Source: an uncultured Pelagibacteraceae bacterium (lineage in GTDB: Bacteria; Pseudomonadota; Alphaproteobacteria; Pelagibacterales; Pelagibacteraceae). Taken from it: a stretch of DNA of 64,000 nt. The DNA lies in NCBI GenBank assembly GCA_902533445.1, contig CACALX010000001.1, positions 62,001 through 126,000 of the forward strand. The letters are read 5' to 3'. Shown here piece after piece: positions 1 through 64,000 of the stretch. The notes beneath the pieces are model-generated. The model searched no databases. It saw nothing but the letters and a program-made list of their open reading frames with translations, and was not told the origin of the DNA. Numbering within the stretch: the stretch's first letter is position 1; every line of letters starts with the position of its first letter. The translations under genes were made by a program, and so were the position numbers.

Positions 1-239
1 ACGAATTTTCTTTTTGGAATTACACATTTTTTGGTGACATTTTTTGAATGTTGTAAATTAACTAAATTTTCATCCTCTGCCACTTCCCACATATTTAAAT
101 TCCAAGTGCCAATTTTTCTTAATTCAAAATAACCAGACTTTTCATAACAATTAATTTGAATAAGATCGAACCATTGATCAGCAAAACTATTGTTTGACCA
201 AAAAAGACTAAAAAAGATTAATAATAAAAGTTTTTTCAT
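1..239 (-). CDS. Partial secreted protein, 3' end beyond window start (MKKLLLLIFFSLFWSNNSFADQWFDLIQINCYEKSGYFELRKIG...)
   Basis: Minus-strand ATG at 237-239 and an open frame to position 1; N-terminal signal peptide; abuts the stop of the 240-1544 ORF. Not in the supplied track because it is truncated. Confidence 0.75.
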   Translation of the reverse strand, partial: MKKLLLLIFFSLFWSNNSFADQWFDLIQINCYEKSGYFELRKIGTWNLNMWEVAEDENLVNLQHSKNVTKKCVIPKRKF

Positions 240-1544
240 CTAATAATTTGGAATATTTAATGTTTTATCGTTAACTAAAATTTTATTTCCCATTATTTTT
301 ATAGAAGCTTTTTGACGATCACCTAAGCTAATAGATACAAGTTTTTCCAATACCACCTGTTGTTTATCGAGAGTAATTCCTTTTGAATTAAACAAGTCAT
401 GATCTGCACCCAATCTTTTTTTAACTTTTAAAACTAATAGATCAGAAAATATCCCTGAACCTCCACTGTTTGACTGTGTTTTTAAAACCATTGCACCATT
501 ATCCGTAGTCCCATAATAAAAATATAAAAAATAACCTTCACCATTTGGATAGTTAATTGAAACGACAGGCTTTCCTTCATCTAATCTTGAGATTTCATAA
601 TCATCTAAAAGAGAATATTGGTTTGAATCAAATGCGTCTGAAAGATTAATTGTGATGATAATATCTCCACTATCTGCATATCCAGGAATGAAGTCCTTTA
701 TAATTTCAGGATGTACTGGATGTTTTTGATAAAAGAAATGTTTAGAAAGACATGATTTAATTGTTCCAAATTCATTATCTGATTTTTGACAAACTGGATC
801 AAGTTTGTCCAAAGTATTTTTAACATTTAAATCCGATAGAGCACTTTCCAAAGATAATTTGGCTGGTTTATAAGTTGGATCAACTTCTAAGGTTTTTTTA
901 TAATATAAAATAGCTCCATTTAAGTATCCGTTCCTATTAAGCACATGTCCTTTTTGTAGAAGTAATTTTTTATTATCTGATTGTTCCTGTATAGAAACTA
1001 GTTTTCCATTTTCCCATACTGCTGAGAATTTTGCTTTAACATCAGCAAAAACTAAGGTTCCTTGACCATGTTTTTTATTATTCTTATATTTTCCATAAAA
1101 TAATTCACTATTGTCATAAACAATTGGTTGCTCTCCTTCAAAAAATGCAACACCATCTTTAAATTGACCTACATACTCTTCACCAGTTGGTAATATTATT
1201 TTACCTTTGCCGTTCTCCTTATCATTTTTCCATTCACCACTATATTTGAGTCCATTCTTATATCTAATTGCACCAGAGCCACTTTTTTTATCATCCTTCC
1301 ATTGACCTATATAAAGGATACCATCTGCTTCATCTGTGAATGTACCTTCACCATGTCTTTTGTCATTTTTAAATTCACCTTCATATTTTTTAAAATTCCA
1401 ATAAATTAAAGTTCCTTTACCCTCACGTTTTCCATCAACTAATTTTCCAATGTATTCATCTCCGTTAGGATAGAAAAAAGATTCAGCTAAACTAAAATTG
1501 GACCATGATAAAATAATTGTCAGGATTAAAAAAATTTTCTTCAT
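240..1544 (-). CDS. Secreted MORN-repeat protein
   Basis: Signal peptide followed by repeated Y-x-G-x-(W/F)-K-x-x-K-x-x-G-x-G units (e.g. YIGKLVDGKREGKGT, YEGEFKNDKRHGEGT, YSGEWKNDKENGKGK). Confidence 0.85.
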   Translation of the reverse strand: MKKIFLILTIILSWSNFSLAESFFYPNGDEYIGKLVDGKREGKGTLIYWNFKKYEGEFKNDKRHGEGTFTDEADGILYIGQWKDDKKSGSGAIRYKNGLKYSGEWKNDKENGKGKIILPTGEEYVGQFKDGVAFFEGEQPIVYDNSELFYGKYKNNKKHGQGTLVFADVKAKFSAVWENGKLVSIQEQSDNKKLLLQKGHVLNRNGYLNGAILYYKKTLEVDPTYKPAKLSLESALSDLNVKNTLDKLDPVCQKSDNEFGTIKSCLSKHFFYQKHPVHPEIIKDFIPGYADSGDIIITINLSDAFDSNQYSLLDDYEISRLDEGKPVVSINYPNGEGYFLYFYYGTTDNGAMVLKTQSNSGGSGIFSDLLVLKVKKRLGADHDLFNSKGITLDKQQVVLEKLVSISLGDRQKASIKIMGNKILVNDKTLNIPNY

Positions 1545-2059
1545 TTAAATTTTTCTATTTTAACTGAATAATCGATACCATTAAATGATGGTTTTTTATC
1601 GTCAAATTTTAGGAAATAAGCTTTTATAAAGTGTTTTCTAGATCCTGTACCCCAATTTGTTCCTTTTAATTTTATCTCACTTAAACCATCACTATTTAAA
1701 TCTTCAATCTCTACACTTCTTGGTGCAAATGTTTGGGTTTGATCAAATTCTTTAATATAGAATGTTGTTTCTTCGCTAACTAATATTACAGGATTATTTT
1801 CTTCAATATAAAATATATAAAACTGTCCACTTTTAGTGTCCTCTCTTCCTGCGTAATAAAATTTATATCCATTATCAGTGGTTTTAATATCGACGATTCC
1901 TGAAAAAAAGTTATTCATTATATCTGAACGCTCTTTAAATTTCTTATAAAGATCATTGTTTGAAAGATTTTTGTTTATAAAATCACTGCTTACCTCTCCT
2001 GCAAAAGTTACTGTCGGCAGAAATAGAATTAAAAATATTACTAGTTGAACTTTTCTCAT
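1541..2059 (-). CDS. Secreted hypothetical protein with FG-GAP/EF-hand-like DLNSDGLSEIKL motif
   Basis: Signal peptide, overlap with the MORN gene, D-x-N-x-D-G motif. Confidence 0.7.
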   Translation of the reverse strand: MRKVQLVIFLILFLPTVTFAGEVSSDFINKNLSNNDLYKKFKERSDIMNNFFSGIVDIKTTDNGYKFYYAGREDTKSGQFYIFYIEENNPVILVSEETTFYIKEFDQTQTFAPRSVEIEDLNSDGLSEIKLKGTNWGTGSRKHFIKAYFLKFDDKKPSFNGIDYSVKIEKFK

Positions 2060-2073
2060 TTATTCATCCAAAT

Positions 2074-2385
2074 TTAATTTTTTCTAATTTTTAAAAAGCA
2101 GTAAATATAAATACCTGAAGTAACAAAGTTAATTGGCATCCATATTTCTCTAGTTAAATTTACTGGAATAACTGGATTGTATAAAATTGCAATTAGTCCA
2201 AATAAAATTGTTATTTCGTTAATACCTCCTGCAGCTTTAACATTATATATAATTATAATTATTGACGTTATTGTTACGATCAATCTCAAAAACATATAGA
2301 AACCATACGGAAAGCTAATAAGAGGGGCTAAAATTAATAGAACTGCAGGTATTATTAAAAAAAGATTTAAAGAATTTTTATTCAT
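2074..2385 (-). CDS. Small multi-pass membrane protein, unknown
   Basis: ORF with several hydrophobic segments, overlaps the next gene. Confidence 0.6.
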   Translation of the reverse strand: MNKNSLNLFLIIPAVLLILAPLISFPYGFYMFLRLIVTITSIIIIIYNVKAAGGINEITILFGLIAILYNPVIPVNLTREIWMPINFVTSGIYIYCFLKIRKN

Positions 2386-2773
2386 TACTAACTCTATATT
2401 CCATTAAATAATAATAAAATGTAATAAGCATAATCACATCTCTAACAAAACTATTTATCATAAAAGAAAGGTTTACCTCAGATGAAGTGATTATATTTTC
2501 ATATCCAAAATAGATCATCATTAATACAGGTACAATTAGAGTGAATTTAAAATTAAAATTCTTATAAATTTTTGAAATTGCAAAAGCTGAAAAGTAACCT
2601 GCAACATATCCAGAAATAGCAAAGAAAATAAATTCACTGCCAATTTGCATGTTTCCTGAAAAAAAATTGGCAAACGATGCAAAAAGTCTACTTCCTAATT
2701 GTCCAATTAACATTCCAATAACCGCTGTTAATGGAAACAGCAATGAAACTAAAACACTTAGAAATTTATTCAT
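2378..2773 (-). CDS. Small multi-pass membrane protein, unknown
   Basis: ORF with hydrophobic segments, 1 nt from the next gene. Confidence 0.6.
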   Translation of the reverse strand: MNKFLSVLVSLLFPLTAVIGMLIGQLGSRLFASFANFFSGNMQIGSEFIFFAISGYVAGYFSAFAISKIYKNFNFKFTLIVPVLMMIYFGYENIITSSEVNLSFMINSFVRDVIMLITFYYYLMEYRVSNE

Positions 2774-2774
2774 T

Positions 2775-3224
2775 CTATATTGATATTTGTTCTTTATACC
2801 CGCTTATTTTAATGACTTCATCATGAAGTTTTTTAGCTTTAGGACCTGCTCTTGAGTACTGGTTATCTAAAAAGAAAGCTTCAACTTCCATGTTGTTATA
2901 GTCAAAGTTTAAACTAAACCCTCCATAATCCATTATACCAATAATCCTATAATTAAATTTACTCCATGTTTTTCTATCTTCTGCTTCAATTGAAGGTGTG
3001 ATCCATCTATGAGCACCAGAATATGTTAAATCAATTTTATGATCAAAAAATTCATCCTGAATAATTCCAATTCTGAATTTAGCCAACTCTTTGGTAATAT
3101 CTTCCTTACTAAAATTTTTTTTATTTTTTTTTAACTGATCTAAAATGTTCCAAACTTCTTTAGTGATACCAACTATTTCTTTTGCTAATTTTTCAATCTC
3201 TTTATTTTTAAAAAGACCAAACAT
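2775..3224 (-). CDS. Hypothetical cytosolic protein
   Basis: ORF in a same-strand gene run; no family recognised. Confidence 0.6.
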   Translation of the reverse strand: MFGLFKNKEIEKLAKEIVGITKEVWNILDQLKKNKKNFSKEDITKELAKFRIGIIQDEFFDHKIDLTYSGAHRWITPSIEAEDRKTWSKFNYRIIGIMDYGGFSLNFDYNNMEVEAFFLDNQYSRAGPKAKKLHDEVIKISGYKEQISI

Positions 3225-3333
3225 TCTAATTATTTTTTCTTAGTTACTTTTTTAGTTTTTTTCATTGGCTACTAGAATATATTGCATACGCTAAAGCTAC
3301 AAGTTCAATAGCTATAACTACTTCAAGCATTCA

Positions 3334-3684
3334 CTAAATCTTAACAACAGGAAAGTTAGAATGAGTAAATGATATTAATATTAACCACAGTATAAATATA
3401 AGTCCCATTATAGATCTAGCTTTCCACTTTTCAGTTGCCTCAAGGTAATAGTGAAATCTTGCAAATCTTCCATCGTTAGTATCAGCTAGATACAATATGG
3501 AATATATAACGACAAAATTAATACTGTAATTAATAAAATTATCTAAATTTCTATCCATTTCATGTATCAACCAAAACCAAAGAAGTGGGTAAACAGGATA
3601 AAAAAACACACTGAATGTAGGAGGAAAAACCCATTTCTTTAAAAATAATTTATAATTTGTATTAGATTTTTTATTATCATTCAT
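3334..3684 (-). CDS. Small membrane protein, unknown
   Basis: ORF with at least two hydrophobic segments, 1 nt from the next gene. Confidence 0.55.
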   Translation of the reverse strand: MNDNKKSNTNYKLFLKKWVFPPTFSVFFYPVYPLLWFWLIHEMDRNLDNFINYSINFVVIYSILYLADTNDGRFARFHYYLEATEKWKARSIMGLIFILWLILISFTHSNFPVVKI

Positions 3685-3685
3685 A

Positions 3686-4861
3686 TTAATTTTTAATACG
3701 TTTTATTTTTCCTGACTTGTAGTTGTATTTTCTTCGATGTGTTGAATTAAAATTTGTTATCAATAAATCGTTATCAGCAATCATTTCTGCCTTTAAACCT
3801 CTGTCATTAGAACCTTTAATGTACCAATATTTATTTTTATAAATTATCAAAGCTTCAGAAGTGTAGACACAATTTTCACCACACTTTTGATCTACTATAG
3901 AGCTCATCTCATATCTTTCATAAGAGATGTTTTTTGAAATAGATTTTAAAGTTTTTTTATTTTGAATAATATTTTGAGGCATCAAAGGTTTATCTGATGA
4001 ATACGATTTAACCGGAAAAGTTTTATGATGTTTTTCAAACTTTTTTGATAAACAATCAATATCCAGATTTTCACCAACAAAGACCTCGACCTCTGTAATA
4101 CTAGTTTCTGTAAAATTGTAAGAACGTTTATATTTACTACACGCTCCTAAATATTCTGCGTAAGTAGCGGACTGATCAATATATCTTTTATCCAAGTCCA
4201 TTATTTGGATATAATTATTCTCATAGAACGAGGTAACTATAGCAGTCATTGTTCGAGCACCCATCGAATTGGAGCCATCAATCTGAAATCTAATAACAAG
4301 ATCCATGAAGTCATCTTTGTTTGCATCTGCATAAAAATAATCAATAATATTTATCCAGTTATTTTTAAGATCTGCATCATCTTTGTATTTAATTGTATTT
4401 GGATCATATGTTGTTATTTCCTCCACACCGCACCTTCTGCTTATGTCGTAAAAAGTAATTCTTCTCTCTTTTTTGATGTTTATTTTGCATGTGTAGTAGG
4501 GATTGTTTGGGATGCTTATTCTTAATGAGTTGTTTTTAAGAAATTTAAAATCAAGTTTTTCTAAGTCTAAAGCAGCCCATCCATCTTGAATATAATCATA
4601 CTTAGCCTCTGACTTAAATTCAGCACGCATACCAATGGTCTCACAATAATTCTCTATTGAGAATGCTATGTTCAAGGTCATCTGATCAAGTTGACTTAGA
4701 TCTATGTTGCTAGATTTATATTGATTACAGATACCTAAAATTTCAGTTGTATTTAACTTTTTGTCTAATAGCTTTTCGTTAAAATCATAAACTGCATCAT
4801 TAGAAATTGCAGGTGTTAAATATAAAAAGCATAAAAAAATAATTCCTAAAAGCTTTTTCAT
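3686..4861 (-). CDS. Secreted hypothetical protein with VCBS/EF-hand-like YADANKDDFMDLVI motif
   Basis: Signal peptide, 391 aa ORF, D-x-N-x-D-D-x-x-D motif. Confidence 0.7.
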   Translation of the reverse strand: MKKLLGIIFLCFLYLTPAISNDAVYDFNEKLLDKKLNTTEILGICNQYKSSNIDLSQLDQMTLNIAFSIENYCETIGMRAEFKSEAKYDYIQDGWAALDLEKLDFKFLKNNSLRISIPNNPYYTCKINIKKERRITFYDISRRCGVEEITTYDPNTIKYKDDADLKNNWINIIDYFYADANKDDFMDLVIRFQIDGSNSMGARTMTAIVTSFYENNYIQIMDLDKRYIDQSATYAEYLGACSKYKRSYNFTETSITEVEVFVGENLDIDCLSKKFEKHHKTFPVKSYSSDKPLMPQNIIQNKKTLKSISKNISYERYEMSSIVDQKCGENCVYTSEALIIYKNKYWYIKGSNDRGLKAEMIADNDLLITNFNSTHRRKYNYKSGKIKRIKN

Positions 4862-4885
4862 AATCCAAGACTACCAAATCTCAAA

Positions 4886-5002
4886 CTATTCAACCAGCTC
4901 AAATTTTTTATATTTTAAAAACTTAACGTTATTAACAACATCTAATGAAAGCCTAATATTCCTATCCTCTTCTAAAGCAATGATTAATTTACCGTATGCC
5001 AT
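4886..5002 (-). CDS. 38-aa small ORF MAYGKLIIALEEDRNIRLSLDVVNNVKFLKYKKFELVE
   Basis: ATG overlaps the TGA stop of the DUF3883 gene (5002-5004); stop at 4886-4888. Below the ORF track size cutoff. Confidence 0.45.
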   Translation of the reverse strand: MAYGKLIIALEEDRNIRLSLDVVNNVKFLKYKKFELVE

Positions 5003-5898
5003 CAGTTTTTAGATATTACAAAACCATCACTTTCAACTTTCCATTCTAAATTATTCTTAAATATGGATTTATCGATATTTGTAATTTTAAGTAATTTATT
5101 ATAGTCAAATTTATCTGGGTTACTTTTATCTACCGGAAGCAAGTAAATAAAATACTTATCTTTTAATTTATTTGCAGTTTGTTTTTCTTTAACACTTAAA
5201 TGAAATTCGTAATTGGATTTAGAGATAGCTTTTACCTCAATATATATTTTTTCAACCCTATCATCTTTTTTCTCAAAACTTTGTATATCATATCCAGCAG
5301 ATACATCTCTTAAAGCTACATGATCAACTTTTAATGATGGACTGATTTGATCTACCTTGTCTTGCTCTTTTTTAAATATTAATTTTTCAGCATCATCACC
5401 TAATTGTTTTTTATCTTTTAATATTTTTTCAAGTTCACTCGGAGAAAATTCTTTATTTTTGACAAATTCTAACAAAGAATTATCTAGAATAAAGTAAGAA
5501 CCATTTTTATAATCTATTTTTTTTGATGATATTAAAAAGTTTCTTAGATCACTTGAAAGATTATTGTAAAGAGAATCTGGTTCAAAAATATATAAACCAT
5601 CTTTGAATGTAAAATTTAAAAGATATTCTTTTAAACACTGACCATAGTCAGATTTTTTTGATATTTTCCCAAAAAGCACTTTATCAAAGCTATTCTTGTC
5701 TAAATTATCTATTAAAATATTGTTTCCATTAATCCTAAGGAAATTTATATCAATTAAAAAATTTAAACTTTCTCTTAAATATTTATTTTTTTTTGAATAT
5801 TCAATTTTTACAAGTTCTAGATATTTAATTTGTCTACAAATTTCATACAAATCTGAGAGGCGTTTATAATCAATCTTTTCGAATAATTCATAGCTCAT
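5002..5898 (-). CDS. DUF3883-domain protein (PD-(D/E)xK-like)
   Basis: C-terminal GDDAEKLIFKKE...SAGYDIQSF...IYIEVKA...FHLSVKEKQTAN...YFIYLLPV matches the DUF3883 pattern. Confidence 0.75.
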   Translation of the reverse strand: MSYELFEKIDYKRLSDLYEICRQIKYLELVKIEYSKKNKYLRESLNFLIDINFLRINGNNILIDNLDKNSFDKVLFGKISKKSDYGQCLKEYLLNFTFKDGLYIFEPDSLYNNLSSDLRNFLISSKKIDYKNGSYFILDNSLLEFVKNKEFSPSELEKILKDKKQLGDDAEKLIFKKEQDKVDQISPSLKVDHVALRDVSAGYDIQSFEKKDDRVEKIYIEVKAISKSNYEFHLSVKEKQTANKLKDKYFIYLLPVDKSNPDKFDYNKLLKITNIDKSIFKNNLEWKVESDGFVISKN

Positions 5899-7745
5899 AG
5901 CTCTAGATCATTATACAATTCTTCCCAACTTTCATCTTCATCATTTAAATCAAATGTAAAATTTTCTTCTTCAATAATTCTCATTTGTCTATCAGCTTTA
6001 TGAAAAACCTTGTTGTAGACCTTGATATCTACTGAATCATTATAATGTAAAAAATCATACTCTACTGGATTATCTTCCGAACCGCCAACTCTATGAATTC
6101 TATCCAAGGATTGTAGAAATTCAGCCGCATTGTAGCTCAAATCATAATAAATGGCGTTTGTACATGCTTGATGTAAAGAAATAGACTCAGCACATGATTG
6201 AGGTGTTGCAACAATTGCATCAAGACTGGATTCTTTATCATTAAAATCTATTTTAATATTTTTCCTTTGATCAAGATCAGTCTCACCAATAATTTTTTCT
6301 GCTCTAATATTATTTAAAGTTAATTCTTTATGAATTAAATCAACTGTTTTCAGATGGGTAGACCATATAAGTACCTTTTTGTTTTTAAACTTAAGATTTT
6401 TAACTATTTCTAATAGTTTCAGTAATTTTGCTGGTTTTTCTAACTCATCATATCTTGCAATTATTCCTGATATATTATTGGTAATTAAATTTTCTTTTTG
6501 AAAAACAAGATTATCTTCAAGCACACTTTCAAGATTTTTTACATAAGATGCACATTGTTTTAATCTAATAATCCTAGCTTTACATATTTGTTCGATTAAA
6601 TCAGCATTATCAAAAAATTCTTTACGACCATAATCTTTTATATTTGTTACAATTGCATCATAAATTTGTTTTTCGTAAGGATTCATGTCTACTAATATAG
6701 GTGGATTAAATATTTGCTTTGCTAAATTTAAATCGTTCTTAGTTACTCTAACAAAGTAAGGATTAATTTTCTGGCTTACAAATTCAATCGCTTCTTCATT
6801 GTTTTCTTTATTTAAAAGAAATTCAACTCTACTTTTATCTTCAGATGTTAAAACTTTATCTTGGCCATATAAAAAATCTAAATAATTAAATATATCTCTC
6901 AGATCATTCGGCACTGGTGTACCTGTAAGCACAACTTTAAATTCTGAACAAGCTGATAACTCTAAAATTGCTGATGACCAGGTACCTTCAATTTTTTTTA
7001 TATAATGAGCTTCATCAATTACTAGTAAGATTTTATTTCTTGAAAAAAAGCTTTTTAATAAATCTATATCTCTGGTCACAGTTTGAAAGTGAGATAATAT
7101 TAAATTTGATGTTAAAATTTTTTCATAAAAAAGTTGTCTATCATCTGGATCCGGACCAAGTATTTTCATTTTTGGTTTCTGATTAAAATTTTTATAGAAT
7201 TCAAATTCCCAAGAACCAAAAGCATTTTTTGGTCCTATAACAAAAATTGCATCAACTTTATTTTCAAGCCTTAATTTTTCAAAGTATGCAAGTACGACTG
7301 ATGTTTTTCCACTACCTGGTACAGAAAAATTTGCTGCTGATCCAGCAGAATATAAATGAAACAAACTATTAATTTGGTGATCAACAAGATTTCTATATAA
7401 AAAATTAATTGTCTTATTGAAATTATTTAATTCATCTTTGCTTTCCTTGTTTTTAATTTTAGAGATTAAATTTGCTTTATTTCTAAATTGCTCTCTCTCT
7501 GCTTTAATCTTATTCAAATAATCATCTAATTCATTATTTAGAATGATATGAATTTTGTTTTTTTCTAAAAATTTAACTATTTTCTCCATATTTATTAAAT
7601 CAATAACTGAAGAATATTTTATTTTTTCTTCTGACTCTTCTTTGTTGAGATTAAAATATTTCAATTGAAAGATTATTTTATCAGGTGGTCTTTGATCAAA
7701 AATAATTGAAAAATTATTTTCTTTTAAATTAACTTTTGCCTTCAA
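5895..7745 (-). CDS. SNF2-family DEAD/DEAH-box helicase
   Basis: Walker A VPGSGKTSVVLAYF, Walker B VIDEAHYIKK, motif III LTGTPVPNDLRDIFNYLDFLY, motif VI LQSLDRIHRVGG. Confidence 0.9.
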   Translation of the reverse strand: MKAKVNLKENNFSIIFDQRPPDKIIFQLKYFNLNKEESEEKIKYSSVIDLINMEKIVKFLEKNKIHIILNNELDDYLNKIKAEREQFRNKANLISKIKNKESKDELNNFNKTINFLYRNLVDHQINSLFHLYSAGSAANFSVPGSGKTSVVLAYFEKLRLENKVDAIFVIGPKNAFGSWEFEFYKNFNQKPKMKILGPDPDDRQLFYEKILTSNLILSHFQTVTRDIDLLKSFFSRNKILLVIDEAHYIKKIEGTWSSAILELSACSEFKVVLTGTPVPNDLRDIFNYLDFLYGQDKVLTSEDKSRVEFLLNKENNEEAIEFVSQKINPYFVRVTKNDLNLAKQIFNPPILVDMNPYEKQIYDAIVTNIKDYGRKEFFDNADLIEQICKARIIRLKQCASYVKNLESVLEDNLVFQKENLITNNISGIIARYDELEKPAKLLKLLEIVKNLKFKNKKVLIWSTHLKTVDLIHKELTLNNIRAEKIIGETDLDQRKNIKIDFNDKESSLDAIVATPQSCAESISLHQACTNAIYYDLSYNAAEFLQSLDRIHRVGGSEDNPVEYDFLHYNDSVDIKVYNKVFHKADRQMRIIEEENFTFDLNDEDESWEELYNDLEL

Positions 7746-9160
7746 TTTAAATTTTCAGTTTCTTTTTTGAAATCTGCTAAGGAACGAGTACCTTTTTTAA
7801 GATTTTTAGGATGTTTTTTCTTAGCGGCAAATAATGTTGCATGTAAATCTCTGCTAGCTGTCTGTATTTTTTGACATAAGTCCATAGCTTCTTCGATATC
7901 ATTGTCATTAATTAGTCTTTTTATTTGATCTTCATCTAAGTGTTTGTGGTCAAATTTTTTTAAAGCCTCTTTTAATCTATCGATTGGTCCATCTTGCTGT
8001 TCCTGTTTCTTGTCTAATCTTGTGAGTGCTTTAACAAGATTTGATACTTCACCTGCTCTTTTATGTTGCCAAGCTCTATCTTTTTCGTCTGCATCTTTAT
8101 ATCCATCACCAACATCTTCAATATCTGCTAATTTTAAAAAATCATCTTTAAATTCCATCCACCCTTTAATCTCTCTTATTATGTCTGTATGTCTTTTGAA
8201 ATTAGCAACTTTTGGATCTTTAAGTTTTATTAAATTAAAGCACGCTTGTGTAATGGCACCTTGGTCATCTGCACTATATCCAAAATTTTGTAAAAAAGTT
8301 TTAAAGGATTTGTTATCAAATTTAGAAATAATTTTTTGATTTAATTCTTTGAAAGATTCCCATCTGTGTTCAATTTTTTTGTAGTCACCTTTCATTCCAT
8401 TAGACTCTAAATATAAATCTATAAGATCTAATGTTCCAAAATTTTCAGTTTTCCAATCTTTAACTTCTTTTTTAAAATCTTTTTCTGATAATTCAGAAAA
8501 ATTTGGATCATCATTTAATAGTTCTTCCAACTCAACAGTTCCATCAGTATAGGATCTAAATGAAAGTACTTTATTCATAACTGAATATTCAGACCAACCA
8601 TCTCTTCTCATTTGAAGTCTGTTTTCTAGCAAGGCAATATCAACATGTGTCGGTGCATCACTTAACATGTTTCCTTTTTCATCATGACCAGGTAAAATTA
8701 TAACATTGATATATTTGTAACTCTCTCTATCTCTTTTTTGTGTTTCAAATAATTTACCTAAAGCCCATCTCCTTCTATTTCCATTTATTAAAAATCCATC
8801 TGCAGTAATTATTGCTGGTTCAATTTGACCTGTACTTTTTAAAGATTTCATCAGCTCTTCATTTTTTGCTGGATCAGATTTTTCTAAAAAACTAGCAATC
8901 TTTTTTTGATCTTCTGATGACAAGTCATCAAGAGGTTTCTCTCGGGTTGCATGAGTTAAGGTTTCAGTTTTAATTCTCCCATTCTCAGATCTAAATCTAC
9001 AGTATTCAATTGCTATTCTGTATATTGGGGATTTTTTACCAGTTTTTTTCCAATCTTTATATTCAATAGTATCTTCACCTATTGGATCACCTTTGGCGAT
9101 TGAAATGGCTTTTTCAAACTTATCATTAATAACAAGTTTTTTATCTGTTATTATTGTCAT
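7742..9160 (-). CDS. ParB/sulfiredoxin-like domain protein with a long helical C-terminus
   Basis: N-terminal LKSTGQIEPAIITADGFLINGNRRRWALGKL matches the ParB-N GxxINGxRR signature; 4-nt overlap with the helicase gene. Confidence 0.8.
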   Translation of the reverse strand: MTIITDKKLVINDKFEKAISIAKGDPIGEDTIEYKDWKKTGKKSPIYRIAIEYCRFRSENGRIKTETLTHATREKPLDDLSSEDQKKIASFLEKSDPAKNEELMKSLKSTGQIEPAIITADGFLINGNRRRWALGKLFETQKRDRESYKYINVIILPGHDEKGNMLSDAPTHVDIALLENRLQMRRDGWSEYSVMNKVLSFRSYTDGTVELEELLNDDPNFSELSEKDFKKEVKDWKTENFGTLDLIDLYLESNGMKGDYKKIEHRWESFKELNQKIISKFDNKSFKTFLQNFGYSADDQGAITQACFNLIKLKDPKVANFKRHTDIIREIKGWMEFKDDFLKLADIEDVGDGYKDADEKDRAWQHKRAGEVSNLVKALTRLDKKQEQQDGPIDRLKEALKKFDHKHLDEDQIKRLINDNDIEEAMDLCQKIQTASRDLHATLFAAKKKHPKNLKKGTRSLADFKKETENLN

Positions 9161-9218
9161 AAATTATATTAACAAATCTCTAGCTGAGAGTCTAATTGCT
9201 ATATGCAAAAACCTTGTA

Positions 9219-9425
9219 TTATATAGCTTTTACTTCTTTAGCGTTTGCATGATAGCAGCTCTTACAGATACTTCCCGTATTGTATTCGAATTCAGAAAAT
9301 ACTATTGTGAAGTTTCTTTTAGCAATTTCAGTTCGATCAGAATTACAAAAAATACATCTATCGTATTCGACATTTTCAAATACCGATTTATGGTTCTCTT
9401 TGCCTGTGCCTCTGTACCATGCCAT
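9219..9425 (-). CDS. 68-aa putative zinc-binding protein (CxxC...CxxC)
   Basis: MAWYRGTG...RCIFCNSD...ICKSCYHANAKE; two CxxC pairs; 58 nt upstream of the ParB-like gene, same strand. Confidence 0.55.
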   Translation of the reverse strand: MAWYRGTGKENHKSVFENVEYDRCIFCNSDRTEIAKRNFTIVFSEFEYNTGSICKSCYHANAKEVKAI

Positions 9426-9609
9426 TTGAAATAAATTTTTTAAAAAATTTTTTACCTTTCACTTTAGAACATAGTTTAAAATTTCTGGTTTGTGAATCCG
9501 CTGCTGTTGAAAAACCAAAATGAATTTGGGACCCATAAGTGTTTCAACTCTAGTAAAGATAAGCATATAATCTAAAGGTTGTTTTTATTTAGGAAAGGTC
9601 ATTAATCGT

Positions 9610-9697
9610 CCATAGAGCCATTTTAAGACTCGTTCGGGACCCCTCTTCAACAAGTGAACCATGGTGAACTTAGCGGAGCAACAGCGACGCTCTATGG
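9610..9697. other. Unidentified structured-RNA candidate closed by a 9-bp perfect stem
   Basis: CCATAGAGC (9610-9618) pairs exactly with GCTCTATGG (9689-9697); interior is GC-rich relative to its surroundings; no intact ORF. Confidence 0.4.
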
Positions 9698-9823
9698 CCT
9701 TAGTCTAGCAAAAATTCAGAGGTAAAAATCCGCATAAAGACTCAGTTATTTAATTTAAATTTAATTTTTTCTTTAGAAATAAAAACACAATAAACATTGA
9801 TTTATTTAAACAAGTAATCCTGC

Positions 9824-9845
9824 TGTGTAGTCGATGTGTAGTAGA
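9824..9845. repeat. Two-copy 11-bp tandem repeat (TGTGTAGTCGA / TGTGTAGTAGA)
   Basis: Direct read of the sequence; 10 of 11 bases identical. Confidence 0.6.
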
Positions 9846-9925
9846 AAATAATTTAGTAGATTCACAACGAGCTAAAACTGTTATAAACTCTTGCTAAGAA
9901 AGGATAAATTTATTGGAGCTATAAA

Positions 9926-9970
9926 TTTGTAATCAATAGGTCCGCGGTTCGAATCCGTGCGGGGGCACCA
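9926..9970 (+). pseudogene. Truncated tRNA-Thr(TGT) 3' fragment, anticodon loop to CCA (probable att-site duplication)
   Basis: TTTGTAATCAATAGGTC-CGCGG-TTCGAAT-CCGTG-CGGGGGC-ACCA: anticodon loop TTTGTAA, T-arm and acceptor 3' strand are intact; no GCCCCCG 5' acceptor strand and no D-arm precede it. Confidence 0.75.
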
Positions 9971-9979
9971 TTTCTTTCT

Positions 9980-10117
9980 TTACCAAGCAGTTAACTTCAA
10001 ACACTTATCAAAATTCTCGATACGAACATAGCAACCGAAGAATGACATTAATTTAAATGCAAAAAATCCTGCGAATAAAACTAAAGCAACTATTATAATT
10101 AGATTAAATTTATTCAT
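9980..10117 (-). CDS. 45-aa single-pass membrane small ORF (MNKFNLIIIVALVLFAGFFAFKLMSFFGCYVRIENFDKCLKLTAW)
   Basis: ATG 10115-10117, stop 9980-9982; 5 nt downstream of nadK on the same strand; hydrophobic N-terminal segment. Below the ORF track cutoff. Confidence 0.5.
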   Translation of the reverse strand: MNKFNLIIIVALVLFAGFFAFKLMSFFGCYVRIENFDKCLKLTAW

Positions 10118-10122
10118 TAAAT

Positions 10123-10893
10123 CTAACTTGTTTCTTTTCTTATTTGTTCAATTTTAATTTTTTTTTGCAAACTTCTATTTTTGTCATAGAGAAGATTAAA
10201 CTTAATTTTATTATTTATTTTCACAGTAATATATTTTGCATTTCTTACTTCCAAATTATCTGCAACTGCACTAATGGGTCTCTTAGATGGATTGAGATTT
10301 GTGATAACAATTTTAGTTTTATCATTAACTATTTTACCCTTCCACCTTCTTGGTCTAAATGCGCTAATTGGAGATATGGATAAATTTTTTGAATGAAGAC
10401 TTAATATAGGTCCATGAACAGAAAGGTTGTAAGCAGTACTTCCAGCAGGTGTTGACACTAAAACTCCATCAGAAACTAATTTTTTTATAATTTGTCTAGA
10501 ACCTTGTTTAATTGATAACGAAGCTGCTTGTCTGCTCTGTCTTAATACAGAAACCTCATTAATCGCTATAGATTTTTTGATTTGATTATTTTTATTTCTT
10601 ACAATCATTTCTAAAGGAGAAATTGTAACCATATCTGCTTTAGAGAGGTTTTTTATAATATCTTTTGAGGAAAATTTATTCATTAAAAAACCATAGTTTC
10701 CAGAATTAATCCCATAGAAAAATTTATTTGAATTTTTGTTTCTTTTAAGAGTTTGGAGCATAAAACCATCACCTCCAATAACAATAGTTAAATTTTTGTT
10801 TTGAAGATTATTAGAACTAATTTTTTTTAATAAAATATTTTTTATATTTAAGGATTTCTTATTTTTATCAGAAATAATTTGCAGCTTGTTCAT
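10123..10893 (-). CDS. nadK: NAD kinase
   Basis: IGGDGFMLQTLK, NSGNYGFLMN, SDGVLVSTPAGSTAYNLSVHGPI motifs. Confidence 0.92.
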   Translation of the reverse strand: MNKLQIISDKNKKSLNIKNILLKKISSNNLQNKNLTIVIGGDGFMLQTLKRNKNSNKFFYGINSGNYGFLMNKFSSKDIIKNLSKADMVTISPLEMIVRNKNNQIKKSIAINEVSVLRQSRQAASLSIKQGSRQIIKKLVSDGVLVSTPAGSTAYNLSVHGPILSLHSKNLSISPISAFRPRRWKGKIVNDKTKIVITNLNPSKRPISAVADNLEVRNAKYITVKINNKIKFNLLYDKNRSLQKKIKIEQIRKETS

Positions 10894-10897
10894 TTAT

Positions 10898-10983
10898 TGG
10901 TGCCCTCGGCCAGACTCGAACTGGCACTCCGCAAGCGGCAAGGATTTTAAGTCCTTTGTGTCTACCAATTTCACCACGAGGGC
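10898..10983 (-). tRNA. tRNA-Leu(TAA)
   Basis: Reverse complement GCCCTCGTGGTGAAATTGGTAGACACAAAGGACTTAAAATCCTT...GCCAGTTCGAGTCTGGCCGAGGGCACCA; long variable arm and encoded CCA. Confidence 0.95.
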
Positions 10984-11081
10984 ATTAATGAATTTCATGA
11001 GTGTTTATGCTAATATTTATAATTGAACAAGTCTAATTAGTAAAATTGTTATTTATTGGAATATTTTATAAATATCAATCA

Positions 11082-11885
11082 ATGAAAAAAGCAATAAAAG
11101 TTTTGATATTTACTGACTTAGACGGATCTCTGCTTCACAGAGATACGTTTAAATTTGATGAAATAAAAAACTATTTAAAACAACTAATTTCAAAAGGTAT
11201 TTTTATAATACCCAATACTAGTAAAACAGAGAAAGAAATTTTAGAATTTAATTATGAGTTAGGATCAAATTTACCTTTTATTTCTGAAAATGGAGCAGCT
11301 ATTAATGGCTTAGAATTATTGAATGCAGATTTACCTAAAGAATTAATTCTTAGCAGAGAAAAGTATGATCTTTTAAATATTTTTAAAAATATAGTTCCAA
11401 TAAACCTGCAAAATAAATGCAGTTGGGTGTCTGAAATGAATAAAAAAAAACAAAGTTTAGTTTTTGGTTTAGAAGATAAAAAACTAAAGATGGCATTAAA
11501 TCGTAAATACACTATTCCATTTATATTTGAGGGGACTAAAAATCAAAGGAATGAATTATCTAAGATAATTAAAAATGAAGATCTTTACTTACAAGAAGGA
11601 GGAAGGGTTATTAATTTAACAGATAGAGTTAGTAAAGCTAAAGCTCTTCAAATATTTGTAAGATTTTTGAAAAAAAATAATAAAAATATAAAAACAATAG
11701 CTGTTGGTGATAATTACAATGATTTAGACATGCTAAAAAAGAGTGATTTTCCGTGCTTAGTATTTAATGACAAATTTACTTTAGATGAAATTCCTATAAA
11801 TAATTTAATAACAACAAATAAGCCATCACCTGAAGGCTGGGCAGATGTGATCAAAATGGCTCTAGTTAAAATAAACGAACATTAA
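11082..11885 (+). CDS. mpgP: HAD-family mannosyl-3-phosphoglycerate phosphatase-like protein
   Basis: LIFTDLDGSLL, TSKTEKEI, AVGDNYNDLDML; adjacent to a GpgS-like gene. Internal start MKKAIK preferred over 11046. Confidence 0.75.
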   Translation: MKKAIKVLIFTDLDGSLLHRDTFKFDEIKNYLKQLISKGIFIIPNTSKTEKEILEFNYELGSNLPFISENGAAINGLELLNADLPKELILSREKYDLLNIFKNIVPINLQNKCSWVSEMNKKKQSLVFGLEDKKLKMALNRKYTIPFIFEGTKNQRNELSKIIKNEDLYLQEGGRVINLTDRVSKAKALQIFVRFLKKNNKNIKTIAVGDNYNDLDMLKKSDFPCLVFNDKFTLDEIPINNLITTNKPSPEGWADVIKMALVKINEH

Positions 11886-11896
11886 TAAGGTGTTAT

Positions 11897-13117
11897 ATGA
11901 GTGATTTTTCACAAAATGGCATTATTTCAACACTTCATGATTTTGGTACAAAGTCAACAAAGCAAATAGAAAAAGAGCTTTTAAGTTTTTCAAAAGAGAG
12001 AAAAATGGAACTTATATTGCCTTGTCTTTATAGCGAATTAAATGGAGATGCATTACCAAAAATTGTTTCTGAAATTGCTAAAACTAATTATCTACATCAC
12101 ATAATAATAGGACTAGATCAAGCTAATGAAAAACAAGCCAGAAAAGCATGGACATTTTTTGAAAAATTAGAAACTCCATTCACAATACTTTGGAACGATG
12201 GTCCAAATTTAAAAAAATTAGATAAAGAATTACAAAAAAAAGCATTAGCACCGAATGAAAAAGGCAAAGGCAGAAATGTTTGGTACTGCATAGGAATGTC
12301 TATAGCAAGAAATAGTGCAAGATCTGTCGCATTACATGATTGTGATATAAAAACATATGATCGAAGGATGCTAGCAAAATTATTTTACCCAGTAGTTAAT
12401 CCTTTATTCAATTTTGAATTTTGCAAGGGTTACTATCCTAGGGTCGCAGATAACAAAATGAATGGAAGAGTAGCCAGACTTTTAGTGTTTCCGATATTAA
12501 ATGCTTTAGAAAAAACAATAGGTAAAAGTGAATATTTGGATTTTATGAAATCATTTAAATACCCACTAGCTGGAGAATTTTCTTTTAGAAGAAATATTCT
12601 TCCTGAATTAAGAATTTCATCAGACTGGGGAATAGAAATTGGAATATTGTCAGAAATGCAAAGAAACTTTTCTCCACAAAATATCTGTCAGGTTGATTTA
12701 GCAGATACTTATGACCACAAACATCAAGATTTATCTATTGATGATGAAAATAAAGGTTTGTCAAGAATGTCCATTGATATAATTAAGACCTTTATCAAAA
12801 AACTTGCTACTCAAGGTCACTCGTTTAGTAGAGAACAATTGAGATCACTTAAAGCAACATACTATAGGTCAGCACTTGATTTAATTGACGCTTATCGAGG
12901 TGATGCTGAAATGAATGGTTTGAAATTTGATTCACACTCAGAAGAAAAAGCTGTTGAATTATTTTCAAAAAATATAATTAAAGCTGGCGAAGACTTTTAT
13001 TTAAATCCCATGGATGCTCCATTTATACCAACATGGAGCAGAGTTAAAAGTGCAATTCCAGATTTTTTATCAAGATTAGAAATAGCTGTTAATGAGGATA
13101 ATAAATATTATCTTTAG
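11897..13117 (+). CDS. gpgS: Glucosyl-3-phosphoglycerate synthase-like glycosyltransferase
   Basis: MELILPCLYSELNGDALPKIV...GKGRNVWYCIGMSIARNSARSVALHDCDI; overall match to the GpgS/GT81-type family. Confidence 0.75.
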   Translation: MSDFSQNGIISTLHDFGTKSTKQIEKELLSFSKERKMELILPCLYSELNGDALPKIVSEIAKTNYLHHIIIGLDQANEKQARKAWTFFEKLETPFTILWNDGPNLKKLDKELQKKALAPNEKGKGRNVWYCIGMSIARNSARSVALHDCDIKTYDRRMLAKLFYPVVNPLFNFEFCKGYYPRVADNKMNGRVARLLVFPILNALEKTIGKSEYLDFMKSFKYPLAGEFSFRRNILPELRISSDWGIEIGILSEMQRNFSPQNICQVDLADTYDHKHQDLSIDDENKGLSRMSIDIIKTFIKKLATQGHSFSREQLRSLKATYYRSALDLIDAYRGDAEMNGLKFDSHSEEKAVELFSKNIIKAGEDFYLNPMDAPFIPTWSRVKSAIPDFLSRLEIAVNEDNKYYL

Positions 13118-13123
13118 TCTTAT

Positions 13124-13525
13124 TTATGTTCTAAGTGCTTTAAGTAAAAATCTTTTATCAAGTTTACAATCTTGATATCCTTTTTTTACAACATTTAAAT
13201 ATCTTTCGGTTGGAAATTTGAACGGAGATTTTTTAACCATTGTATAAGTCATGACTTTTTTTCCATAATAATAAAAATAATGTTTTTTATAAAGAATTGG
13301 AAAATCCTCATAAACATCCAACTTTTTCTCATCACTTTTTGAAATTTCAAATAATCCACCTGGTACAATGGAATTCTTTTTTGGCTCAATGTCTGCCGCT
13401 CTGTATTTGCTTCTAAATGTTAATTTAAAATCTTTTAAATTTATTTTTTTTAAAAAAATACTGTCTTTACATCTTCGTTTCATTTGAAAATGATGAAGAT
13501 TGCTACCGTAAGCAAAATACAACAT
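13124..13525 (-). CDS. Gamma-glutamylcyclotransferase-like (AIG2 fold) protein
   Basis: N-terminal LYFAYGSNLHHFQMKRRC; VPGGLFEIS; DVYEDFPILYKK. Confidence 0.8.
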   Translation of the reverse strand: MLYFAYGSNLHHFQMKRRCKDSIFLKKINLKDFKLTFRSKYRAADIEPKKNSIVPGGLFEISKSDEKKLDVYEDFPILYKKHYFYYYGKKVMTYTMVKKSPFKFPTERYLNVVKKGYQDCKLDKRFLLKALRT

Positions 13526-14274
13526 TAGCGCTCAACTACCTCAATTTTTTTTTCATTTACAAATTTTAAAATCTGCGAATTACAATCATCAATTTTATTT
13601 TGATCTTCTGATCTAATAACTATCGATACACCAAGCTTACCAGCATGAAAAAATGGGTAACTGCCAATCTCTACGTCCAAATTATTATTTTGTACTTTCG
13701 TTAATGAACTTGCAATTTCACTTTCAACTGTTCTTAAACTTATAGTTAAGCTTTTGATTGGTTCACCTCCAACTATATTATTTGTTAATCCACCTAACAT
13801 AGATTTTAATATAGAAGGAACTCCTGGTAGCGAATAAACATTCTCAACATTAAATCCTGGAGCACCACTTGTTGGATTTAAAATAAGATTTGCATTTTCA
13901 GGCATCCATGCCATTTTCTGTCTTCCCTGATTAAATTCTCCAGGTTGGTAATATTCCTTTAGAATTTTGAAAGCTTCTTTGTGAACTTCATATTTTATAC
14001 CAAATGCTTTTGAAACTGATTGAGCTGTTATATCGTCGTGAGTAGGACCAATACCACCAGTTGTAAAAACATAATCATATTTTAATCTAAGTAAATTTAG
14101 TGTTTCGACTATAGTGTTTTCAACATCAGGAATTACTCTAACCTCCTCAACCTCTACTCCTATAGAATTTAACCAGGTTGCTAATGTTGAGGTATTGGTA
14201 TCTTGTGTTCTTCCAGATAAAATTTCATTACCAATAATTAAAATTGAAGCTTTAAATTTTGCTTTTTTATCCAT
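13525..14274 (-). CDS. CinA-like molybdopterin-binding domain protein
   Basis: IIGNEILSGRTQDTN, TTGGIGPTHDDIT, MPENANLILNPTSGAPGF; start trimmed to MDKKAK. Confidence 0.85.
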   Translation of the reverse strand: MDKKAKFKASILIIGNEILSGRTQDTNTSTLATWLNSIGVEVEEVRVIPDVENTIVETLNLLRLKYDYVFTTGGIGPTHDDITAQSVSKAFGIKYEVHKEAFKILKEYYQPGEFNQGRQKMAWMPENANLILNPTSGAPGFNVENVYSLPGVPSILKSMLGGLTNNIVGGEPIKSLTISLRTVESEIASSLTKVQNNNLDVEIGSYPFFHAGKLGVSIVIRSEDQNKIDDCNSQILKFVNEKKIEVVER

Positions 14275-14294
14275 ATGAAATATATAATTTACCA

Positions 14295-14993
14295 ATGGAA
14301 TTTACCAAGTCTTTAGTAAAAGGCAAATTAATCAAACGTTACAAAAGGTTTTTTACCGACATCAAACTTGGTAAAGAAATTGTTACAGCTCATTGTCCTA
14401 ACACAGGTTCTATGAAGGGCTTATTAGATGAAGGTAATGAGGTTTATTTACTACCAAATAATGATCCTAAGAGAAAACTTAAGTTTGGACTTGAAATAAT
14501 TAAATCAAGAAAAAATTTAGTAGGTGTCAATACTCATATGGCTAACAAGATAGTAAATCATGCTATCCATAATAATTTTATCAATGAATTAAAAAATAAC
14601 GATAAAATAAAACCAGAGGTATTCTTTAATAAGGAGACTAGATTTGATTTTTTGCTAGAAAAAAAAAATCAAAAAAGCTTTGTAGAGGTCAAGAACGTTA
14701 CTTTATTTAGAGATAAAGAAACTGCTGAGTTTCCAGATGCCATTACTTCAAGAGGATCTAAGCATTTATTAACTCTTATTGACGCCATAAATAAAGGTTA
14801 TAAAGGTTATCTGATATTTCTAGTTCAAATTCAAAATATGAAATATTTTAAAATAGCTAAAGATATCGACGAAGAATATTATAAAAATTATAAAAAAGCT
14901 AAAAAAGCTGGTGTAAATTTTCTAGCTTATAGATGTGATATAAGTTCAAAAAAAATTATTATAGATAAAAAACTTAAAATTTTAGATGAGTGA
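14295..14993 (+). CDS. sfsA: Sugar fermentation stimulation protein SfsA
   Basis: KGKLIKRYKRFF, AHCPNTGSMKGLL, ETRFDFLL, FVEVKNVTL; start trimmed to MEFTKS. Confidence 0.88.
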   Translation: MEFTKSLVKGKLIKRYKRFFTDIKLGKEIVTAHCPNTGSMKGLLDEGNEVYLLPNNDPKRKLKFGLEIIKSRKNLVGVNTHMANKIVNHAIHNNFINELKNNDKIKPEVFFNKETRFDFLLEKKNQKSFVEVKNVTLFRDKETAEFPDAITSRGSKHLLTLIDAINKGYKGYLIFLVQIQNMKYFKIAKDIDEEYYKNYKKAKKAGVNFLAYRCDISSKKIIIDKKLKILDE

Positions 14994-15756
14994 TTATAAA
15001 GAAAAATTTGAAAAAATGAGAGTTGCTGGTGATTTAGCAGCTAGGACACTTGATATGTTAACTGATAACATTAAGGAAGGTGTCTCCACAGACTATATAG
15101 ATAAATTGGGATATGAGTTTATAAGAGATAATGGAGGACACTCTGCTCCACTTTACTATAGAGGTTTTACAAAATCTTTATGTACTTCATTGAATCATGT
15201 TGTGTGTCATGGAATTCCTTCGGAGAGAGTTTTAAGAGATGGTGATGCGGTAAATATTGATGTTACTGCAATTGTAGATGAACATTATGGTGATACCAGT
15301 AGAATGTTTTGTATTGGTAAAACACCAATTAAATTAAACAATCTAATAAATGCTACTTACGAGTCAATGATGAGAGCAATTAGAATTTTAAAACCAGGAA
15401 TTAAATTAGGTGATATTGGTTACGAAATTCAATCATTTGTTGAAGAAAAAGGATACTCTGTTGTAAGAGATTTTTGTGGTCACGGTATAAGTACAACATT
15501 TCATGAACCACCAAACATTTTACATTATGGAAGTAAAAACTCAGGACCAGAGTTAAAACCTGGAATGACTTTTACAATAGAGCCTATGATAAATTCAGGC
15601 AAATATGATGTTAAAATGTTAAATGATGGTTGGACTGCTGTCACAAAAGATAAATCTTTATCAGCTCAATTTGAACATACGTTAGGAATTACTGAAAATG
15701 GTTATGAAATCTTTACAGAATCTGCTAAAGGTTATTCAAAGCCTCCATACTTATAA
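14986..15756 (+). CDS. map: Methionine aminopeptidase type I
   Basis: LCTSLNHVVCHGIP, DGDAVNIDVT, YGDTSRMF, CGHGISTTFHEPP, FTIEPMI. Confidence 0.95.
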   Translation: MSDYKEKFEKMRVAGDLAARTLDMLTDNIKEGVSTDYIDKLGYEFIRDNGGHSAPLYYRGFTKSLCTSLNHVVCHGIPSERVLRDGDAVNIDVTAIVDEHYGDTSRMFCIGKTPIKLNNLINATYESMMRAIRILKPGIKLGDIGYEIQSFVEEKGYSVVRDFCGHGISTTFHEPPNILHYGSKNSGPELKPGMTFTIEPMINSGKYDVKMLNDGWTAVTKDKSLSAQFEHTLGITENGYEIFTESAKGYSKPPYL

Positions 15757-15759
15757 TTA

Positions 15760-17052
15760 ATGATTAAAAGATACTCTCGAAAAGAATTAACTGATATTTG
15801 GTCAGAGGAAAATAAATATAAAATTTGGCTAGATGTAGAGGTTGCAGCTGCTGAGGCTATGGAAAAACTTGGTCAAATACCAAAAGGAGTAGCTTCAATT
15901 GTTAGCAAAAAAGCAATTATCAATGTAAATAGAATACATAAAATTGAATCTGAAGTTAAACATGATGTTATAGCTTTTCTTACCTCTGTTACAGAAAAAG
16001 CAGGAATTAAAGCAAGATATTTACATCAAGGTATGACTTCATCAGATGTACTTGATACTAGTTTTAATATTCAATTAGTTCAATCTGGAAAAATAATTCT
16101 TAAAGATATCGATCAGATTTTAAAAGTACTTAAGAAGCAGGCAAAAAAATATAAAATGACTCCATGTATGGGAAGAAGTCATGGAATTCATGCTGAACCA
16201 GTTACTTTTGGATTAAAATTAGCTTCTTTTTATGAGGAATTTAAAAGAAACAGAAAAAGACTTAAATATGCAATAGATGAGGTATCAACCTGTGCGATAT
16301 CAGGAGCTGTTGGAACTTTTGCAAATATAAGCCCTAATGTTGAAAAACATGTTGCAAAAAAATTAGGTTTAAAAGTTGAACCAATTTCAACTCAAGTTAT
16401 TCCAAGAGATCGACATGCTTTTTATTTTTCAGTTTTAGGTATTATTGCAGGTTCAATTGAGAGAGTTGCAATTGAGATAAGACATTTACAAAGAACAGAG
16501 GTTTATGAATTGCAAGAGTATTTTTCAAAAAAACAAAAAGGATCGTCTGCGATGCCTCATAAGAAAAATCCAATTTTAAGTGAAAACTTAACTGGTTTAG
16601 CTAGAATGGTTAGAAGTGCTGTGATACCAGCTTTAGAAAATATAGCGCTATGGCATGAAAGAGACATTTCACACTCAAGTGTTGAAAGAAACATTGGTCC
16701 TGATGCAAATATTACAACAGACTTTGCATTGGTTAGATTAACAAATATTTTAGACAAAATGATTGTTTACCCTAAAAAAATGTTAGAAAACTTGAATATA
16801 ACAAAAGGGCTAATTTTCTCTCAAGAAGTTATGTTAGAATTAACTAAATCTGGTTTAAGTAGAGAAAAATCTTACAGAATAGTTCAATCGTATGCGAAAA
16901 AATGTTTTGCAGAAAACCTAAACTTATTTGATGTGATATCTAATGATAGGTTTATTATGAGCAAAATTACAACGAAAAGGCTTAAATCAATATTTAGTTA
17001 CGCAAAACACTTTAAAAATGTGAATTTGATCTTTAGAAGAGTTTTTAAATAA
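15760..17052 (+). CDS. purB: Adenylosuccinate lyase
   Basis: [40 protein letters not shown] signature. Confidence 0.95.
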
Positions 17053-17837
17053 TGAAAAAAGGAAAAAAACTATACGAAGGTAAAGCAAAAATCATTTATG
17101 CAACAAATGATAAAAATTTAGTTATTCAATATTTCAAAGACGATGCGACAGCATTCAATAATCAAAAGAAAACTACGATTGAAGGAAAAGGTGTTTTAAA
17201 TAACAGAATATCTGAACATATTCTTTCAAATTTATCTCAAATAGGAATTAAAAATCATTTAGTAAAAAGATTAAATATGCGTGAACAAATAATAAAACTA
17301 GTTGAGATAATTCCGATTGAATTTATTGTTAGAAATGTTGCAACAGGATCTATCACTAAAAGATTAGGCATTGAGGATGGGACTGTTTTAAAAGAACCAT
17401 TAATTGAATACTGCTTAAAAGATGACAAATTAGGTGACCCTCTAATTGCAGAAGAACACATAATAGCTTTCGATTGGGCTAGTAAGAACGAAATTGATAA
17501 AGTCAAAAAAATGATATTAAGAATTAATGACTTTATGATTGGAATGTTTAGAGGAGTTGGAATTAAATTGATTGATTTCAAACTAGAATTTGGAAGATTA
17601 AAATCTAATGGGAAGCAAGAAGTAATACTAGCAGATGAAATTAGCCCAGATACATGCAGACTTTGGGACAGTATTACTGATAAAAAACTTGATAAAGACA
17701 GATTTAGAAAAGATTTAGGTGATTTAATTCCAGCGTACACAGAAGTTGCTAAAAGATTAGGTATTTTGCATGAACAATCAAATGTAAGTGCCGTGAATGT
17801 AACAAAATTATCATCTGTTAAGAGAAAGAAAAAATGA
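17052..17837 (+). CDS. purC: SAICAR synthase
   Basis: [48 protein letters not shown]. Confidence 0.95.
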
Positions 17838-18076
17838 AAATCTCAGTAGTAATCACTTTAAAAAAAGATGTATTAGATCCACAAGGCAAAGTTATTCATC
17901 AAACTTTAGATGGCATGGGCTTTGATGATGTTAATGAAGTTAGACAAGGTAAATATTTTGAAATTGATACAAAAGAAAATGATCCAAAAAAAGCTAAAGA
18001 TAAAGTTGAAGAAATGTGCAAAAAACTTTTAGCCAATCTTGTAATTGAAAACTATAAAATTATTGATCTAAAGTAA
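17834..18076 (+). CDS. purS: FGAM synthase subunit PurS
   Basis: 80 aa, [18 protein letters not shown], between purC and purQ. Confidence 0.93.
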
Positions 18077-18079
18077 TTA

Positions 18080-18763
18080 ATGAAATCATCTGTCATTACT
18101 TTTCCTGGATCCAATTGCGATAGAGATATGGATGTCGCTCTAAAGAAATTTGGATTTAAGAATAAAATGGTTTGGCATGATGATGCTGAACTTCCAAAAA
18201 GTGATTTAATTGTATTACCAGGAGGATTTTCATATGGTGATTATTTAAGATGTGGAAGTATGGCATCTAAATCAAAAATCATGAAGTCAGTCATTAATTT
18301 TGCCAACTCTGGTGGCATGGTAATGGGAATTTGTAATGGATTTCAAATATTAGTTGAAACTGGACTAGTTCCAGGTGTTTTATTAAGAAACAAATATTTA
18401 GAATTTATTTGCAAAAATGTATTCGTAAAAATTAATAACAAAACAAATAATTATTTTAGTAATATTAAAAATGAAGTCCTAGAATTTCATATTGCACACA
18501 ATGAAGGGAATTATTTTTGTACAAAAGATCAATTAAAAGAAATTGAAGATAATGAACAGATTGCAATAAATTATTGTAATGAAAATGGAAAAATAGAAGA
18601 ACAATTTAATCCGAACGGTTCGATTAAAAATATTGCTGGTATATTTAATAAAGAAAAAAATATTTTAGGGATGATGCCTCATCCTGAAAGAATGATTGAT
18701 AATTGTTTATCTGGAGAAGATGGATCAATTTTTTTTAATAATTTAATTAATAATTTAAAATGA
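18080..18763 (+). CDS. purQ: FGAM synthase subunit PurQ
   Basis: FPGSNCDRDM, LPGGFSYGDYLRCG, GICNGFQIL, MMPHPER. Confidence 0.95.
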   Translation: MKSSVITFPGSNCDRDMDVALKKFGFKNKMVWHDDAELPKSDLIVLPGGFSYGDYLRCGSMASKSKIMKSVINFANSGGMVMGICNGFQILVETGLVPGVLLRNKYLEFICKNVFVKINNKTNNYFSNIKNEVLEFHIAHNEGNYFCTKDQLKEIEDNEQIAINYCNENGKIEEQFNPNGSIKNIAGIFNKEKNILGMMPHPERMIDNCLSGEDGSIFFNNLINNLK

Positions 18764-20952
18764 TAGTAAACGAACAGGTGGCGATTAATCATGGTTTGAA
18801 GAAAGATGAATATGCTAAAATTTGTGAATTATTAAAAAGAACACCAAATATTACTGAGCTTGGTATTTTTTCTGCAATGTGGAATGAGCACTGCTCATAT
18901 AAATCTTCAAGACTGCATTTGAAAAAACTTCCTACAAAAGGAAAAAAAGTTATTCAAGGTCCTGGAGAAAATGCTGGTGTTATTGATATTGAAGATAATG
19001 ATGCCATTGTATTTAAAATTGAAAGTCATAACCACCCATCTTTTATAGAGCCCTATCAAGGTGCAGCAACTGGCGTTGGTGGGATTATGAGAGATGTATT
19101 TACAATGGGTGCAAGGCCTATTGCAAATTTAAACTCAATTCATTTTGGTTCACCTCAACATAAAAAAACAAAAAATCTTCTAAGAGGTGTAGTTCATGGA
19201 ATTGGAGGATATGGAAATTGTATGGGTGTTCCAACTGTTGCGGGACAAACAAGTTTCGATAGTTCATATAATGGAAATATCTTAGTTAATGCAATGACCT
19301 TGGGGTTGGTTAAAAAAGATAAGATTTTTTACTCAAAAGCAACTGGTTTAAACAAACCAGTTATTTATGTTGGTTCAAAAACAGGTAGAGACGGAATTCA
19401 TGGAGCCAGCATGGCTTCAGCAAGTTTTGATGACAAAATAGAAGAAAAAAAACCCACTGTTCAAGTTGGAGATCCATTTACTGAAAAACTTCTGCTTGAA
19501 GCTTGTTTAGAATTAATGGCTGGAGACTCAATTATAGCTATACAAGATATGGGAGCTGCTGGATTAACATCATCAAGTATAGAAATGGCATCAAAAGGAA
19601 ATCTTGGAATTGAAATTAATCTAAACAAAGTTCCTTGTAGAGAAACTAAGATGACACCCTATGAAATTATGCTCTCAGAAAGCCAAGAAAGAATGTTGAT
19701 TGTTCTAGAAAATGGAAAAGAAAAACAAGCAAAAAAAATATTTGATAAATGGAATTTAGATTTTGCAGTAATTGGCAAAACTACTAATTCAAAAAAAATA
19801 CAACTTTATTTTGATAATGAAAAGGTAGCAGATATCCCTGTAAATACATTAGTCGAAAATTCACCCATGTACGACCGTAAATGGAAAAAAGGAAAGCTAC
19901 CTAAAAAGAATAAAATTAAAAAAGGAGATTTAAAAAATTTCAAAATTATAGATGTACTGAAAAAAGTTTTAGCAAACCCAAATATTTGTAGCAAAGATTG
20001 GATTTGGCAGCAGTATGATCATACGGTTATGGGGGATACTGTTCAAAAGCCAGGTGGAGATGCTGGAGTTGTGAGAGTACATGGGACAAATAAAGCTGTA
20101 GCTGCTTCAGTTGACAGTTCTGCTGTATATTGTTGGGCTCACCCTCTTACCGGTGGAAAACAAGTAGTTTGTGAAAGTTTTAGAAATTTAATTGCTGTTG
20201 GTGCAAAACCTGTAGCTATTACAAATTGTTTAAATTTTGGAAGCCCTGAAAACGAAGAGAATATGGGAGAGTTTGTCGAATGTGTTCATGGAATTGGTGA
20301 AGCAAGTGAATATTTAAAATTCCCAATAGTTTCAGGAAATGTTTCTTTTTACAATCAAACTAAAGATGAAGGTATAAAACCAACTCCTACTATTGGAGGT
20401 GTTGGTTTAATTAAAGACTATAATAAAATGATCACTATGGATTTTAAAGAAATTGATAATGTGGTTTTAGTTGTTGGAAAAACAGAGGGACATTTAGATC
20501 AAACTTTATTTGCAAGGAATATATTAAATGAAAAAAATGGTCCTCCACCTGAAATAAATTTATTTAATGAAAAAAATAATGGAGAAACTTTACTAAAACT
20601 TATAGAAAGTAATCTAATCAAAAGTGCTCATGATGTTTCTTTAGGTGGAATTATTACAGCAGTAGCCAAAATGTGCATCAAAGGTAAAAAAGGAATAAAT
20701 TTAAATAAACCAAAATATTTAATCAATGAATTAGAATATTTCTTTGGTGAAGATCAAGGGCGTTACATTATTGAGGTTAGTAAAAAAGATTTAAAAAAAG
20801 TCACAGATATATTGAATAAAAATGCTGTTCATTTTGACGAACTTGGCACAATCAGTGAAAATGAGCTATATATTGATGATAAGACAAAAGTTACAATTGA
20901 CGAATTAACAAGTTCAAATACAAAGTGGCTTACAGATTATATGAGTAATTAA
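18760..20952 (+). CDS. purL: FGAM synthase subunit PurL
   Basis: MWNEHCSYKSSR, KIESHNHPSFIEPYQGAATGVGG, HDVSLGG. Confidence 0.95.
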   Translation: MIVNEQVAINHGLKKDEYAKICELLKRTPNITELGIFSAMWNEHCSYKSSRLHLKKLPTKGKKVIQGPGENAGVIDIEDNDAIVFKIESHNHPSFIEPYQGAATGVGGIMRDVFTMGARPIANLNSIHFGSPQHKKTKNLLRGVVHGIGGYGNCMGVPTVAGQTSFDSSYNGNILVNAMTLGLVKKDKIFYSKATGLNKPVIYVGSKTGRDGIHGASMASASFDDKIEEKKPTVQVGDPFTEKLLLEACLELMAGDSIIAIQDMGAAGLTSSSIEMASKGNLGIEINLNKVPCRETKMTPYEIMLSESQERMLIVLENGKEKQAKKIFDKWNLDFAVIGKTTNSKKIQLYFDNEKVADIPVNTLVENSPMYDRKWKKGKLPKKNKIKKGDLKNFKIIDVLKKVLANPNICSKDWIWQQYDHTVMGDTVQKPGGDAGVVRVHGTNKAVAASVDSSAVYCWAHPLTGGKQVVCESFRNLIAVGAKPVAITNCLNFGSPENEENMGEFVECVHGIGEASEYLKFPIVSGNVSFYNQTKDEGIKPTPTIGGVGLIKDYNKMITMDFKEIDNVVLVVGKTEGHLDQTLFARNILNEKNGPPPEINLFNEKNNGETLLKLIESNLIKSAHDVSLGGIITAVAKMCIKGKKGINLNKPKYLINELEYFFGEDQGRYIIEVSKKDLKKVTDILNKNAVHFDELGTISENELYIDDKTKVTIDELTSSNTKWLTDYMSN

Positions 20953-21182
20953 TGGCAATGGATTTAAAAGAAATTGAGAGTTTGATTAAAGAAGCAATGC
21001 CTGATGCAGTTGTAGAGATTCAAGATTTAGCAGGAGATGGAAATCATTATTCAGCGACTGTGACTTCTTCTAATTTTTCAGGAAAAAGTAAAATTGAACA
21101 ACATAAAATGGTATATAATTCTCTAAAAGGACGTATGGGAAATGAATTACATGCCTTAGCAATTAAAACAAAGGAGCAATAA
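20952..21182 (+). CDS. bolA: BolA family protein
   Basis: LAGDGNHYSATVTSSNFSGKSKIEQHKMVYNSL...ELHALAIKT. Confidence 0.92.
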   Translation: MAMDLKEIESLIKEAMPDAVVEIQDLAGDGNHYSATVTSSNFSGKSKIEQHKMVYNSLKGRMGNELHALAIKTKEQ

Positions 21183-21514
21183 TGGACGATAATACAAAAA
21201 ATATAATTCAAAATCATATAGACAACAATGATGTTTGTTTATTTATGAAAGGAACTCCAGATGCTCCTCAGTGCGGTTTTTCAATGGCTGTTTCAAACAT
21301 GTTAAAAATTCTTGAAGTAAATTTTAAAGGAGTAAATGTTTTAGAAGATCAAAACATCAGAGAAGGTATTAAAGTTTACAGTGATTGGCCAACAATTCCT
21401 CAATTGTATATTAAAAAAGAATTTGTTGGTGGATGTGATATCGTTAAAGAAATGTACGAAAACGGAGAACTTAAAAAAGTTCTTGAGGATAAAGGTATTA
21501 ATTTTAAAAATTAA
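21182..21514 (+). CDS. grxD: Monothiol glutaredoxin
   Basis: FMKGTPDAPQCGFS, WPTIPQLYIKKEFVGGCDIVKEMYENGEL. Confidence 0.95.
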   Translation: MDDNTKNIIQNHIDNNDVCLFMKGTPDAPQCGFSMAVSNMLKILEVNFKGVNVLEDQNIREGIKVYSDWPTIPQLYIKKEFVGGCDIVKEMYENGELKKVLEDKGINFKN

Positions 21515-21523
21515 ATTTAGAAA

Positions 21524-22141
21524 TTATCTAGAGTAATATTCAATTACAAGATTTGGTTCCATTATCACAGGGTAAGGAACTTCTTCAAATTTAGGAACTC
21601 TTACAAATTTTAATTTTTTGTTTTTCTCATCCATTTGGATGTATTCTGGTGTTTCTCTTTCTTTATTTGCTAGAGCGATATCAATGATTGCTAACTGCTT
21701 AGATTTGTCTCTAATTTCAATTGTATCCTCTTCTTTTACTAAATAGCTTCCAATGTTAACTTTCTTACTATTTACTCTAACATGACCGTGATTGATTAAT
21801 TGTCTAGCTGAAAAAATAGTAGTTGCAAATTTTGCTCTATAAATAATTGCGTCTAGTCTTCTCTCTAAAAGACCGATTAAATTTTCACCTGTATCACCCT
21901 TAAGCATAACTGCTTTTTTGTAAATGTTTCTGAACTGTTTTTCGTTAATATTTCCGTAATATGCTTTTAATTTTTGCTTAGCTTGTAACTGAATTCCATA
22001 ATCTGAAGGTTTCGATGTTTTTGTTTGACCATGTTGACCAGGTCCATATGCTCTAGTATTAAAAGGACTTTTTGGTCTACCCCATAGGTTAACCTTTAAT
22101 CTTCTGTCTACTTTATGTTTAGAGTTTAATCTTTTTGTCAT
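21524..22141 (-). CDS. rpsD: 30S ribosomal protein S4
   Basis: PGQHGQ, S4 domain [33 protein letters not shown]. Confidence 0.97.
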
Positions 22142-22181
22142 TTAATAGTGGGCTTTATAAACTTACTCTTACTTTTGTCAA

Positions 22182-22895
22182 TCAACGTTTTTTGCCTAAA
22201 CTTGCAAATACACCAGATAAAATACGCGAATCTTTTGATGATAATTCCATCCGGTAAAAGATATTTCTTAGGTTTTCAAGCATTATTGGCTTCTTCTCTT
22301 TTGATTTAAAGAAATTAATCTCTTCCAGATTCTGAATACATAAATTAGCCATAGCGACAATCTCTTTTTTTGAGGCAGATTTTACTTTATTTGATTTATT
22401 AAAAGAGGACACTTTTGAATTAAAAATACTTGATACATAATGAGCAATAATTATGAGACTATGTGAGAGGTTTAATGACTTAAAATCAGGATTTGTTGGA
22501 ATTTGGAGGGTATAATTGGCGTAACTAATCTCATTATTAGATAAACCTGATGCCTCTGATCCAAATAAGAAAGCTACTTTTTTTTTATAATTAATTTTTT
22601 TTAAATCTTCTAATTGAATATGTTTAACATTTTTATTTCTAAATCTAGCAGATGTTGCAATAACAATATCAATATTCTTTAAAGACTTCTCTAAATTTTC
22701 ATAACTCTTTGTTTTATTAATAATATTCTTAGCACCAACAGAAGTTGCTATAATTTTATCGTTAGGAAATATTGGTTTAGGATCTACAACAACTAGTTTA
22801 TGAAAATTAAAATTTTTCATTCCTCTTGCGCAAGCTCCAATATTTTCTGAAAGCTGAGGTTTATGTAAAATGAAAGAAATATTATTAACTGACAT
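22182..22895 (-). CDS. TrmH/SpoU-family RNA methyltransferase (TrmJ-like)
   Basis: FILHKPQLSENIGACARGMKNF, LFGSEASGLSNNEI, SLNLSHSLIIIAHY. Confidence 0.88.
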   Translation of the reverse strand: MSVNNISFILHKPQLSENIGACARGMKNFNFHKLVVVDPKPIFPNDKIIATSVGAKNIINKTKSYENLEKSLKNIDIVIATSARFRNKNVKHIQLEDLKKINYKKKVAFLFGSEASGLSNNEISYANYTLQIPTNPDFKSLNLSHSLIIIAHYVSSIFNSKVSSFNKSNKVKSASKKEIVAMANLCIQNLEEINFFKSKEKKPIMLENLRNIFYRMELSSKDSRILSGVFASLGKKR

Positions 22896-23758
22896 TAATC
22901 AATGCCATGATTTCTGTTATAACTAGAAACAGCAGATGGTTTAATATCTAATAAATACTTGGGATCTACAGACAAAATAGAAACTTTTAATGGATAACAT
23001 TTTGCAACATCAGAAGAGTGTTCAGATCCACAATCTCCCCCAGGACAAGCTGAAAGAGCGCCCAACAAATCTGTTTCAGCAAAAAACTCTAGATAATCCC
23101 CTGGTCTAACAGGACTAGCTTTCATGAAGTATTGTTTCGTATCGTTAGTAAAACCAGTTAGCATAAATACATTTAATACATCATGAACTATTTTTTCTGC
23201 TTGATCTAATTGAACATTTTTTTCTTTAACTAATGCTCTAGTTAAATTTGAATGGCAACAATAATGATAATCATTGTCACTCAAAAGTTTTGAGGTATAA
23301 GGGTCACATCTGGTTCCAATTACATCATGAACAGAACCACCATCCTCATCATAATCATACCAATCCAAAGTATCCCAAGTTATAGTAGCTAAAGACCTTA
23401 GATATGGAAAACTACTAAACATTTTGTCTCCAACAGAAAGATGAGTTCCATATAAAGCTCTTGTTTTTCCTGAATAAAATTTTTCCTCTAAGTTATTTAA
23501 ATTAAATATATTTAGATCTCCTACTTGTGGGCCATCTACACTTTCAATTCTAAAAAACTCACCAAATTTAACCTCAAATGTTTTCGCATCTCTTGGAGGT
23601 ATGATTACTTCCTCTTTTTTTACCAAATGTTCTCTTGCAGAATGTAAAATGTTTAAATTTTTATCCTCAATAGTATTATTTGGATAACAAACGATCGGTT
23701 TTGCCCCTATTCTGCTATTAATATTTGATGGTTTTTTAGAAAATTTTTTAATTTTCAT
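22895..23758 (-). CDS. DUF1989 / urea carboxylase-associated family protein
   Basis: VDGPQVGDLNIFNL, LGALSACPGGDCGSEHS. Confidence 0.75.
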   Translation of the reverse strand: MKIKKFSKKPSNINSRIGAKPIVCYPNNTIEDKNLNILHSAREHLVKKEEVIIPPRDAKTFEVKFGEFFRIESVDGPQVGDLNIFNLNNLEEKFYSGKTRALYGTHLSVGDKMFSSFPYLRSLATITWDTLDWYDYDEDGGSVHDVIGTRCDPYTSKLLSDNDYHYCCHSNLTRALVKEKNVQLDQAEKIVHDVLNVFMLTGFTNDTKQYFMKASPVRPGDYLEFFAETDLLGALSACPGGDCGSEHSSDVAKCYPLKVSILSVDPKYLLDIKPSAVSSYNRNHGID

Positions 23759-23760
23759 TT

Positions 23761-25362
23761 TTATAAACTTCCAGGTGCTTTATCCTTAAACAATTTATAA
23801 TCTAAACTATCCACTAAAGCTTTGAATGAAGCATCAATTATGTTGGGTGATACTCCAATTGTGAACCAGTTCACTCCTTTAGAGTCTGTACTTTCAATAC
23901 TAACTCTAGTAACTGCTTCTGTACCTGTATTTAAAATTCTAACTTTATAGTCAACAAGCCTTAAGTCTTTTAAATATTCAGAATATTTAGCAAGCTTATT
24001 AACATTCTTTCTAATTGCATTATCTAAAGCATTAACAGGTCCATTTCCTTGTCCCTCACATAAAATTTTATCTCCATCTACTTCCAATTGCGCTTTAGCA
24101 TAAGATATAATCTCTCCTGTTTTATCTTTCTTTACTGAAACATCGTATTCATTAATTGAAATATATCTTGGTATCTCTCCCATCAATCTTCTTGCAAGTA
24201 ATTCAAAAGATGCATCTGCACCATCATAGCTATAACCAATGAATTCTCTATCTTTTACTTCATCTAAAAGTTTTTTTATTTTTGGGTCGCTTTTCTGAAC
24301 ATTAATCCCAATTGAATTTAATCTAGACATTATATTTGATTGTCCTGATTGATCTGAAACTACGATATTTCTAGAATTTCCAACCTCTTCAGGATTAATG
24401 TGTTCATAAGTTTTTGGATCTTTTTGAACTGCAGATACATGCATTCCACCTTTATGAGAAAAAGCTGATGCACCAACATAAGGTAAATGTTTGTTTGGTT
24501 TTCTATTTAATATTTCATCTAGTAATCTTGAGCATTGAGTTAAATTTTTCAAATTTTCTCTTTTAATACTAAGTTCAAATTTATCAGAAAAATCTTTCTT
24601 TAAGAAAAATGAAGGGATTAATGACATCAAATTTGCATTACCACATCTTTCACCTAATCCATTTATAGTGCCTTGAACTTGTCTTACGCCAACTTGAACT
24701 GCTGCAAGACTATTAGCAACAGCATTTTCAGTATCATTATGAGCGTGAATTCCTAAATTTTTTCCAGGAATATGTTTAGTTATTTCAGTTACAATTTTAG
24801 AAATTTCATGAGGTAGTGTTCCACCATTAGTATCACATAAAATAATCCATCTTGCTCCATTATCATATGCAGCTTTTAAAGAAGACAACGCGTACTCAGA
24901 ATTAGATTTATATCCATCAAAAAAATGTTCAGCATCAAACATAAATTCTTTACCTGATTTAACAATATGCTTAGTGCTTTCACTTATGTTGGTTAAATTT
25001 TGTTCGTTAGTAATTCCTAAGGCAACTTTCACTTGAAAATCCCAGGATTTACCGAACAAACAAACAGATGAGCTTTTTGAATTGATTAATGATGATAACA
25101 TTGGATCATTTTCAGCACTATGCTCTGATTTTTTTGTCATCCCAAATGCAGTTAATTTAGTTGATTTAAAATTATGATCTTTATTAAAAAATTCTGTGTC
25201 TGTTGGATTGGCACCAGGCCAACCTCCTTCAACATAATCAACACCCAATAAGTCCAATGCAGATGCAATTTTCTCTTTATCATCAATAGAAAAATCTACA
25301 CCTTGTGTCTGTGCACCATCGCGTAATGTTGTATCAAAGATATAAAGTTGTTCTTTACTCAT
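23761..25362 (-). CDS. cimA: (R)-citramalate synthase
   Basis: IFDTTLRDGAQTQGVDFSIDDK, GVDYVEGGWPGANPTD, LGIHAHNDTENAVANS. Confidence 0.9.
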   Translation of the reverse strand: MSKEQLYIFDTTLRDGAQTQGVDFSIDDKEKIASALDLLGVDYVEGGWPGANPTDTEFFNKDHNFKSTKLTAFGMTKKSEHSAENDPMLSSLINSKSSSVCLFGKSWDFQVKVALGITNEQNLTNISESTKHIVKSGKEFMFDAEHFFDGYKSNSEYALSSLKAAYDNGARWIILCDTNGGTLPHEISKIVTEITKHIPGKNLGIHAHNDTENAVANSLAAVQVGVRQVQGTINGLGERCGNANLMSLIPSFFLKKDFSDKFELSIKRENLKNLTQCSRLLDEILNRKPNKHLPYVGASAFSHKGGMHVSAVQKDPKTYEHINPEEVGNSRNIVVSDQSGQSNIMSRLNSIGINVQKSDPKIKKLLDEVKDREFIGYSYDGADASFELLARRLMGEIPRYISINEYDVSVKKDKTGEIISYAKAQLEVDGDKILCEGQGNGPVNALDNAIRKNVNKLAKYSEYLKDLRLVDYKVRILNTGTEAVTRVSIESTDSKGVNWFTIGVSPNIIDASFKALVDSLDYKLFKDKAPGSL

Positions 25363-26714
25363 TTAAATTTCCAAATCGTTTTACCATCTTTATCTTCTAT
25401 TAAAACACCTTTGTCTGAGAGTTCATTTCTAATTTTATCAGCTTCTTCATAATTTTTGTCCTCTCTTGCTTTGTTTCTCTCATCAATTTTTTTTAATATT
25501 TCTTCTTCTGAAATAGAAGCTCTGCTCATTTTGAAACTTAACCACTCCTCTTTATTTTGGTTCAATAAACCTACAAATCGACAAGCAGAAACAAATAAAG
25601 CTTTGTCATTGTCATCACCTTTTTGCGCTTTTTCATATAATTTGTGTAAATTTGCTATGTAACCTGGTGTGTTTAAATCATCATACAGAGGTTGAAGAAT
25701 TTCATCAGAGATATCTTGATTATTTTTACTATCTACATAAACATTGTACCATTTATTAATAGTATTTTGACAATCTTCTAAATGCTTATCATTCCAATCC
25801 AATGGTTGTTTGTAATGAGCACTTATTAAAGCTAATCTTAAAACCTGGCCACTTATCTTATTTCTAAAACCTTTTATTTTTAAAATGTTACCTTGAGATT
25901 TTGCCATCTTTTCATTGGACATAGTAATAAATGCATTGTGTAACCAAAAATTAGCAAATACCTTTGTGTCATTGGCACATCTTGATTGTGCTATTTCATT
26001 TTCATGATGGGGAAATATTAAATCAATACCACCTCCATGAACATCAAACTCGTCTCCTAAAAATTTTTTTGACATTGCTGAACATTCTAAATGCCATCCA
26101 GGCCTTCCTTTTCCCCATGGAGAATCCCAAGAAGGTTCTTCAGTTGCTGATGGCTTCCATAAAACAAAATCTTCTGAATTTTTTTTATTTTCACTTATTT
26201 CAATTCTTGATCCTGCTATTAAGTCCTCTAGTTTTTTGTTTGATAGCTGACCATAATCATTGAACTTTTTAACTTCAAAATAAACATGGTTGTTATTCTC
26301 GTAAGCAAAACCTTTTTTGATTAATTCAGAAACCATTTCAATCATCAAATCAATATTTTCAGTTGCTTTAGGTTCATGAGTTGGTGTTTCACAATTTAAA
26401 TAATTACAATCTTCTCCAAAACTTTCTGTTACTTTATTTGTAAGCTCTGAAATTGAAATATTATTTTCTTTTGAAGATTTAATAATTTTATCATCTACAT
26501 CTGTTATATTTCTAACATAAGTAACTTTTGAATATTTTTTTTTAAAAATTTTATAAAGGATATCAAAAACAACTATTGGTCTTGCATTTCCAATATGAGG
26601 ATCATCATAAACTGTTGGTCCACAAACATACATTCTTATATTTTGTTTATCTATTGGAACAAATTTTTCTTTTTTGTTTGTGAGATTATTTGTTAAAAAA
26701 ATATCATTACTCAT
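25359..26714 (-). CDS. cysS: Cysteinyl-tRNA synthetase
   Basis: YVCGPTVYDDPHIGNARP, GRPGWHLECSAMS, KMAKSQGN. Confidence 0.96.
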   Translation of the reverse strand: MSNDIFLTNNLTNKKEKFVPIDKQNIRMYVCGPTVYDDPHIGNARPIVVFDILYKIFKKKYSKVTYVRNITDVDDKIIKSSKENNISISELTNKVTESFGEDCNYLNCETPTHEPKATENIDLMIEMVSELIKKGFAYENNNHVYFEVKKFNDYGQLSNKKLEDLIAGSRIEISENKKNSEDFVLWKPSATEEPSWDSPWGKGRPGWHLECSAMSKKFLGDEFDVHGGGIDLIFPHHENEIAQSRCANDTKVFANFWLHNAFITMSNEKMAKSQGNILKIKGFRNKISGQVLRLALISAHYKQPLDWNDKHLEDCQNTINKWYNVYVDSKNNQDISDEILQPLYDDLNTPGYIANLHKLYEKAQKGDDNDKALFVSACRFVGLLNQNKEEWLSFKMSRASISEEEILKKIDERNKAREDKNYEEADKIRNELSDKGVLIEDKDGKTIWKFK

Positions 26715-26759
26715 AATTTTAGAAATATACTTAAATTATAGATTTGTGAATCTATTTGA

Positions 26760-27497
26760 TTAATTTGGAATTTTGCATACTGGAATAGGCTCCATTTTAT
26801 GCAAATTTTGTTTTCTAATGGTTTCGTATTTTGCTCTATTAGAAGATTTAGGATTATCCATAGCTTCCTCAAGTTCGTCATATTTTAAACCAAGCTGTCC
26901 TTCATCTGTCCTACCGTCATCCCACAAACCATCTGTAGGTGCTGCTTCAATAATTTCATTTAAAATACCAAGTTCTTTTCCAAGTTCCCAAATCTGAGTT
27001 TTATTACAATCAGCTATGGGAGAAATATCTACTCCTCCATCTCCATACTTTGTGTAAAATCCTACACCAAAATCCTCCACCTTATTTCCAGTTCCAACTA
27101 CTATTCCTTTGTTAGCTGCAGCAACTTGGTAAAGAGTAGTCATTCTTAATCTTGCTCTAGAATTTGCCATTCCATGCTCGTTATAAAATTTAGATAAACT
27201 TGAACTAAATGCCAAAAACAATTCATCTAAGTTAATTGTATGTGCTTCAACATTTTTAAAATTTTTTACTAACCATTCTTGATGTTTTAAACTTAGATCA
27301 TGTTGATATGATTTTTGTTTAATTGGCATCGACAAAACTATTGTTTTCAAACCCGTCATAGCGCTTAATGTGCTAGAAACAGATGAGTCAATTCCTCCAG
27401 ATATTCCTATAACAAGAGACTCTGCTTTTGAAGGCATATTGTCCACATAGTTTTTGATCCAATTAGATATAAATTTAGCTTTTTCTGAAGTGTTCAT
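26760..27497 (-). CDS. nadE: Ammonia-dependent NAD synthetase
   Basis: VIGISGGIDSSVSSTL, ANSRARLRMTTLY, GTGNKVEDFGVGFYTKYGDGGVDISPI. Confidence 0.94.
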   Translation of the reverse strand: MNTSEKAKFISNWIKNYVDNMPSKAESLVIGISGGIDSSVSSTLSAMTGLKTIVLSMPIKQKSYQHDLSLKHQEWLVKNFKNVEAHTINLDELFLAFSSSLSKFYNEHGMANSRARLRMTTLYQVAAANKGIVVGTGNKVEDFGVGFYTKYGDGGVDISPIADCNKTQIWELGKELGILNEIIEAAPTDGLWDDGRTDEGQLGLKYDELEEAMDNPKSSNRAKYETIRKQNLHKMEPIPVCKIPN

Positions 27498-27535
27498 AAT
27501 TTACAAATATTTTATTTTAGAGATTTTACAATGTC

Positions 27536-28915
27536 TTAAGATGCCGCTCTATCTGCATTTTTAGAATATGAGCTATTCTTTTTAATCTCATCCGAAATCA
27601 TAAATGCTAATTCTAAAGCTTGGTTGGCATTCAATCTTGGATCACAATGAGTATGGTATCTTGAAGAAAGATCTTCTTCAGAAATTTTTTGGGCTCCACC
27701 TATACATTCTGTTACATCTTGACCAGTTAACTCAATATGAAGACCTCCTGCATAACTTCCTTCACTTTGGTGACATGCAAAAACATTTTTAACTTCATTT
27801 AACACACTGTTGAATGGTCTAGTTTTGAAACCTGTTGCAGCTTTTATTGTGTTGCCATGGCATGGGTCACAAGACCAAATTACATTCAATCCTTCTTTTT
27901 TAATTGTTCTAATTAATTTTGGTAAAAATTTTGAAACATTATCTGCTCCAAATCTTGAAATTAAAGTTATTTTACCTTTTTCGTTTTTTGGATTAATTCT
28001 GTTACATAAATTAATTAAATCATCTGGTTTTAGTGTCGGTCCACATTTTATACCTATAGGATTTTCAATCCCTCTACAAAACTCTACATGACCTCCATCA
28101 AGCTGTCTTGTTCTGTCTCCTATCCAAACAAAATGAGCTGAGGTATCATGGTTCTCACCTGTAGTAGAGTCTGTTCTGGTCATTGCTTCTTCAAAAGGTA
28201 ACAATAACGCTTCGTGTGATGTCCAAAAATTTACAGTGTATAATCTATTGTTAAAATCTGATGTAATTCCACACGCTCTCATAAATGCTATGGCATCTGC
28301 AATTTTATCCTCTAAATCTTTAAATTTTTTGGCTTCCGGACTTTTTTTAATGTAGCCTAAATTCCATAAATGAACTTTGTTCAAATCTGCAAAACCTCCT
28401 TTTGAGAATGCTCTTATAAGATTTAGAGTTGAAGCAGATTGAGAATAAGCTTTATATAATCTTTTTGGGTCTGGGATTCTTGCTTTCTCCGAAAATTCCA
28501 TTCCATTTATATTGTCACCTAAATAACTTGGAAGCTCAACACCATCCTTATTTTCAACTGGAGAACTTCTAGGTTTTGAAAACTGACCAGCAATTCTTCC
28601 AACTTTAACGACTGGTAAAGATGCTGAGTAAGTTAGTACTAAAGACATTTGCAAAATTAATTTAAATGTATCTCTTAAATTATCAGGGTTAAATTCAGCA
28701 AAACTCTCTGCACAATCTCCACCCTGAAGTAAAAATGCTTTTCCATCAACTACATCAGCTAACTGATCTTTTAGGTGTCTAGTCTCTCCAGCAAATACTA
28801 AAGGAGGAAAAGTTCCAATTTTATCTAAAACTTTATTCAGTTCTTTTTTATCTGGATACTCCGGTATGTGTTTAACCGGATATTTTCTCCAACTGTTTTT
28901 TTTCCAATTTTTCAT
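27536..28915 (-). CDS. Class II DAHP synthase
   Basis: PPLVFAGETRHLKDQLADVVDGKAFLLQGGDCAESFAEF, VWSCDPCHGNT; start trimmed to MKNWKKNSW. Confidence 0.92.
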   Translation of the reverse strand: MKNWKKNSWRKYPVKHIPEYPDKKELNKVLDKIGTFPPLVFAGETRHLKDQLADVVDGKAFLLQGGDCAESFAEFNPDNLRDTFKLILQMSLVLTYSASLPVVKVGRIAGQFSKPRSSPVENKDGVELPSYLGDNINGMEFSEKARIPDPKRLYKAYSQSASTLNLIRAFSKGGFADLNKVHLWNLGYIKKSPEAKKFKDLEDKIADAIAFMRACGITSDFNNRLYTVNFWTSHEALLLPFEEAMTRTDSTTGENHDTSAHFVWIGDRTRQLDGGHVEFCRGIENPIGIKCGPTLKPDDLINLCNRINPKNEKGKITLISRFGADNVSKFLPKLIRTIKKEGLNVIWSCDPCHGNTIKAATGFKTRPFNSVLNEVKNVFACHQSEGSYAGGLHIELTGQDVTECIGGAQKISEEDLSSRYHTHCDPRLNANQALELAFMISDEIKKNSSYSKNADRAAS

Positions 28916-28966
28916 TTCAACTTGTAATTGTTTTAGCAAACATAAGTGATTTTTCAACTATGTAAA

Positions 28967-29731
28967 TTAGTAAAATAATTTAATAGCTAAAATGCCTAAT
29001 ATTTCTCTAAAAAAAATATCGAAAGAGCTCAAATTTCCACTTACACTAAATTTTTGATAAAAATTAACAATAGATGAAAAATTATTTGATCTATAATCTA
29101 CAGCATAGGGGATTAGTGTGATATCCAAACTATTTGCTATGTATAAACTTCTTTTCATGTGAAATGCAGATGTAATTAAAACATTTTTCTCATTATTATC
29201 TGCAAATTTTTTAAATTCTTTTAAATTTTCATGGGTATTTCTTGTTTTATTTACAAAGTGAATTCGGTTAAGATCAAAACTTACATCCTCATAAAATTTA
29301 GTTGCAACATTAATTTCATTAAGTGAATTTTTAACTAAATATCCATCTCCACCTATAAAATATATTTTAGAATTTTTAAATTTATTTGCTAATTTCACAC
29401 TAGCAATCAATCTCTCAGATCCGCTATTAAGATTTAATTTTTTTGTTATTTTTGTAGATTGTAAATTCTCAGATCCAGCTAAAACAATTATATTGTCAAT
29501 ATCTGAAATTTTTTGTTGATTGACATAATCTTTTTCTAAATATCTTAAACCTAAATTCCCAATTGGAAATATGCTGATAAATAAAAATATAAAGATAATT
29601 AAATAACTAAAATATTTTATTCTTTTTTTTAAAAAAAAACTTCTAAAAATAATTATCAAAATAATTAATGTTATTAAAAGATTAGTTAAATTTAAAATAG
29701 GTGCTAGTAATTTTGATAAATAAAAGTACAA
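28967..29731 (-). CDS. YdcF/ElyC-like DUF218 membrane protein
   Basis: N-terminal TM segments, DNIIVLAGSE, NTHENLKEF, VLITSAFHMKRSL. Confidence 0.82.
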   Translation of the reverse strand: MYFYLSKLLAPILNLTNLLITLIILIIIFRSFFLKKRIKYFSYLIIFIFLFISIFPIGNLGLRYLEKDYVNQQKISDIDNIIVLAGSENLQSTKITKKLNLNSGSERLIASVKLANKFKNSKIYFIGGDGYLVKNSLNEINVATKFYEDVSFDLNRIHFVNKTRNTHENLKEFKKFADNNEKNVLITSAFHMKRSLYIANSLDITLIPYAVDYRSNNFSSIVNFYQKFSVSGNLSSFDIFFREILGILAIKLFY

Positions 29732-29733
29732 AT

Positions 29734-31554
29734 TTATTCAACTGTAACTGATTTAGCTAAATTTCTTGGTTTATCTATATCATAACCCATTTTCAAAGCT
29801 GAATAATAAGCAAGCTTTTGAAGTGGAATTGTTAAAAGGAATGGTAATAAATCCTCGTTTGTATTTTCTACTTCAATAGTTTCCCAAATATTCTCTGAAA
29901 CAATTTCATCCTTGCTTTTGTTTGTAATTAAAAGAACTTTAGCACCTCTTGCTATAACTTCCTGCATGTTAGAAATTGTTTTTTTATAGTAACTGTCTCT
30001 TGGTGCTAGAACAACAACTGGCATTCCTTCCTCTATCAATGCAAGTGGTCCATGTTTCATTTCACCAGCTGGATAACCCTCTGCATGAACATAAGATAAT
30101 TCTTTCAATTTCAACGCACCTTCCAAAGCTATTGGGAAAGAGAAACCTCTGCCAAGGAACATAGATCCTTTAGCTTCATTAAATGTTGAGGATATTGCTT
30201 GAATGTCATTATCTATTAATAAAGTTTTTTCTATTAAGTTTGGTAAATTTTTAAGATCTTTAATTTTTTCTTGATAATTTTTTTTATCAATTTGACCAGA
30301 CAAAGATCCAATTTTTAAAGCTAAAATATATAAAACAAGTATTTGACCTAAGAAAGCTTTTGTTGATGCAACCCCAATTTCAGGTCCGCAGTGAATTGGT
30401 AAAACAAAATTTGAGTCTCTTGCTATGGAGCTTTCAATTACATTAACTACAGCACATGTTTTCATATTATTTTTGTTACAAAGATCCAAGGCAGCATAAG
30501 TATCTGCAGTCTCACCAGACTGAGATACAAAAATATATAAACTATCCTTTTTAAATCTATTTTTTCTATATCTAAACTCAGAAGCTATATCGATATTAAC
30601 ATCTAAAGAAGTTAATTCTTCAAACCAATATTTTGCCATTAAGCAAGAATGATAAGCAGTACCACAGCCAATTAAAGTAACTGATTTAATCTCGTTAATT
30701 TTCCATGGAAAATTGAAAATATTTATCTCATTATTTACGCTGTCTAAATATTCTTTAATTCCTGCATTTATTGTTACAGGCTGCTCTTCTATTTCTTTAG
30801 CCATAAAGTGTTTAAAGTCACCTTTATCATAACTTGTCTTGTTAGATGATAATTCTAAAATTTTTTTGTTAATTTTCTTACCCTCTTCATTGTAAAAATG
30901 AACTTGATCTTTTTTAACAATACAAAACTCTCCATCATCAAGATAAGTAATTTTGTTTGTCATTGATTTTAAAGCATAAGAGTCTGACCCTAAGTAATTT
31001 TCATTAGGACCATAACCAACAGCTAATGGTGATCCTCTCCTTGCACCTACAATTAAATCTGGAATATCTTTAAAAATTATACCTAATGCAAAACTTCCAT
31101 GAAGTTGTTTTAAAGTTTTGGTTATTGCCTCTTCCAGTTCCATAGTTTTTAAATTTTCTGTAATTAAATGAACAATTACCTCAGTATCAGTCTGAGATTT
31201 GAAAGTATGACCCTTATTAACTAAATGTTTTTTTAGAATTGTGGAATTCTCTATTATTCCATTATGGACAACAGAAACATTATCTGATGAGTGTGGGTGA
31301 GCGTTAATACTATTGGGAAATCCATGAGTAGCCCATCTGACATGGCCTATCCCTATATTTCCTTTTAAAGATTTTAAATCAAAGTTTTGTTCTAAATTAT
31401 CAACTCTTCCCTCAGATTTAACCTCATTAATTTCACCACCAAATAAAGTTGCAACCCCTGCAGAGTCATAACCTCTATATTCAAGTTTTTTTAAAGAATT
31501 TATAATATTTGCAGAAACAGATTTATTGCTAGATATTCCTATAATTCCACACAT
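29734..31554 (-). CDS. glmS: Glucosamine-6-phosphate synthase
   Basis: MCGIIGI, LEYRGYDSAGVA, SQSGETADTYAAL, C-terminal DKPRNLAKSVTVE. Confidence 0.97.
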   Translation of the reverse strand: MCGIIGISSNKSVSANIINSLKKLEYRGYDSAGVATLFGGEINEVKSEGRVDNLEQNFDLKSLKGNIGIGHVRWATHGFPNSINAHPHSSDNVSVVHNGIIENSTILKKHLVNKGHTFKSQTDTEVIVHLITENLKTMELEEAITKTLKQLHGSFALGIIFKDIPDLIVGARRGSPLAVGYGPNENYLGSDSYALKSMTNKITYLDDGEFCIVKKDQVHFYNEEGKKINKKILELSSNKTSYDKGDFKHFMAKEIEEQPVTINAGIKEYLDSVNNEINIFNFPWKINEIKSVTLIGCGTAYHSCLMAKYWFEELTSLDVNIDIASEFRYRKNRFKKDSLYIFVSQSGETADTYAALDLCNKNNMKTCAVVNVIESSIARDSNFVLPIHCGPEIGVASTKAFLGQILVLYILALKIGSLSGQIDKKNYQEKIKDLKNLPNLIEKTLLIDNDIQAISSTFNEAKGSMFLGRGFSFPIALEGALKLKELSYVHAEGYPAGEMKHGPLALIEEGMPVVVLAPRDSYYKKTISNMQEVIARGAKVLLITNKSKDEIVSENIWETIEVENTNEDLLPFLLTIPLQKLAYYSALKMGYDIDKPRNLAKSVTVE

Positions 31555-31557
31555 AAT

Positions 31558-32181
31558 TTATTTTTTCTTTCTTTTATAATTTTTAATTTCCACTTGTACA
31601 GATCTAGTTAATGCTAGAGATTTTTTTTTAACATTTTTTGTTATTACAGACCCTGCACCAACAATACTTTCTTTGTCAATTTTTACAGGAGCCACTAAAG
31701 ATGAATTTGATCCTATAAATACTTTATCTTTTATTATTGTCTTACTTTTTTTTACACCATCATAATTACAGGTAATTGTCCCAGCACCAACATTTACCAT
31801 CTTACCAATATTACTATCTCCAACATAGGATAAATGATTAATTTTTGAATTGTTTCCAACAGTTGATTTTTTAATCTCTACAAAATTTCCTACTTTTGAA
31901 CCTTCTTTAAGAATTGTATCTGGTCTAATTCTTGCATAAGGACCTATCTCAACTTTATTTTCTAACTTACAAGACTCTAGATGTGAAAAAGATTTAATAA
32001 CAACATTATTTCCTATTTTAACTTTAGAACCAATTACCACATATGGTTCGATTGTAACTCCTTTTCCAATTTTGGTATCATTTGAAAAAAAAATAGTTTC
32101 AGGACCTATCATTTTAACATCAGCTTTCAAAAATTTATTTCGAAGTTTATTTTGATTATTTTGCTGCTTTTTATGTTTCAT
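31558..32181 (-). CDS. glmU: GlmU acetyltransferase (left-handed beta-helix) domain only
   Basis: IGPETIFFSNDTKIGKGVTIEPYVVIG, GPYARIRPDTILKEGSKVGNFVEIKKS, GAGTITCNYDGVKKSKT, IGSNSSLVAPV; no N-terminal nucleotidyltransferase. Confidence 0.85.
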   Translation of the reverse strand: MKHKKQQNNQNKLRNKFLKADVKMIGPETIFFSNDTKIGKGVTIEPYVVIGSKVKIGNNVVIKSFSHLESCKLENKVEIGPYARIRPDTILKEGSKVGNFVEIKKSTVGNNSKINHLSYVGDSNIGKMVNVGAGTITCNYDGVKKSKTIIKDKVFIGSNSSLVAPVKIDKESIVGAGSVITKNVKKKSLALTRSVQVEIKNYKRKKK

Positions 32182-32250
32182 CTAGATTTTCTTTACATTA
32201 AGTATATATGTTAATTAATTCACAAATTATTTCTTTAAAATACTTTTAAC

Positions 32251-32916
32251 ATGAAACAAAAATTTACAGTATTGTTTGATTTAGATGGAACTTTAATAGA
32301 TACAGCACCAGATTTAATAACGGCACACAACCATGTAATGAAAAAATTTGGTTATCCAACAAAAACATTGGGTGAATTAAAAAATGCAGTTGGCAAAGGT
32401 GCAAAAGCTATGATGGCAAAAGCTAATGGTCAATGGAAGTGGTTTGATGAAAAAATTCAAAATGAAATGACTGATGAATTTTTGTCTTTCTATGGAAAAA
32501 ATATTTATAACAAAAGCACTTTAATAAATGGAGTAAAAGATTTTTTAAATTGGTGTAAAAATGAAAATATCTCAATGGCTGTTTGTACTAACAAAACTGA
32601 GCATCTTGCTGTTGATCTTTTAAAAAAAATTGGAATTTATGATTATTTTGAATATGTAGCGGGGTACAATACATTTGATTATTGTAAACCCGATCCTAGA
32701 CACTTAACTACAGTTATAGAAATTCTAGATGGTGATTTAAAAAAATCTATTATGATTGGAGATAGCGAAACTGATGCAAACTCAGCGAAAGCAGCTGATA
32801 TTCCAATGATATTGTTAAAGTATGGATATACTGAAAAAAAATCTGACGAAATCTACCATAATCACCTAATAAAAGATTTTGTTGGTATAGAAAAAATCAT
32901 ATCTAAATATCTTTAA
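32251..32916 (+). CDS. gph: Phosphoglycolate phosphatase-like HAD hydrolase
   Basis: VLFDLDGTLIDTAPDL, AVCTNKTE, KPDPRHL, MIGDSETDANSAKAA. Confidence 0.85.
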   Translation: MKQKFTVLFDLDGTLIDTAPDLITAHNHVMKKFGYPTKTLGELKNAVGKGAKAMMAKANGQWKWFDEKIQNEMTDEFLSFYGKNIYNKSTLINGVKDFLNWCKNENISMAVCTNKTEHLAVDLLKKIGIYDYFEYVAGYNTFDYCKPDPRHLTTVIEILDGDLKKSIMIGDSETDANSAKAADIPMILLKYGYTEKKSDEIYHNHLIKDFVGIEKIISKYL

Positions 32917-32969
32917 TATTGATTAATTTATTTTAGCTATTAAAACAAAATTACTTATAAGGAGTTATT

Positions 32970-34472
32970 TTGTTACTACATACTGTTAAAGTTTTTCCAT
33001 CTAAAATTCATTTACCTAAGAAAAAACAACTTGCCTGGAAAATTGCAGAAATTGCAAGTGATAATGCTAGACTAAATAAAGAAGCAGTTGAAATGGTGAT
33101 CAATAGAATTATTGATAATGCTTCAGTTGCTATTGCTTCTTTAAATAGAAGGCCTGTTATTTCATCAAGAGAAATGGCTTTGAAGCATTTTAGAAAAAAT
33201 GGAGCAACTATTTTTGGAGTTAACTCAAAACTAAAATTTGATTGTGAATGGGCAGCATGGTCAAATGGAACTGCTGTGAGAGAACTTGATTTTCATGATA
33301 CTTTTTTAGCAGCAGATTATAGTCACCCTGGTGATAATATTCCCCCACTATTGAGTGTAGCTCAACAAAATAGAAAAAGTGGTTTAGATTTATTAAGAGG
33401 TATTATTACTGCTTACGAAGTTCAAGTAAATTTAGTTAAAGGGATTTGTTTACACAAACATAAAGTAGATCACATTGCTCACCTGGGTCCAAGTGTTGCT
33501 GCAGGATTAGGATCGATGTTAAAATTAGATACTGAAACAATTTACCAAGCAGTTCAACAAGCACTACACACAACTATTTCTACAAGACAATCAAGAAAAG
33601 GAGAGATATCTAGTTGGAAAGCATATGCGCCCGCACATGCAGGAAAACTTGCAATAGAGGCTGTTGATAGAGTCATGAGAGGTGAAGGCGCTCCAAGCCC
33701 AATTTACGAAGGTGAAGATAGTGTAATTGCAAGAATTCTAGATGGTAAAAAAGCAAAATACAAAGTCCCTTTACCTAAAAAAGGAGAAAGTAAAAAAGCT
33801 ATATTAGAAACTTATACAAAAGAATATTCTGCAGAGTATCAATCTCAGGCTTTAATAGATCTTGCAAAGAAATTAAAAACTAAAATACCAAATTTAAATC
33901 AAATCAAAAAAATAGAAATTTATACAAGTCATCATACACATTATGTAATTGGAACAGGTGCAAATGATCCACAAAAAATGGATCCAGATGCAAGTAGAGA
34001 AACATTGGATCACTCTATAATGTATATTTTTGCAGTCGCCCTAGAAGATGGTGATTGGCATCATGTAAAATCTTATACAAAATCAAGAGCTAATAGAAAA
34101 AGTACTATTAAGATATGGAATTCAATAACAACCTATGAAGATAAAAAATGGACAAAAAAATATCATGATCCAGATCCAAAAAAGAAATCTTTTGGAGCAA
34201 AAGTTGTTGTTACATTGAATAGTGGGAAAAAAGTAACTGAAGAACTAGATAGAGCTGATTCTCATCCATATGGAGCAAGGCCATTTAAAAGAGATAATTA
34301 TATAAATAAATTTTTAACTCTAACAGATGGCATTTTAGATAAAAAAGAGAGCGATCGTTTTTTAAGAAATGTTCAAAATTTAAAAAACTTAAAAGCTGGT
34401 CAATTAGATAAACTAAATATTGAGATTAAAAAAAGTAAGTTAAAAAGAAATTTAAAAAAAGGAATTTTTTAA
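32970..34472 (+). CDS. prpD: 2-methylcitrate dehydratase (MmgE/PrpD)
   Basis: [37 protein letters not shown] start preceded by AAGGAG; followed by prpB and prpC. Confidence 0.93.
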
Positions 34473-35368
34473 TGCACTTTGTTGAAAAAGAACCAAGTCA
34501 AAAAAGAATTGATTTTGACCAAAAACTTAAATCAAATAAAATTCTAAGAGTTCCTGGTGCTTACAATCCTCTAACAGCTAAATTGATTGAGGAAATTGGT
34601 TATGATGCAGTTTACGTATCAGGAGGTGTTATGGCTAATGATCTTGGTTTTCCTGATATTGGTTTAACAACACTTCAAGATGTGAGTACCAGATCTTATT
34701 TAATATCTAGGGTAACAAATCTTCCAACAATTGTTGATATAGATACAGGATTTAAATCTTGTAAAGAAACTATAGAAACTTTTGAAGAGTTTGGATTGAC
34801 AGGTGTTCATTTAGAAGATCAAATTGAAAGAAAAAGATGCGGACATCTAGATAATAAGGAACTTATTTCAACAGAGGCTATGGTTTCGAAAATAAAAGAA
34901 TGTGTAGCTTCAAAAAAAGATCAAAACTTTAAAATTATAGCACGTTCAGATGCAAAAAGTGTTGAGGGAATTGATAAGATGATTGATAGATGTAAAGCCT
35001 ACATTGATGCTGGAGCAGAAATTATATTTCCTGAAGCTTTACATGATAAAAAAGATTTTGAAAAAGTAAGAAAAGAACTTTCATGTTATTTGTTAGCCAA
35101 TATGACTGAATTTGGTAAATCCAAGCTATTAAACTATAAAGAGTTAGAAAACCTTGGATATAATATTGTTATATATCCAGTAACGACGCAAAGACTAGCA
35201 ATGAAAAACGTTGAAGATGGATTAAGAGACATTTATACAAATGGACATCAAAATAATATAATAGATAAGATGCAGACAAGAAAAAGATTATATGAATTGG
35301 TAGAATACGAAAAATACAATTCTTTAGATGAAAAAATTTATAATTTTAGTACAGAAGGACATGAATAA
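34472..35368 (+). CDS. prpB: Methylisocitrate lyase
   Basis: RVPGAYNPLTAKLIEEIGYDAVYVSGG, HLEDQIERKRCGHLDNKEL, IIARSDAKSVEG. Confidence 0.93.
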   Translation: MHFVEKEPSQKRIDFDQKLKSNKILRVPGAYNPLTAKLIEEIGYDAVYVSGGVMANDLGFPDIGLTTLQDVSTRSYLISRVTNLPTIVDIDTGFKSCKETIETFEEFGLTGVHLEDQIERKRCGHLDNKELISTEAMVSKIKECVASKKDQNFKIIARSDAKSVEGIDKMIDRCKAYIDAGAEIIFPEALHDKKDFEKVRKELSCYLLANMTEFGKSKLLNYKELENLGYNIVIYPVTTQRLAMKNVEDGLRDIYTNGHQNNIIDKMQTRKRLYELVEYEKYNSLDEKIYNFSTEGHE

Positions 35369-36492
35369 TGAGTGATGACATTAAAAAAGGTTTGCTTGGA
35401 ATTGTTGTAGATGAAACTGAAGTTTCAAAAGTTATGCCAGAGATTAACTCTCTGACATATAGAGGTTATGCTGCTCAAGATTTATGTGAATATTGCAGAT
35501 TCGAGGAAGTTGCTTATTTAATTCTAAATAAAGATTTACCTAACACTATCCAATTAAGACAATTTGAAAAAGAAGAGAGAAATAATAGAGAGCTTACGAA
35601 AAATTTATATGAAATTATAAAACACATGCCCAAAAAATCCCATCCAATGGATGTTGCAAGAACAGCTGTTAGTGTAATGGGATTAGAAGATAAAGAGACC
35701 TCCAACTCTACTCCAGAGGCTAATATGCGAAAAGCATTAAGAATTTTTGCTAAAACACCTACAGCTCTTGCTGCTTTTTATAGAATTAGAAGTGGTAAAA
35801 AAATAATTAAACCTAAAAAGAATTTAACTTTTGCTGAAAACTTTTTCTACATGTGCTTTGGAAAAGTGCCTCAAAAAGAAATTGTTAAAGCATTTGATGT
35901 TTCTTTAATATTGTACGCTGAACACAGTTTCAATGTTTCAACTTTTACTGCTAGAACAATTACAAGTAGTTTATCTGATATTCATGGAGCAATTACAGGC
36001 GCAATCGCTAGTTTAAAAGGTCCATTACATGGTGGAGCAAATGAAGAAGTAATGCACATGATGAACAGAATTAAAAAACCAGAAAATGCACTAAAATGGA
36101 TTAATAATGCTCTTAAAAATAAAGAGGTAGTTATGGGCTTTGGTCATAGAGTTTATAAATCAGGAGACTCAAGAGTTCCAACTATGAGAAATTATTTTGG
36201 TAAAGTTGCTAAACTTAAAAAAGATAAAAAGTTTGAAAAAATTTACGATATTGTTGAAAAAGTTATGATCAAAAAGAAAAATATCCATCCCAATGTGGAC
36301 TACCCTACTGGTCCAATGTATCATTTAATGGGATTTGATACTGATTTTTTCACGCCTATATTTGTTATTTCTAGAATTACAGGTTGGTCGGCGCATATTA
36401 TGGAACAACATGCTGCAAACAAACTTATTCGACCACTTGCTAAATATAAAGGTAGCAAGCATCGAAAAGTAATGGAATTAAATTACAGATAA
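35368..36492 (+). CDS. prpC: 2-methylcitrate synthase
   Basis: Citrate synthase family: LYAEHSFNVSTFTAR, GPLHGGANEEV, GFGHRVYKSGDSR; in prpDBC. Confidence 0.92.
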   Translation: MSDDIKKGLLGIVVDETEVSKVMPEINSLTYRGYAAQDLCEYCRFEEVAYLILNKDLPNTIQLRQFEKEERNNRELTKNLYEIIKHMPKKSHPMDVARTAVSVMGLEDKETSNSTPEANMRKALRIFAKTPTALAAFYRIRSGKKIIKPKKNLTFAENFFYMCFGKVPQKEIVKAFDVSLILYAEHSFNVSTFTARTITSSLSDIHGAITGAIASLKGPLHGGANEEVMHMMNRIKKPENALKWINNALKNKEVVMGFGHRVYKSGDSRVPTMRNYFGKVAKLKKDKKFEKIYDIVEKVMIKKKNIHPNVDYPTGPMYHLMGFDTDFFTPIFVISRITGWSAHIMEQHAANKLIRPLAKYKGSKHRKVMELNYR

Positions 36493-36506
36493 TACAATTA
36501 TATTTA

Positions 36507-37520
36507 TTAACTAAATGCTTCTGCCCAAGTTCCTTGGGTTGATGCTTTAGAATATTCTGTAGCTCTTCCTTCAAAGAAGTTCATGTGCTCTACAGCATTT
36601 AACATCGTATCTAACCAAGTTAATGGGTTTTTATCAATGTCATAGATTGCTTCTAATCCTAACTGATCTAATCTTCTATTTGCAATAAAACGAATATATT
36701 TTTTAATATCATCTGCAGTCAAACCTTCCATTGGACCCATTTGAAAAGCTAAATCGATAAAAGCATCTTCATGCTCAACAATTGTTCTGCAAGCTTCATA
36801 AATTTCTTTTTTCAATTGAGGTGTCCATGTTTCAGGATTTTCTTTAATGAAATCTTTAAATAATCTGATCATAGAATTGCAATGCAACGTCTCATCTCTT
36901 ACTGACCAAGTAACGATCTGACCCATTCCTTTCATCTTGTTGTGTCTTGGAAAGTTTAACAAAATTGCAAAACTTGCGAATAACTGAAGACCTTCTGTGA
37001 AAGCACTAAATACAGCAATTGTTTTTGCAATATCATGATTTGATTTAACATCAAAACCTTGCATGTAATCGTATTTATCTTTCATTTCTTTGTACTTCAT
37101 GAATGCTGAATACTCAGACTCTGGCATACCAATTGTATCTAACAAATGTGAGTAAGCTGCAATATGAACAGTTTCCATTGAAGCAAAAGATGACATCATC
37201 ATTAATACTTCGGTTGGTTTAAATACATTCATGTAATGTCTTATGTAACAGTTGCTAACTTCTACATCTGCTTGCGTAAAAAATCTAAATATTTGTGTTA
37301 ATAGATTTTTTTCTGAAGCTGAAAGATTTTTTTGCCAATCTCTCACATCATCTCCAAGTGGAACTTCTTCTGGTAACCAGTGAATTCTTTGTTGAGTTAA
37401 CCATGCATCATAGCACCATGGGTATCTAAAAGGTTTATAAACTGGATTTGCAACAAGCAATCCATTATTGTTTTTTTGTGGTTGAATAATTTCTGACTTA
37501 ACTTTTTCTGCTACTGACAT
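36507..37520 (-). CDS. nrdB: Class I ribonucleotide reductase beta subunit
   Basis: FFTQADVEVSNCYIRHYM, SMETVHIAAYSHL (radical Tyr context), TFKDFIKENPE-type C-terminal half; start trimmed to MSVAEK. Confidence 0.92.
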   Translation of the reverse strand: MSVAEKVKSEIIQPQKNNNGLLVANPVYKPFRYPWCYDAWLTQQRIHWLPEEVPLGDDVRDWQKNLSASEKNLLTQIFRFFTQADVEVSNCYIRHYMNVFKPTEVLMMMSSFASMETVHIAAYSHLLDTIGMPESEYSAFMKYKEMKDKYDYMQGFDVKSNHDIAKTIAVFSAFTEGLQLFASFAILLNFPRHNKMKGMGQIVTWSVRDETLHCNSMIRLFKDFIKENPETWTPQLKKEIYEACRTIVEHEDAFIDLAFQMGPMEGLTADDIKKYIRFIANRRLDQLGLEAIYDIDKNPLTWLDTMLNAVEHMNFFEGRATEYSKASTQGTWAEAFS

Positions 37521-39448
37521 GATAAACACTCCTCGTACTCTGGTTCGCTATTTTTGGTTGATTTATTTTTATATACATTAGCCATGATGTCAGTTGACTT
37601 AGAGTCGTTAACATTCTCAGCTCTTTGAATTGATTTTGATCTACAATAATAAAGGCTTTTTAAACCTTTCTTCCACGCATCAAAATGAATTTTATGTAAT
37701 TCTTTTTTATGAACATCTGCAGGTAAAAATAAGTTAACTGATTGAGCTTGTGAAATAAAAGGAGTTCTGTCTCCGCTCAATTCAATTATCCAGCTCTGAT
37801 TAAGTTCAAATGCAGTTTTAAATACATCTTTTTCTAAATCAGTTAAAAAATCTAAATGGTTAACTGAGCCTTGGTTTGTAGTAATACTAGACCAAGTTTC
37901 CTCATCATTTTTACCGTGACTTTCAAGAATTTCTTCAAGATATCTGTTTCTCACATTAAACGAACCAGATAAAGTTTTATGAGTATAACTGTTTGCTGCA
38001 ATGGGCTCTACTCCTGGAGAAGCTCCTCCACAAATAATAGAAATTGATGCTGTTGGTGCAATCGCAGTTTTGTTAGAAAATCTTTCTTGATAACCATACT
38101 CTGCAGCATCAGGACACGCTCCTCTTTCTTCAGCTAAATCTTTAGATGCTTGATTAACTTTTTCGTGAATGTTTTTAAATATTTTTTTATTCCATGATTT
38201 TGCCATTACAGACTCAAGTGGAATTCTATTTTTCTGTAAAAAAGAGTGGAAACCCATCACACCCAAACCAACACTTCTCTCTCTTTCAGCAGAATATTTA
38301 GCATCTTTAAATTGTTCAGGAGCTTTGTTAATGAAATCAGATAACACATTATCTAAAAATCTCATTACATCACTAATCATATCTGGATCATCTTTCCATT
38401 CTTCATATTTTTCTAAATTTAAAGATGATAAACAGCACACCGCTGTTCTATCTCTTCCGTCTTTATCAATTCCTGTAGGAAGAGTTATTTCACTACATAA
38501 GTTAGAAGTTTTAACAGTTAGATTTGCTAACTTGTGATGTTGAGGAATTTGTCGGTTAACTGTATCTATATAAATTATATATGGCTCACCGGTTTCAATT
38601 CTAGCAGTTAATAATCTTATCCATAAATTTCTTGCGGAAATAGTTTGTTGCACAGTTCCGTCTGCAGGACTTTTTAATGCCCACTGTTCATCTGTTTCAA
38701 CTGCTCTCATGAAAGCATCTGAAACTAAAACACCATGATGTAAATTTAATGCTTTTCTATTTGGATCTCCACCAGTTGGTCTTCTCATTTCAATAAACTC
38801 TTCTATCTCAGGATGATCAATTGGAAGATAACAAGCAGCAGAACCTCTTCTTAATGAACCTTGGCTAATTGCCATTGTGAGAGAGTCCATTACTTTAATA
38901 AAAGGAATTATTCCTGAAGTTTTTCCAACTCTGCCAATTTTTTCTCCAATAGATCTTAGGTTACCCCAGTAGCTTCCAATTCCCCCACCCTTTGCAGCAA
39001 GCCAAACATTCTCACTCCAAAGATCTAAAATTCCACCTAAGCTATCAGATGCTTCATTTAAAAAACATGAAATAGGCAAACCTCTTTTAGTTCCGCCGTT
39101 TGATAAAACTGGTGTTGCTGGCATAAACCAAAGATTACTAATGTAATTATAAATTCTTTGTGCATGTAAATTGTCATCAGCATAAGTACTTGCTACTCTT
39201 GCAAATAAATCTTGATAAGATTCGTTTAAACCAAGGTATCTATCTTTTAAAGTTGCTTTACCAAAATCTGTGAGTTTCGAATCTTTAGAACGATCAATTT
39301 TAATTATTATACCTTTTTCGTTTTGAAATAATTCTGTTTCATTATTTAAAGAAAATAAATCAGGCTTATTCGCTTTTGAAACTTCTTTAACTTCTGGGCT
39401 ATATTCGGAGACAGCTTTCTTGAGAGCTTGAGATAGAATATTATTCAT
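37511..39448 (-). CDS. nrdA: Class I ribonucleotide reductase alpha subunit
   Basis: NGGTKRGLPISCFLNEASDSL, NLCSEITLP, LSSLNLEKY, C-terminal CLSCQ. Confidence 0.94.
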   Translation of the reverse strand: MNNILSQALKKAVSEYSPEVKEVSKANKPDLFSLNNETELFQNEKGIIIKIDRSKDSKLTDFGKATLKDRYLGLNESYQDLFARVASTYADDNLHAQRIYNYISNLWFMPATPVLSNGGTKRGLPISCFLNEASDSLGGILDLWSENVWLAAKGGGIGSYWGNLRSIGEKIGRVGKTSGIIPFIKVMDSLTMAISQGSLRRGSAACYLPIDHPEIEEFIEMRRPTGGDPNRKALNLHHGVLVSDAFMRAVETDEQWALKSPADGTVQQTISARNLWIRLLTARIETGEPYIIYIDTVNRQIPQHHKLANLTVKTSNLCSEITLPTGIDKDGRDRTAVCCLSSLNLEKYEEWKDDPDMISDVMRFLDNVLSDFINKAPEQFKDAKYSAERERSVGLGVMGFHSFLQKNRIPLESVMAKSWNKKIFKNIHEKVNQASKDLAEERGACPDAAEYGYQERFSNKTAIAPTASISIICGGASPGVEPIAANSYTHKTLSGSFNVRNRYLEEILESHGKNDEETWSSITTNQGSVNHLDFLTDLEKDVFKTAFELNQSWIIELSGDRTPFISQAQSVNLFLPADVHKKELHKIHFDAWKKGLKSLYYCRSKSIQRAENVNDSKSTDIMANVYKNKSTKNSEPEYEECLSCQ

Positions 39449-39482
39449 AATTTTTTTATTATATTATTTTAGCTTTGCGAAA

Positions 39483-39497
39483 ACAACTATATGTTGT
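39483..39497. promoter_or_regulatory. Candidate NrdR-box-like palindrome ACAACTATATGTTGT
   Basis: Perfect inverted repeat ACAAC-TATAT-GTTGT, 35-49 bp upstream of the nrdA start. Confidence 0.45.
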
Positions 39498-39629
39498 AGG
39501 CGCTTTGATTAAGTATACTAAATAAACGTTTAATCAATGGAACATTTATAGAACGCGACAATATAATTATCAATAAAAAAATTGAATTTTTTTAAAGAAA
39601 TTAACATAAAAAGAGTAAGTAGTGGATAA

Positions 39630-41084
39630 ATGAGTGAAAATTTAAAAATAGATCCTTATGGTTTTAGAGAATATGACGCCCGTTGGTTGTATGAGAAAGA
39701 CATAAACTCAGCAGGGATAGAGAATCTCGGCAAAGGACTTGGGACACAAATTAAAAATCACACCAAAAAAGATCATCCAAGAATTATTGTTGGACATGAT
39801 TACAGATCTTACAGTGAGGAAATAAAAGCTTCACTTAAAAAGGGACTAAAGTCAACAGGATGTCATATAGAAGATATTGGTTTGTCATTATCTCCAATGG
39901 TTTATTTTGCACAATTTAATTTAGATACAGATGCAGTTGCTATGGTTACAGCAAGTCATAACGAAAATGGTTGGACTGGTGTAAAAATGGGAATCAAAAA
40001 AGGCTTAACTCATGCACCTGAAGAGATGAAAGAATTGAAAGAAATTACATTAAATGAAAAGTTTTCAAAAGGTGATGGAAATGAAAAAGAAATAAAAGAT
40101 TTCGATAAAATTTATAAAAATGACCTGATTAATAAAAACAAAATAAATAAAAAAATTAAAGCTGTAGTTGCTTGTGGCAATGGAACTGCAGGTGTTTTTG
40201 CGCCGGATATTTTAAGAGGTATTGGGTGCGAGGTGATAGAGTTAGATTGTAACTTAGATTGGAATTTTCCTAAATATAATCCTAATCCAGAAGATTTGGA
40301 AATGCTCCATGAAATTGCTAAAGTGGTTAAAGAAAATAATGCTGATATAGGTTTTGGCTTTGATGGTGATGGAGATCGAGTTGGTGTTATTGACAATGAA
40401 GGTAACGAAATATTCTCTGATAAAATTGGTTTACTAATAGCAAGAAACTTATCTGCTAAACACAAAAATTCTAAATTTATTGTAGATGTAAAATCAACTG
40501 GTTTGTACTTAAAAGATAAGATTTTATTAAAAAATAATTGTGAAACAATTTATTGGAAAACAGGTCATTCCCATATTAAACGTAAGGTTAATACTGAAAA
40601 AGCATTAGCAGGCTTTGAAAAAAGTGGTCATTTCTTTTTCAATCAACCTTTAGGATATGGTTACGATGATGGAATAAATTCAGCTATTCATGTTTGTCAT
40701 TTATTGGATAATGAAAATAAAAAAATGAGCGAAATAATTAACGAATTACCAAATACTTTTCAAACACCAACGATGGCTCCATTCTGTAAAGATGAAGAAA
40801 AATATCAAGTTGTTGAAGATTTAGTTAAAAAAGTAGAACAATTAAAAAATAATAAAACTAAAATTGATGATCAAGTAATAACTGAAGTTCTTAAAGTTAA
40901 TGGTGTAAGATTTTCTTTTGAAGATGGATCTTGGGGATTGATAAGAGCATCATCCAACAAACCTTCACTAGTAATTGTAACTGAAAGCCCAACCTCAGAT
41001 AATAGAAAGAAGAAAATCTTTAATTTTATTGACGATTTGCTCCAAAAAACTGGGAAAATAGGCGAATACGATCAAAAAATTTAG
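39630..41084 (+). CDS. Phosphomannomutase/phosphoglucomutase
   Basis: GFREYDARWLY, VTASHNENGWTGVKMG, FGFDGDGDRVGVID, GFEKSGHFFF. Confidence 0.9.
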   Translation: MSENLKIDPYGFREYDARWLYEKDINSAGIENLGKGLGTQIKNHTKKDHPRIIVGHDYRSYSEEIKASLKKGLKSTGCHIEDIGLSLSPMVYFAQFNLDTDAVAMVTASHNENGWTGVKMGIKKGLTHAPEEMKELKEITLNEKFSKGDGNEKEIKDFDKIYKNDLINKNKINKKIKAVVACGNGTAGVFAPDILRGIGCEVIELDCNLDWNFPKYNPNPEDLEMLHEIAKVVKENNADIGFGFDGDGDRVGVIDNEGNEIFSDKIGLLIARNLSAKHKNSKFIVDVKSTGLYLKDKILLKNNCETIYWKTGHSHIKRKVNTEKALAGFEKSGHFFFNQPLGYGYDDGINSAIHVCHLLDNENKKMSEIINELPNTFQTPTMAPFCKDEEKYQVVEDLVKKVEQLKNNKTKIDDQVITEVLKVNGVRFSFEDGSWGLIRASSNKPSLVIVTESPTSDNRKKKIFNFIDDLLQKTGKIGEYDQKI

Positions 41085-41154
41085 TACTTAATAAAGTTAA
41101 TTTTCAACTAATAAGTGTTCATAAAACTTTAAAGAATCATTTAAAAAATTAGAT

Positions 41155-41190
41155 GAGGTGATGGAGGGAGACTGAAGTCACCTCTTTTTA
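41155..41190 (+). terminator. Rho-independent terminator-like hairpin (GAGGTGA...TCACCTC followed by a T-rich tract)
   Basis: 7-bp perfect stem 41155-41161 / 41178-41184, followed by CTTTTTATTTT. Confidence 0.65.
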
Positions 41191-41589
41191 TTTTAGAGCT
41201 TTTCTTAATTTTTCGACTATTAATTTTAAAGCTGTTTTTGAGTAATTTTTTTCCTTAACAATCCATACAGATAATGGCCATGAACTATCTTTTTTACTTC
41301 TAGCAATAATATGTATATGCAACTGAGGAACAATATTTCCAATTTTTTCTACGTTAAGTTTTGAAGTTTTAAATAATTTTTTCATTACTTTACTTAAATA
41401 TACAATTTCTTTCATTAGTAGAGTTTGATCTTTATAATTAAGGTCGCTTATATCGGTAATCTTATTTCTTTTGGGAATTAGAATTATCCATGGAAATTTT
41501 GAATTATCGTTTAGCCTAATAGTGCATAATTTAAGATCAATAAGATGATGTGAAGTTTTTAAAAATTTCCTATTTAACTTAAACTGCAT
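41188..41589 (-). CDS. HIT family protein
   Basis: PWIILIPKRNKITDISDL, QLHIHIIARSKKDSSWP. Confidence 0.85.
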   Translation of the reverse strand: MQFKLNRKFLKTSHHLIDLKLCTIRLNDNSKFPWIILIPKRNKITDISDLNYKDQTLLMKEIVYLSKVMKKLFKTSKLNVEKIGNIVPQLHIHIIARSKKDSSWPLSVWIVKEKNYSKTALKLIVEKLRKALK

Positions 41590-41591
41590 GC

Positions 41592-42377
41592 TTATAGTTT
41601 AATATATTCGTAGAAAAACTTAACTGCTACGATTAGTAAGAAAATAGCAAGTAATTTACTAATTTTATTTTTATCTATTCTGTGAGCTGTTCTTGCACCT
41701 AATCTTGCCATAAAAGTTGTAATCGGAATGAAGATTAAAAAAGCTGGTACATTTAAAAATCCAATACTAAATGGTAAATTTGTTTTTAAATAATTTCCTG
41801 AAACAAAAAAACCTGTAGCACCAAATAGTGCAATTAAAAAACCAATCGCTGCAGCACTTCCAATTGCTTTATTAATTGAATAACCGAAAAATTTAAGGAT
41901 GGGTACATTCATAACAGCACCACCTATACCTGTAATAGCTGAAATAAATCCAACAATCGCACCAAGTATTATTTTTAAATACAATTTCATTTCAGATATT
42001 ACATTTTGTTCTTTTTCTTTAACGGTGAGTAAATAAATTCCTAAAAGAAAGATTACGATTGCAAAAAAAAGTACTAATGATTTTGTTTTAAAAGTTGCAG
42101 CAAATATCGTTCCCAAAACAACTCCTGCAACTACAAAAATACCATAGCTTTTAACTACATTAAAATCGACTGAATTAAATTTATGATGGGTTAAAACTGA
42201 AACTATTGATGTTGGAATTATTATTGCAAAAGAAGTTCCTACCGCTAGATGCATTATATAAGCTTGATCAATTCCAAGTTTGCCAAATATGTAATAAAGA
42301 AAAGGAACAGTTATTAAACCGCCACCAATACCAAAAAGACCAGCTACAAATCCAACTGGAATTGCAGTCAAAGCCAT
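41592..42377 (-). CDS. TauE/SafE-family sulfite exporter-like permease
   Basis: VGFVAGLFGIGGGLITVPFLYY, VGFISAITGIGGAVMNVPIL repeats. Confidence 0.9.
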   Translation of the reverse strand: MALTAIPVGFVAGLFGIGGGLITVPFLYYIFGKLGIDQAYIMHLAVGTSFAIIIPTSIVSVLTHHKFNSVDFNVVKSYGIFVVAGVVLGTIFAATFKTKSLVLFFAIVIFLLGIYLLTVKEKEQNVISEMKLYLKIILGAIVGFISAITGIGGAVMNVPILKFFGYSINKAIGSAAAIGFLIALFGATGFFVSGNYLKTNLPFSIGFLNVPAFLIFIPITTFMARLGARTAHRIDKNKISKLLAIFLLIVAVKFFYEYIKL

Positions 42378-42417
42378 TAATAAAACTATATAGATATATT
42401 CATTTGCTAAGATTGAA

Positions 42418-43410
42418 CTAAGCAGATTGACCTTCTCTCATATCAACATTGTTGTATTTAATTTTATCCATAATGTGATCAATTTTTTTTACATCAGCAT
42501 CTCTCACACACATATTTTCACTTAAATATCTTTTCCAATGACTAGCACCAGATTGACCGTGAAATAAACCTAGTGTGTGTCTCATGATTTGGTTTAACCG
42601 AGTTCCTTTTTTCAGTTCATCTTTTACATAAGGAATTAACTGTTCAATAACGTCTTGCCTACTAGGAATATCCTCATTATTAAAAATTTCTTTCTCAATA
42701 TCTGCTAACAAATAAGGTGTGTGATAAGCAGCTCTTCCAATCATAACACCATCTGTTTTTTCTAAATGTGGTTTAATTTGATCAACAGAAGTTATTCCCC
42801 CATTTATTATTATTTCTTCATTTGGAAAATCTTCTTTTAATTTATAAACAAACTCATATTTTAAAGGTGGAATATTTAGATTTTGTTTAGGTGTAAACTT
42901 GCCAAGCATAGCCTTTCTTGCATGAATAATAAAAGTTTTAATACCTGTGGATTTAAGAGTAGATATAAAATTGTGCAAGTTTTCGTAATCTTCGACATTG
43001 TCATACCCAATTCTAGTTTTTATAGTTACAGGTAAATTGGTTTTTGATTGCATTTCAGTTAAACAATCTGCAACTAAGTTTGGCTCTTTCATTAAACAAG
43101 CACCAAATCGATTTTTTTCTACTTTTCTACTCGGACAGCCTAAATTTAAATTAATTTCATCGTAGCCAAAGTCTTCTCCTACTTTTGTTGCCTCCGCAAG
43201 TAACTTAGGTGAAGATCCACCTAATTGAAGTGCAACTGGCTTTTCATTGATATTAAACTCTAGTAATTTTTTTTTATCACCTCTATTGATTGCTTCATCG
43301 ACAACCATTTCGGTATAAAGAAGTATATTTTTGGATATTAGTCTTAAAAAATATCTTTCATGACGATCTGTACAGTCCATCATAGGAGCAACTGATACTA
43401 ACCTATTCAT
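42418..43410 (-). CDS. dusA: tRNA-dihydrouridine synthase A
   Basis: VAPMMDCTDRHERYFLR, NLNLGCPSRKVEKNRFGACLM, GHSGASHWKR-like GQSGASHWKRYLSE. Confidence 0.94.
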   Translation of the reverse strand: MNRLVSVAPMMDCTDRHERYFLRLISKNILLYTEMVVDEAINRGDKKKLLEFNINEKPVALQLGGSSPKLLAEATKVGEDFGYDEINLNLGCPSRKVEKNRFGACLMKEPNLVADCLTEMQSKTNLPVTIKTRIGYDNVEDYENLHNFISTLKSTGIKTFIIHARKAMLGKFTPKQNLNIPPLKYEFVYKLKEDFPNEEIIINGGITSVDQIKPHLEKTDGVMIGRAAYHTPYLLADIEKEIFNNEDIPSRQDVIEQLIPYVKDELKKGTRLNQIMRHTLGLFHGQSGASHWKRYLSENMCVRDADVKKIDHIMDKIKYNNVDMREGQSA

Positions 43411-43434
43411 AAACTAAGACTTTATATTATTTTT

Positions 43435-43971
43435 TTATGAGTTTGAAGCTTCTGGATCCTCAGAAGCGACATCTGCTTCTTGATTTTCTGATTCTGAAAC
43501 TTCATCTAATGAAACTTCACCTTGTTCATTCATAGTTTCTTGGCCAACTGAAGCGTCAACTTCAGGTGTAGCTGTTTCAGACAATTCAGCTAAATCTTCC
43601 TTTGATACTTGAATTTTTTCTGGAGTTTTTCTTGCTCTTTTAGATGGTAAAATTGGAGTTCCACTTTTTGAAATCTCTCCTTTGTAAAGGTTTTCAAAAT
43701 CATCACCTATATCTTCATCATCTTCTACACCGTCATCAACTTGTTCAACGTGTTTTCTAAGTTTATAAACAGCGCTTTCAGTTAAATCTGATACTTTAAT
43801 TTTCTCTTCAGCAATTTCTCTTAAAGATATCACTGTATTTTTGTCATTATCCCTATCTATTGTTGGTTCTAAACCAGCATTAAGTTGAGTAGCTCTTTCT
43901 TTAGCTACTAAAACTAACTCATAAGGACTTTCTACTTTATCTATACAGTCTTCAACGGTAACTCTAGCCAT
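43435..43971 (-). CDS. rpoZ: RNA polymerase omega subunit with extended acidic C-terminus
   Basis: MARVTVEDCIDKVESPYELVLVAKERATQLNAG followed by about 100 acidic, low-complexity residues. Confidence 0.92.
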   Translation of the reverse strand: MARVTVEDCIDKVESPYELVLVAKERATQLNAGLEPTIDRDNDKNTVISLREIAEEKIKVSDLTESAVYKLRKHVEQVDDGVEDDEDIGDDFENLYKGEISKSGTPILPSKRARKTPEKIQVSKEDLAELSETATPEVDASVGQETMNEQGEVSLDEVSESENQEADVASEDPEASNS

Positions 43972-44014
43972 GGGCGGTTATTTATACCTGAGGCTCAAAA
44001 AAATCAAGCGTTTT

Positions 44015-45223
44015 CTAAATATAAATAGGATTTAGCCTCTTTCTTGTTAAAAACAGCAGAGCTAAAGACAAGAATATATAAATCGCAGAAACAACAGCAA
44101 TTTTTTCAATTGAAAAACCAATGTCAATCAAAATTCCAAATAAAGCTGTTCCAAATGCTGTAGAAAATACCATTAACGCAGTAGTTAGAGCTTTAATTGA
44201 CCCAATATGTTTCACTCCATAAATTTCAGCCCAAGTAGCTGAACCTAATACGTTAGCAAATCCATTAGAGATTCCAATCAATCCAAGAAATACAAATGCT
44301 GTAACTGATGAATCAAATAAAATAATTACAAATGTAGAAAACAATAATGGAATATTCATATAAATTAATAATTTTCTACTGCTAAATTTATCTATCAATG
44401 GACCTGCTAATAACAATGTAGAAACTGTGAAAATAGAATAAGACATGAATGATTGAGCAATAGTAAATTCACCCCAACCTTTTGAGCTAGTCACATAGGA
44501 TTGATAAACAAAAACTCCTGTTGCAATCCAAGGCATAGCAAGCATGTTTGAACTAATTATATAAAATCTATAATCTTTTAAAACTTCTAGTCTTGTCCAT
44601 TGCTTAATATTTTTATCTACTTGCTTTTGGTTATTATCTGTTTCTCTAGATTCTAAACCTAAGTTTTTAATTAAAAAAAAGGAAGCTAATGGTAAAAGTA
44701 AAATTACAATAATTGAAATTGTTACCCAAATATTTTGCCAAGTATATAAAGTTAATAAATAAACTGTCAAAATAGGTAAAATAAATTCACCACAAGACAA
44801 TCCAAACCAACCTGCACTTAGAGCTTTACCTCTTGATTTGGTAAAGTATCTTGAAATTGTAGTGCTTGCAGTGTGAGACATCATTCCTTGACCTGAAAAT
44901 CTCATTAAAAATATTGCTACAAATAAAAATGGTATTGAATATATTTTAGAAAAGAAAAAACATGCAAAAGCTAAAAGCGGAATTACAAATAAAGAAAATT
45001 TAAATACATTTATATCATCAATTTTTTTTCCTAACCATATAAAAAGAATACTGCTAAGTAATGTGGCCGAAGCAAAAATTGAGCCAAATTGTCCATGAGT
45101 AATAAACAAGGTATCTCTTATACTAGAATTAAAAAGTCCAAGAAAAAAACTCTGTCCAAAACTAGAAAAAAATGTAAAAATAAAACCAAATACAATTACT
45201 TTTAAACTTAAACTTTTAAACAT
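44015..45223 (-). CDS. MFS transporter
   Basis: About 12 hydrophobic segments; MFS-type organisation. Confidence 0.85.
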   Translation of the reverse strand: MFKSLSLKVIVFGFIFTFFSSFGQSFFLGLFNSSIRDTLFITHGQFGSIFASATLLSSILFIWLGKKIDDINVFKFSLFVIPLLAFACFFFSKIYSIPFLFVAIFLMRFSGQGMMSHTASTTISRYFTKSRGKALSAGWFGLSCGEFILPILTVYLLTLYTWQNIWVTISIIVILLLPLASFFLIKNLGLESRETDNNQKQVDKNIKQWTRLEVLKDYRFYIISSNMLAMPWIATGVFVYQSYVTSSKGWGEFTIAQSFMSYSIFTVSTLLLAGPLIDKFSSRKLLIYMNIPLLFSTFVIILFDSSVTAFVFLGLIGISNGFANVLGSATWAEIYGVKHIGSIKALTTALMVFSTAFGTALFGILIDIGFSIEKIAVVSAIYIFLSLALLFLTRKRLNPIYI

Positions 45224-45234
45224 AGAAAAAAATT

Positions 45235-46110
45235 ATGACTTTTAATATTGCTTTCATAGGTCTTGGGGTTATGGGCTACCCAATGGCTGGTTATATATCA
45301 AAAGCCGAACACAATGTAACTGTTTTTAATAGAACAAAATCAAAAGCTGAAAAATGGATTGGTGAATACAAAGGTAAAATGGCTGATACTCCAGCACAAG
45401 CAGCAGAGGGTGCGGATTTTATATTTACATGTGTAGGTAATGACGATGATTTAAGAGAAGTATCATTGGGCGAAAATGGATTATTTAAATCAGCAAAAGA
45501 AGGTTCTGTATATATAGATAACTCAACTGTCTCTGCGGAAATTTCTAGAGAACTATATGCTGCTGCTAAAGAAAAAGGATTTGGATTTTTAGATGCTCCT
45601 ATATCTGGAGGACAATCTGGAGCAGAAGGAGGAATTTTAACTGTTATGGTTGGTGGAGATGAAGATGTATTTTCAAAAGCTGAACCAATTATTGATTGTT
45701 ATAGCAGAAAGGTAAAATTAATTGGTCCATCTGGAAGTGGACAACTAACAAAAATGATGAACCAAATGTGTATTGCGGGAGCAGTTCAAGGTTTATCAGA
45801 AGCAATTAATTTTGGGATAAATGCTGGTCTTGATATGGATATTGTAATGGAAACAATTTCAAAAGGTGCAGCTCAATCTTGGCAAATGGAAAATAGATAC
45901 CGAACGATGACAGATGATAAGTTTGACTATGGATTTGCTATTGATTGGATGAGAAAAGATTTAAAAATTGCAATTGAAGAAGCAAAAAGAAATGGTTCAC
46001 CTGTGCCAATTACAGAAATCATAGATGGTTACTATGCTGAAGTACAAGAAATGGGTGGTAACCGTTGGGATAGCTCTGCACTTATTGCTAGATTAAAAAA
46101 GAAAAAATAA
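45235..46110 (+). CDS. 3-hydroxyisobutyrate dehydrogenase-family oxidoreductase
   Basis: IAFIGLGVMGYPMAGYI, DAPISGGQSGAEGGILTVMVGG, KMMNQ. Confidence 0.9.
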   Translation: MTFNIAFIGLGVMGYPMAGYISKAEHNVTVFNRTKSKAEKWIGEYKGKMADTPAQAAEGADFIFTCVGNDDDLREVSLGENGLFKSAKEGSVYIDNSTVSAEISRELYAAAKEKGFGFLDAPISGGQSGAEGGILTVMVGGDEDVFSKAEPIIDCYSRKVKLIGPSGSGQLTKMMNQMCIAGAVQGLSEAINFGINAGLDMDIVMETISKGAAQSWQMENRYRTMTDDKFDYGFAIDWMRKDLKIAIEEAKRNGSPVPITEIIDGYYAEVQEMGGNRWDSSALIARLKKKK

Positions 46111-46113
46111 TTT

Positions 46114-46719
46114 GTGACTGATACTGTTCCTTATTATGAGGACTTTGTAGAGATCAAAAAGAAAATTTGGTCTATGTTAGATAGAGCTGTCAAAGACAGA
46201 AGTTCTCCTTTTAGAATACCTGTTTTTATATGTGGTAACCAATCTGATTTAGATGGTAGAATTGTAGTTCTTCGAAAATCAGATCATTCTAACAACTTAG
46301 TTCAGTACCATAGCGATATTCGCTCAGATAAAATTGAAAAATTAAAATCAAACAAAAATGCAGCGATGTTATTTTATGATAAAGAGGAAAAAATTCAGGT
46401 TAGACTAAAAGTAGAGTGTGCTATTAATCATAATAACAAAGTAACTAGAGAGTCTTGGTCAAAAACCCAACACATATCTAGAAAATGTTATTTAGTTGAT
46501 AATGGACCAGGAACTGAGTCTGACACACCTACATCTGGACTGAAACCTGAACTTGATAATTTTGATTACACTAAAGAACAAAGTGAAGAAGGTTACAAAA
46601 ACTTTACGGTTATTCAGTGCAAAATAAAATCAATAGAATGGTTATATTTAGCTGCTAAGGGTCATCGAAGAGCAAAATTTGATTTAGAAAATAATAAAGA
46701 TACCTGGTTAGTACCTTAA
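46114..46719 (+). CDS. Pyridoxamine 5'-phosphate oxidase-like FMN-binding protein
   Basis: GRIVVLRKSDHSNNLVQYHSDIRSDKIEKL...AMLFYDKEEKIQVRLK; GTG start. Confidence 0.8.
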   Translation: MTDTVPYYEDFVEIKKKIWSMLDRAVKDRSSPFRIPVFICGNQSDLDGRIVVLRKSDHSNNLVQYHSDIRSDKIEKLKSNKNAAMLFYDKEEKIQVRLKVECAINHNNKVTRESWSKTQHISRKCYLVDNGPGTESDTPTSGLKPELDNFDYTKEQSEEGYKNFTVIQCKIKSIEWLYLAAKGHRRAKFDLENNKDTWLVP

Positions 46720-47006
46720 ATCCCTTTTACAATTATATTGCTTCCTTCAGAGTTTTGAAGACGAATGTCTTTAACTGGCTTATATTCATCAGAATGATAC
46801 CACTCTAAAGCTTTTTCATACGATGGAAATTTAATGATTACTAACCTTGGAAAATTATCTTCACCCTCTACTACCTGATATTCACCATTTCTAACAAGAT
46901 ATTCACCGCCAAATTTTTTTACAACCTCTGTAACTTTAGCAACATACTCTTTATAGTTTTCTGGGTTTGTTACCTTTAATTGTGCAATCACATATCCTGC
47001 TGACAT
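46716..47006 (-). CDS. DUF1330 family protein
   Basis: GYVIAQLKVTNPENYKEYVAKV...GGEYLVRNGE...LVIIKFPSYEKALEWYHSDEYKPV. Confidence 0.9.
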   Translation of the reverse strand: MSAGYVIAQLKVTNPENYKEYVAKVTEVVKKFGGEYLVRNGEYQVVEGEDNFPRLVIIKFPSYEKALEWYHSDEYKPVKDIRLQNSEGSNIIVKGI

Positions 47007-47017
47007 AATCTTCTCCT

Positions 47018-47530
47018 TTAAAATATTGATTTTGAATACTTCTTCCAGTTATCTTGATAGTGTTTAGTGTTTTCCTCTACAGCTTTTTTTTCTTCATCAG
47101 TCACCTCTCGTACAATTTTTCCAGGTGAGCCCACTATTAAAGAATTATCAGGTATAACTTTGTTTTCAGTTATTAGTGCTTTTGCTCCAATGATGCAGTT
47201 TTTTCCTATATTTGCTTTATTTAAAATTACTGCACCAATTCCAATTAAGCTATTATCTCCAATGGTACATCCATGAAGCATCACTAAATGACCTACTGTA
47301 ACGTTTTTACCTACTCTTAACGGACAGCCAGGATCTGTGTGTAATACACTACCATCTTGAATGTTGGACCCCTCACCTATGTGAATATTTTCTATATCTC
47401 CTCTTAAAACAGCATTGAACCAAATGCTTGTATTTTTCTCTAATGTAACATCTCCAATTATAGTTGCATTAGGAGCTACCCAATTTTCGCCAGAGTTTTT
47501 TGGTTTTTTATCTTTTAAATCATAAAACAT
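47018..47530 (-). CDS. Gamma-carbonic anhydrase family hexapeptide-repeat protein
   Basis: SIWFNAVLRGDIENIHIGEGSNIQDGSVLHTD, GHLVMLHGCTIGDNSLIGIGAVI. Confidence 0.9.
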   Translation of the reverse strand: MFYDLKDKKPKNSGENWVAPNATIIGDVTLEKNTSIWFNAVLRGDIENIHIGEGSNIQDGSVLHTDPGCPLRVGKNVTVGHLVMLHGCTIGDNSLIGIGAVILNKANIGKNCIIGAKALITENKVIPDNSLIVGSPGKIVREVTDEEKKAVEENTKHYQDNWKKYSKSIF

Positions 47531-47550
47531 AATTTATATATTCTTACAGT

Positions 47551-48105
47551 ATGCCAATACAAACTCCAATATGTGATTTTGGTCAAAAAGCTATTCCATT
47601 TGAATTAAAATCAACAGAAAATAAAATTCTTTCATTAGATGATATTAAAGGAGTAAATGGAACTTTGATAATGTTTATTTGTAATCATTGCCCTTTTGTA
47701 AAAGCAGTTACAAAAGAAATAGTTGAAGATTGCAATGAATTAAAAAAAATTGGAATAAATTCAGTTGCAATCTGTGCAAATGATGCAGAAAATTATCCTG
47801 AAGACTCTTTTGAAAATATGATTAAATTTTCTAAAGATAATAATTTTAATTTTCCTTACTTAAATGATGAGACACAAAATATCGCAAAAGCATATGACGC
47901 TGTCTGTACACCAGATTTTTTTGGTTATAACAAAAATTTAGAACTTCAATATCGAGGAAGATTAAGAGAGTTGAAAAATCTTATACCTGTTAAAGAAGGT
48001 GAAAGTGATTTGTTAAAAGCAATGAAACAAATTGCTGATACAAGTCAAGGTCCTAAAGACCAAATTCCTAGTGCTGGCTGCAGCATAAAGTGGAAAACTA
48101 ATTAA
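47551..48105 (+). CDS. Thioredoxin-like/AhpC-TSA family protein
   Basis: LIMFICNHCPFVKAV, CTPDFFGYNKNLELQYRGR. Confidence 0.85.
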   Translation: MPIQTPICDFGQKAIPFELKSTENKILSLDDIKGVNGTLIMFICNHCPFVKAVTKEIVEDCNELKKIGINSVAICANDAENYPEDSFENMIKFSKDNNFNFPYLNDETQNIAKAYDAVCTPDFFGYNKNLELQYRGRLRELKNLIPVKEGESDLLKAMKQIADTSQGPKDQIPSAGCSIKWKTN

Positions 48106-49187
48106 TGTATTTAATTGTTACTAGATCTTTTCCTCCTGAACTTGGTGGAATGCAGAGCCTGATGTGGGGTTTATCAAGAAAGTTGTCTAAAAACTTTATG
48201 ATAAAAGTTTTTGCAGATTATATAGATAATCATAAAGATTTTGATGAACAAGCTTCGTTTTCAATTGAAAGAGTTGGTGGAATAAAACTTCTGAGAAAAT
48301 ATAGAAAAGCTCAATTAATCAATGAATTTATCAAAGAGAATAAAGTTGAAGGAATAATTGGAGATCATTGGAAAAGTTTGGAACTTATTAAAACCTCAAA
48401 AAAAAAATATTGCCTAATCCATGGTAAAGAGATCAATCATCCTAAAGGATCAAGTCAAAATAAAAGAGTTTTGAATGTTCTTAATAATTTAGAAAAAGTT
48501 ATTGCTAACTCAATATATACCAAAAACCTTGCTATTGAATGTGGGGTTAATGAAAATAAAATTATTGTAATTAATCCTGGTGTTGATCCAACTAAAGAAT
48601 TAAACAAAAAATCATTAGAAAAGGTTGAAAGCTTACTAAAAATTAAAACGCCAAGATTAATTACTGTTTCAAGATTTGATAAAAGAAAAAATCATGAAAA
48701 AATAGTGATGGCTCTTAGAAATCTAAAACAAATTTATCCAGATATAGTCTACATTTGTATTGGATACGGTGATGAAGAAGAAAATATTAAAAAATTAGTA
48801 AAAGAATTAAATTTAGATGAACAAGTAATGTTTTTTAAAGACATCAGTGATGATTTAAAAAATGCACTAATCGCTAAATCAAATTTATTTGTAATGCCTT
48901 CTATAATTCATAAAAAATCTGTTGAAGGGTTTGGAATTGCATATGTTGAAGCAGCACAATACGGTATACCATCTCTAGGCGGCAAAGATGGAGGTGCAGC
49001 AGATGCAATAGATCATGAAAAAACTGGTTTAATATGTGATGGAAATAATCTTGATGATATTTATTCTTCAATTAACTCAATTTTAGAAAATAAAAAATAT
49101 TTAGAACATGGAAAAAATGCAAAAGAATTTGTGAATAAATTTCAATGGTCAAAAATAATTGAAGAATACAAAAAGATACTAAATTGA
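48105..49187 (+). CDS. Glycosyltransferase family 4 protein
   Basis: SFPPELGGMQSLMWGLSRKL, TVSRFDKRKNHEKIVMAL, EGFGIAYVEAAQYGIPSLG. Confidence 0.9.
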   Translation: MYLIVTRSFPPELGGMQSLMWGLSRKLSKNFMIKVFADYIDNHKDFDEQASFSIERVGGIKLLRKYRKAQLINEFIKENKVEGIIGDHWKSLELIKTSKKKYCLIHGKEINHPKGSSQNKRVLNVLNNLEKVIANSIYTKNLAIECGVNENKIIVINPGVDPTKELNKKSLEKVESLLKIKTPRLITVSRFDKRKNHEKIVMALRNLKQIYPDIVYICIGYGDEEENIKKLVKELNLDEQVMFFKDISDDLKNALIAKSNLFVMPSIIHKKSVEGFGIAYVEAAQYGIPSLGGKDGGAADAIDHEKTGLICDGNNLDDIYSSINSILENKKYLEHGKNAKEFVNKFQWSKIIEEYKKILN

Positions 49188-50074
49188 TTTCAAATAATAA
49201 ATTAGCAATTTTTTTAATTATAATCTCAGTTTTTTGTGGAACATTAATGTTAACCTTTTTAAAATTAGCTCAAGAAGAAGTTAATGTTTATGTAGCAGGT
49301 TTCTTCAGATTTTTATTTGGTTTCCTGATTATTTTTCCTTATATGTTAAAAACTAAATTTGCAGTTTTTAAATCAAATCATCATAAAAAACATTTTCTTA
49401 GAGCAGTTTTAAACTTGCCTTCAATGCTTTTATATTTCTCAGCTTTAACAATGATGCCAATTGAAAAAGCTACAGCAATATCTTTTGTTGTGCCTTTTAT
49501 AGTAACAATATTAGCTGTTTTATTTCTTGGAGAAAAAATTTACATCTACAGAAGTTTTGCACTAGTTTTAGGATTTATTGGTATGTTGGTAATTTTAAGA
49601 CCAGGTATGATTGACGTCTCTATTGGAGTGTATATGGCACTGGTATCTTCTTTTATGTGGTCAATAGTGATTATAATTACAAAAACTATAACAAAAGACG
49701 ATAGTTCGATTACAATTTTATCTTATGGATACTGTTATATGACTATTTTTAGTTTCCTTATTGCATTGTTTTATTGGCAAACACCTAGTTTACAAACTTT
49801 GATTTATTTATTTTTTGCAGGTCTATCTGGCACATTGTTGCATCTTTGTATTAATCACGCTTATAAATTAGTTGATGTAAGCATGACCCAACCCTATTCT
49901 TTTCTAAGTTTAGTATTTGCATCTCTAATTGGCTATTTTGTGTTTAGCGAAATCCCTGATCTCTTCACTTGGATTGGTGCAAGTATAATATTTTTAGGAG
50001 TTTTCATTATGTCATACCGTGAAATGAAGCTTAATAAAGAAATCATTAGAAAACGAATAGATATTAAATCTTAA
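49184..50074 (+). CDS. EamA/DMT-family transporter
   Basis: 10 TM-like segments, two EamA halves; TTG start overlapping the upstream stop. Confidence 0.88.
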   Translation: MISNNKLAIFLIIISVFCGTLMLTFLKLAQEEVNVYVAGFFRFLFGFLIIFPYMLKTKFAVFKSNHHKKHFLRAVLNLPSMLLYFSALTMMPIEKATAISFVVPFIVTILAVLFLGEKIYIYRSFALVLGFIGMLVILRPGMIDVSIGVYMALVSSFMWSIVIIITKTITKDDSSITILSYGYCYMTIFSFLIALFYWQTPSLQTLIYLFFAGLSGTLLHLCINHAYKLVDVSMTQPYSFLSLVFASLIGYFVFSEIPDLFTWIGASIIFLGVFIMSYREMKLNKEIIRKRIDIKS

Positions 50075-51570
50075 TTTTTCTTCTTAAAGGTTTTGTAAAT
50101 ATGCCAAACTACAATTAAAATTGTAGTAGCTAAGATACATGCGGTTAAAGTTCTATCCCACAAAAATTCCCAAGAACCATTACTTAATAATAAAGATCTT
50201 CTCAAGTTTTCTTCCATCAATCCACCAAGTACAAAAGCTAATATCAAGGGTGGCATTGGGAAATCATATAATCTTAAATAAGTTGCTACTACCGCTATTC
50301 CAATCATTAAATAAATATCAAAATTATTAAATGACATTACGTAAATACCAGTGACAGAGAAAAATAAAATTAAAGGAATTAAATAATTTTTAGGAACTGC
50401 AAGAATTCTAGCTATATAGGGAATGAGTGGTAAGTTTAATATTAGAAGAATTACCATTCCAATATACATAGACATAATTATTGACCAAAAAATTTCTGGA
50501 TTAGTCATATAAAGTCTAGGACCGGGCTGAACACCAAAACCTAAAAGAGCCCCAAGCATTACTGCTGTGGTTCCACTCCCAGGAATTCCTAAAGTGAGCA
50601 TTGGTACAAAAGAACCAGAACAAGCAGCATTATTTGCAGTTTCTGGTGCTGACAAACCATTTACGCTTCCCTTACCAAATTTTTCTTTTTCCTGATCATT
50701 AACTACATTGCGTTCCATTCCATAAGCTAAAAAGGATGCAATTGTTGCACCAGCTCCAGGTAAAACACCAATTAAAAAACCAATTACTGATGATCTTGGA
50801 ATTGTTTTATACATTTTGGTTCGTTCTTCTTTATTAATTTTAATTGAGCCTAATTCAGTTAATGAAACTTGTTTAGCGGCACTAGTTGGATCATTTCTCT
50901 TTAAAATAATTGTTAAAGCTTCACTCATCGCAAAAGTTGCCATTACAACTAGTACAAAGCTAATTCCGTCAGTTAGGTTCATATTGTTAAATGTATATCT
51001 TGTGATATCAGACAAACTGTCTTGACCAACTGAAGCTAACATTAAACCTAAAACAACCATCATCATTGCTTTTAAAAATTGTCCTTTAGATGAAAAAGCG
51101 GCAATAGCAGTTAAACCTAAAATCATCAAAGCAAAATAATCAGGTGATCTAAAAGATAAACTTACTTTGGATAAGCTTGGTGCCATGAATAACAAATAAA
51201 TTGCAGATAATGTTCCTCCTGCAAATGAACTCCATGCTGCAATAGCTAAAGCTTTTCCAGCTTTACCTTGTTGAGCCATTGGATAGCCGTCAAATGAAGT
51301 TGCAACTGTTCCTGGAACACCAGGGGCATTTAATAATATTGAAGAAGTTGAACCACCAAATACTGCTCCATAATAAACTCCAGCCATCAAAATTAATCCA
51401 GTTGCAGGCTCAAAACCATATGTAATCGGTATCATTAGAGCAATTGCAGTCATTGGACCAAGACCAGGAAGCATTCCAATGATTGTTCCAAAAAAACAAC
51501 CAACCATAACCATTAGTATATTTTGGATTGTAAGTGCTGTTGTTAATCCAATTAGTATTCCTTCAATCAT
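50071..51570 (-). CDS. tctA: Tripartite tricarboxylate transporter large membrane subunit TctA
   Basis: GMLPGLGPMTAIALMIPITYG, AGVYYGAVFGGSTSSILLNAPGVPGTVATSFDGYPMAQQGKAGKAL. Confidence 0.95.
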   Translation of the reverse strand: MIEGILIGLTTALTIQNILMVMVGCFFGTIIGMLPGLGPMTAIALMIPITYGFEPATGLILMAGVYYGAVFGGSTSSILLNAPGVPGTVATSFDGYPMAQQGKAGKALAIAAWSSFAGGTLSAIYLLFMAPSLSKVSLSFRSPDYFALMILGLTAIAAFSSKGQFLKAMMMVVLGLMLASVGQDSLSDITRYTFNNMNLTDGISFVLVVMATFAMSEALTIILKRNDPTSAAKQVSLTELGSIKINKEERTKMYKTIPRSSVIGFLIGVLPGAGATIASFLAYGMERNVVNDQEKEKFGKGSVNGLSAPETANNAACSGSFVPMLTLGIPGSGTTAVMLGALLGFGVQPGPRLYMTNPEIFWSIIMSMYIGMVILLILNLPLIPYIARILAVPKNYLIPLILFFSVTGIYVMSFNNFDIYLMIGIAVVATYLRLYDFPMPPLILAFVLGGLMEENLRRSLLLSNGSWEFLWDRTLTACILATTILIVVWHIYKTFKKKN

Positions 51571-52037
51571 CCCATAACTCCAATTAATTGTAAAAATGGA
51601 TCTCTTAAATAAATATCAAGAATACCATGAAGCAAATACATAAAGGCAGCAACAAATGGAAAGGATAATAAAAACATTAAAATCCACCTTCGTTCTCCTA
51701 AAAAATAATATGAAGCAAATAAAAATAAAGATGTACTTAAAAAATAACCAACTTTTAAAATTGTAGCCCCATAAATAATTGCAATTAATATAAGTATAGC
51801 TGTTTTTTTATATTCTAAATGTTCATGTTCTACTTTGATTGTATTTGGGTCTGGTAAAATAAGTTTTAATCCAGAAAAAAATAATCCTGCATAACCTAAA
51901 TAAATTGGAAAAGTTCTAGCATTAAATGGAGCATTCTCATCAAATGTGAAAACTTGAATTTGATAAGCTAAATATAAATAAAATGCTGAAAAGATAAAAA
52001 AGAGCAGTGATATAATTTTTGTAGTATTTATATTCAC
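51567..52037 (-). CDS. tctB: Tripartite tricarboxylate transporter small membrane subunit TctB
   Basis: ARTFPIYLGYAGLFFSGLKLIL; 4 TM-like segments between tctA and tctC. Confidence 0.9.
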   Translation of the reverse strand: MNINTTKIISLLFFIFSAFYLYLAYQIQVFTFDENAPFNARTFPIYLGYAGLFFSGLKLILPDPNTIKVEHEHLEYKKTAILILIAIIYGATILKVGYFLSTSLFLFASYYFLGERRWILMFLLSFPFVAAFMYLLHGILDIYLRDPFLQLIGVMG

Positions 52038-52065
52038 TGCTCTAATTTTAGTTTCTAACCAAAGG

Positions 52066-53046
52066 TTAGATAACTCCTAGTTTTTTCATAAGAGCTGTCA
52101 TTTCTTCAGTTTGTTTTTCTAAGAATTCAACAAACTTACCTTCTGGGTTATAAATATTAACCCAAGCGTTTCTTGCTCTTACCGCTTCCCACTCAGGAGT
52201 TTTTTGCACATCGCCAAGTATTTTAGCAAGAGCTGATCTTTCAGAATCGCTCATACCTGGAGGACCAAAGAAACCTCTCCAGTTAACGAATTGTACATCA
52301 TAACCTTGTTCTTTAAGAGTTGGTGCATCTGGTGCATCAGAAACTCTTGAAGGAGCAGTAATACCAATGATTGTTACTTGGTCTCTTGCACCCATCAATT
52401 CACCTAAACCAGTTGAAATGATTTGAGTTTCTCCAGATAAAAGTCCAGCTAACGCTTTTCCACCAGCATCATATGGAATGTATTGAACAGCATTTGGATC
52501 TGCACCTGCAGCTTGGAATGCTAAAGCACCAATTAAATGGTCCATACTTCCTCTTACTGATCCACCAGCCATTTTAACTGAGCTTGGATCTTTTTTGTAT
52601 GCCTCAACTACATCTTTAAAGTTTTTGTAAGGTGAGTTTTTTGCAACTGCGATAGCACCGTAGTCACCAATTACACCTGCAATCGGCACAACATCTTTAT
52701 AAGATAAAGTTCCAGTACCTTTTACATAACCTTCATGTCTAGTAATTGATCTTAGTACTAATGGTGTAGATTGAACTAAAATTGTGTTAGCAGGTTTAGT
52801 ATTAATCATGTAAGCAAGTGCTTTACCACCACCACCACCTGACATATTTTCAAATGATGCACTTTTTAACAAACCAGCTTTTGTTAAAGCTTCTCCAGTA
52901 CCTCTAGCAGTTCCATCCCAACCACCACCAGCACCACCACCGATCACAAAGTGCAATTTTTCATGCGCTACTGAGCTAGTAGTTGTTGCTGAGAATAATA
53001 GGATTGCTGAAAATAATACTGAAACTATTTTTTTTAAGTTTTTCAT
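52066..53046 (-). CDS. tctC: Tripartite tricarboxylate transporter substrate-binding protein TctC
   Basis: Signal peptide; GGGAGGGWDGTARGTGEALTKAGL; adjacent to tctAB. Confidence 0.93.
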   Translation of the reverse strand: MKNLKKIVSVLFSAILLFSATTTSSVAHEKLHFVIGGGAGGGWDGTARGTGEALTKAGLLKSASFENMSGGGGGKALAYMINTKPANTILVQSTPLVLRSITRHEGYVKGTGTLSYKDVVPIAGVIGDYGAIAVAKNSPYKNFKDVVEAYKKDPSSVKMAGGSVRGSMDHLIGALAFQAAGADPNAVQYIPYDAGGKALAGLLSGETQIISTGLGELMGARDQVTIIGITAPSRVSDAPDAPTLKEQGYDVQFVNWRGFFGPPGMSDSERSALAKILGDVQKTPEWEAVRARNAWVNIYNPEGKFVEFLEKQTEEMTALMKKLGVI

Positions 53047-53268
53047 TATTTTTCCCTCTCTATTTTAAAAACTTTAGTTAATTATAGTCTTAAACTTTAT
53101 GCAACCTATAATTAAGTAACACAACTTTTAATTGAAACTGTTTTAACAAAAAAAATATCAATCAAATGTGATGATTTATTTTTTTTACAGATTAAAGCTT
53201 CTCTTATTTCACTAGGTTTAATTTCTTTTTTCTTATCTTTTAAAAAGTTGATGATAGAAGCTTAATAA

Positions 53269-54345
53269 ATGATTAATCATCAAATCACATTTTATCTTAA
53301 AGATGCAAAAAAAGTTTTTTCAATTAAGTTTGTTTCTTTTCTAATAATTTCTATTCCTAGCGCAATTATTTTTGACTATTTTAATATTCCACTAGCTTGG
53401 TTTTTAGGACCAATGATTATTACATCAATTGCTGCATTATCAGGTCTAAAAATCATCATGCCTAAAATTGTATTAAGTTTTATCTTAATAATTTTAGGTC
53501 TACATATTGGAAATTACATAGATCAAAATCTATTTCATCAAATGTTTGATTGGATTTGGACTTCGCTAATTATGTTAATCTACATAATAATTTGTATTTT
53601 AGTTGTCGCTAAATACCTTCAAAAATTTGCAAGTTATGGTGAAAAAGCCTCAATATTTTCAGCAGCTCCTGGTGCACTGGGTCCTTTAATGATTTTGGCT
53701 GAAAATGAAAAAACAGATTTATCTCAAGTTGCGACCTCTCACTTAATTAGATTGATCATCATAATAACTGTCATTCCATTTGTTATAGTTAATAATTCTG
53801 ACAACAACGTCTTGTTAAATGATAACTTCAATTATTTAACTCAAAATCATTTAAATCTAATTTTACTTATTGTTGCATCATTATTTTTTATTTTTGTTTT
53901 TGATAAAATTAGAGTTCCTGCAGCTTTACTATCTGGAACATTATTTGCGAGTGGTTTGTTACAAATTACAGATATAGCCTCATATAAATTACCAAACGAA
54001 ACAGTAAATTTTTGTCTACTAATTCTTGGTTCTTCAGTTGGTTGTAGGTTTGCTGAAAAAACTGTTAAAGAGATAGCTAATAATTCACTTCATAGTATTG
54101 TTGCAACGACCATATTGGTAGTGTTAGGTTTGCTTGCTGCTTATGTGGCAACATTTTTTGTTGATACGAACATTTTAACGTTAATATTATCTTTTAGCCC
54201 AGGTGGAATTTATGAGGTAGCAGTGATAGCAATTGCTTTCGATTTAGACCCAGATTTTGTTGCTTTTCACCATATAATAAGATTACTTTTTATACTTTTC
54301 ACAGTTCCTATATTTTTAAGAGTATTAGAAAAAATTAAGAAATAA
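53269..54345 (+). CDS. AbrB-family membrane protein
   Basis: PLAWFLGPMIITSIAALSG, FSFSPGGIYEVAVIAIAF-type (LSFSPGGIYEVAVIAIAFDLDPDFVAFHHIIRLL) repeats. Confidence 0.85.
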   Translation: MINHQITFYLKDAKKVFSIKFVSFLIISIPSAIIFDYFNIPLAWFLGPMIITSIAALSGLKIIMPKIVLSFILIILGLHIGNYIDQNLFHQMFDWIWTSLIMLIYIIICILVVAKYLQKFASYGEKASIFSAAPGALGPLMILAENEKTDLSQVATSHLIRLIIIITVIPFVIVNNSDNNVLLNDNFNYLTQNHLNLILLIVASLFFIFVFDKIRVPAALLSGTLFASGLLQITDIASYKLPNETVNFCLLILGSSVGCRFAEKTVKEIANNSLHSIVATTILVVLGLLAAYVATFFVDTNILTLILSFSPGGIYEVAVIAIAFDLDPDFVAFHHIIRLLFILFTVPIFLRVLEKIKK

Positions 54346-55276
54346 TTTCAGAAAGTCTTTCAAAAACTTTTTCTGCTGAAAGTTTAGATAATTCAGGTGC
54401 TTGTATTGCTTTAAAGTTTTCTCTTTCAATACTGACTTTAAAAGGAGTTGTATGTGAACCAAATAAAGCAATACCCTTAGATCCTAAGTGTGCAGTTATG
54501 TGAGCGGGTCCAGTATCATTAGCGACCACAAACGAACTATCTTTAATTAATCCAGATAATTGTGAAATATTTAAAGCTTTACCATTATCCAAAACACACA
54601 ATGCATTTATTTCTTCAGCATCTTTAATTTCATCTGGTCCAGGTGCAGTAACCACTTTAAATTTATTTTCAAATTTTTCATTAATCATAGTAATTAGATC
54701 ATTATAGTAAGGCCATTTCTTTGAAGTTAAATGAGGTGAGCAAAAAGGAAAAAGTATTATGTATTTATCTAGTTCGTAATTATTTTTTATTTCTGAAATA
54801 TCAACTGTACTCCATGAAAAGTCTGGTTTCATTGTATTATTGGTATTAATTCCTGAAGATTTTAACTGATAATCAAATCTTGAAAGAACAGAGTCTTTAT
54901 CAAAATCTTTTTTGATTGTTCCTTCTGGAAGAGTTGTTTCTGTTGAGCACCAGATAGTTTTATCAGCTTTAGGAAATAATATATTTTTGTAAAATGATGT
55001 TCTACTAGAATTTTGAAGATCATAAACCTTTGAGAAATTATATTTTTTAATCTCTCTCATTAGTAAATATAAATAAATTAAGTTAATCTTTGATAATCTC
55101 TTATCTAGAATAATATTTGAAATATGCGGGTTTTTTTTAAATAGTTCAGAATAAGGTTTTGTTGTTAGTAAATGAATTTGATCTCCTTTATGATTTTCAG
55201 AAATATCTTGAATTGCCCCACATGCTTGAGCTATATCGCCTAAAGATCCATGTTTAATAATTAAAATATTAGACAT
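54335..55276 (-). CDS. Glycosyltransferase family 9 (heptosyltransferase-like)
   Basis: ILIIKHGSLGDIAQACGAIQDI, VVANDTGPAHITAHLGSKGIALFGSH. Confidence 0.9.
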   Translation of the reverse strand: MSNILIIKHGSLGDIAQACGAIQDISENHKGDQIHLLTTKPYSELFKKNPHISNIILDKRLSKINLIYLYLLMREIKKYNFSKVYDLQNSSRTSFYKNILFPKADKTIWCSTETTLPEGTIKKDFDKDSVLSRFDYQLKSSGINTNNTMKPDFSWSTVDISEIKNNYELDKYIILFPFCSPHLTSKKWPYYNDLITMINEKFENKFKVVTAPGPDEIKDAEEINALCVLDNGKALNISQLSGLIKDSSFVVANDTGPAHITAHLGSKGIALFGSHTTPFKVSIERENFKAIQAPELSKLSAEKVFERLSEIIS

Positions 55277-55308
55277 AATTCTAACAACTTAACATAGTAT
55301 AATTTAAT

Positions 55309-55698
55309 ATGAATAAAATTATAGTCGAGGTTTCTGTTGGAGAGCTTTTAGATAAGATTTCAATATTAGAAATCAAACAAGATAAAATAAAAGACCCAGA
55401 AAAATTAAATTTTATAAATAACGAACACTCTATTCTTAAAAATCAGTTAGAAAAAAATGTAAAGTCTAATGAAAAGCTTGAAAAATTATTTCAAGACTTA
55501 AAAGATATAAATGCTAAACTTTGGGTTATTGAAGATGACAAAAGAGATTGTGAAAAAAATAAAGATTTTGGAGAAAAATTCATAAAACTTTCTAGAGACG
55601 TTCATTTTTTAAATGATGATCGTGCAAAAATAAAACTAAAAATAAATAACCACACTGGTTCTGCTATTAAAGAAATTAAAGAGTATACTATTTATTAA
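55309..55698 (+). CDS. DUF6165-like protein
   Basis: VEVSVGELLDKISILEIKQDKIKDPEKL; head-to-head with the GT9 gene. Confidence 0.7.
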   Translation: MNKIIVEVSVGELLDKISILEIKQDKIKDPEKLNFINNEHSILKNQLEKNVKSNEKLEKLFQDLKDINAKLWVIEDDKRDCEKNKDFGEKFIKLSRDVHFLNDDRAKIKLKINNHTGSAIKEIKEYTIY

Positions 55699-56476
55699 AA
55701 ACTTTTGGAAACCAATCCTCCCTCATCTGATCTCCAGATTTTAAATTAATTCCATCAAATGGTGGTGATGTTGGACCAACCCTTTCAGCAAAAGTAACAT
55801 CATCACCAATAAATCTCATAGAAAATGCTCTACGAGATTGAGAACTTTGATTTCCAGTGGAACCATGAACAGTTTTAAAATTAAACAAAACTGCATCACC
55901 TAATTTTAGGTCGGGAACTAATACATCTTCCTCAAATTCCTCTTTTTTTGGAAGACTCATAAAAGAACTATCATCTTCATACCAAGGTTGATTGTTAGAC
56001 CATTTAGTAGGTCTTAAAAGTTTTTGCCATTTATGTGATCCTAAAATTAATTTAAGGTTATTTTCTTTATTTACTTCATCTAATGGTATCCAAAAACTTC
56101 CTGTATTATTTCCATTAACACAGTAATACGGCATATCTTGATGCCAAGGTGTTTCTTTGTTTGTTCCTGGATCTTTAATAAAAAGATGATCATGAAAAAT
56201 TTGTATAGATTTTGAATTTGTTGCCTCAGCAACTATTTGGGCTGCAGGAGAATTGAACATGCAATCTTTAAATTCTTGAATTCTATACCAATTGCAATAA
56301 TCTTCAAAAAACCTTCCCTTTTTTTCTCCAACATTCTCTCTTCCATGTTGACTTGGGTTGTCTAAAACTTTTTGAAAACCACTTCTTAATGCTTCAATCC
56401 AATCTTTAAATACATCTTTAATAATTATTGCACCAAGATTTTGATACTCATCAATCTGTTTTTGAGAAAGATACAT
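55688..56476 (-). CDS. Phytanoyl-CoA dioxygenase (PhyH) family protein
   Basis: HDHLFIKDPGTNKETPWHQDMPYYCVNGNNTGSFWIPLDEV; GDAVLFNFKTVHGSTGNQS. Confidence 0.9.
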   Translation of the reverse strand: MYLSQKQIDEYQNLGAIIIKDVFKDWIEALRSGFQKVLDNPSQHGRENVGEKKGRFFEDYCNWYRIQEFKDCMFNSPAAQIVAEATNSKSIQIFHDHLFIKDPGTNKETPWHQDMPYYCVNGNNTGSFWIPLDEVNKENNLKLILGSHKWQKLLRPTKWSNNQPWYEDDSSFMSLPKKEEFEEDVLVPDLKLGDAVLFNFKTVHGSTGNQSSQSRRAFSMRFIGDDVTFAERVGPTSPPFDGINLKSGDQMREDWFPKVFNK

Positions 56477-56477
56477 T

Positions 56478-57155
56478 TTATTGTTGGAAGCTATATTTTT
56501 TTTCTAAATACTTAATCACATTATGAATAACAAAAGTCATAAACAAATATATTCCACCAGCTACAATAAATACTTCAATAGGTTTAAATGTTGTGGATAT
56601 AATGTATTTTGCAACACCAGTTAAATCCATTAGTGTTACTGTACTTGCTAATGAAGTACCCTTCATCATTAATATGATTTCATTTCCATATGCAGGAAGT
56701 GATTGTCTAATCGCAATAGGTATTTGAATTTTATAAAATATAATTTTATTTGAAATACCTAGACTTTTTCCAGCTTCAATAATTCCAGGTTTTATAGTTT
56801 GAAATGCAGATCTCAATATTTCAGAAGTATAAGCGCCTGTATTTAATGTAAAAGCTATTATTGCACACCAATAAGGTTCTTTTAAAACAACCCACAAAAC
56901 TGTTGATCTTAAATATTCGATTTGTCCAAGACCAAAATAAATAATAAAAATTTGAACTAATAAAGGAGTTCCTCTAAAAACATAAGAATATCCATAAGCA
57001 AATTTATTAATAAATATATTTTTGTTTAGTCTTAAAATTGCGAAAAATAATCCAAGAAATAATCCAAAAAATAAAGACGCAGATAAAAGTTTTAAAGTAA
57101 TAACAGTTGCTCCTAAAAGCTTTGGAAAACTAGTGAACATTAAATCAAAATCCAT
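56478..57155 (-). CDS. Amino-acid ABC transporter permease (HisM/ArtM-like)
   Basis: RGTPLLVQIFIIYFGLGQ, EAGKSLGISNKIIFYKIQIPIAIRQSLPAYGNEIILMMKGTSL. Confidence 0.93.
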   Translation of the reverse strand: MDFDLMFTSFPKLLGATVITLKLLSASLFFGLFLGLFFAILRLNKNIFINKFAYGYSYVFRGTPLLVQIFIIYFGLGQIEYLRSTVLWVVLKEPYWCAIIAFTLNTGAYTSEILRSAFQTIKPGIIEAGKSLGISNKIIFYKIQIPIAIRQSLPAYGNEIILMMKGTSLASTVTLMDLTGVAKYIISTTFKPIEVFIVAGGIYLFMTFVIHNVIKYLEKKYSFQQ

Positions 57156-57847
57156 TAATAACCCCTGCTATATTTGACTTCTAATTTATTAATTAACTTC
57201 ATACTTATATAAGTGAGCATTAAATATAAAACTGCTGCAAAAGAGTAAAAAAATAATGGATCTCTTGTAGATCCTGCAGCAATATAAGATTGTCTCATGA
57301 TTTCGACTAAACCAGTTACTGATATTAAAGAGGTGTCCTTTAAGGTGATTTGCCAAACATTGCTTAAATTTGGAATTGCCAGTCTTAACATTTGAGGAAG
57401 AATTATTTTATAGAATTGACCAAATTTACTTATACCTAAAACCTTTGCAGCCTCGAATTGTCCTTTGTCAATTGATTGAATAGCTCCTCTAAAAACCTCT
57501 GTTGAATAAGCTCCTGAAATTATGCCAATAGCAACAGCGCCAGTAATAAATGCATTAATCTCTATATATTCGTAATAACCAAAAATTGACGCAACATACA
57601 TTATTGCACCACTTCCACCAAAAAATAATAAATAAATTACTAATAGTTCTGGCACACCTCTTATTACTGTGGTGTAAATATTACCTACAAAATTTAGTGT
57701 TTTATATTTAGAAAGTTTAAGCGGAGTAAAAATTAAAGCAAAAAGGAAACCAACTAACATTGCTGTAACAGATACAGCAACAGTCATTAAGGTTGCATAA
57801 AATAACTCGTCACCCCAACCTGTTTTTCCAAATGCAAGAAGTTCCAT
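57155..57847 (-). CDS. Amino-acid ABC transporter permease (HisQ-like)
   Basis: TVIRGVPELLVIYLLFFGG, EAAKVLGISKFGQFYKIILPQMLRLAIPNLSNVWQITLKDTSL. Confidence 0.93.
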   Translation of the reverse strand: MELLAFGKTGWGDELFYATLMTVAVSVTAMLVGFLFALIFTPLKLSKYKTLNFVGNIYTTVIRGVPELLVIYLLFFGGSGAIMYVASIFGYYEYIEINAFITGAVAIGIISGAYSTEVFRGAIQSIDKGQFEAAKVLGISKFGQFYKIILPQMLRLAIPNLSNVWQITLKDTSLISVTGLVEIMRQSYIAAGSTRDPLFFYSFAAVLYLMLTYISMKLINKLEVKYSRGY

Positions 57848-57891
57848 ATAGACTGGCGACTATATATTATAGCCGCCAAATCCAAAATTAA

Positions 57892-58743
57892 TTACATAGA
57901 AGCGTCGAAACCAAAATGTTTAATTGCAAGTTTGCTAATTATTCCTTGTTTTCTAGCTTTGTTAATAGCTTTATTGAAATCTTTTAAGATTTTAGCGTCT
58001 CTTTTTCCAATAGCACTATCGCTTGCTTGTCTGATTCCAACACCAACTCCATTTCCAAATGCACCACCTGAAAAAGTTGGTCCAACTAATACAACTGGTT
58101 TACCAGATTTATCAGCATAGTCTGTAAATGCTACTGCTGCAGCAAGTGCCACATCACATCTTCCAGAAGTTAAATCTAAGTTAACCTCATCTTGAGTTTT
58201 GTAAGTTCTAACATTTACACTTCCAACATCACCTGACTCTAAAAAGTTTTGGTGAATTGTACCAGTCTGTGTACATACAGTTTTTCCAGCTAAAGTACCT
58301 GTTAAAGTTTTTAAAGCTTTTTTAACATCAGACCCACCTAAAGATAAATTAATACCTTCTGGTGTATCCATACCTTCTAAGCTTGAACCTTTCATTACAG
58401 CAAGAGATGCAACTTCATCTGCATAACCTTGTGAGAAAGTGATTGTTTTCTTTCTTTCATCAGTGATTGACATACCAGCCATGATTGCATCAAATTTTCT
58501 CATTACTAATGCAGGTATCATTCCATCCCAATCTTGCTCAACGATTGTACACTCATACTTCATAATTTTACAAAGCTCTTGAGCTAGCTCAACCTCAAAC
58601 CCAATTAGATTGCCAGAGGCATCTTTTGAATTCCATGGAGGATAAGCACCTTCAGTTCCAATCTTTATAGATTCAGCAGAAACGTTTCCAATGATAAATA
58701 AAGAGGCAAAAACTGATAAAATAGTTTTTTTAAATATATTCAT
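57892..58743 (-). CDS. Basic amino-acid-type periplasmic substrate-binding protein
   Basis: Signal peptide; IKIGTEGAYPPWNSKDASGNLIGFEVELAQELC; WDGMIPALVMRKFDAIMAGMSITDERKKTITFS. Confidence 0.93.
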   Translation of the reverse strand: MNIFKKTILSVFASLFIIGNVSAESIKIGTEGAYPPWNSKDASGNLIGFEVELAQELCKIMKYECTIVEQDWDGMIPALVMRKFDAIMAGMSITDERKKTITFSQGYADEVASLAVMKGSSLEGMDTPEGINLSLGGSDVKKALKTLTGTLAGKTVCTQTGTIHQNFLESGDVGSVNVRTYKTQDEVNLDLTSGRCDVALAAAVAFTDYADKSGKPVVLVGPTFSGGAFGNGVGVGIRQASDSAIGKRDAKILKDFNKAINKARKQGIISKLAIKHFGFDASM

Positions 58744-58803
58744 TATTTCTCCTTTAATAAAATTGTAATATTTATTTCACAATTTAATTAAATCTCAAAG
58801 AAA

Positions 58804-59892
58804 TTAATGATTTATTGAGGAAGAAAAATTCCAAGCGCAATCAAAACTAGGTATGTAAACTCTGGATAATTTAGCATTCCCAAAATTTTGATTAAATACA
58901 TTTAACCAACTATCTACTTGTTTGGGTTTTTTATCCTGACTACCAACTTGAGCTGTAATTACTCCTTTTGGTTTTAATATTCTCACCAAAGAATCCATAT
59001 TTTTTGCTGCTAGATCAATGCAAAACTGATCATCATTCAGATCAACAAAAATATGATCGTAAGTATCTTCAGCTACTGATTTAATACTTTCAAATGCATC
59101 TCCCCAAACACATTTGACTGAATTTTTTTCTGTTGCTTTTTTTCCAATATCACCAAGATGTTTATTGCAAACGTCTACAACTTCTGGATCTAATTCATAC
59201 CAATCAATAAAATTAAAATTTTTTGAAATACATTCTCTTGCAACACCACCATCTCCACCTCCGATGATAGCTGCTCTTTCGTTATCTTTGTTTAAATTTA
59301 AACCTGAACCAACAAATGTTGAACTGTATAAATGTTCATCTGATGCAGCAACTTGAATTTCACCATCTATAAACAAAGATTTTCCAAATTGTTCAAGATC
59401 TAAAATTTCAATATGTTGACCAACTTTAGATTTAAAATCTTCTAAAACATCATTTACAACATAAGATTTTTGCAAACCTGGAGAGCTATAAATGTCATGA
59501 TATAGTGATTTTGTATCTCTATTAAATTCTTTTTTAACAATTCTAGTGTGTTCAAATTCTTTTTTAATTATTTCAATTGCTACAGACGGATTTACCTTTC
59601 CGCATGTAAAAAAATCAAAACTAATTATTCCTTTTTCAGGAAATGTATGAAAGCTGATATGACTTTCTGCGAGAAGAGCTAATATTGTAAATCCTTGTGG
59701 TTCAAATTTATATTTAGAAATATTTAAAATTGTAACTTTCGCTGCTTTTGCAATTTCATGAATTACTCTTTCAAAAACTGAAGGATCATATTCTTTGGTA
59801 GTCCCAATTATATCTAAAGTTATATGTTCACCTACTTTTATCATTTTACCAATTAGTTGGAACTTACTAGTGGTATTTTTTGCTTCTTTCAA
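58804..59892 (-). CDS. Fused S-adenosylmethionine decarboxylase - spermidine synthase
   Basis: N-terminal AdoMetDC LALLAESHISFHTFPEKGIISFDFFTCG (cleavage at E76-S77); C-terminal SpeE AAIIGGGDGGVARECISK...DWYELDPEVVDVCNKHL, DHIFVDLND. Confidence 0.92.
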   Translation of the reverse strand: MKEAKNTTSKFQLIGKMIKVGEHITLDIIGTTKEYDPSVFERVIHEIAKAAKVTILNISKYKFEPQGFTILALLAESHISFHTFPEKGIISFDFFTCGKVNPSVAIEIIKKEFEHTRIVKKEFNRDTKSLYHDIYSSPGLQKSYVVNDVLEDFKSKVGQHIEILDLEQFGKSLFIDGEIQVAASDEHLYSSTFVGSGLNLNKDNERAAIIGGGDGGVARECISKNFNFIDWYELDPEVVDVCNKHLGDIGKKATEKNSVKCVWGDAFESIKSVAEDTYDHIFVDLNDDQFCIDLAAKNMDSLVRILKPKGVITAQVGSQDKKPKQVDSWLNVFNQNFGNAKLSRVYIPSFDCAWNFSSSINH

Positions 59893-59930
59893 TCAAAAAA
59901 CTATTATAATACTTCGCAGAGGTTAAAACA

Positions 59931-61964
59931 GTGAAAAACAATTGGTCAAATTCAGAAGCACAAAAATATATTAAAAAGTATAAGAAACTTGGTCATTCTA
60001 AAGATATGGCACTGAGGGTTTATACCACAAGATTATTAGGAAGAAACAGTGAGTTAGTTCTACACGGAGGTGGAAATACATCTGTAAAAACTTCAATTAA
60101 GGATATTGATGGCAAAAATTATGATGTTCTCTGTGTAAAAGGAAGTGGTTGGGATATGGCTGAAATAGAGCCAGCTGGATTACCGGCTGTAAAACTAAAT
60201 CCACTATTGGCTTTAAAAAATAAAAAATATTTAAGCGATGAAGACATGGTTGTATATCAAAAAAGAAATTTAATAGATATCAAATCTCCAAACCCTTCTG
60301 TTGAAACTTTTTTACATGCGTTTCTACCTTTTAAGTTTGTAGATCATACTCACTCTGATGCGATAATGGATATAACTAATAGATCTAACGGAAAGGAACT
60401 TTGTAAGAAAATTTTTGGACCAAAAGTTAGTATAGTCCCTTATGTAATGCCAGGATTTGGTTTGGCTCAAAAAATAAATGAGGTTTATAAAAAAAATCCG
60501 AACATTAATTGCTTAATTTTATTAAACCACGGAATATTTACTTTTGATGATGATGCCAAAAAATCTTATGACTTAATGATCAAATACGTATCGATAGCTG
60601 AAAAAACTATTAAAAAATTAAAGAGAAAAAAAATTAAACAAATTAAAAATTATAATTTTAAATTCAAGCCTCATGAAATTGCACCAATTTTAAGAGGATT
60701 ATTATCAGAAAATAAAGATCAAAAATTTATCTTAAATTATAGATCAAATAAAAATCTAAATTATTTTATTAATGGTAAAGATGTCAAAAGATACTCTAGT
60801 ATAGGAACAGCAACACCTGATCATGTTATTAGAGTAAAACCATTTCCACTAGTTATTAGCCCAAGAGAGAATTCTTCAATTGAAGATTTTAAAAAACTAG
60901 CTGAGAAAAGTTTTAATGATTACAGAAAAAAGTATGTGAGATATTTCAATACCAATAAGAAAAAGGTTAAAGGCAAGAAAACTATGCTAGATACTTCCCC
61001 GAGAGTAATTTTGGTACAAAATGTTGGTTTGTTTAGCGTTGGAGACAGTCTTAAGGCATCTAAAATAGCTGGAGATTTAACTGAAACAAACGCAAGAGTG
61101 ATTTCATCTGTAGAGGAAACTACAAAATACAAGTTTATTCCTGAAAAAGATTTATTTGATGTTGAGTATTGGTCTTTAGAACAAGCAAAAATTAAGAAAG
61201 CTAAAAAAATTCTTCAAGGAAACGTTGTTGTAATTACTGGAGGATTTGGTGCAATTGGTTCTGCAACTTATAAACTTTTTAAAAGTTATGGTGCTGAAAT
61301 TGTTCTCTTAGATTATGACGCAAAAAAAGTTACAGAAATGCAAAGTAAAATTTCAGATCTTTGTTTACATTGTGATGTACGAAATAAAAATAGTGTTAAA
61401 GCTGCTTTTAAAAAAATAAACGAGATATATGGTGGTGTTGATATTCTAATTTCTAATGCAGGGACTGCAATTGGTGGGTCTATTGCTGAAGTGGATGATA
61501 AAATTTTAAGAGAAAGCTTTGAGGATAATTTCTTTTCTCACCAAAATTGTGCATCAGAAACAATTAAAATAATGAAAAAACAAAATATTCAAGGATGCTT
61601 ATTATTTAATATTTCAAAACAATCAGTAAATCCTGGAAAAAATTTTGGTCCTTATGGTCTTCCAAAAACTGCTTTGTTAAGTTTATGTAAACAATATGCA
61701 TTAGATTATGGTTCTCTTGGAATAAGATCAAATGGTGTAAATGCTGATAGAATTAGAAGTGGACTGCTTAATGATGGAATGATTAAATCTCGTGCAAAAG
61801 CTAGAGAAGTTTCTACAGATGAATATATGAGAGGAAACTTGCTGTTAAATGAAGTAAAAGCTGAAGATGTTGCAAAAGCATTTTTTCATTTAGCAGTTTC
61901 AAAAAAAACAACAGGTGCAGTTTTGTCCGTAGATGGTGGTAATATCGCTGCTTCTCTAAGATAA
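59931..61964 (+). CDS. Bifunctional class II aldolase / short-chain dehydrogenase
   Basis: N-terminal VLHGGGNTSVK, DHTHSDAIMDI, LLNHGIFTFDD (class II aldolase metal ligands); C-terminal SDR VVVITGGFGAIGSATYKLF, ISNAGTAIGG, YGLPK; GTG start. Confidence 0.9.
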   Translation: MKNNWSNSEAQKYIKKYKKLGHSKDMALRVYTTRLLGRNSELVLHGGGNTSVKTSIKDIDGKNYDVLCVKGSGWDMAEIEPAGLPAVKLNPLLALKNKKYLSDEDMVVYQKRNLIDIKSPNPSVETFLHAFLPFKFVDHTHSDAIMDITNRSNGKELCKKIFGPKVSIVPYVMPGFGLAQKINEVYKKNPNINCLILLNHGIFTFDDDAKKSYDLMIKYVSIAEKTIKKLKRKKIKQIKNYNFKFKPHEIAPILRGLLSENKDQKFILNYRSNKNLNYFINGKDVKRYSSIGTATPDHVIRVKPFPLVISPRENSSIEDFKKLAEKSFNDYRKKYVRYFNTNKKKVKGKKTMLDTSPRVILVQNVGLFSVGDSLKASKIAGDLTETNARVISSVEETTKYKFIPEKDLFDVEYWSLEQAKIKKAKKILQGNVVVITGGFGAIGSATYKLFKSYGAEIVLLDYDAKKVTEMQSKISDLCLHCDVRNKNSVKAAFKKINEIYGGVDILISNAGTAIGGSIAEVDDKILRESFEDNFFSHQNCASETIKIMKKQNIQGCLLFNISKQSVNPGKNFGPYGLPKTALLSLCKQYALDYGSLGIRSNGVNADRIRSGLLNDGMIKSRAKAREVSTDEYMRGNLLLNEVKAEDVAKAFFHLAVSKKTTGAVLSVDGGNIAASLR

Positions 61965-61965
61965 T

Positions 61966-63036
61966 TTATTTAAATAATTTTTTTAATCCTTCAGAGGAAG
62001 CTTTAGAAACACCTCTTTCAGTGATCAATCCAGTTACATATTTAGCCGGAGTTACGTCAAAAGCTAAATTCATAGCCTTACTATTCTTAGGATAAATCAA
62101 AACTTTTTTAACTTCATTGTTTTCATCAACACCCTCGACATGAGATAATTCCTCAGAGTTTCTTTCCTCAATAGGAATGTCTTTTGCATCTTTAATATTC
62201 CAATCAATTGTCGAACTTGGTAACGCTACATAAAAAGGAACCTCATTATCATGTGCAGCTAAAGCTTTTAAATAAGTTCCAATTTTATTACATACATCTC
62301 CATTTGATAAAGTTCTATCTGTTCCGACAATACACATATCAACTTTGCCTCTTTGCATTAAAATTCCACCAGTATTATCAGCAATAATTGTATTTGGAAT
62401 TTCTTCCTCATTTAGCTCATATGAAGTTAAATTTGCACCTTGGTTTCTTGGTCTTGTTTCATCTACCCAGACATGAACTGGAATTCCTTTTTTATGAGCA
62501 TGATAAATTGGTGAAGTTGCTGTACCCCAATTAATTGTTGCTAACCATCCAGCATTACAATGAGTTAAAATATTTAAAGTACTTTTTTTCTTATTGTAAA
62601 TTTCTTCAATTATTTTTAATCCATTAATACCTATATTTTCACAAAACTTTTCATCTTCATCACATATTTCTTTAGCTTCCCTTAAAGCTATATCTAAAAT
62701 TTGATCACTATTGATGCCTGTTAATTTTTTCATCATACGATCTACTGCCCATTTTAAATTAATTGCTGTAGGTCTTGATTGAATTAATTCTTCTGCACTT
62801 TTGTTAATAAATTTTTTATCAGTGCTCTCTTGAATGGCTAATGCTATCCCGTAAGCAGCTGTGCCTCCTATTAGGGGAGCACCTCTAACCTCCATAATTT
62901 TAATTGCATTGATTGCATCTTTTACTGACTTAAGATCTTTTATTATAAATTGATGAGGAAGTTTTGTTTGATCAATAATTTTTACTATATTATCTTCATA
63001 CCATATTGTTCGATACTCTTTTCCTTGAATTCTCAT
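61966..63036 (-). CDS. mtnA: S-methyl-5-thioribose-1-phosphate isomerase
   Basis: MEVRGAPLIGGTAAYGIALA, LNILTHCNAGWLATINWGTA, VDETRPRNQGANLTSYEL, VGTDRTLSNGDVCNKIGTY. Confidence 0.94.
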   Translation of the reverse strand: MRIQGKEYRTIWYEDNIVKIIDQTKLPHQFIIKDLKSVKDAINAIKIMEVRGAPLIGGTAAYGIALAIQESTDKKFINKSAEELIQSRPTAINLKWAVDRMMKKLTGINSDQILDIALREAKEICDEDEKFCENIGINGLKIIEEIYNKKKSTLNILTHCNAGWLATINWGTATSPIYHAHKKGIPVHVWVDETRPRNQGANLTSYELNEEEIPNTIIADNTGGILMQRGKVDMCIVGTDRTLSNGDVCNKIGTYLKALAAHDNEVPFYVALPSSTIDWNIKDAKDIPIEERNSEELSHVEGVDENNEVKKVLIYPKNSKAMNLAFDVTPAKYVTGLITERGVSKASSEGLKKLFK

Positions 63037-63905
63037 TTGTTCAAAGCTCTGCCAGCAACAGTTTTTAACTTATCTATTGTTTTTTGGGTTCGTTTTTCTG
63101 CAGCAGTAATAATTGCTACATCCAAACAATTGTTTATTGGATCATTTGGATCAATATGATCTTCAAAATTATCAATTAAATTTTTAATCATAACCTTTGC
63201 TTTTTCGGCATTTCCTAACAAAACTTTTATTACTTGTTGAACATCAACGTTTTCATGATCTGGGTGCCAACAATCAAAATCTGTGACCATTGAAACTGAT
63301 GCATATCTGATTTCTGCCTCTCTTGCGAGTTTTGCTTCAGGCATATTCGTCATTCCAATAACATCTGCCTTCCAAGATCTATATAAATTAGATTCTGCTA
63401 AAGTTGAAAATTGAGGACCTTCCATTACAACGTAAGTTCCATTTCTTTGATATTCTATATTGGATTTTTTGATCGCGTCTTCACAAGCATTCATTAGTCC
63501 ATTAGAGGTTGGATGTGCCATCGATACATGAGCAACAATTTCATCATCAAAAAAAGTTTTTACTCTGGCAAATGTTCTATCTATAAATTGGTCAACAATA
63601 ACAAATTTTCCAGGTGGCAATTCTTCTTTCAAAGATCCTACAGCTGAAACTGAAACAATATCAGTGACACCTAATTGTTTTAGTGCATCAATATTTGCTC
63701 TAAAATTTATATTAGATGGAGAAACAAAATGTCCTCTCCCATGTCTAGGTAAAAAATAAACTTCTTTGTTATTATAATTAGTTTTTAAAATTTGATCAGA
63801 TGGTTTGCCCCAAGGAGTATTAATTTCTAACAATTCTCTATTAGTAAATTCTTCAACATCATAAAGACCACTTCCACCAATAATTGCTAATTTATTTGTT
63901 GTCAT
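63033..63905 (-). CDS. mtnP: S-methyl-5'-thioadenosine phosphorylase
   Basis: LAIIGGSGLYD, FLPRHGRGHFVSPSNINFRANI, GPQFSTLAESNLYRSWKADVIGMTNMPEAKLAREAEI. Confidence 0.94.
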   Translation of the reverse strand: MTTNKLAIIGGSGLYDVEEFTNRELLEINTPWGKPSDQILKTNYNNKEVYFLPRHGRGHFVSPSNINFRANIDALKQLGVTDIVSVSAVGSLKEELPPGKFVIVDQFIDRTFARVKTFFDDEIVAHVSMAHPTSNGLMNACEDAIKKSNIEYQRNGTYVVMEGPQFSTLAESNLYRSWKADVIGMTNMPEAKLAREAEIRYASVSMVTDFDCWHPDHENVDVQQVIKVLLGNAEKAKVMIKNLIDNFEDHIDPNDPINNCLDVAIITAAEKRTQKTIDKLKTVAGRALNK

Positions 63906-63938
63906 AATTTAAAATTTATCTATTTATAAATAAGATTT

Positions 63939-64000
63939 ATGAATTTAAAAGACCATATTAGATCAATTCCTGATTATCCTAAAAAAGGTATTTTATTCAG
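63939..64000 (+). CDS. apt: Adenine phosphoribosyltransferase, 5' end only
   Basis: ATG at 63939; MNLKDHIRSIPDYPKKGILF is the typical Apt N-terminus; runs off the window. Confidence 0.8.
   Translation, partial: MNLKDHIRSIPDYPKKGILF

Follow-up and report, generated by a model that had tools for sequence, protein, structure and literature searches.

The window under study, a stretch of 64,000 nucleotides (G000:C1:62001-126000), belongs to the genome of an uncultured SAR11 bacterium of the family Pelagibacteraceae (1.13 Mb in 26 contigs, 87% complete). Three genes within it, encoding a ParB-like protein, an SNF2-family ATPase and a DUF3883 protein, lie on one strand, each overlapping the next by 4 nt (Table 1). 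The DUF3883 gene in turn overlaps a 38-aa ORF by 1 nt (TGATG), and a gap of 58 nt separates the end of a gene for a Cys-containing mini-protein from the start of the ParB-like gene. The ORF coordinates, the two 4-nt overlaps and the 58-nt gap that had been given in an initial annotation of this DNA were all reproduced, and the overlap that it reported between the 38-aa ORF and the last stop codon is the single nucleotide just mentioned. The TTG start codon of the SNF2 gene is backed by alignment with the homologue on a marine viral contig (L097, see below). In a promoter scan, promoter-like sites were no commoner than in shuffled sequence.

Table 1. Features of the locus, in window coordinates.
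Feature	Position	Strand	Description
Whole cargo block	240..4861	-	MORN-repeat protein + six short ORFs; function unassigned for short ORFs
MORN-repeat protein	240-1544	-	cargo between primase and trio
38-aa ORF	4886..5002	-	PDC-S02 C-terminal match; remnant candidate
DUF3883/NOV_C gene	5002..5898	-	298 aa; N-terminal domain + predicted C-terminal PD-(D/E)xK nuclease domain
SNF2-family ATPase gene	5895..7745	-	616 aa, TTG start
ParB-like gene	7742..9160	-	472 aa; ParB/Srx N-terminal domain + helical C-terminal half
Cys mini-protein gene	9219..9425	-	68 aa, two CxxC motifs; copy in G039 sister element
attR	9925..9970	+	46-bp exact copy of tRNA-Thr(TGT) 3' end

Domains and folds of the three proteins

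The SNF2 protein matched the Pfam models SNF2-rel_dom (PF00176, 5e-18) and Helicase_C (2e-10). Its motifs are intact, with Walker A NFSVPGSGKT at position 139, DEAH at 244, LTGTP at 273 and QSLDRIHR at 545, and it carries the subfamily signature [ND]FSVPG[AS]GKT. The ParB match of the ParB-like protein is below threshold by sequence and clear by fold. This protein contains the motifs ENGRI (59-63), INGNRRRWA (125-133) and LLENRLQ (177-183), and residues N60, R62, Q112, G122, N128-R129-R130, E179 and Y192 are invariant in 48 homologues. The DUF3883 protein matched NOV_C (PF13020, 9e-14), and its catalytic residues E171, D204, E221 and K223 (E221-x-K223) are invariant in 47 homologues. The signature and the catalytic residues are intact across all three proteins.

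Structure prediction, suggested in the initial annotation as a check, was applied to the ParB-like and DUF3883 proteins with AlphaFold, both models being made from family alignments (pLDDT 91.5 and 93.8, respectively). The fold search placed the ParB-like model with the ParB-N domain of pNOB8 (5k5d, probability 1.00) and with Spo0J (1vz0, 0.99), and the DUF3883 model with R.SwaI (0.99) and archaeal Holliday junction resolvases (up to 0.89); since the Foldseek E-values were modest (0.01-0.02), the folds were assigned from probability, family annotation and conserved motifs combined. The ParB-like protein accordingly appears to be of the Spo0J/pNOB8 ParB-N type, and the DUF3883 protein is a predicted PD-(D/E)xK nuclease, as the initial annotation had proposed for its core; the invariant E171, D204, E221 and K223 agree with that proposal.

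The carrier element at tRNA-Thr

Positions 1-9970 of the window are only the right end of an element of 17.35 kb (G000:C1:54617-71970). Its left attachment site, attL, lies outside the window in an intact tRNA-Thr(TGT) gene (G000:C1:54566-54641), 17.3 kb to the left of attR. The accessory island with a neighbouring tRNA scar, described in the initial annotation, is real, the scar being an exact repeat of the last 46 nt of this gene. The element encodes a tyrosine recombinase, a primase of 767 aa that contains DUF5906, and HTH proteins; next come the MORN-repeat protein with small ORFs and then the trio, and no virion genes were recognised on the 17.35 kb. Several of the six short cargo ORFs (240-4861) have signal-peptide or membrane-like sequence. 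The stretch separating the mini-protein gene from attR was also considered as a structured RNA, which was rejected: it had no Rfam match above threshold and gave no signal of folding (z-scores 0.22 and -0.10).

Another SAR11 genome (G039, contig C72) carries a 7.7-kb sister element in the same tRNA gene. It comprises an integrase (71% identical to that of the present element), HTH, a primase (67%) and, at its right end, the Cys mini-protein (51%), and the trio is absent from it. The last ~250 bp of the present element (9700-9970, attR included) are 74% identical to the right end of the G039 element. Because the sister has the mini-protein without the trio, the mini-protein is, on this comparison of gene content, a core gene of the carrier element, and the trio with its neighbours is judged to be inserted cargo. 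Co-transcription of the mini-protein with the ParB-like gene is possible.

The 38-aa ORF matches positions 274-305 of the 308-residue family PDC-S02 (E 6e-6), a family whose best relative found contains a NucS_C domain. Since the match is limited to the last ~32 residues of that family, the ORF is probably a gene remnant, the non-functional leftover C-terminus of a PDC-S02/NucS_C-like nuclease gene. Its derivation from a methyltransferase gene was also considered and rejected, as the ORF did not match the C-termini of methyltransferases neighbouring the trio elsewhere and matched PDC-S02 instead. The two small ORFs, which the initial annotation had listed together with the three genes, are probably not parts of the module.

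An integrase, att repeats and empty sites in relatives identify an integrative element. In 7 of 30 loci the tRNA-Thr gene stands directly beside the NAD kinase gene and the site is thus empty; several other loci are scarred or occupied. In SAR11 relatives (L203-L240) the tRNA-Thr/NAD kinase locus is an integration hot spot, found empty, with duplicated tRNA 3' ends or with islands; in genome G019 it contains an ORF pair (L239:8012-12807) that by eye resembles a type III restriction-modification (R-M) system. In its tyrosine recombinase, HTH/excisionase-like protein, primase, tRNA att site, cargo and lack of recognised virion genes, the SAR11 element is similar to phage satellites and tRNA-integrating hitchers. 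For the packaging in helper-phage virions that marks phage satellites, the one hint is that the related contig L194 (below), with its 72-bp terminal repeat, belongs to a viral collection.

The trio of contig L097 lies on a related element. Besides the trio, the whole contig (L194; 15,430 bp, of marine origin, from a viral collection) encodes an integrase, a primase, a GIY-YIG protein and an intact tRNA-Ser, and its 72-bp terminal direct repeat fits a molecule that is either circular or terminally redundant. The trio proteins of SAR11 and L097 are 40-50% identical, with ORFs and catalytic motifs intact in both. The primase of the SAR11 element was not found in viral contigs.

Conservation of the trio and linkage to methyltransferases

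In order to see whether the three genes co-occur elsewhere, a survey that the initial annotation had recommended, we collected 101 loci by scanning species genomes and viral contigs for the SNF2 subfamily and adding plasmid and phage loci. The ParB-like gene lies within 60 nt of the SNF2 gene in 93 of 97 loci of this subfamily set, and DUF3883 is found directly behind SNF2 in 67 of the 70 loci in which it was detected. The SNF2-first scan was checked by a ParB-first search, where SNF2 and DUF3883 adjoin ParB in five of six loci (the contig of one of these five was already in the SNF2 scan). ParB homologues of plasmids and prophages have the same neighbour genes. Altogether, the gene order is kept in about 95-100 loci belonging to many bacterial and archaeal phyla; its retention in some 95 loci excludes a chance arrangement, and ParB-SNF2-DUF3883 is a real conserved module. 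Per genome it is rare: it occurs in 4 of the 299 sampled genomes of the phylum (the genome of the window included), and its SNF2 protein was found in none of the 149 sampled relatives. Weak ParB matches in SAR11 genomes G016 and G059 cover only residues 245-331 and were taken as unrelated.

Clustering of the neighbouring genes revealed methyltransferases of four classes: C5 (40 loci), D12 N6-adenine (17), N4/N6 (11) and type III Mod/Res (5). Vsr (13 loci) and a DpnII-like restriction endonuclease (REase; 20 loci) were also among the neighbours. A nucleosidase-like gene, similar to MTA/SAH nucleosidases, precedes ParB in five D12-linked loci (L018, L020, L026, L035 and L037). A locus was regarded as testable if its sequence extended 4 kb or more to either side of SNF2, and under a strict rule the methyltransferase had to lie within 4 kb. 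By this rule a methyltransferase accompanies 42 of 51 trio loci, whereas among 26 generic SNF2 loci it does so in 1 (Fisher p 1e-11); the generic loci come from viral contigs only and are imperfectly matched with the trio loci. Type III genes lie slightly beyond the limit in three of the nine exceptions, a D12 gene was dropped by the overlap rule in another three, and in one (L090) a pooled scan makes a D12 gene very probable; two exceptions remain. After inspection, a methyltransferase is present in 49 of the 51 trio loci.

The SAR11 copy departs from this pattern. A quick-search tree of 101 SNF2 proteins, with SH-aLRT support values, pairs SAR11 with L097 at full support; their sister clade has 27 members, of which 24 have a D12 or N4/N6 methyltransferase and the other three are located near contig ends. 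The C5, D12, N4/N6 and type III methyltransferase models, which do pick up the CcrM gene of the host, gave no match on the SAR11 element, in the window or on the L097/L194 element. Hence, SAR11 and L097 together make up a methyltransferase-less branch. The initial annotation had seen no methyltransferase in the window, and with the models used this is true of the whole element. It had also treated this lack as a defining trait of the system, which is not supported: with 49 of 51 relatives linked to a methyltransferase, the SAR11 copy is the exception.

Genome-wide searches with PF00145 and PF02086 found nothing, and PF01555 found one gene above the cut-off, the CcrM-like one. PF02384 gave weak matches only, namely to the CcrM gene again and to a 280-aa ORF that is possibly PrmC-like. 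At 87% completeness, an unlinked methyltransferase could be absent from the assembly. GANTC is not depleted in the element (1.96/kb versus 0.93/kb in the rest of the window), a comparison that is uninformative on CcrM-linked restriction.

Known systems and proposed function

DISARM consists of the DrmA helicase, DrmB (DUF1998), the PLD protein DrmC and a methyltransferase, and Dpd of DpdA and other Dpd proteins with genes for queuosine-type synthesis. The PADLOC libraries, a comparison also suggested in the initial annotation, yielded no exact match of the trio to DISARM, Dpd, Dnd or another characterised system. The SNF2 protein matched DpdE (7e-20), DrmD (3e-13) and ZorD (3e-13) in the helicase core only. 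DISARM, Dnd, BREX/BR, Zorya, Hma and GmrSD were set aside, and Dpd provisionally so, their PADLOC or Pfam matches being confined to the helicase core or to sub-threshold stretches. For DISARM there is a partial DrmD/DrmA helicase-core match and no other large ORF of the element fits; for Dpd, PADLOC searches of the trio and two small ORFs gave the DpdE helicase-core match only, and none of the other ORFs of the element has the expected size or place. Likeness to ZorD and HmaA is likewise restricted to the SNF2 helicase core, and no further Zorya gene was recognised on the element.

Parallels are also found among R-M systems. The BREX-related Type-1 BR systems, described as R-M-like, combine a Swi2/Snf2 helicase, a PD-(D/E)xK nuclease and a methyltransferase (PMC12839542). 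They differ from the trio in that a DUF499 ATPase is central instead of ParB, the helicase bears a TUDOR domain and a fused REase, and the N6-methyltransferase is a dedicated one (PMC12839542); the SAR11 element has no unassigned ORF of DUF499-ATPase size and no methyltransferase. DUF3883 has been proposed as a novel REase domain fused to an SNF2 helicase in R-M operons (Anantharaman 2013, PMC3710099), and a second source counts it among the presumed type II REases of archaea (PMC10609329). In the former operons the partner is a HEPN or AAA protein and ParB is not described, and DUF3883 and SNF2 are fused (PMC3710099), whereas the SAR11 genes are separate. The same three proteins in the same order do occur in type II and III R-M loci, for example in Streptococcus phage Javan191 (SNF2 31% identical over 594 aa, DUF3883 present too), Rhizobium pRL11 and Azospirillum TSH58_p07. 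Such loci usually carry a methyltransferase and often Vsr or an REase nearby; the SAR11 copy is without these, having a nuclease-like gene and no linked methyltransferase that we could find. A name for the trio was found neither in the defence libraries nor in the searchable literature, to which most subscription papers, bioRxiv and REBASE do not belong, so that novelty is unproven.

Because a methyltransferase is linked to it almost everywhere else, the trio resembles the restriction half of a family of R-M type. The Vsr, DpnII-like REase and type III R-M genes among its neighbours count in favour of restriction. Against it counts the C5-linked subset, which often has its own type II REase, so that the trio may be accessory there. 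On balance we consider it probable that the trio is an ATP-dependent DNA restriction machine that in SAR11 works without a dedicated methyltransferase, and we infer a role in defence against phages or plasmids. By analogy with known restriction enzymes, the three proteins may form a complex in which the ParB/Srx-domain protein would bind DNA as an NTP-controlled recogniser or loader, the SNF2 translocase would then travel along double-stranded DNA, and the PD-(D/E)xK nuclease (DUF3883) would finally cut it. Where a methyltransferase is linked to the trio, it would mark self, and this partner would be interchangeable within a widespread, unnamed R-M-like family. The distinct nuclease-helicase module envisaged in the initial annotation thus survives as a conserved and unnamed one, redirected to a methyltransferase-less branch of this family. 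In SAR11, the trio is cargo on a satellite-like element integrated at tRNA-Thr. Since that element has no methyltransferase of its own, discrimination between self and non-self would need another source. Among the candidates, the CcrM-type methyltransferase of the host is the one best open to testing, the alternatives being modified DNA or DNA structure; a specificity shared with CcrM is a guess, because the N4/N6 methyltransferases that accompany the trio share only 23-27% identity with it.

A self-mark would not be needed if the trio attacked modified or structurally unusual phage DNA in the manner of type IV enzymes. The absence of a methyltransferase from both SAR11-type elements fits such immunity, as do the ParB-superfamily domains reported for type IV enzymes such as GmrSD (PMC4619093). 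GmrSD itself is built of DUF262 and DUF1524/HNH, neither of which was detected in the trio with Pfam. We hold this explanation to be unlikely, given that the same proteins are tied to four methyltransferase classes in the relatives, which suggests unmodified sites as the target.

Alternatively, the SAR11 copy could be an orphan nearing loss: the elements would have lost their methyltransferase, and the trio would be inactive, silent or decaying, kept by recent transfer only. A methyltransferase adjoins the trio in the sister clade and none does here, the truncated nuclease remnant directly behind the trio indicates local decay, and the SNF2 gene is missing from the sampled relatives. But neither of the two methyltransferase-less copies has a broken ORF or catalytic motif in spite of their divergence, which implies long maintenance after the split and renders a defunct trio quite improbable. 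It is very improbable that the trio helps the mobile element to partition, excise or replicate instead of providing defence, as its ParB domain and its presence on two related integrative elements might suggest, for the G039 sister has integrase, HTH, primase and mini-protein without it, the trio stands beside methyltransferases on unrelated plasmids, prophages and chromosomes, and no ParA-like gene, as expected of ParABS, was recognised next to ParB.

Returning to restriction, we put forward as doubtful but conceivable that the methyltransferase-free branch on satellite-like elements of SAR11 protects both element and host from phages, perhaps by treating CcrM methylation as self or through a ParB clamp that recognises invading DNA. 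More generally, the trio joins ParB-type nucleotide switches, SNF2 motors and PD-(D/E)xK nucleases with four methyltransferase classes, so that one restriction engine has seemingly been combined with many modification enzymes. If the trio works in this way, it would add a restriction architecture to those of bacteria and archaea. SAR11, which is among the most abundant bacteria of the ocean, would then have small integrative elements that bring defence genes along, which would raise the testable question of what keeps such an engine off self DNA when it has no methyltransferase of its own.

Follow-up and report, generated by a model that had tools for sequence, protein, structure and literature searches.

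Positions 9926-9970 of the window, the 64,000-nt stretch of DNA analysed here, are almost certainly the attR of a 17.3-kb integrative element put into tRNA-Thr(TGT) by its own tyrosine integrase, since the sequence has an exact duplicate within an intact tRNA-Thr, an integrase gene adjoins that tRNA and the site is empty in relatives. The type of scar is itself textbook; the proof is unusually full, since it draws on the two ends and the integrase as well as on arm sites, a sister element and empty sites. The reading in the initial annotation of an attachment-site scar bounding an island is thus supported by both ends, the integrase and the empty site.

The core of the attR, the orphan 3' half of tRNA-Thr(TGT), is TTTGTAATCAATAGGTCCGCGGTTCGAATCCGTGCGGGGGCACCA at 9926-9970 on the + strand, with letters exactly as first reported, and matches the 3' end of the intact gene at 45/45 positions. 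No complete tRNA-Thr was found in the 64,000-nt window with ARAGORN and no 5' tRNA half is present beside the orphan half, so that the sequence check and ARAGORN confirm the half-tRNA originally noticed. The genome from which the window derives (G000; 1.13 Mb in 26 contigs, 87% complete) was searched for the 45-nt sequence allowing up to 3 mismatches. Two places matched, without a mismatch and in one orientation: C1:54597-54641 and C1:71926-71970, the second being window 9926-9970; the distance between them is 17,329 bp. The reversed 45-mer, searched as a control with the same tolerance, gave 0 matches in this genome. An intact tRNA-Thr(TGT) at C1:54566-54641 (+), 7.4 kb left of the window, contains the left copy as its 3' part; an intact + strand gene with an identical 3' end had been predicted on this side. 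The identity of the two copies is 46 nt counting a shared A at 9925, and repeat alignment gave a longer pair of 55 nt with 95% identity. The duplication runs from the anticodon loop as far as the CCA, and the sequence outside it is unrelated. The acceptor 5' strand of the intact tRNA-Thr is GCCCTTG, not GCCCCCG as had been predicted, and pairs with CGGGGGC via two G-U wobbles. The wobbles were considered as a scar of the insertion and rejected, because empty-site genomes carry the identical strand. A search of a phage collection with the 46-nt half gave matches of only 80-95% identity, mostly to the phages' own annotated tRNA-Thr genes.

The element extends over G000:C1 54642-71970 with both ends on one contig. 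Its host is probably a member of the Pelagibacterales (SAR11), judging from gene content and genome size. A gene encoding a trmH-type rRNA methyltransferase directly precedes the intact tRNA-Thr, and a gene encoding a 451-residue tyrosine integrase (L005:1852-3207) begins ~210 bp past the CCA, in agreement with the integrase anticipated near the tRNA. The deduced protein contains Arm-DNA-bind_3 (PF13356) and Phage_integrase (PF00589) domains. The integrase gene is followed by one for a HTH_17/AlpA-like protein (26.3 bits, just below the 27-bit cut-off for HTH_17), genes for several small proteins, and a gene encoding a 767-residue primase-helicase that matches DUF5906 and, weakly, TOPRIM. For the integrase, tblastn against the phage collection gave no match; the matches of the primase were all distant, covering at most 52% of its length, with ~27% identity for the best. 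As regards identity as a prophage, no capsid, portal, terminase, tail or packaging genes were recognised with Pfam and PHROGs among the element proteins scanned. The 17.3-kb element, with its arm-type sites, is complete-looking.

The primase gene is followed by a minus-strand cargo block of ~9.5 kb located mostly within the window. The block includes a trio of genes encoding a protein with a weak ParB-like N-terminal region (7742-9160; PHROG ParB-like partition protein, E=0.0018; Pfam EAD11 below cut-off), a SNF2 helicase (5895-7745; Pfam SNF2-rel_dom 5e-18, Helicase_C 2e-10; PADLOC DpdE/DrmD/ZorD helicases) and a NOV_C (DUF3883) protein (5002-5898; PF13020, 8.6e-14; PADLOC TmtA C-terminus, 5e-14). 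The ORF list shows further small proteins in a row at 240-4861, also on the minus strand, most of them exported or membrane-bound, among them a MORN-repeat protein (240-1544; Pfam MORN 2.7e-24) and a DUF6804 protein (2074-2385; 7e-19). The PADLOC defence library includes components similar to the helicase and to the NOV_C protein, and no PADLOC system matched the trio at 5002-9160 as a whole. The trio is a candidate defence system.

The DNA that follows the orphan half is the core flank. Directly past position 9970 the window reads TTTCTTTCTTTACCAAGCAGTTAACTTCAAACACTTATCAAAATTCTCGA, and positions 9971-10983 encode on the minus strand a 45-residue ORF (9980-10117), nadK (10123-10893) and tRNA-Leu(taa) (10898-10983), a gene order that in relatives follows the tRNA-Thr or the last half copy. 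In G163, a single contig of 99% completeness, the intact tRNA-Thr is followed by CTTCTTTCTTTACCAAGCAGTTAACTTCAATCACTTGTCAAAATTCTCGA with no island between, and in G358, also free of an island, the tRNA-Thr is joined to the same flank. In the more distant G012, nadK lies within a few bases of the tRNA-Thr. Since the tRNA-Thr of relatives is joined directly to this flank, the results indicate that core DNA resumes at 9971. Both the resumption of core DNA at this position, where the conserved ORF, nadK and tRNA-Leu are found, and the existence of island-free relatives joining tRNA-Thr to the nadK side had been predicted.

Each end of the element contains a pair of short direct repeats. At the left, beside the integrase gene, two copies of TGTAGTCGAT are located 11 bp apart, 92 and 103 nt after the tRNA. 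At the right (9826-9846, + strand), TGTAGTCGAT at 9826 and TGTAGTAGA at 9837 match the left pair with the same 11-bp spacing, ~100 and 89 nt before the orphan half. Paired repeats at both ends are the layout of tyrosine integrase arm-type sites, and the repeats are putative integrase sites of this type. A sister element of 7.7 kb occupies the same site in G039, with an integrase 71% and a primase 67% identical to those of the window element, and has TGTAGTCAAT repeats at offsets equal to those in the window; the 11-bp-spaced repeats of both elements are TGTAGTC repeats. The two elements share a right end of ~360 bp, represented in the window by the conserved non-coding sequence at 9567-9925 (+). 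Two RNA candidates in the right part of the element were dropped: a structured RNA at 9600-9710, the folding of which was no better than that of shuffles (z -0.18), and a sub-threshold alpha_tmRNA match at 9385-9500 (-), with an E of 0.06 and 14.1 bits against a cut-off of 50 bits. The other integrase-bearing loci fetched from the genus (n = 18) were examined for 11-bp tandems, and 8 of them have exact tandems in the ~1 kb that precedes the integrase domain; in three of these 8 (L113, L115 and L116) a matching tandem pair was also found at a second position. Several of the integrase loci with 11-bp tandems near the integrase (L103, L109 and L111-L117) are beside tRNAs for Met, Arg and Asn.

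The following sequence of events would account for the arrangement. Strand exchange by the integrase would take place within or beside the anticodon loop, a bracketed region in which it is placed because the block of identity begins there. The tRNA 3' half brought by the element would then restore a complete gene at the left end, with the original 3' half of the host displaced to the right end. The AlpA-like HTH protein may aid excision, and the DUF5906 primase-helicase may copy the excised circle by analogy with phage satellites. The genes past the primase, the ParB-like/SNF2/NOV_C trio and the MORN operon, would be passenger cargo that probably includes phage defence. The tRNA-Thr site itself is a hotspot that is used repeatedly across the genus.

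In order to view the locus across the genus, 217 genomes at least 85% complete were searched for the 45-mer with up to 3 mismatches. It was present in 188 of the 217 genomes and in two or more copies in 53, a count that includes G458, with copies on different contigs, and G393, one of whose three copies is a 3-mismatch variant. Between successive copies 52 distinct segments of 584 bp to 17.3 kb were measured, of which 41 are ~2.3 kb or shorter, mostly one- or two-gene units of 0.6-2.3 kb; since the loci were picked for having two copies, these figures are not the prevalence of segment types. The cargo includes restriction-type proteins (Mrr, MmeI, MrcB and SAD/SRA), the PADLOC candidates PDC-S11 and PDC-S02, and trypsin-like, autotransporter, pilin-like and polysaccharide lyase proteins. 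Among 25 of the 57 Pfam families matched in short segments, none was a remnant of ICE/IME genes. A search for Phage_integrase in 17 cassette-bearing genomes, including the single-contig G135 and G143, gave a single match located away from the tRNA-Thr locus; this protein of ~310-325 residues is probably Xer.

Arm-type repeats were also found in segments without an integrase. An exact 7-mer tandem with a period of exactly 11 bp was present in the left end of 38 of the 52 segments, the two integrase-bearing elements included, while 0.3 tandems are expected at 11 bp from single-base shuffles and other periods give 0-1. The words shared by the left and right ends of one segment have a mean length of 8.9, compared to a mean of 2.5 and a maximum of 4.2 for random pairings of ends (2000 permutations), the segments not being independent since related cassettes share ends. 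About one quarter of the segments have no shared arm word.

These results moderately favour a reading of the short segments as non-autonomous cassettes moved in trans over one as CIME-like remnants. In full, the favoured reading is of one- or two-gene cassettes (0.6-2.3 kb) that lack an integrase, each with its own matched 11-bp arm pair and a tRNA half, mobilised in trans by element or phage integrases that differ in arm specificity, and stacked one way, the whole forming an integron-like site-specific cassette system with the tRNA gene as dock and no resident integrase; taken with all these parts, its chances are about even. The alternative that the short segments are decayed remnants of autonomous elements, and were not moved as cassettes as such, is possible at a distinctly lower probability. 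Integrase-less att-flanked elements are known to arise by decay and accretion (PMC5704250), some of the short segments have no arm repeats, and for some tRNAs with a cassette-type left end a second half copy was not found within the 7 kb fetched. Against decay, the short segments contain intact ORFs of uniform orientation, 71 of 73 in segments of up to 2.4 kb being opposite to the tRNA strand, and are very similar in size. Furthermore, the same cargo proteins are 96-98% identical between genomes in which TrmH or NadK are 73-86% identical, and the excess of cargo over core identity indicates horizontal transfer. Intact ORFs, a single orientation, like sizes and high cargo identity together suggest ongoing transfer as small units.

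For the orphan half itself, an origin by homologous recombination or segmental duplication instead of site-specific integration is very improbable. Duplication or gene conversion could also produce exact identity over 45 bp, and homologous recombination at these repeats could reshuffle the cassette arrays of relatives, but the block runs from the anticodon loop to the CCA with unrelated sequence past both, an integrase lies beside the tRNA, the arm repeats of the two ends match and the empty site is clean. An orphan half still transcribed and functional, for example as a tRNA-derived RNA or terminator, is equally hard to credit despite its unusually good preservation, which is explained by the role as attachment site and a recent insertion, and no Rfam match was obtained for the half.

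The window element is of the Islander type, described as islands with a tyrosine integrase and an intact tRNA at one end and a displaced 3' fragment at the other (PMC4383910): it has the intact tRNA-Thr at one end, the identical displaced fragment at the other, a tyrosine integrase inside, and an uninterrupted site in G163 and G358. It is essentially the same as those islands, but the cargo differs. The element also resembles PICMI satellites, the features of which include an integrase, AlpA, a DUF5906 primase, Fis and DUF3987 (PMC10803314), in having an integrase, an AlpA-like HTH_17 protein and a DUF5906 primase, defence-like cargo after the primase and no recognised structural genes. It is unlike PICMI in its size of 17.3 kb, in having no known helper phage and in that neither a Fis regulator nor DUF3987 was found among the element proteins scanned, those of the larger ORFs; since these two were not found, the element is not filed as PICMI. 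Tycheposons, in the secondary description quoted in PMC10872708, have a tRNA border, a tyrosine recombinase, cargo, a streamlined marine host and a size of 4-200 kb, and the window element has these features as far as that description goes.

Cassettes at tRNAs are already known: the consulted passages describe, for Actinomarinales, additive flexible islands that contain direct repeats of tRNA (PMC7771536) and, for the fGI-2 of Methylophilaceae, cassettes at tRNAs that likewise have direct repeats (PMC10872708). The host lineages and tRNAs there differ from those here, and the passages make no mention of cassettes that lack an integrase but have matched 11-bp arm-site pairs. A limited literature search likewise returned no published description of matched arm sites in such cassettes. 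The short segments are comparable to CIMEs, which are cis-mobilizable, decayed ICEs/IMEs that accrete at a tRNA 3' end (PMC5704250), in being att-flanked, without their own integrase and in tandem at the tRNA 3' end; they differ in being compact one- or two-gene units of uniform orientation. The tRNA-Thr locus represents a concrete route for swapping gene sets at one fixed address in a streamlined marine lineage that otherwise has few recognisable mobile elements. The sets swapped are small, with restriction and other defence-like genes among them, and the matched arm sites make the question of which integrases move the cassettes directly testable.

The common left-end motif TCACTCAATAAAATCAACGTTAA was counted 30 times across 28 of 215 genomes and adjoins the tRNA half in nearly every case; one occurrence (G449:C9:36249-36271) has no listed tRNA half alongside and is possibly a decayed copy. 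Between tRNA-Thr and nadK, the loci L043-L093 of relatives contain tandem integrase-less segments of 0.6-2.3 kb that are delimited by the common tRNA half and the ends of which have matched 11-bp arm-type repeats. Ten loci (L043, L044, L047, L052, L053, L056, L084, L085, L088 and L090) contain a cassette gene encoding the near-identical signal peptide MKKLLGIVVLGLLLS; the gene is usually proximal to the tRNA, and the remainder of the protein differs between cassettes.
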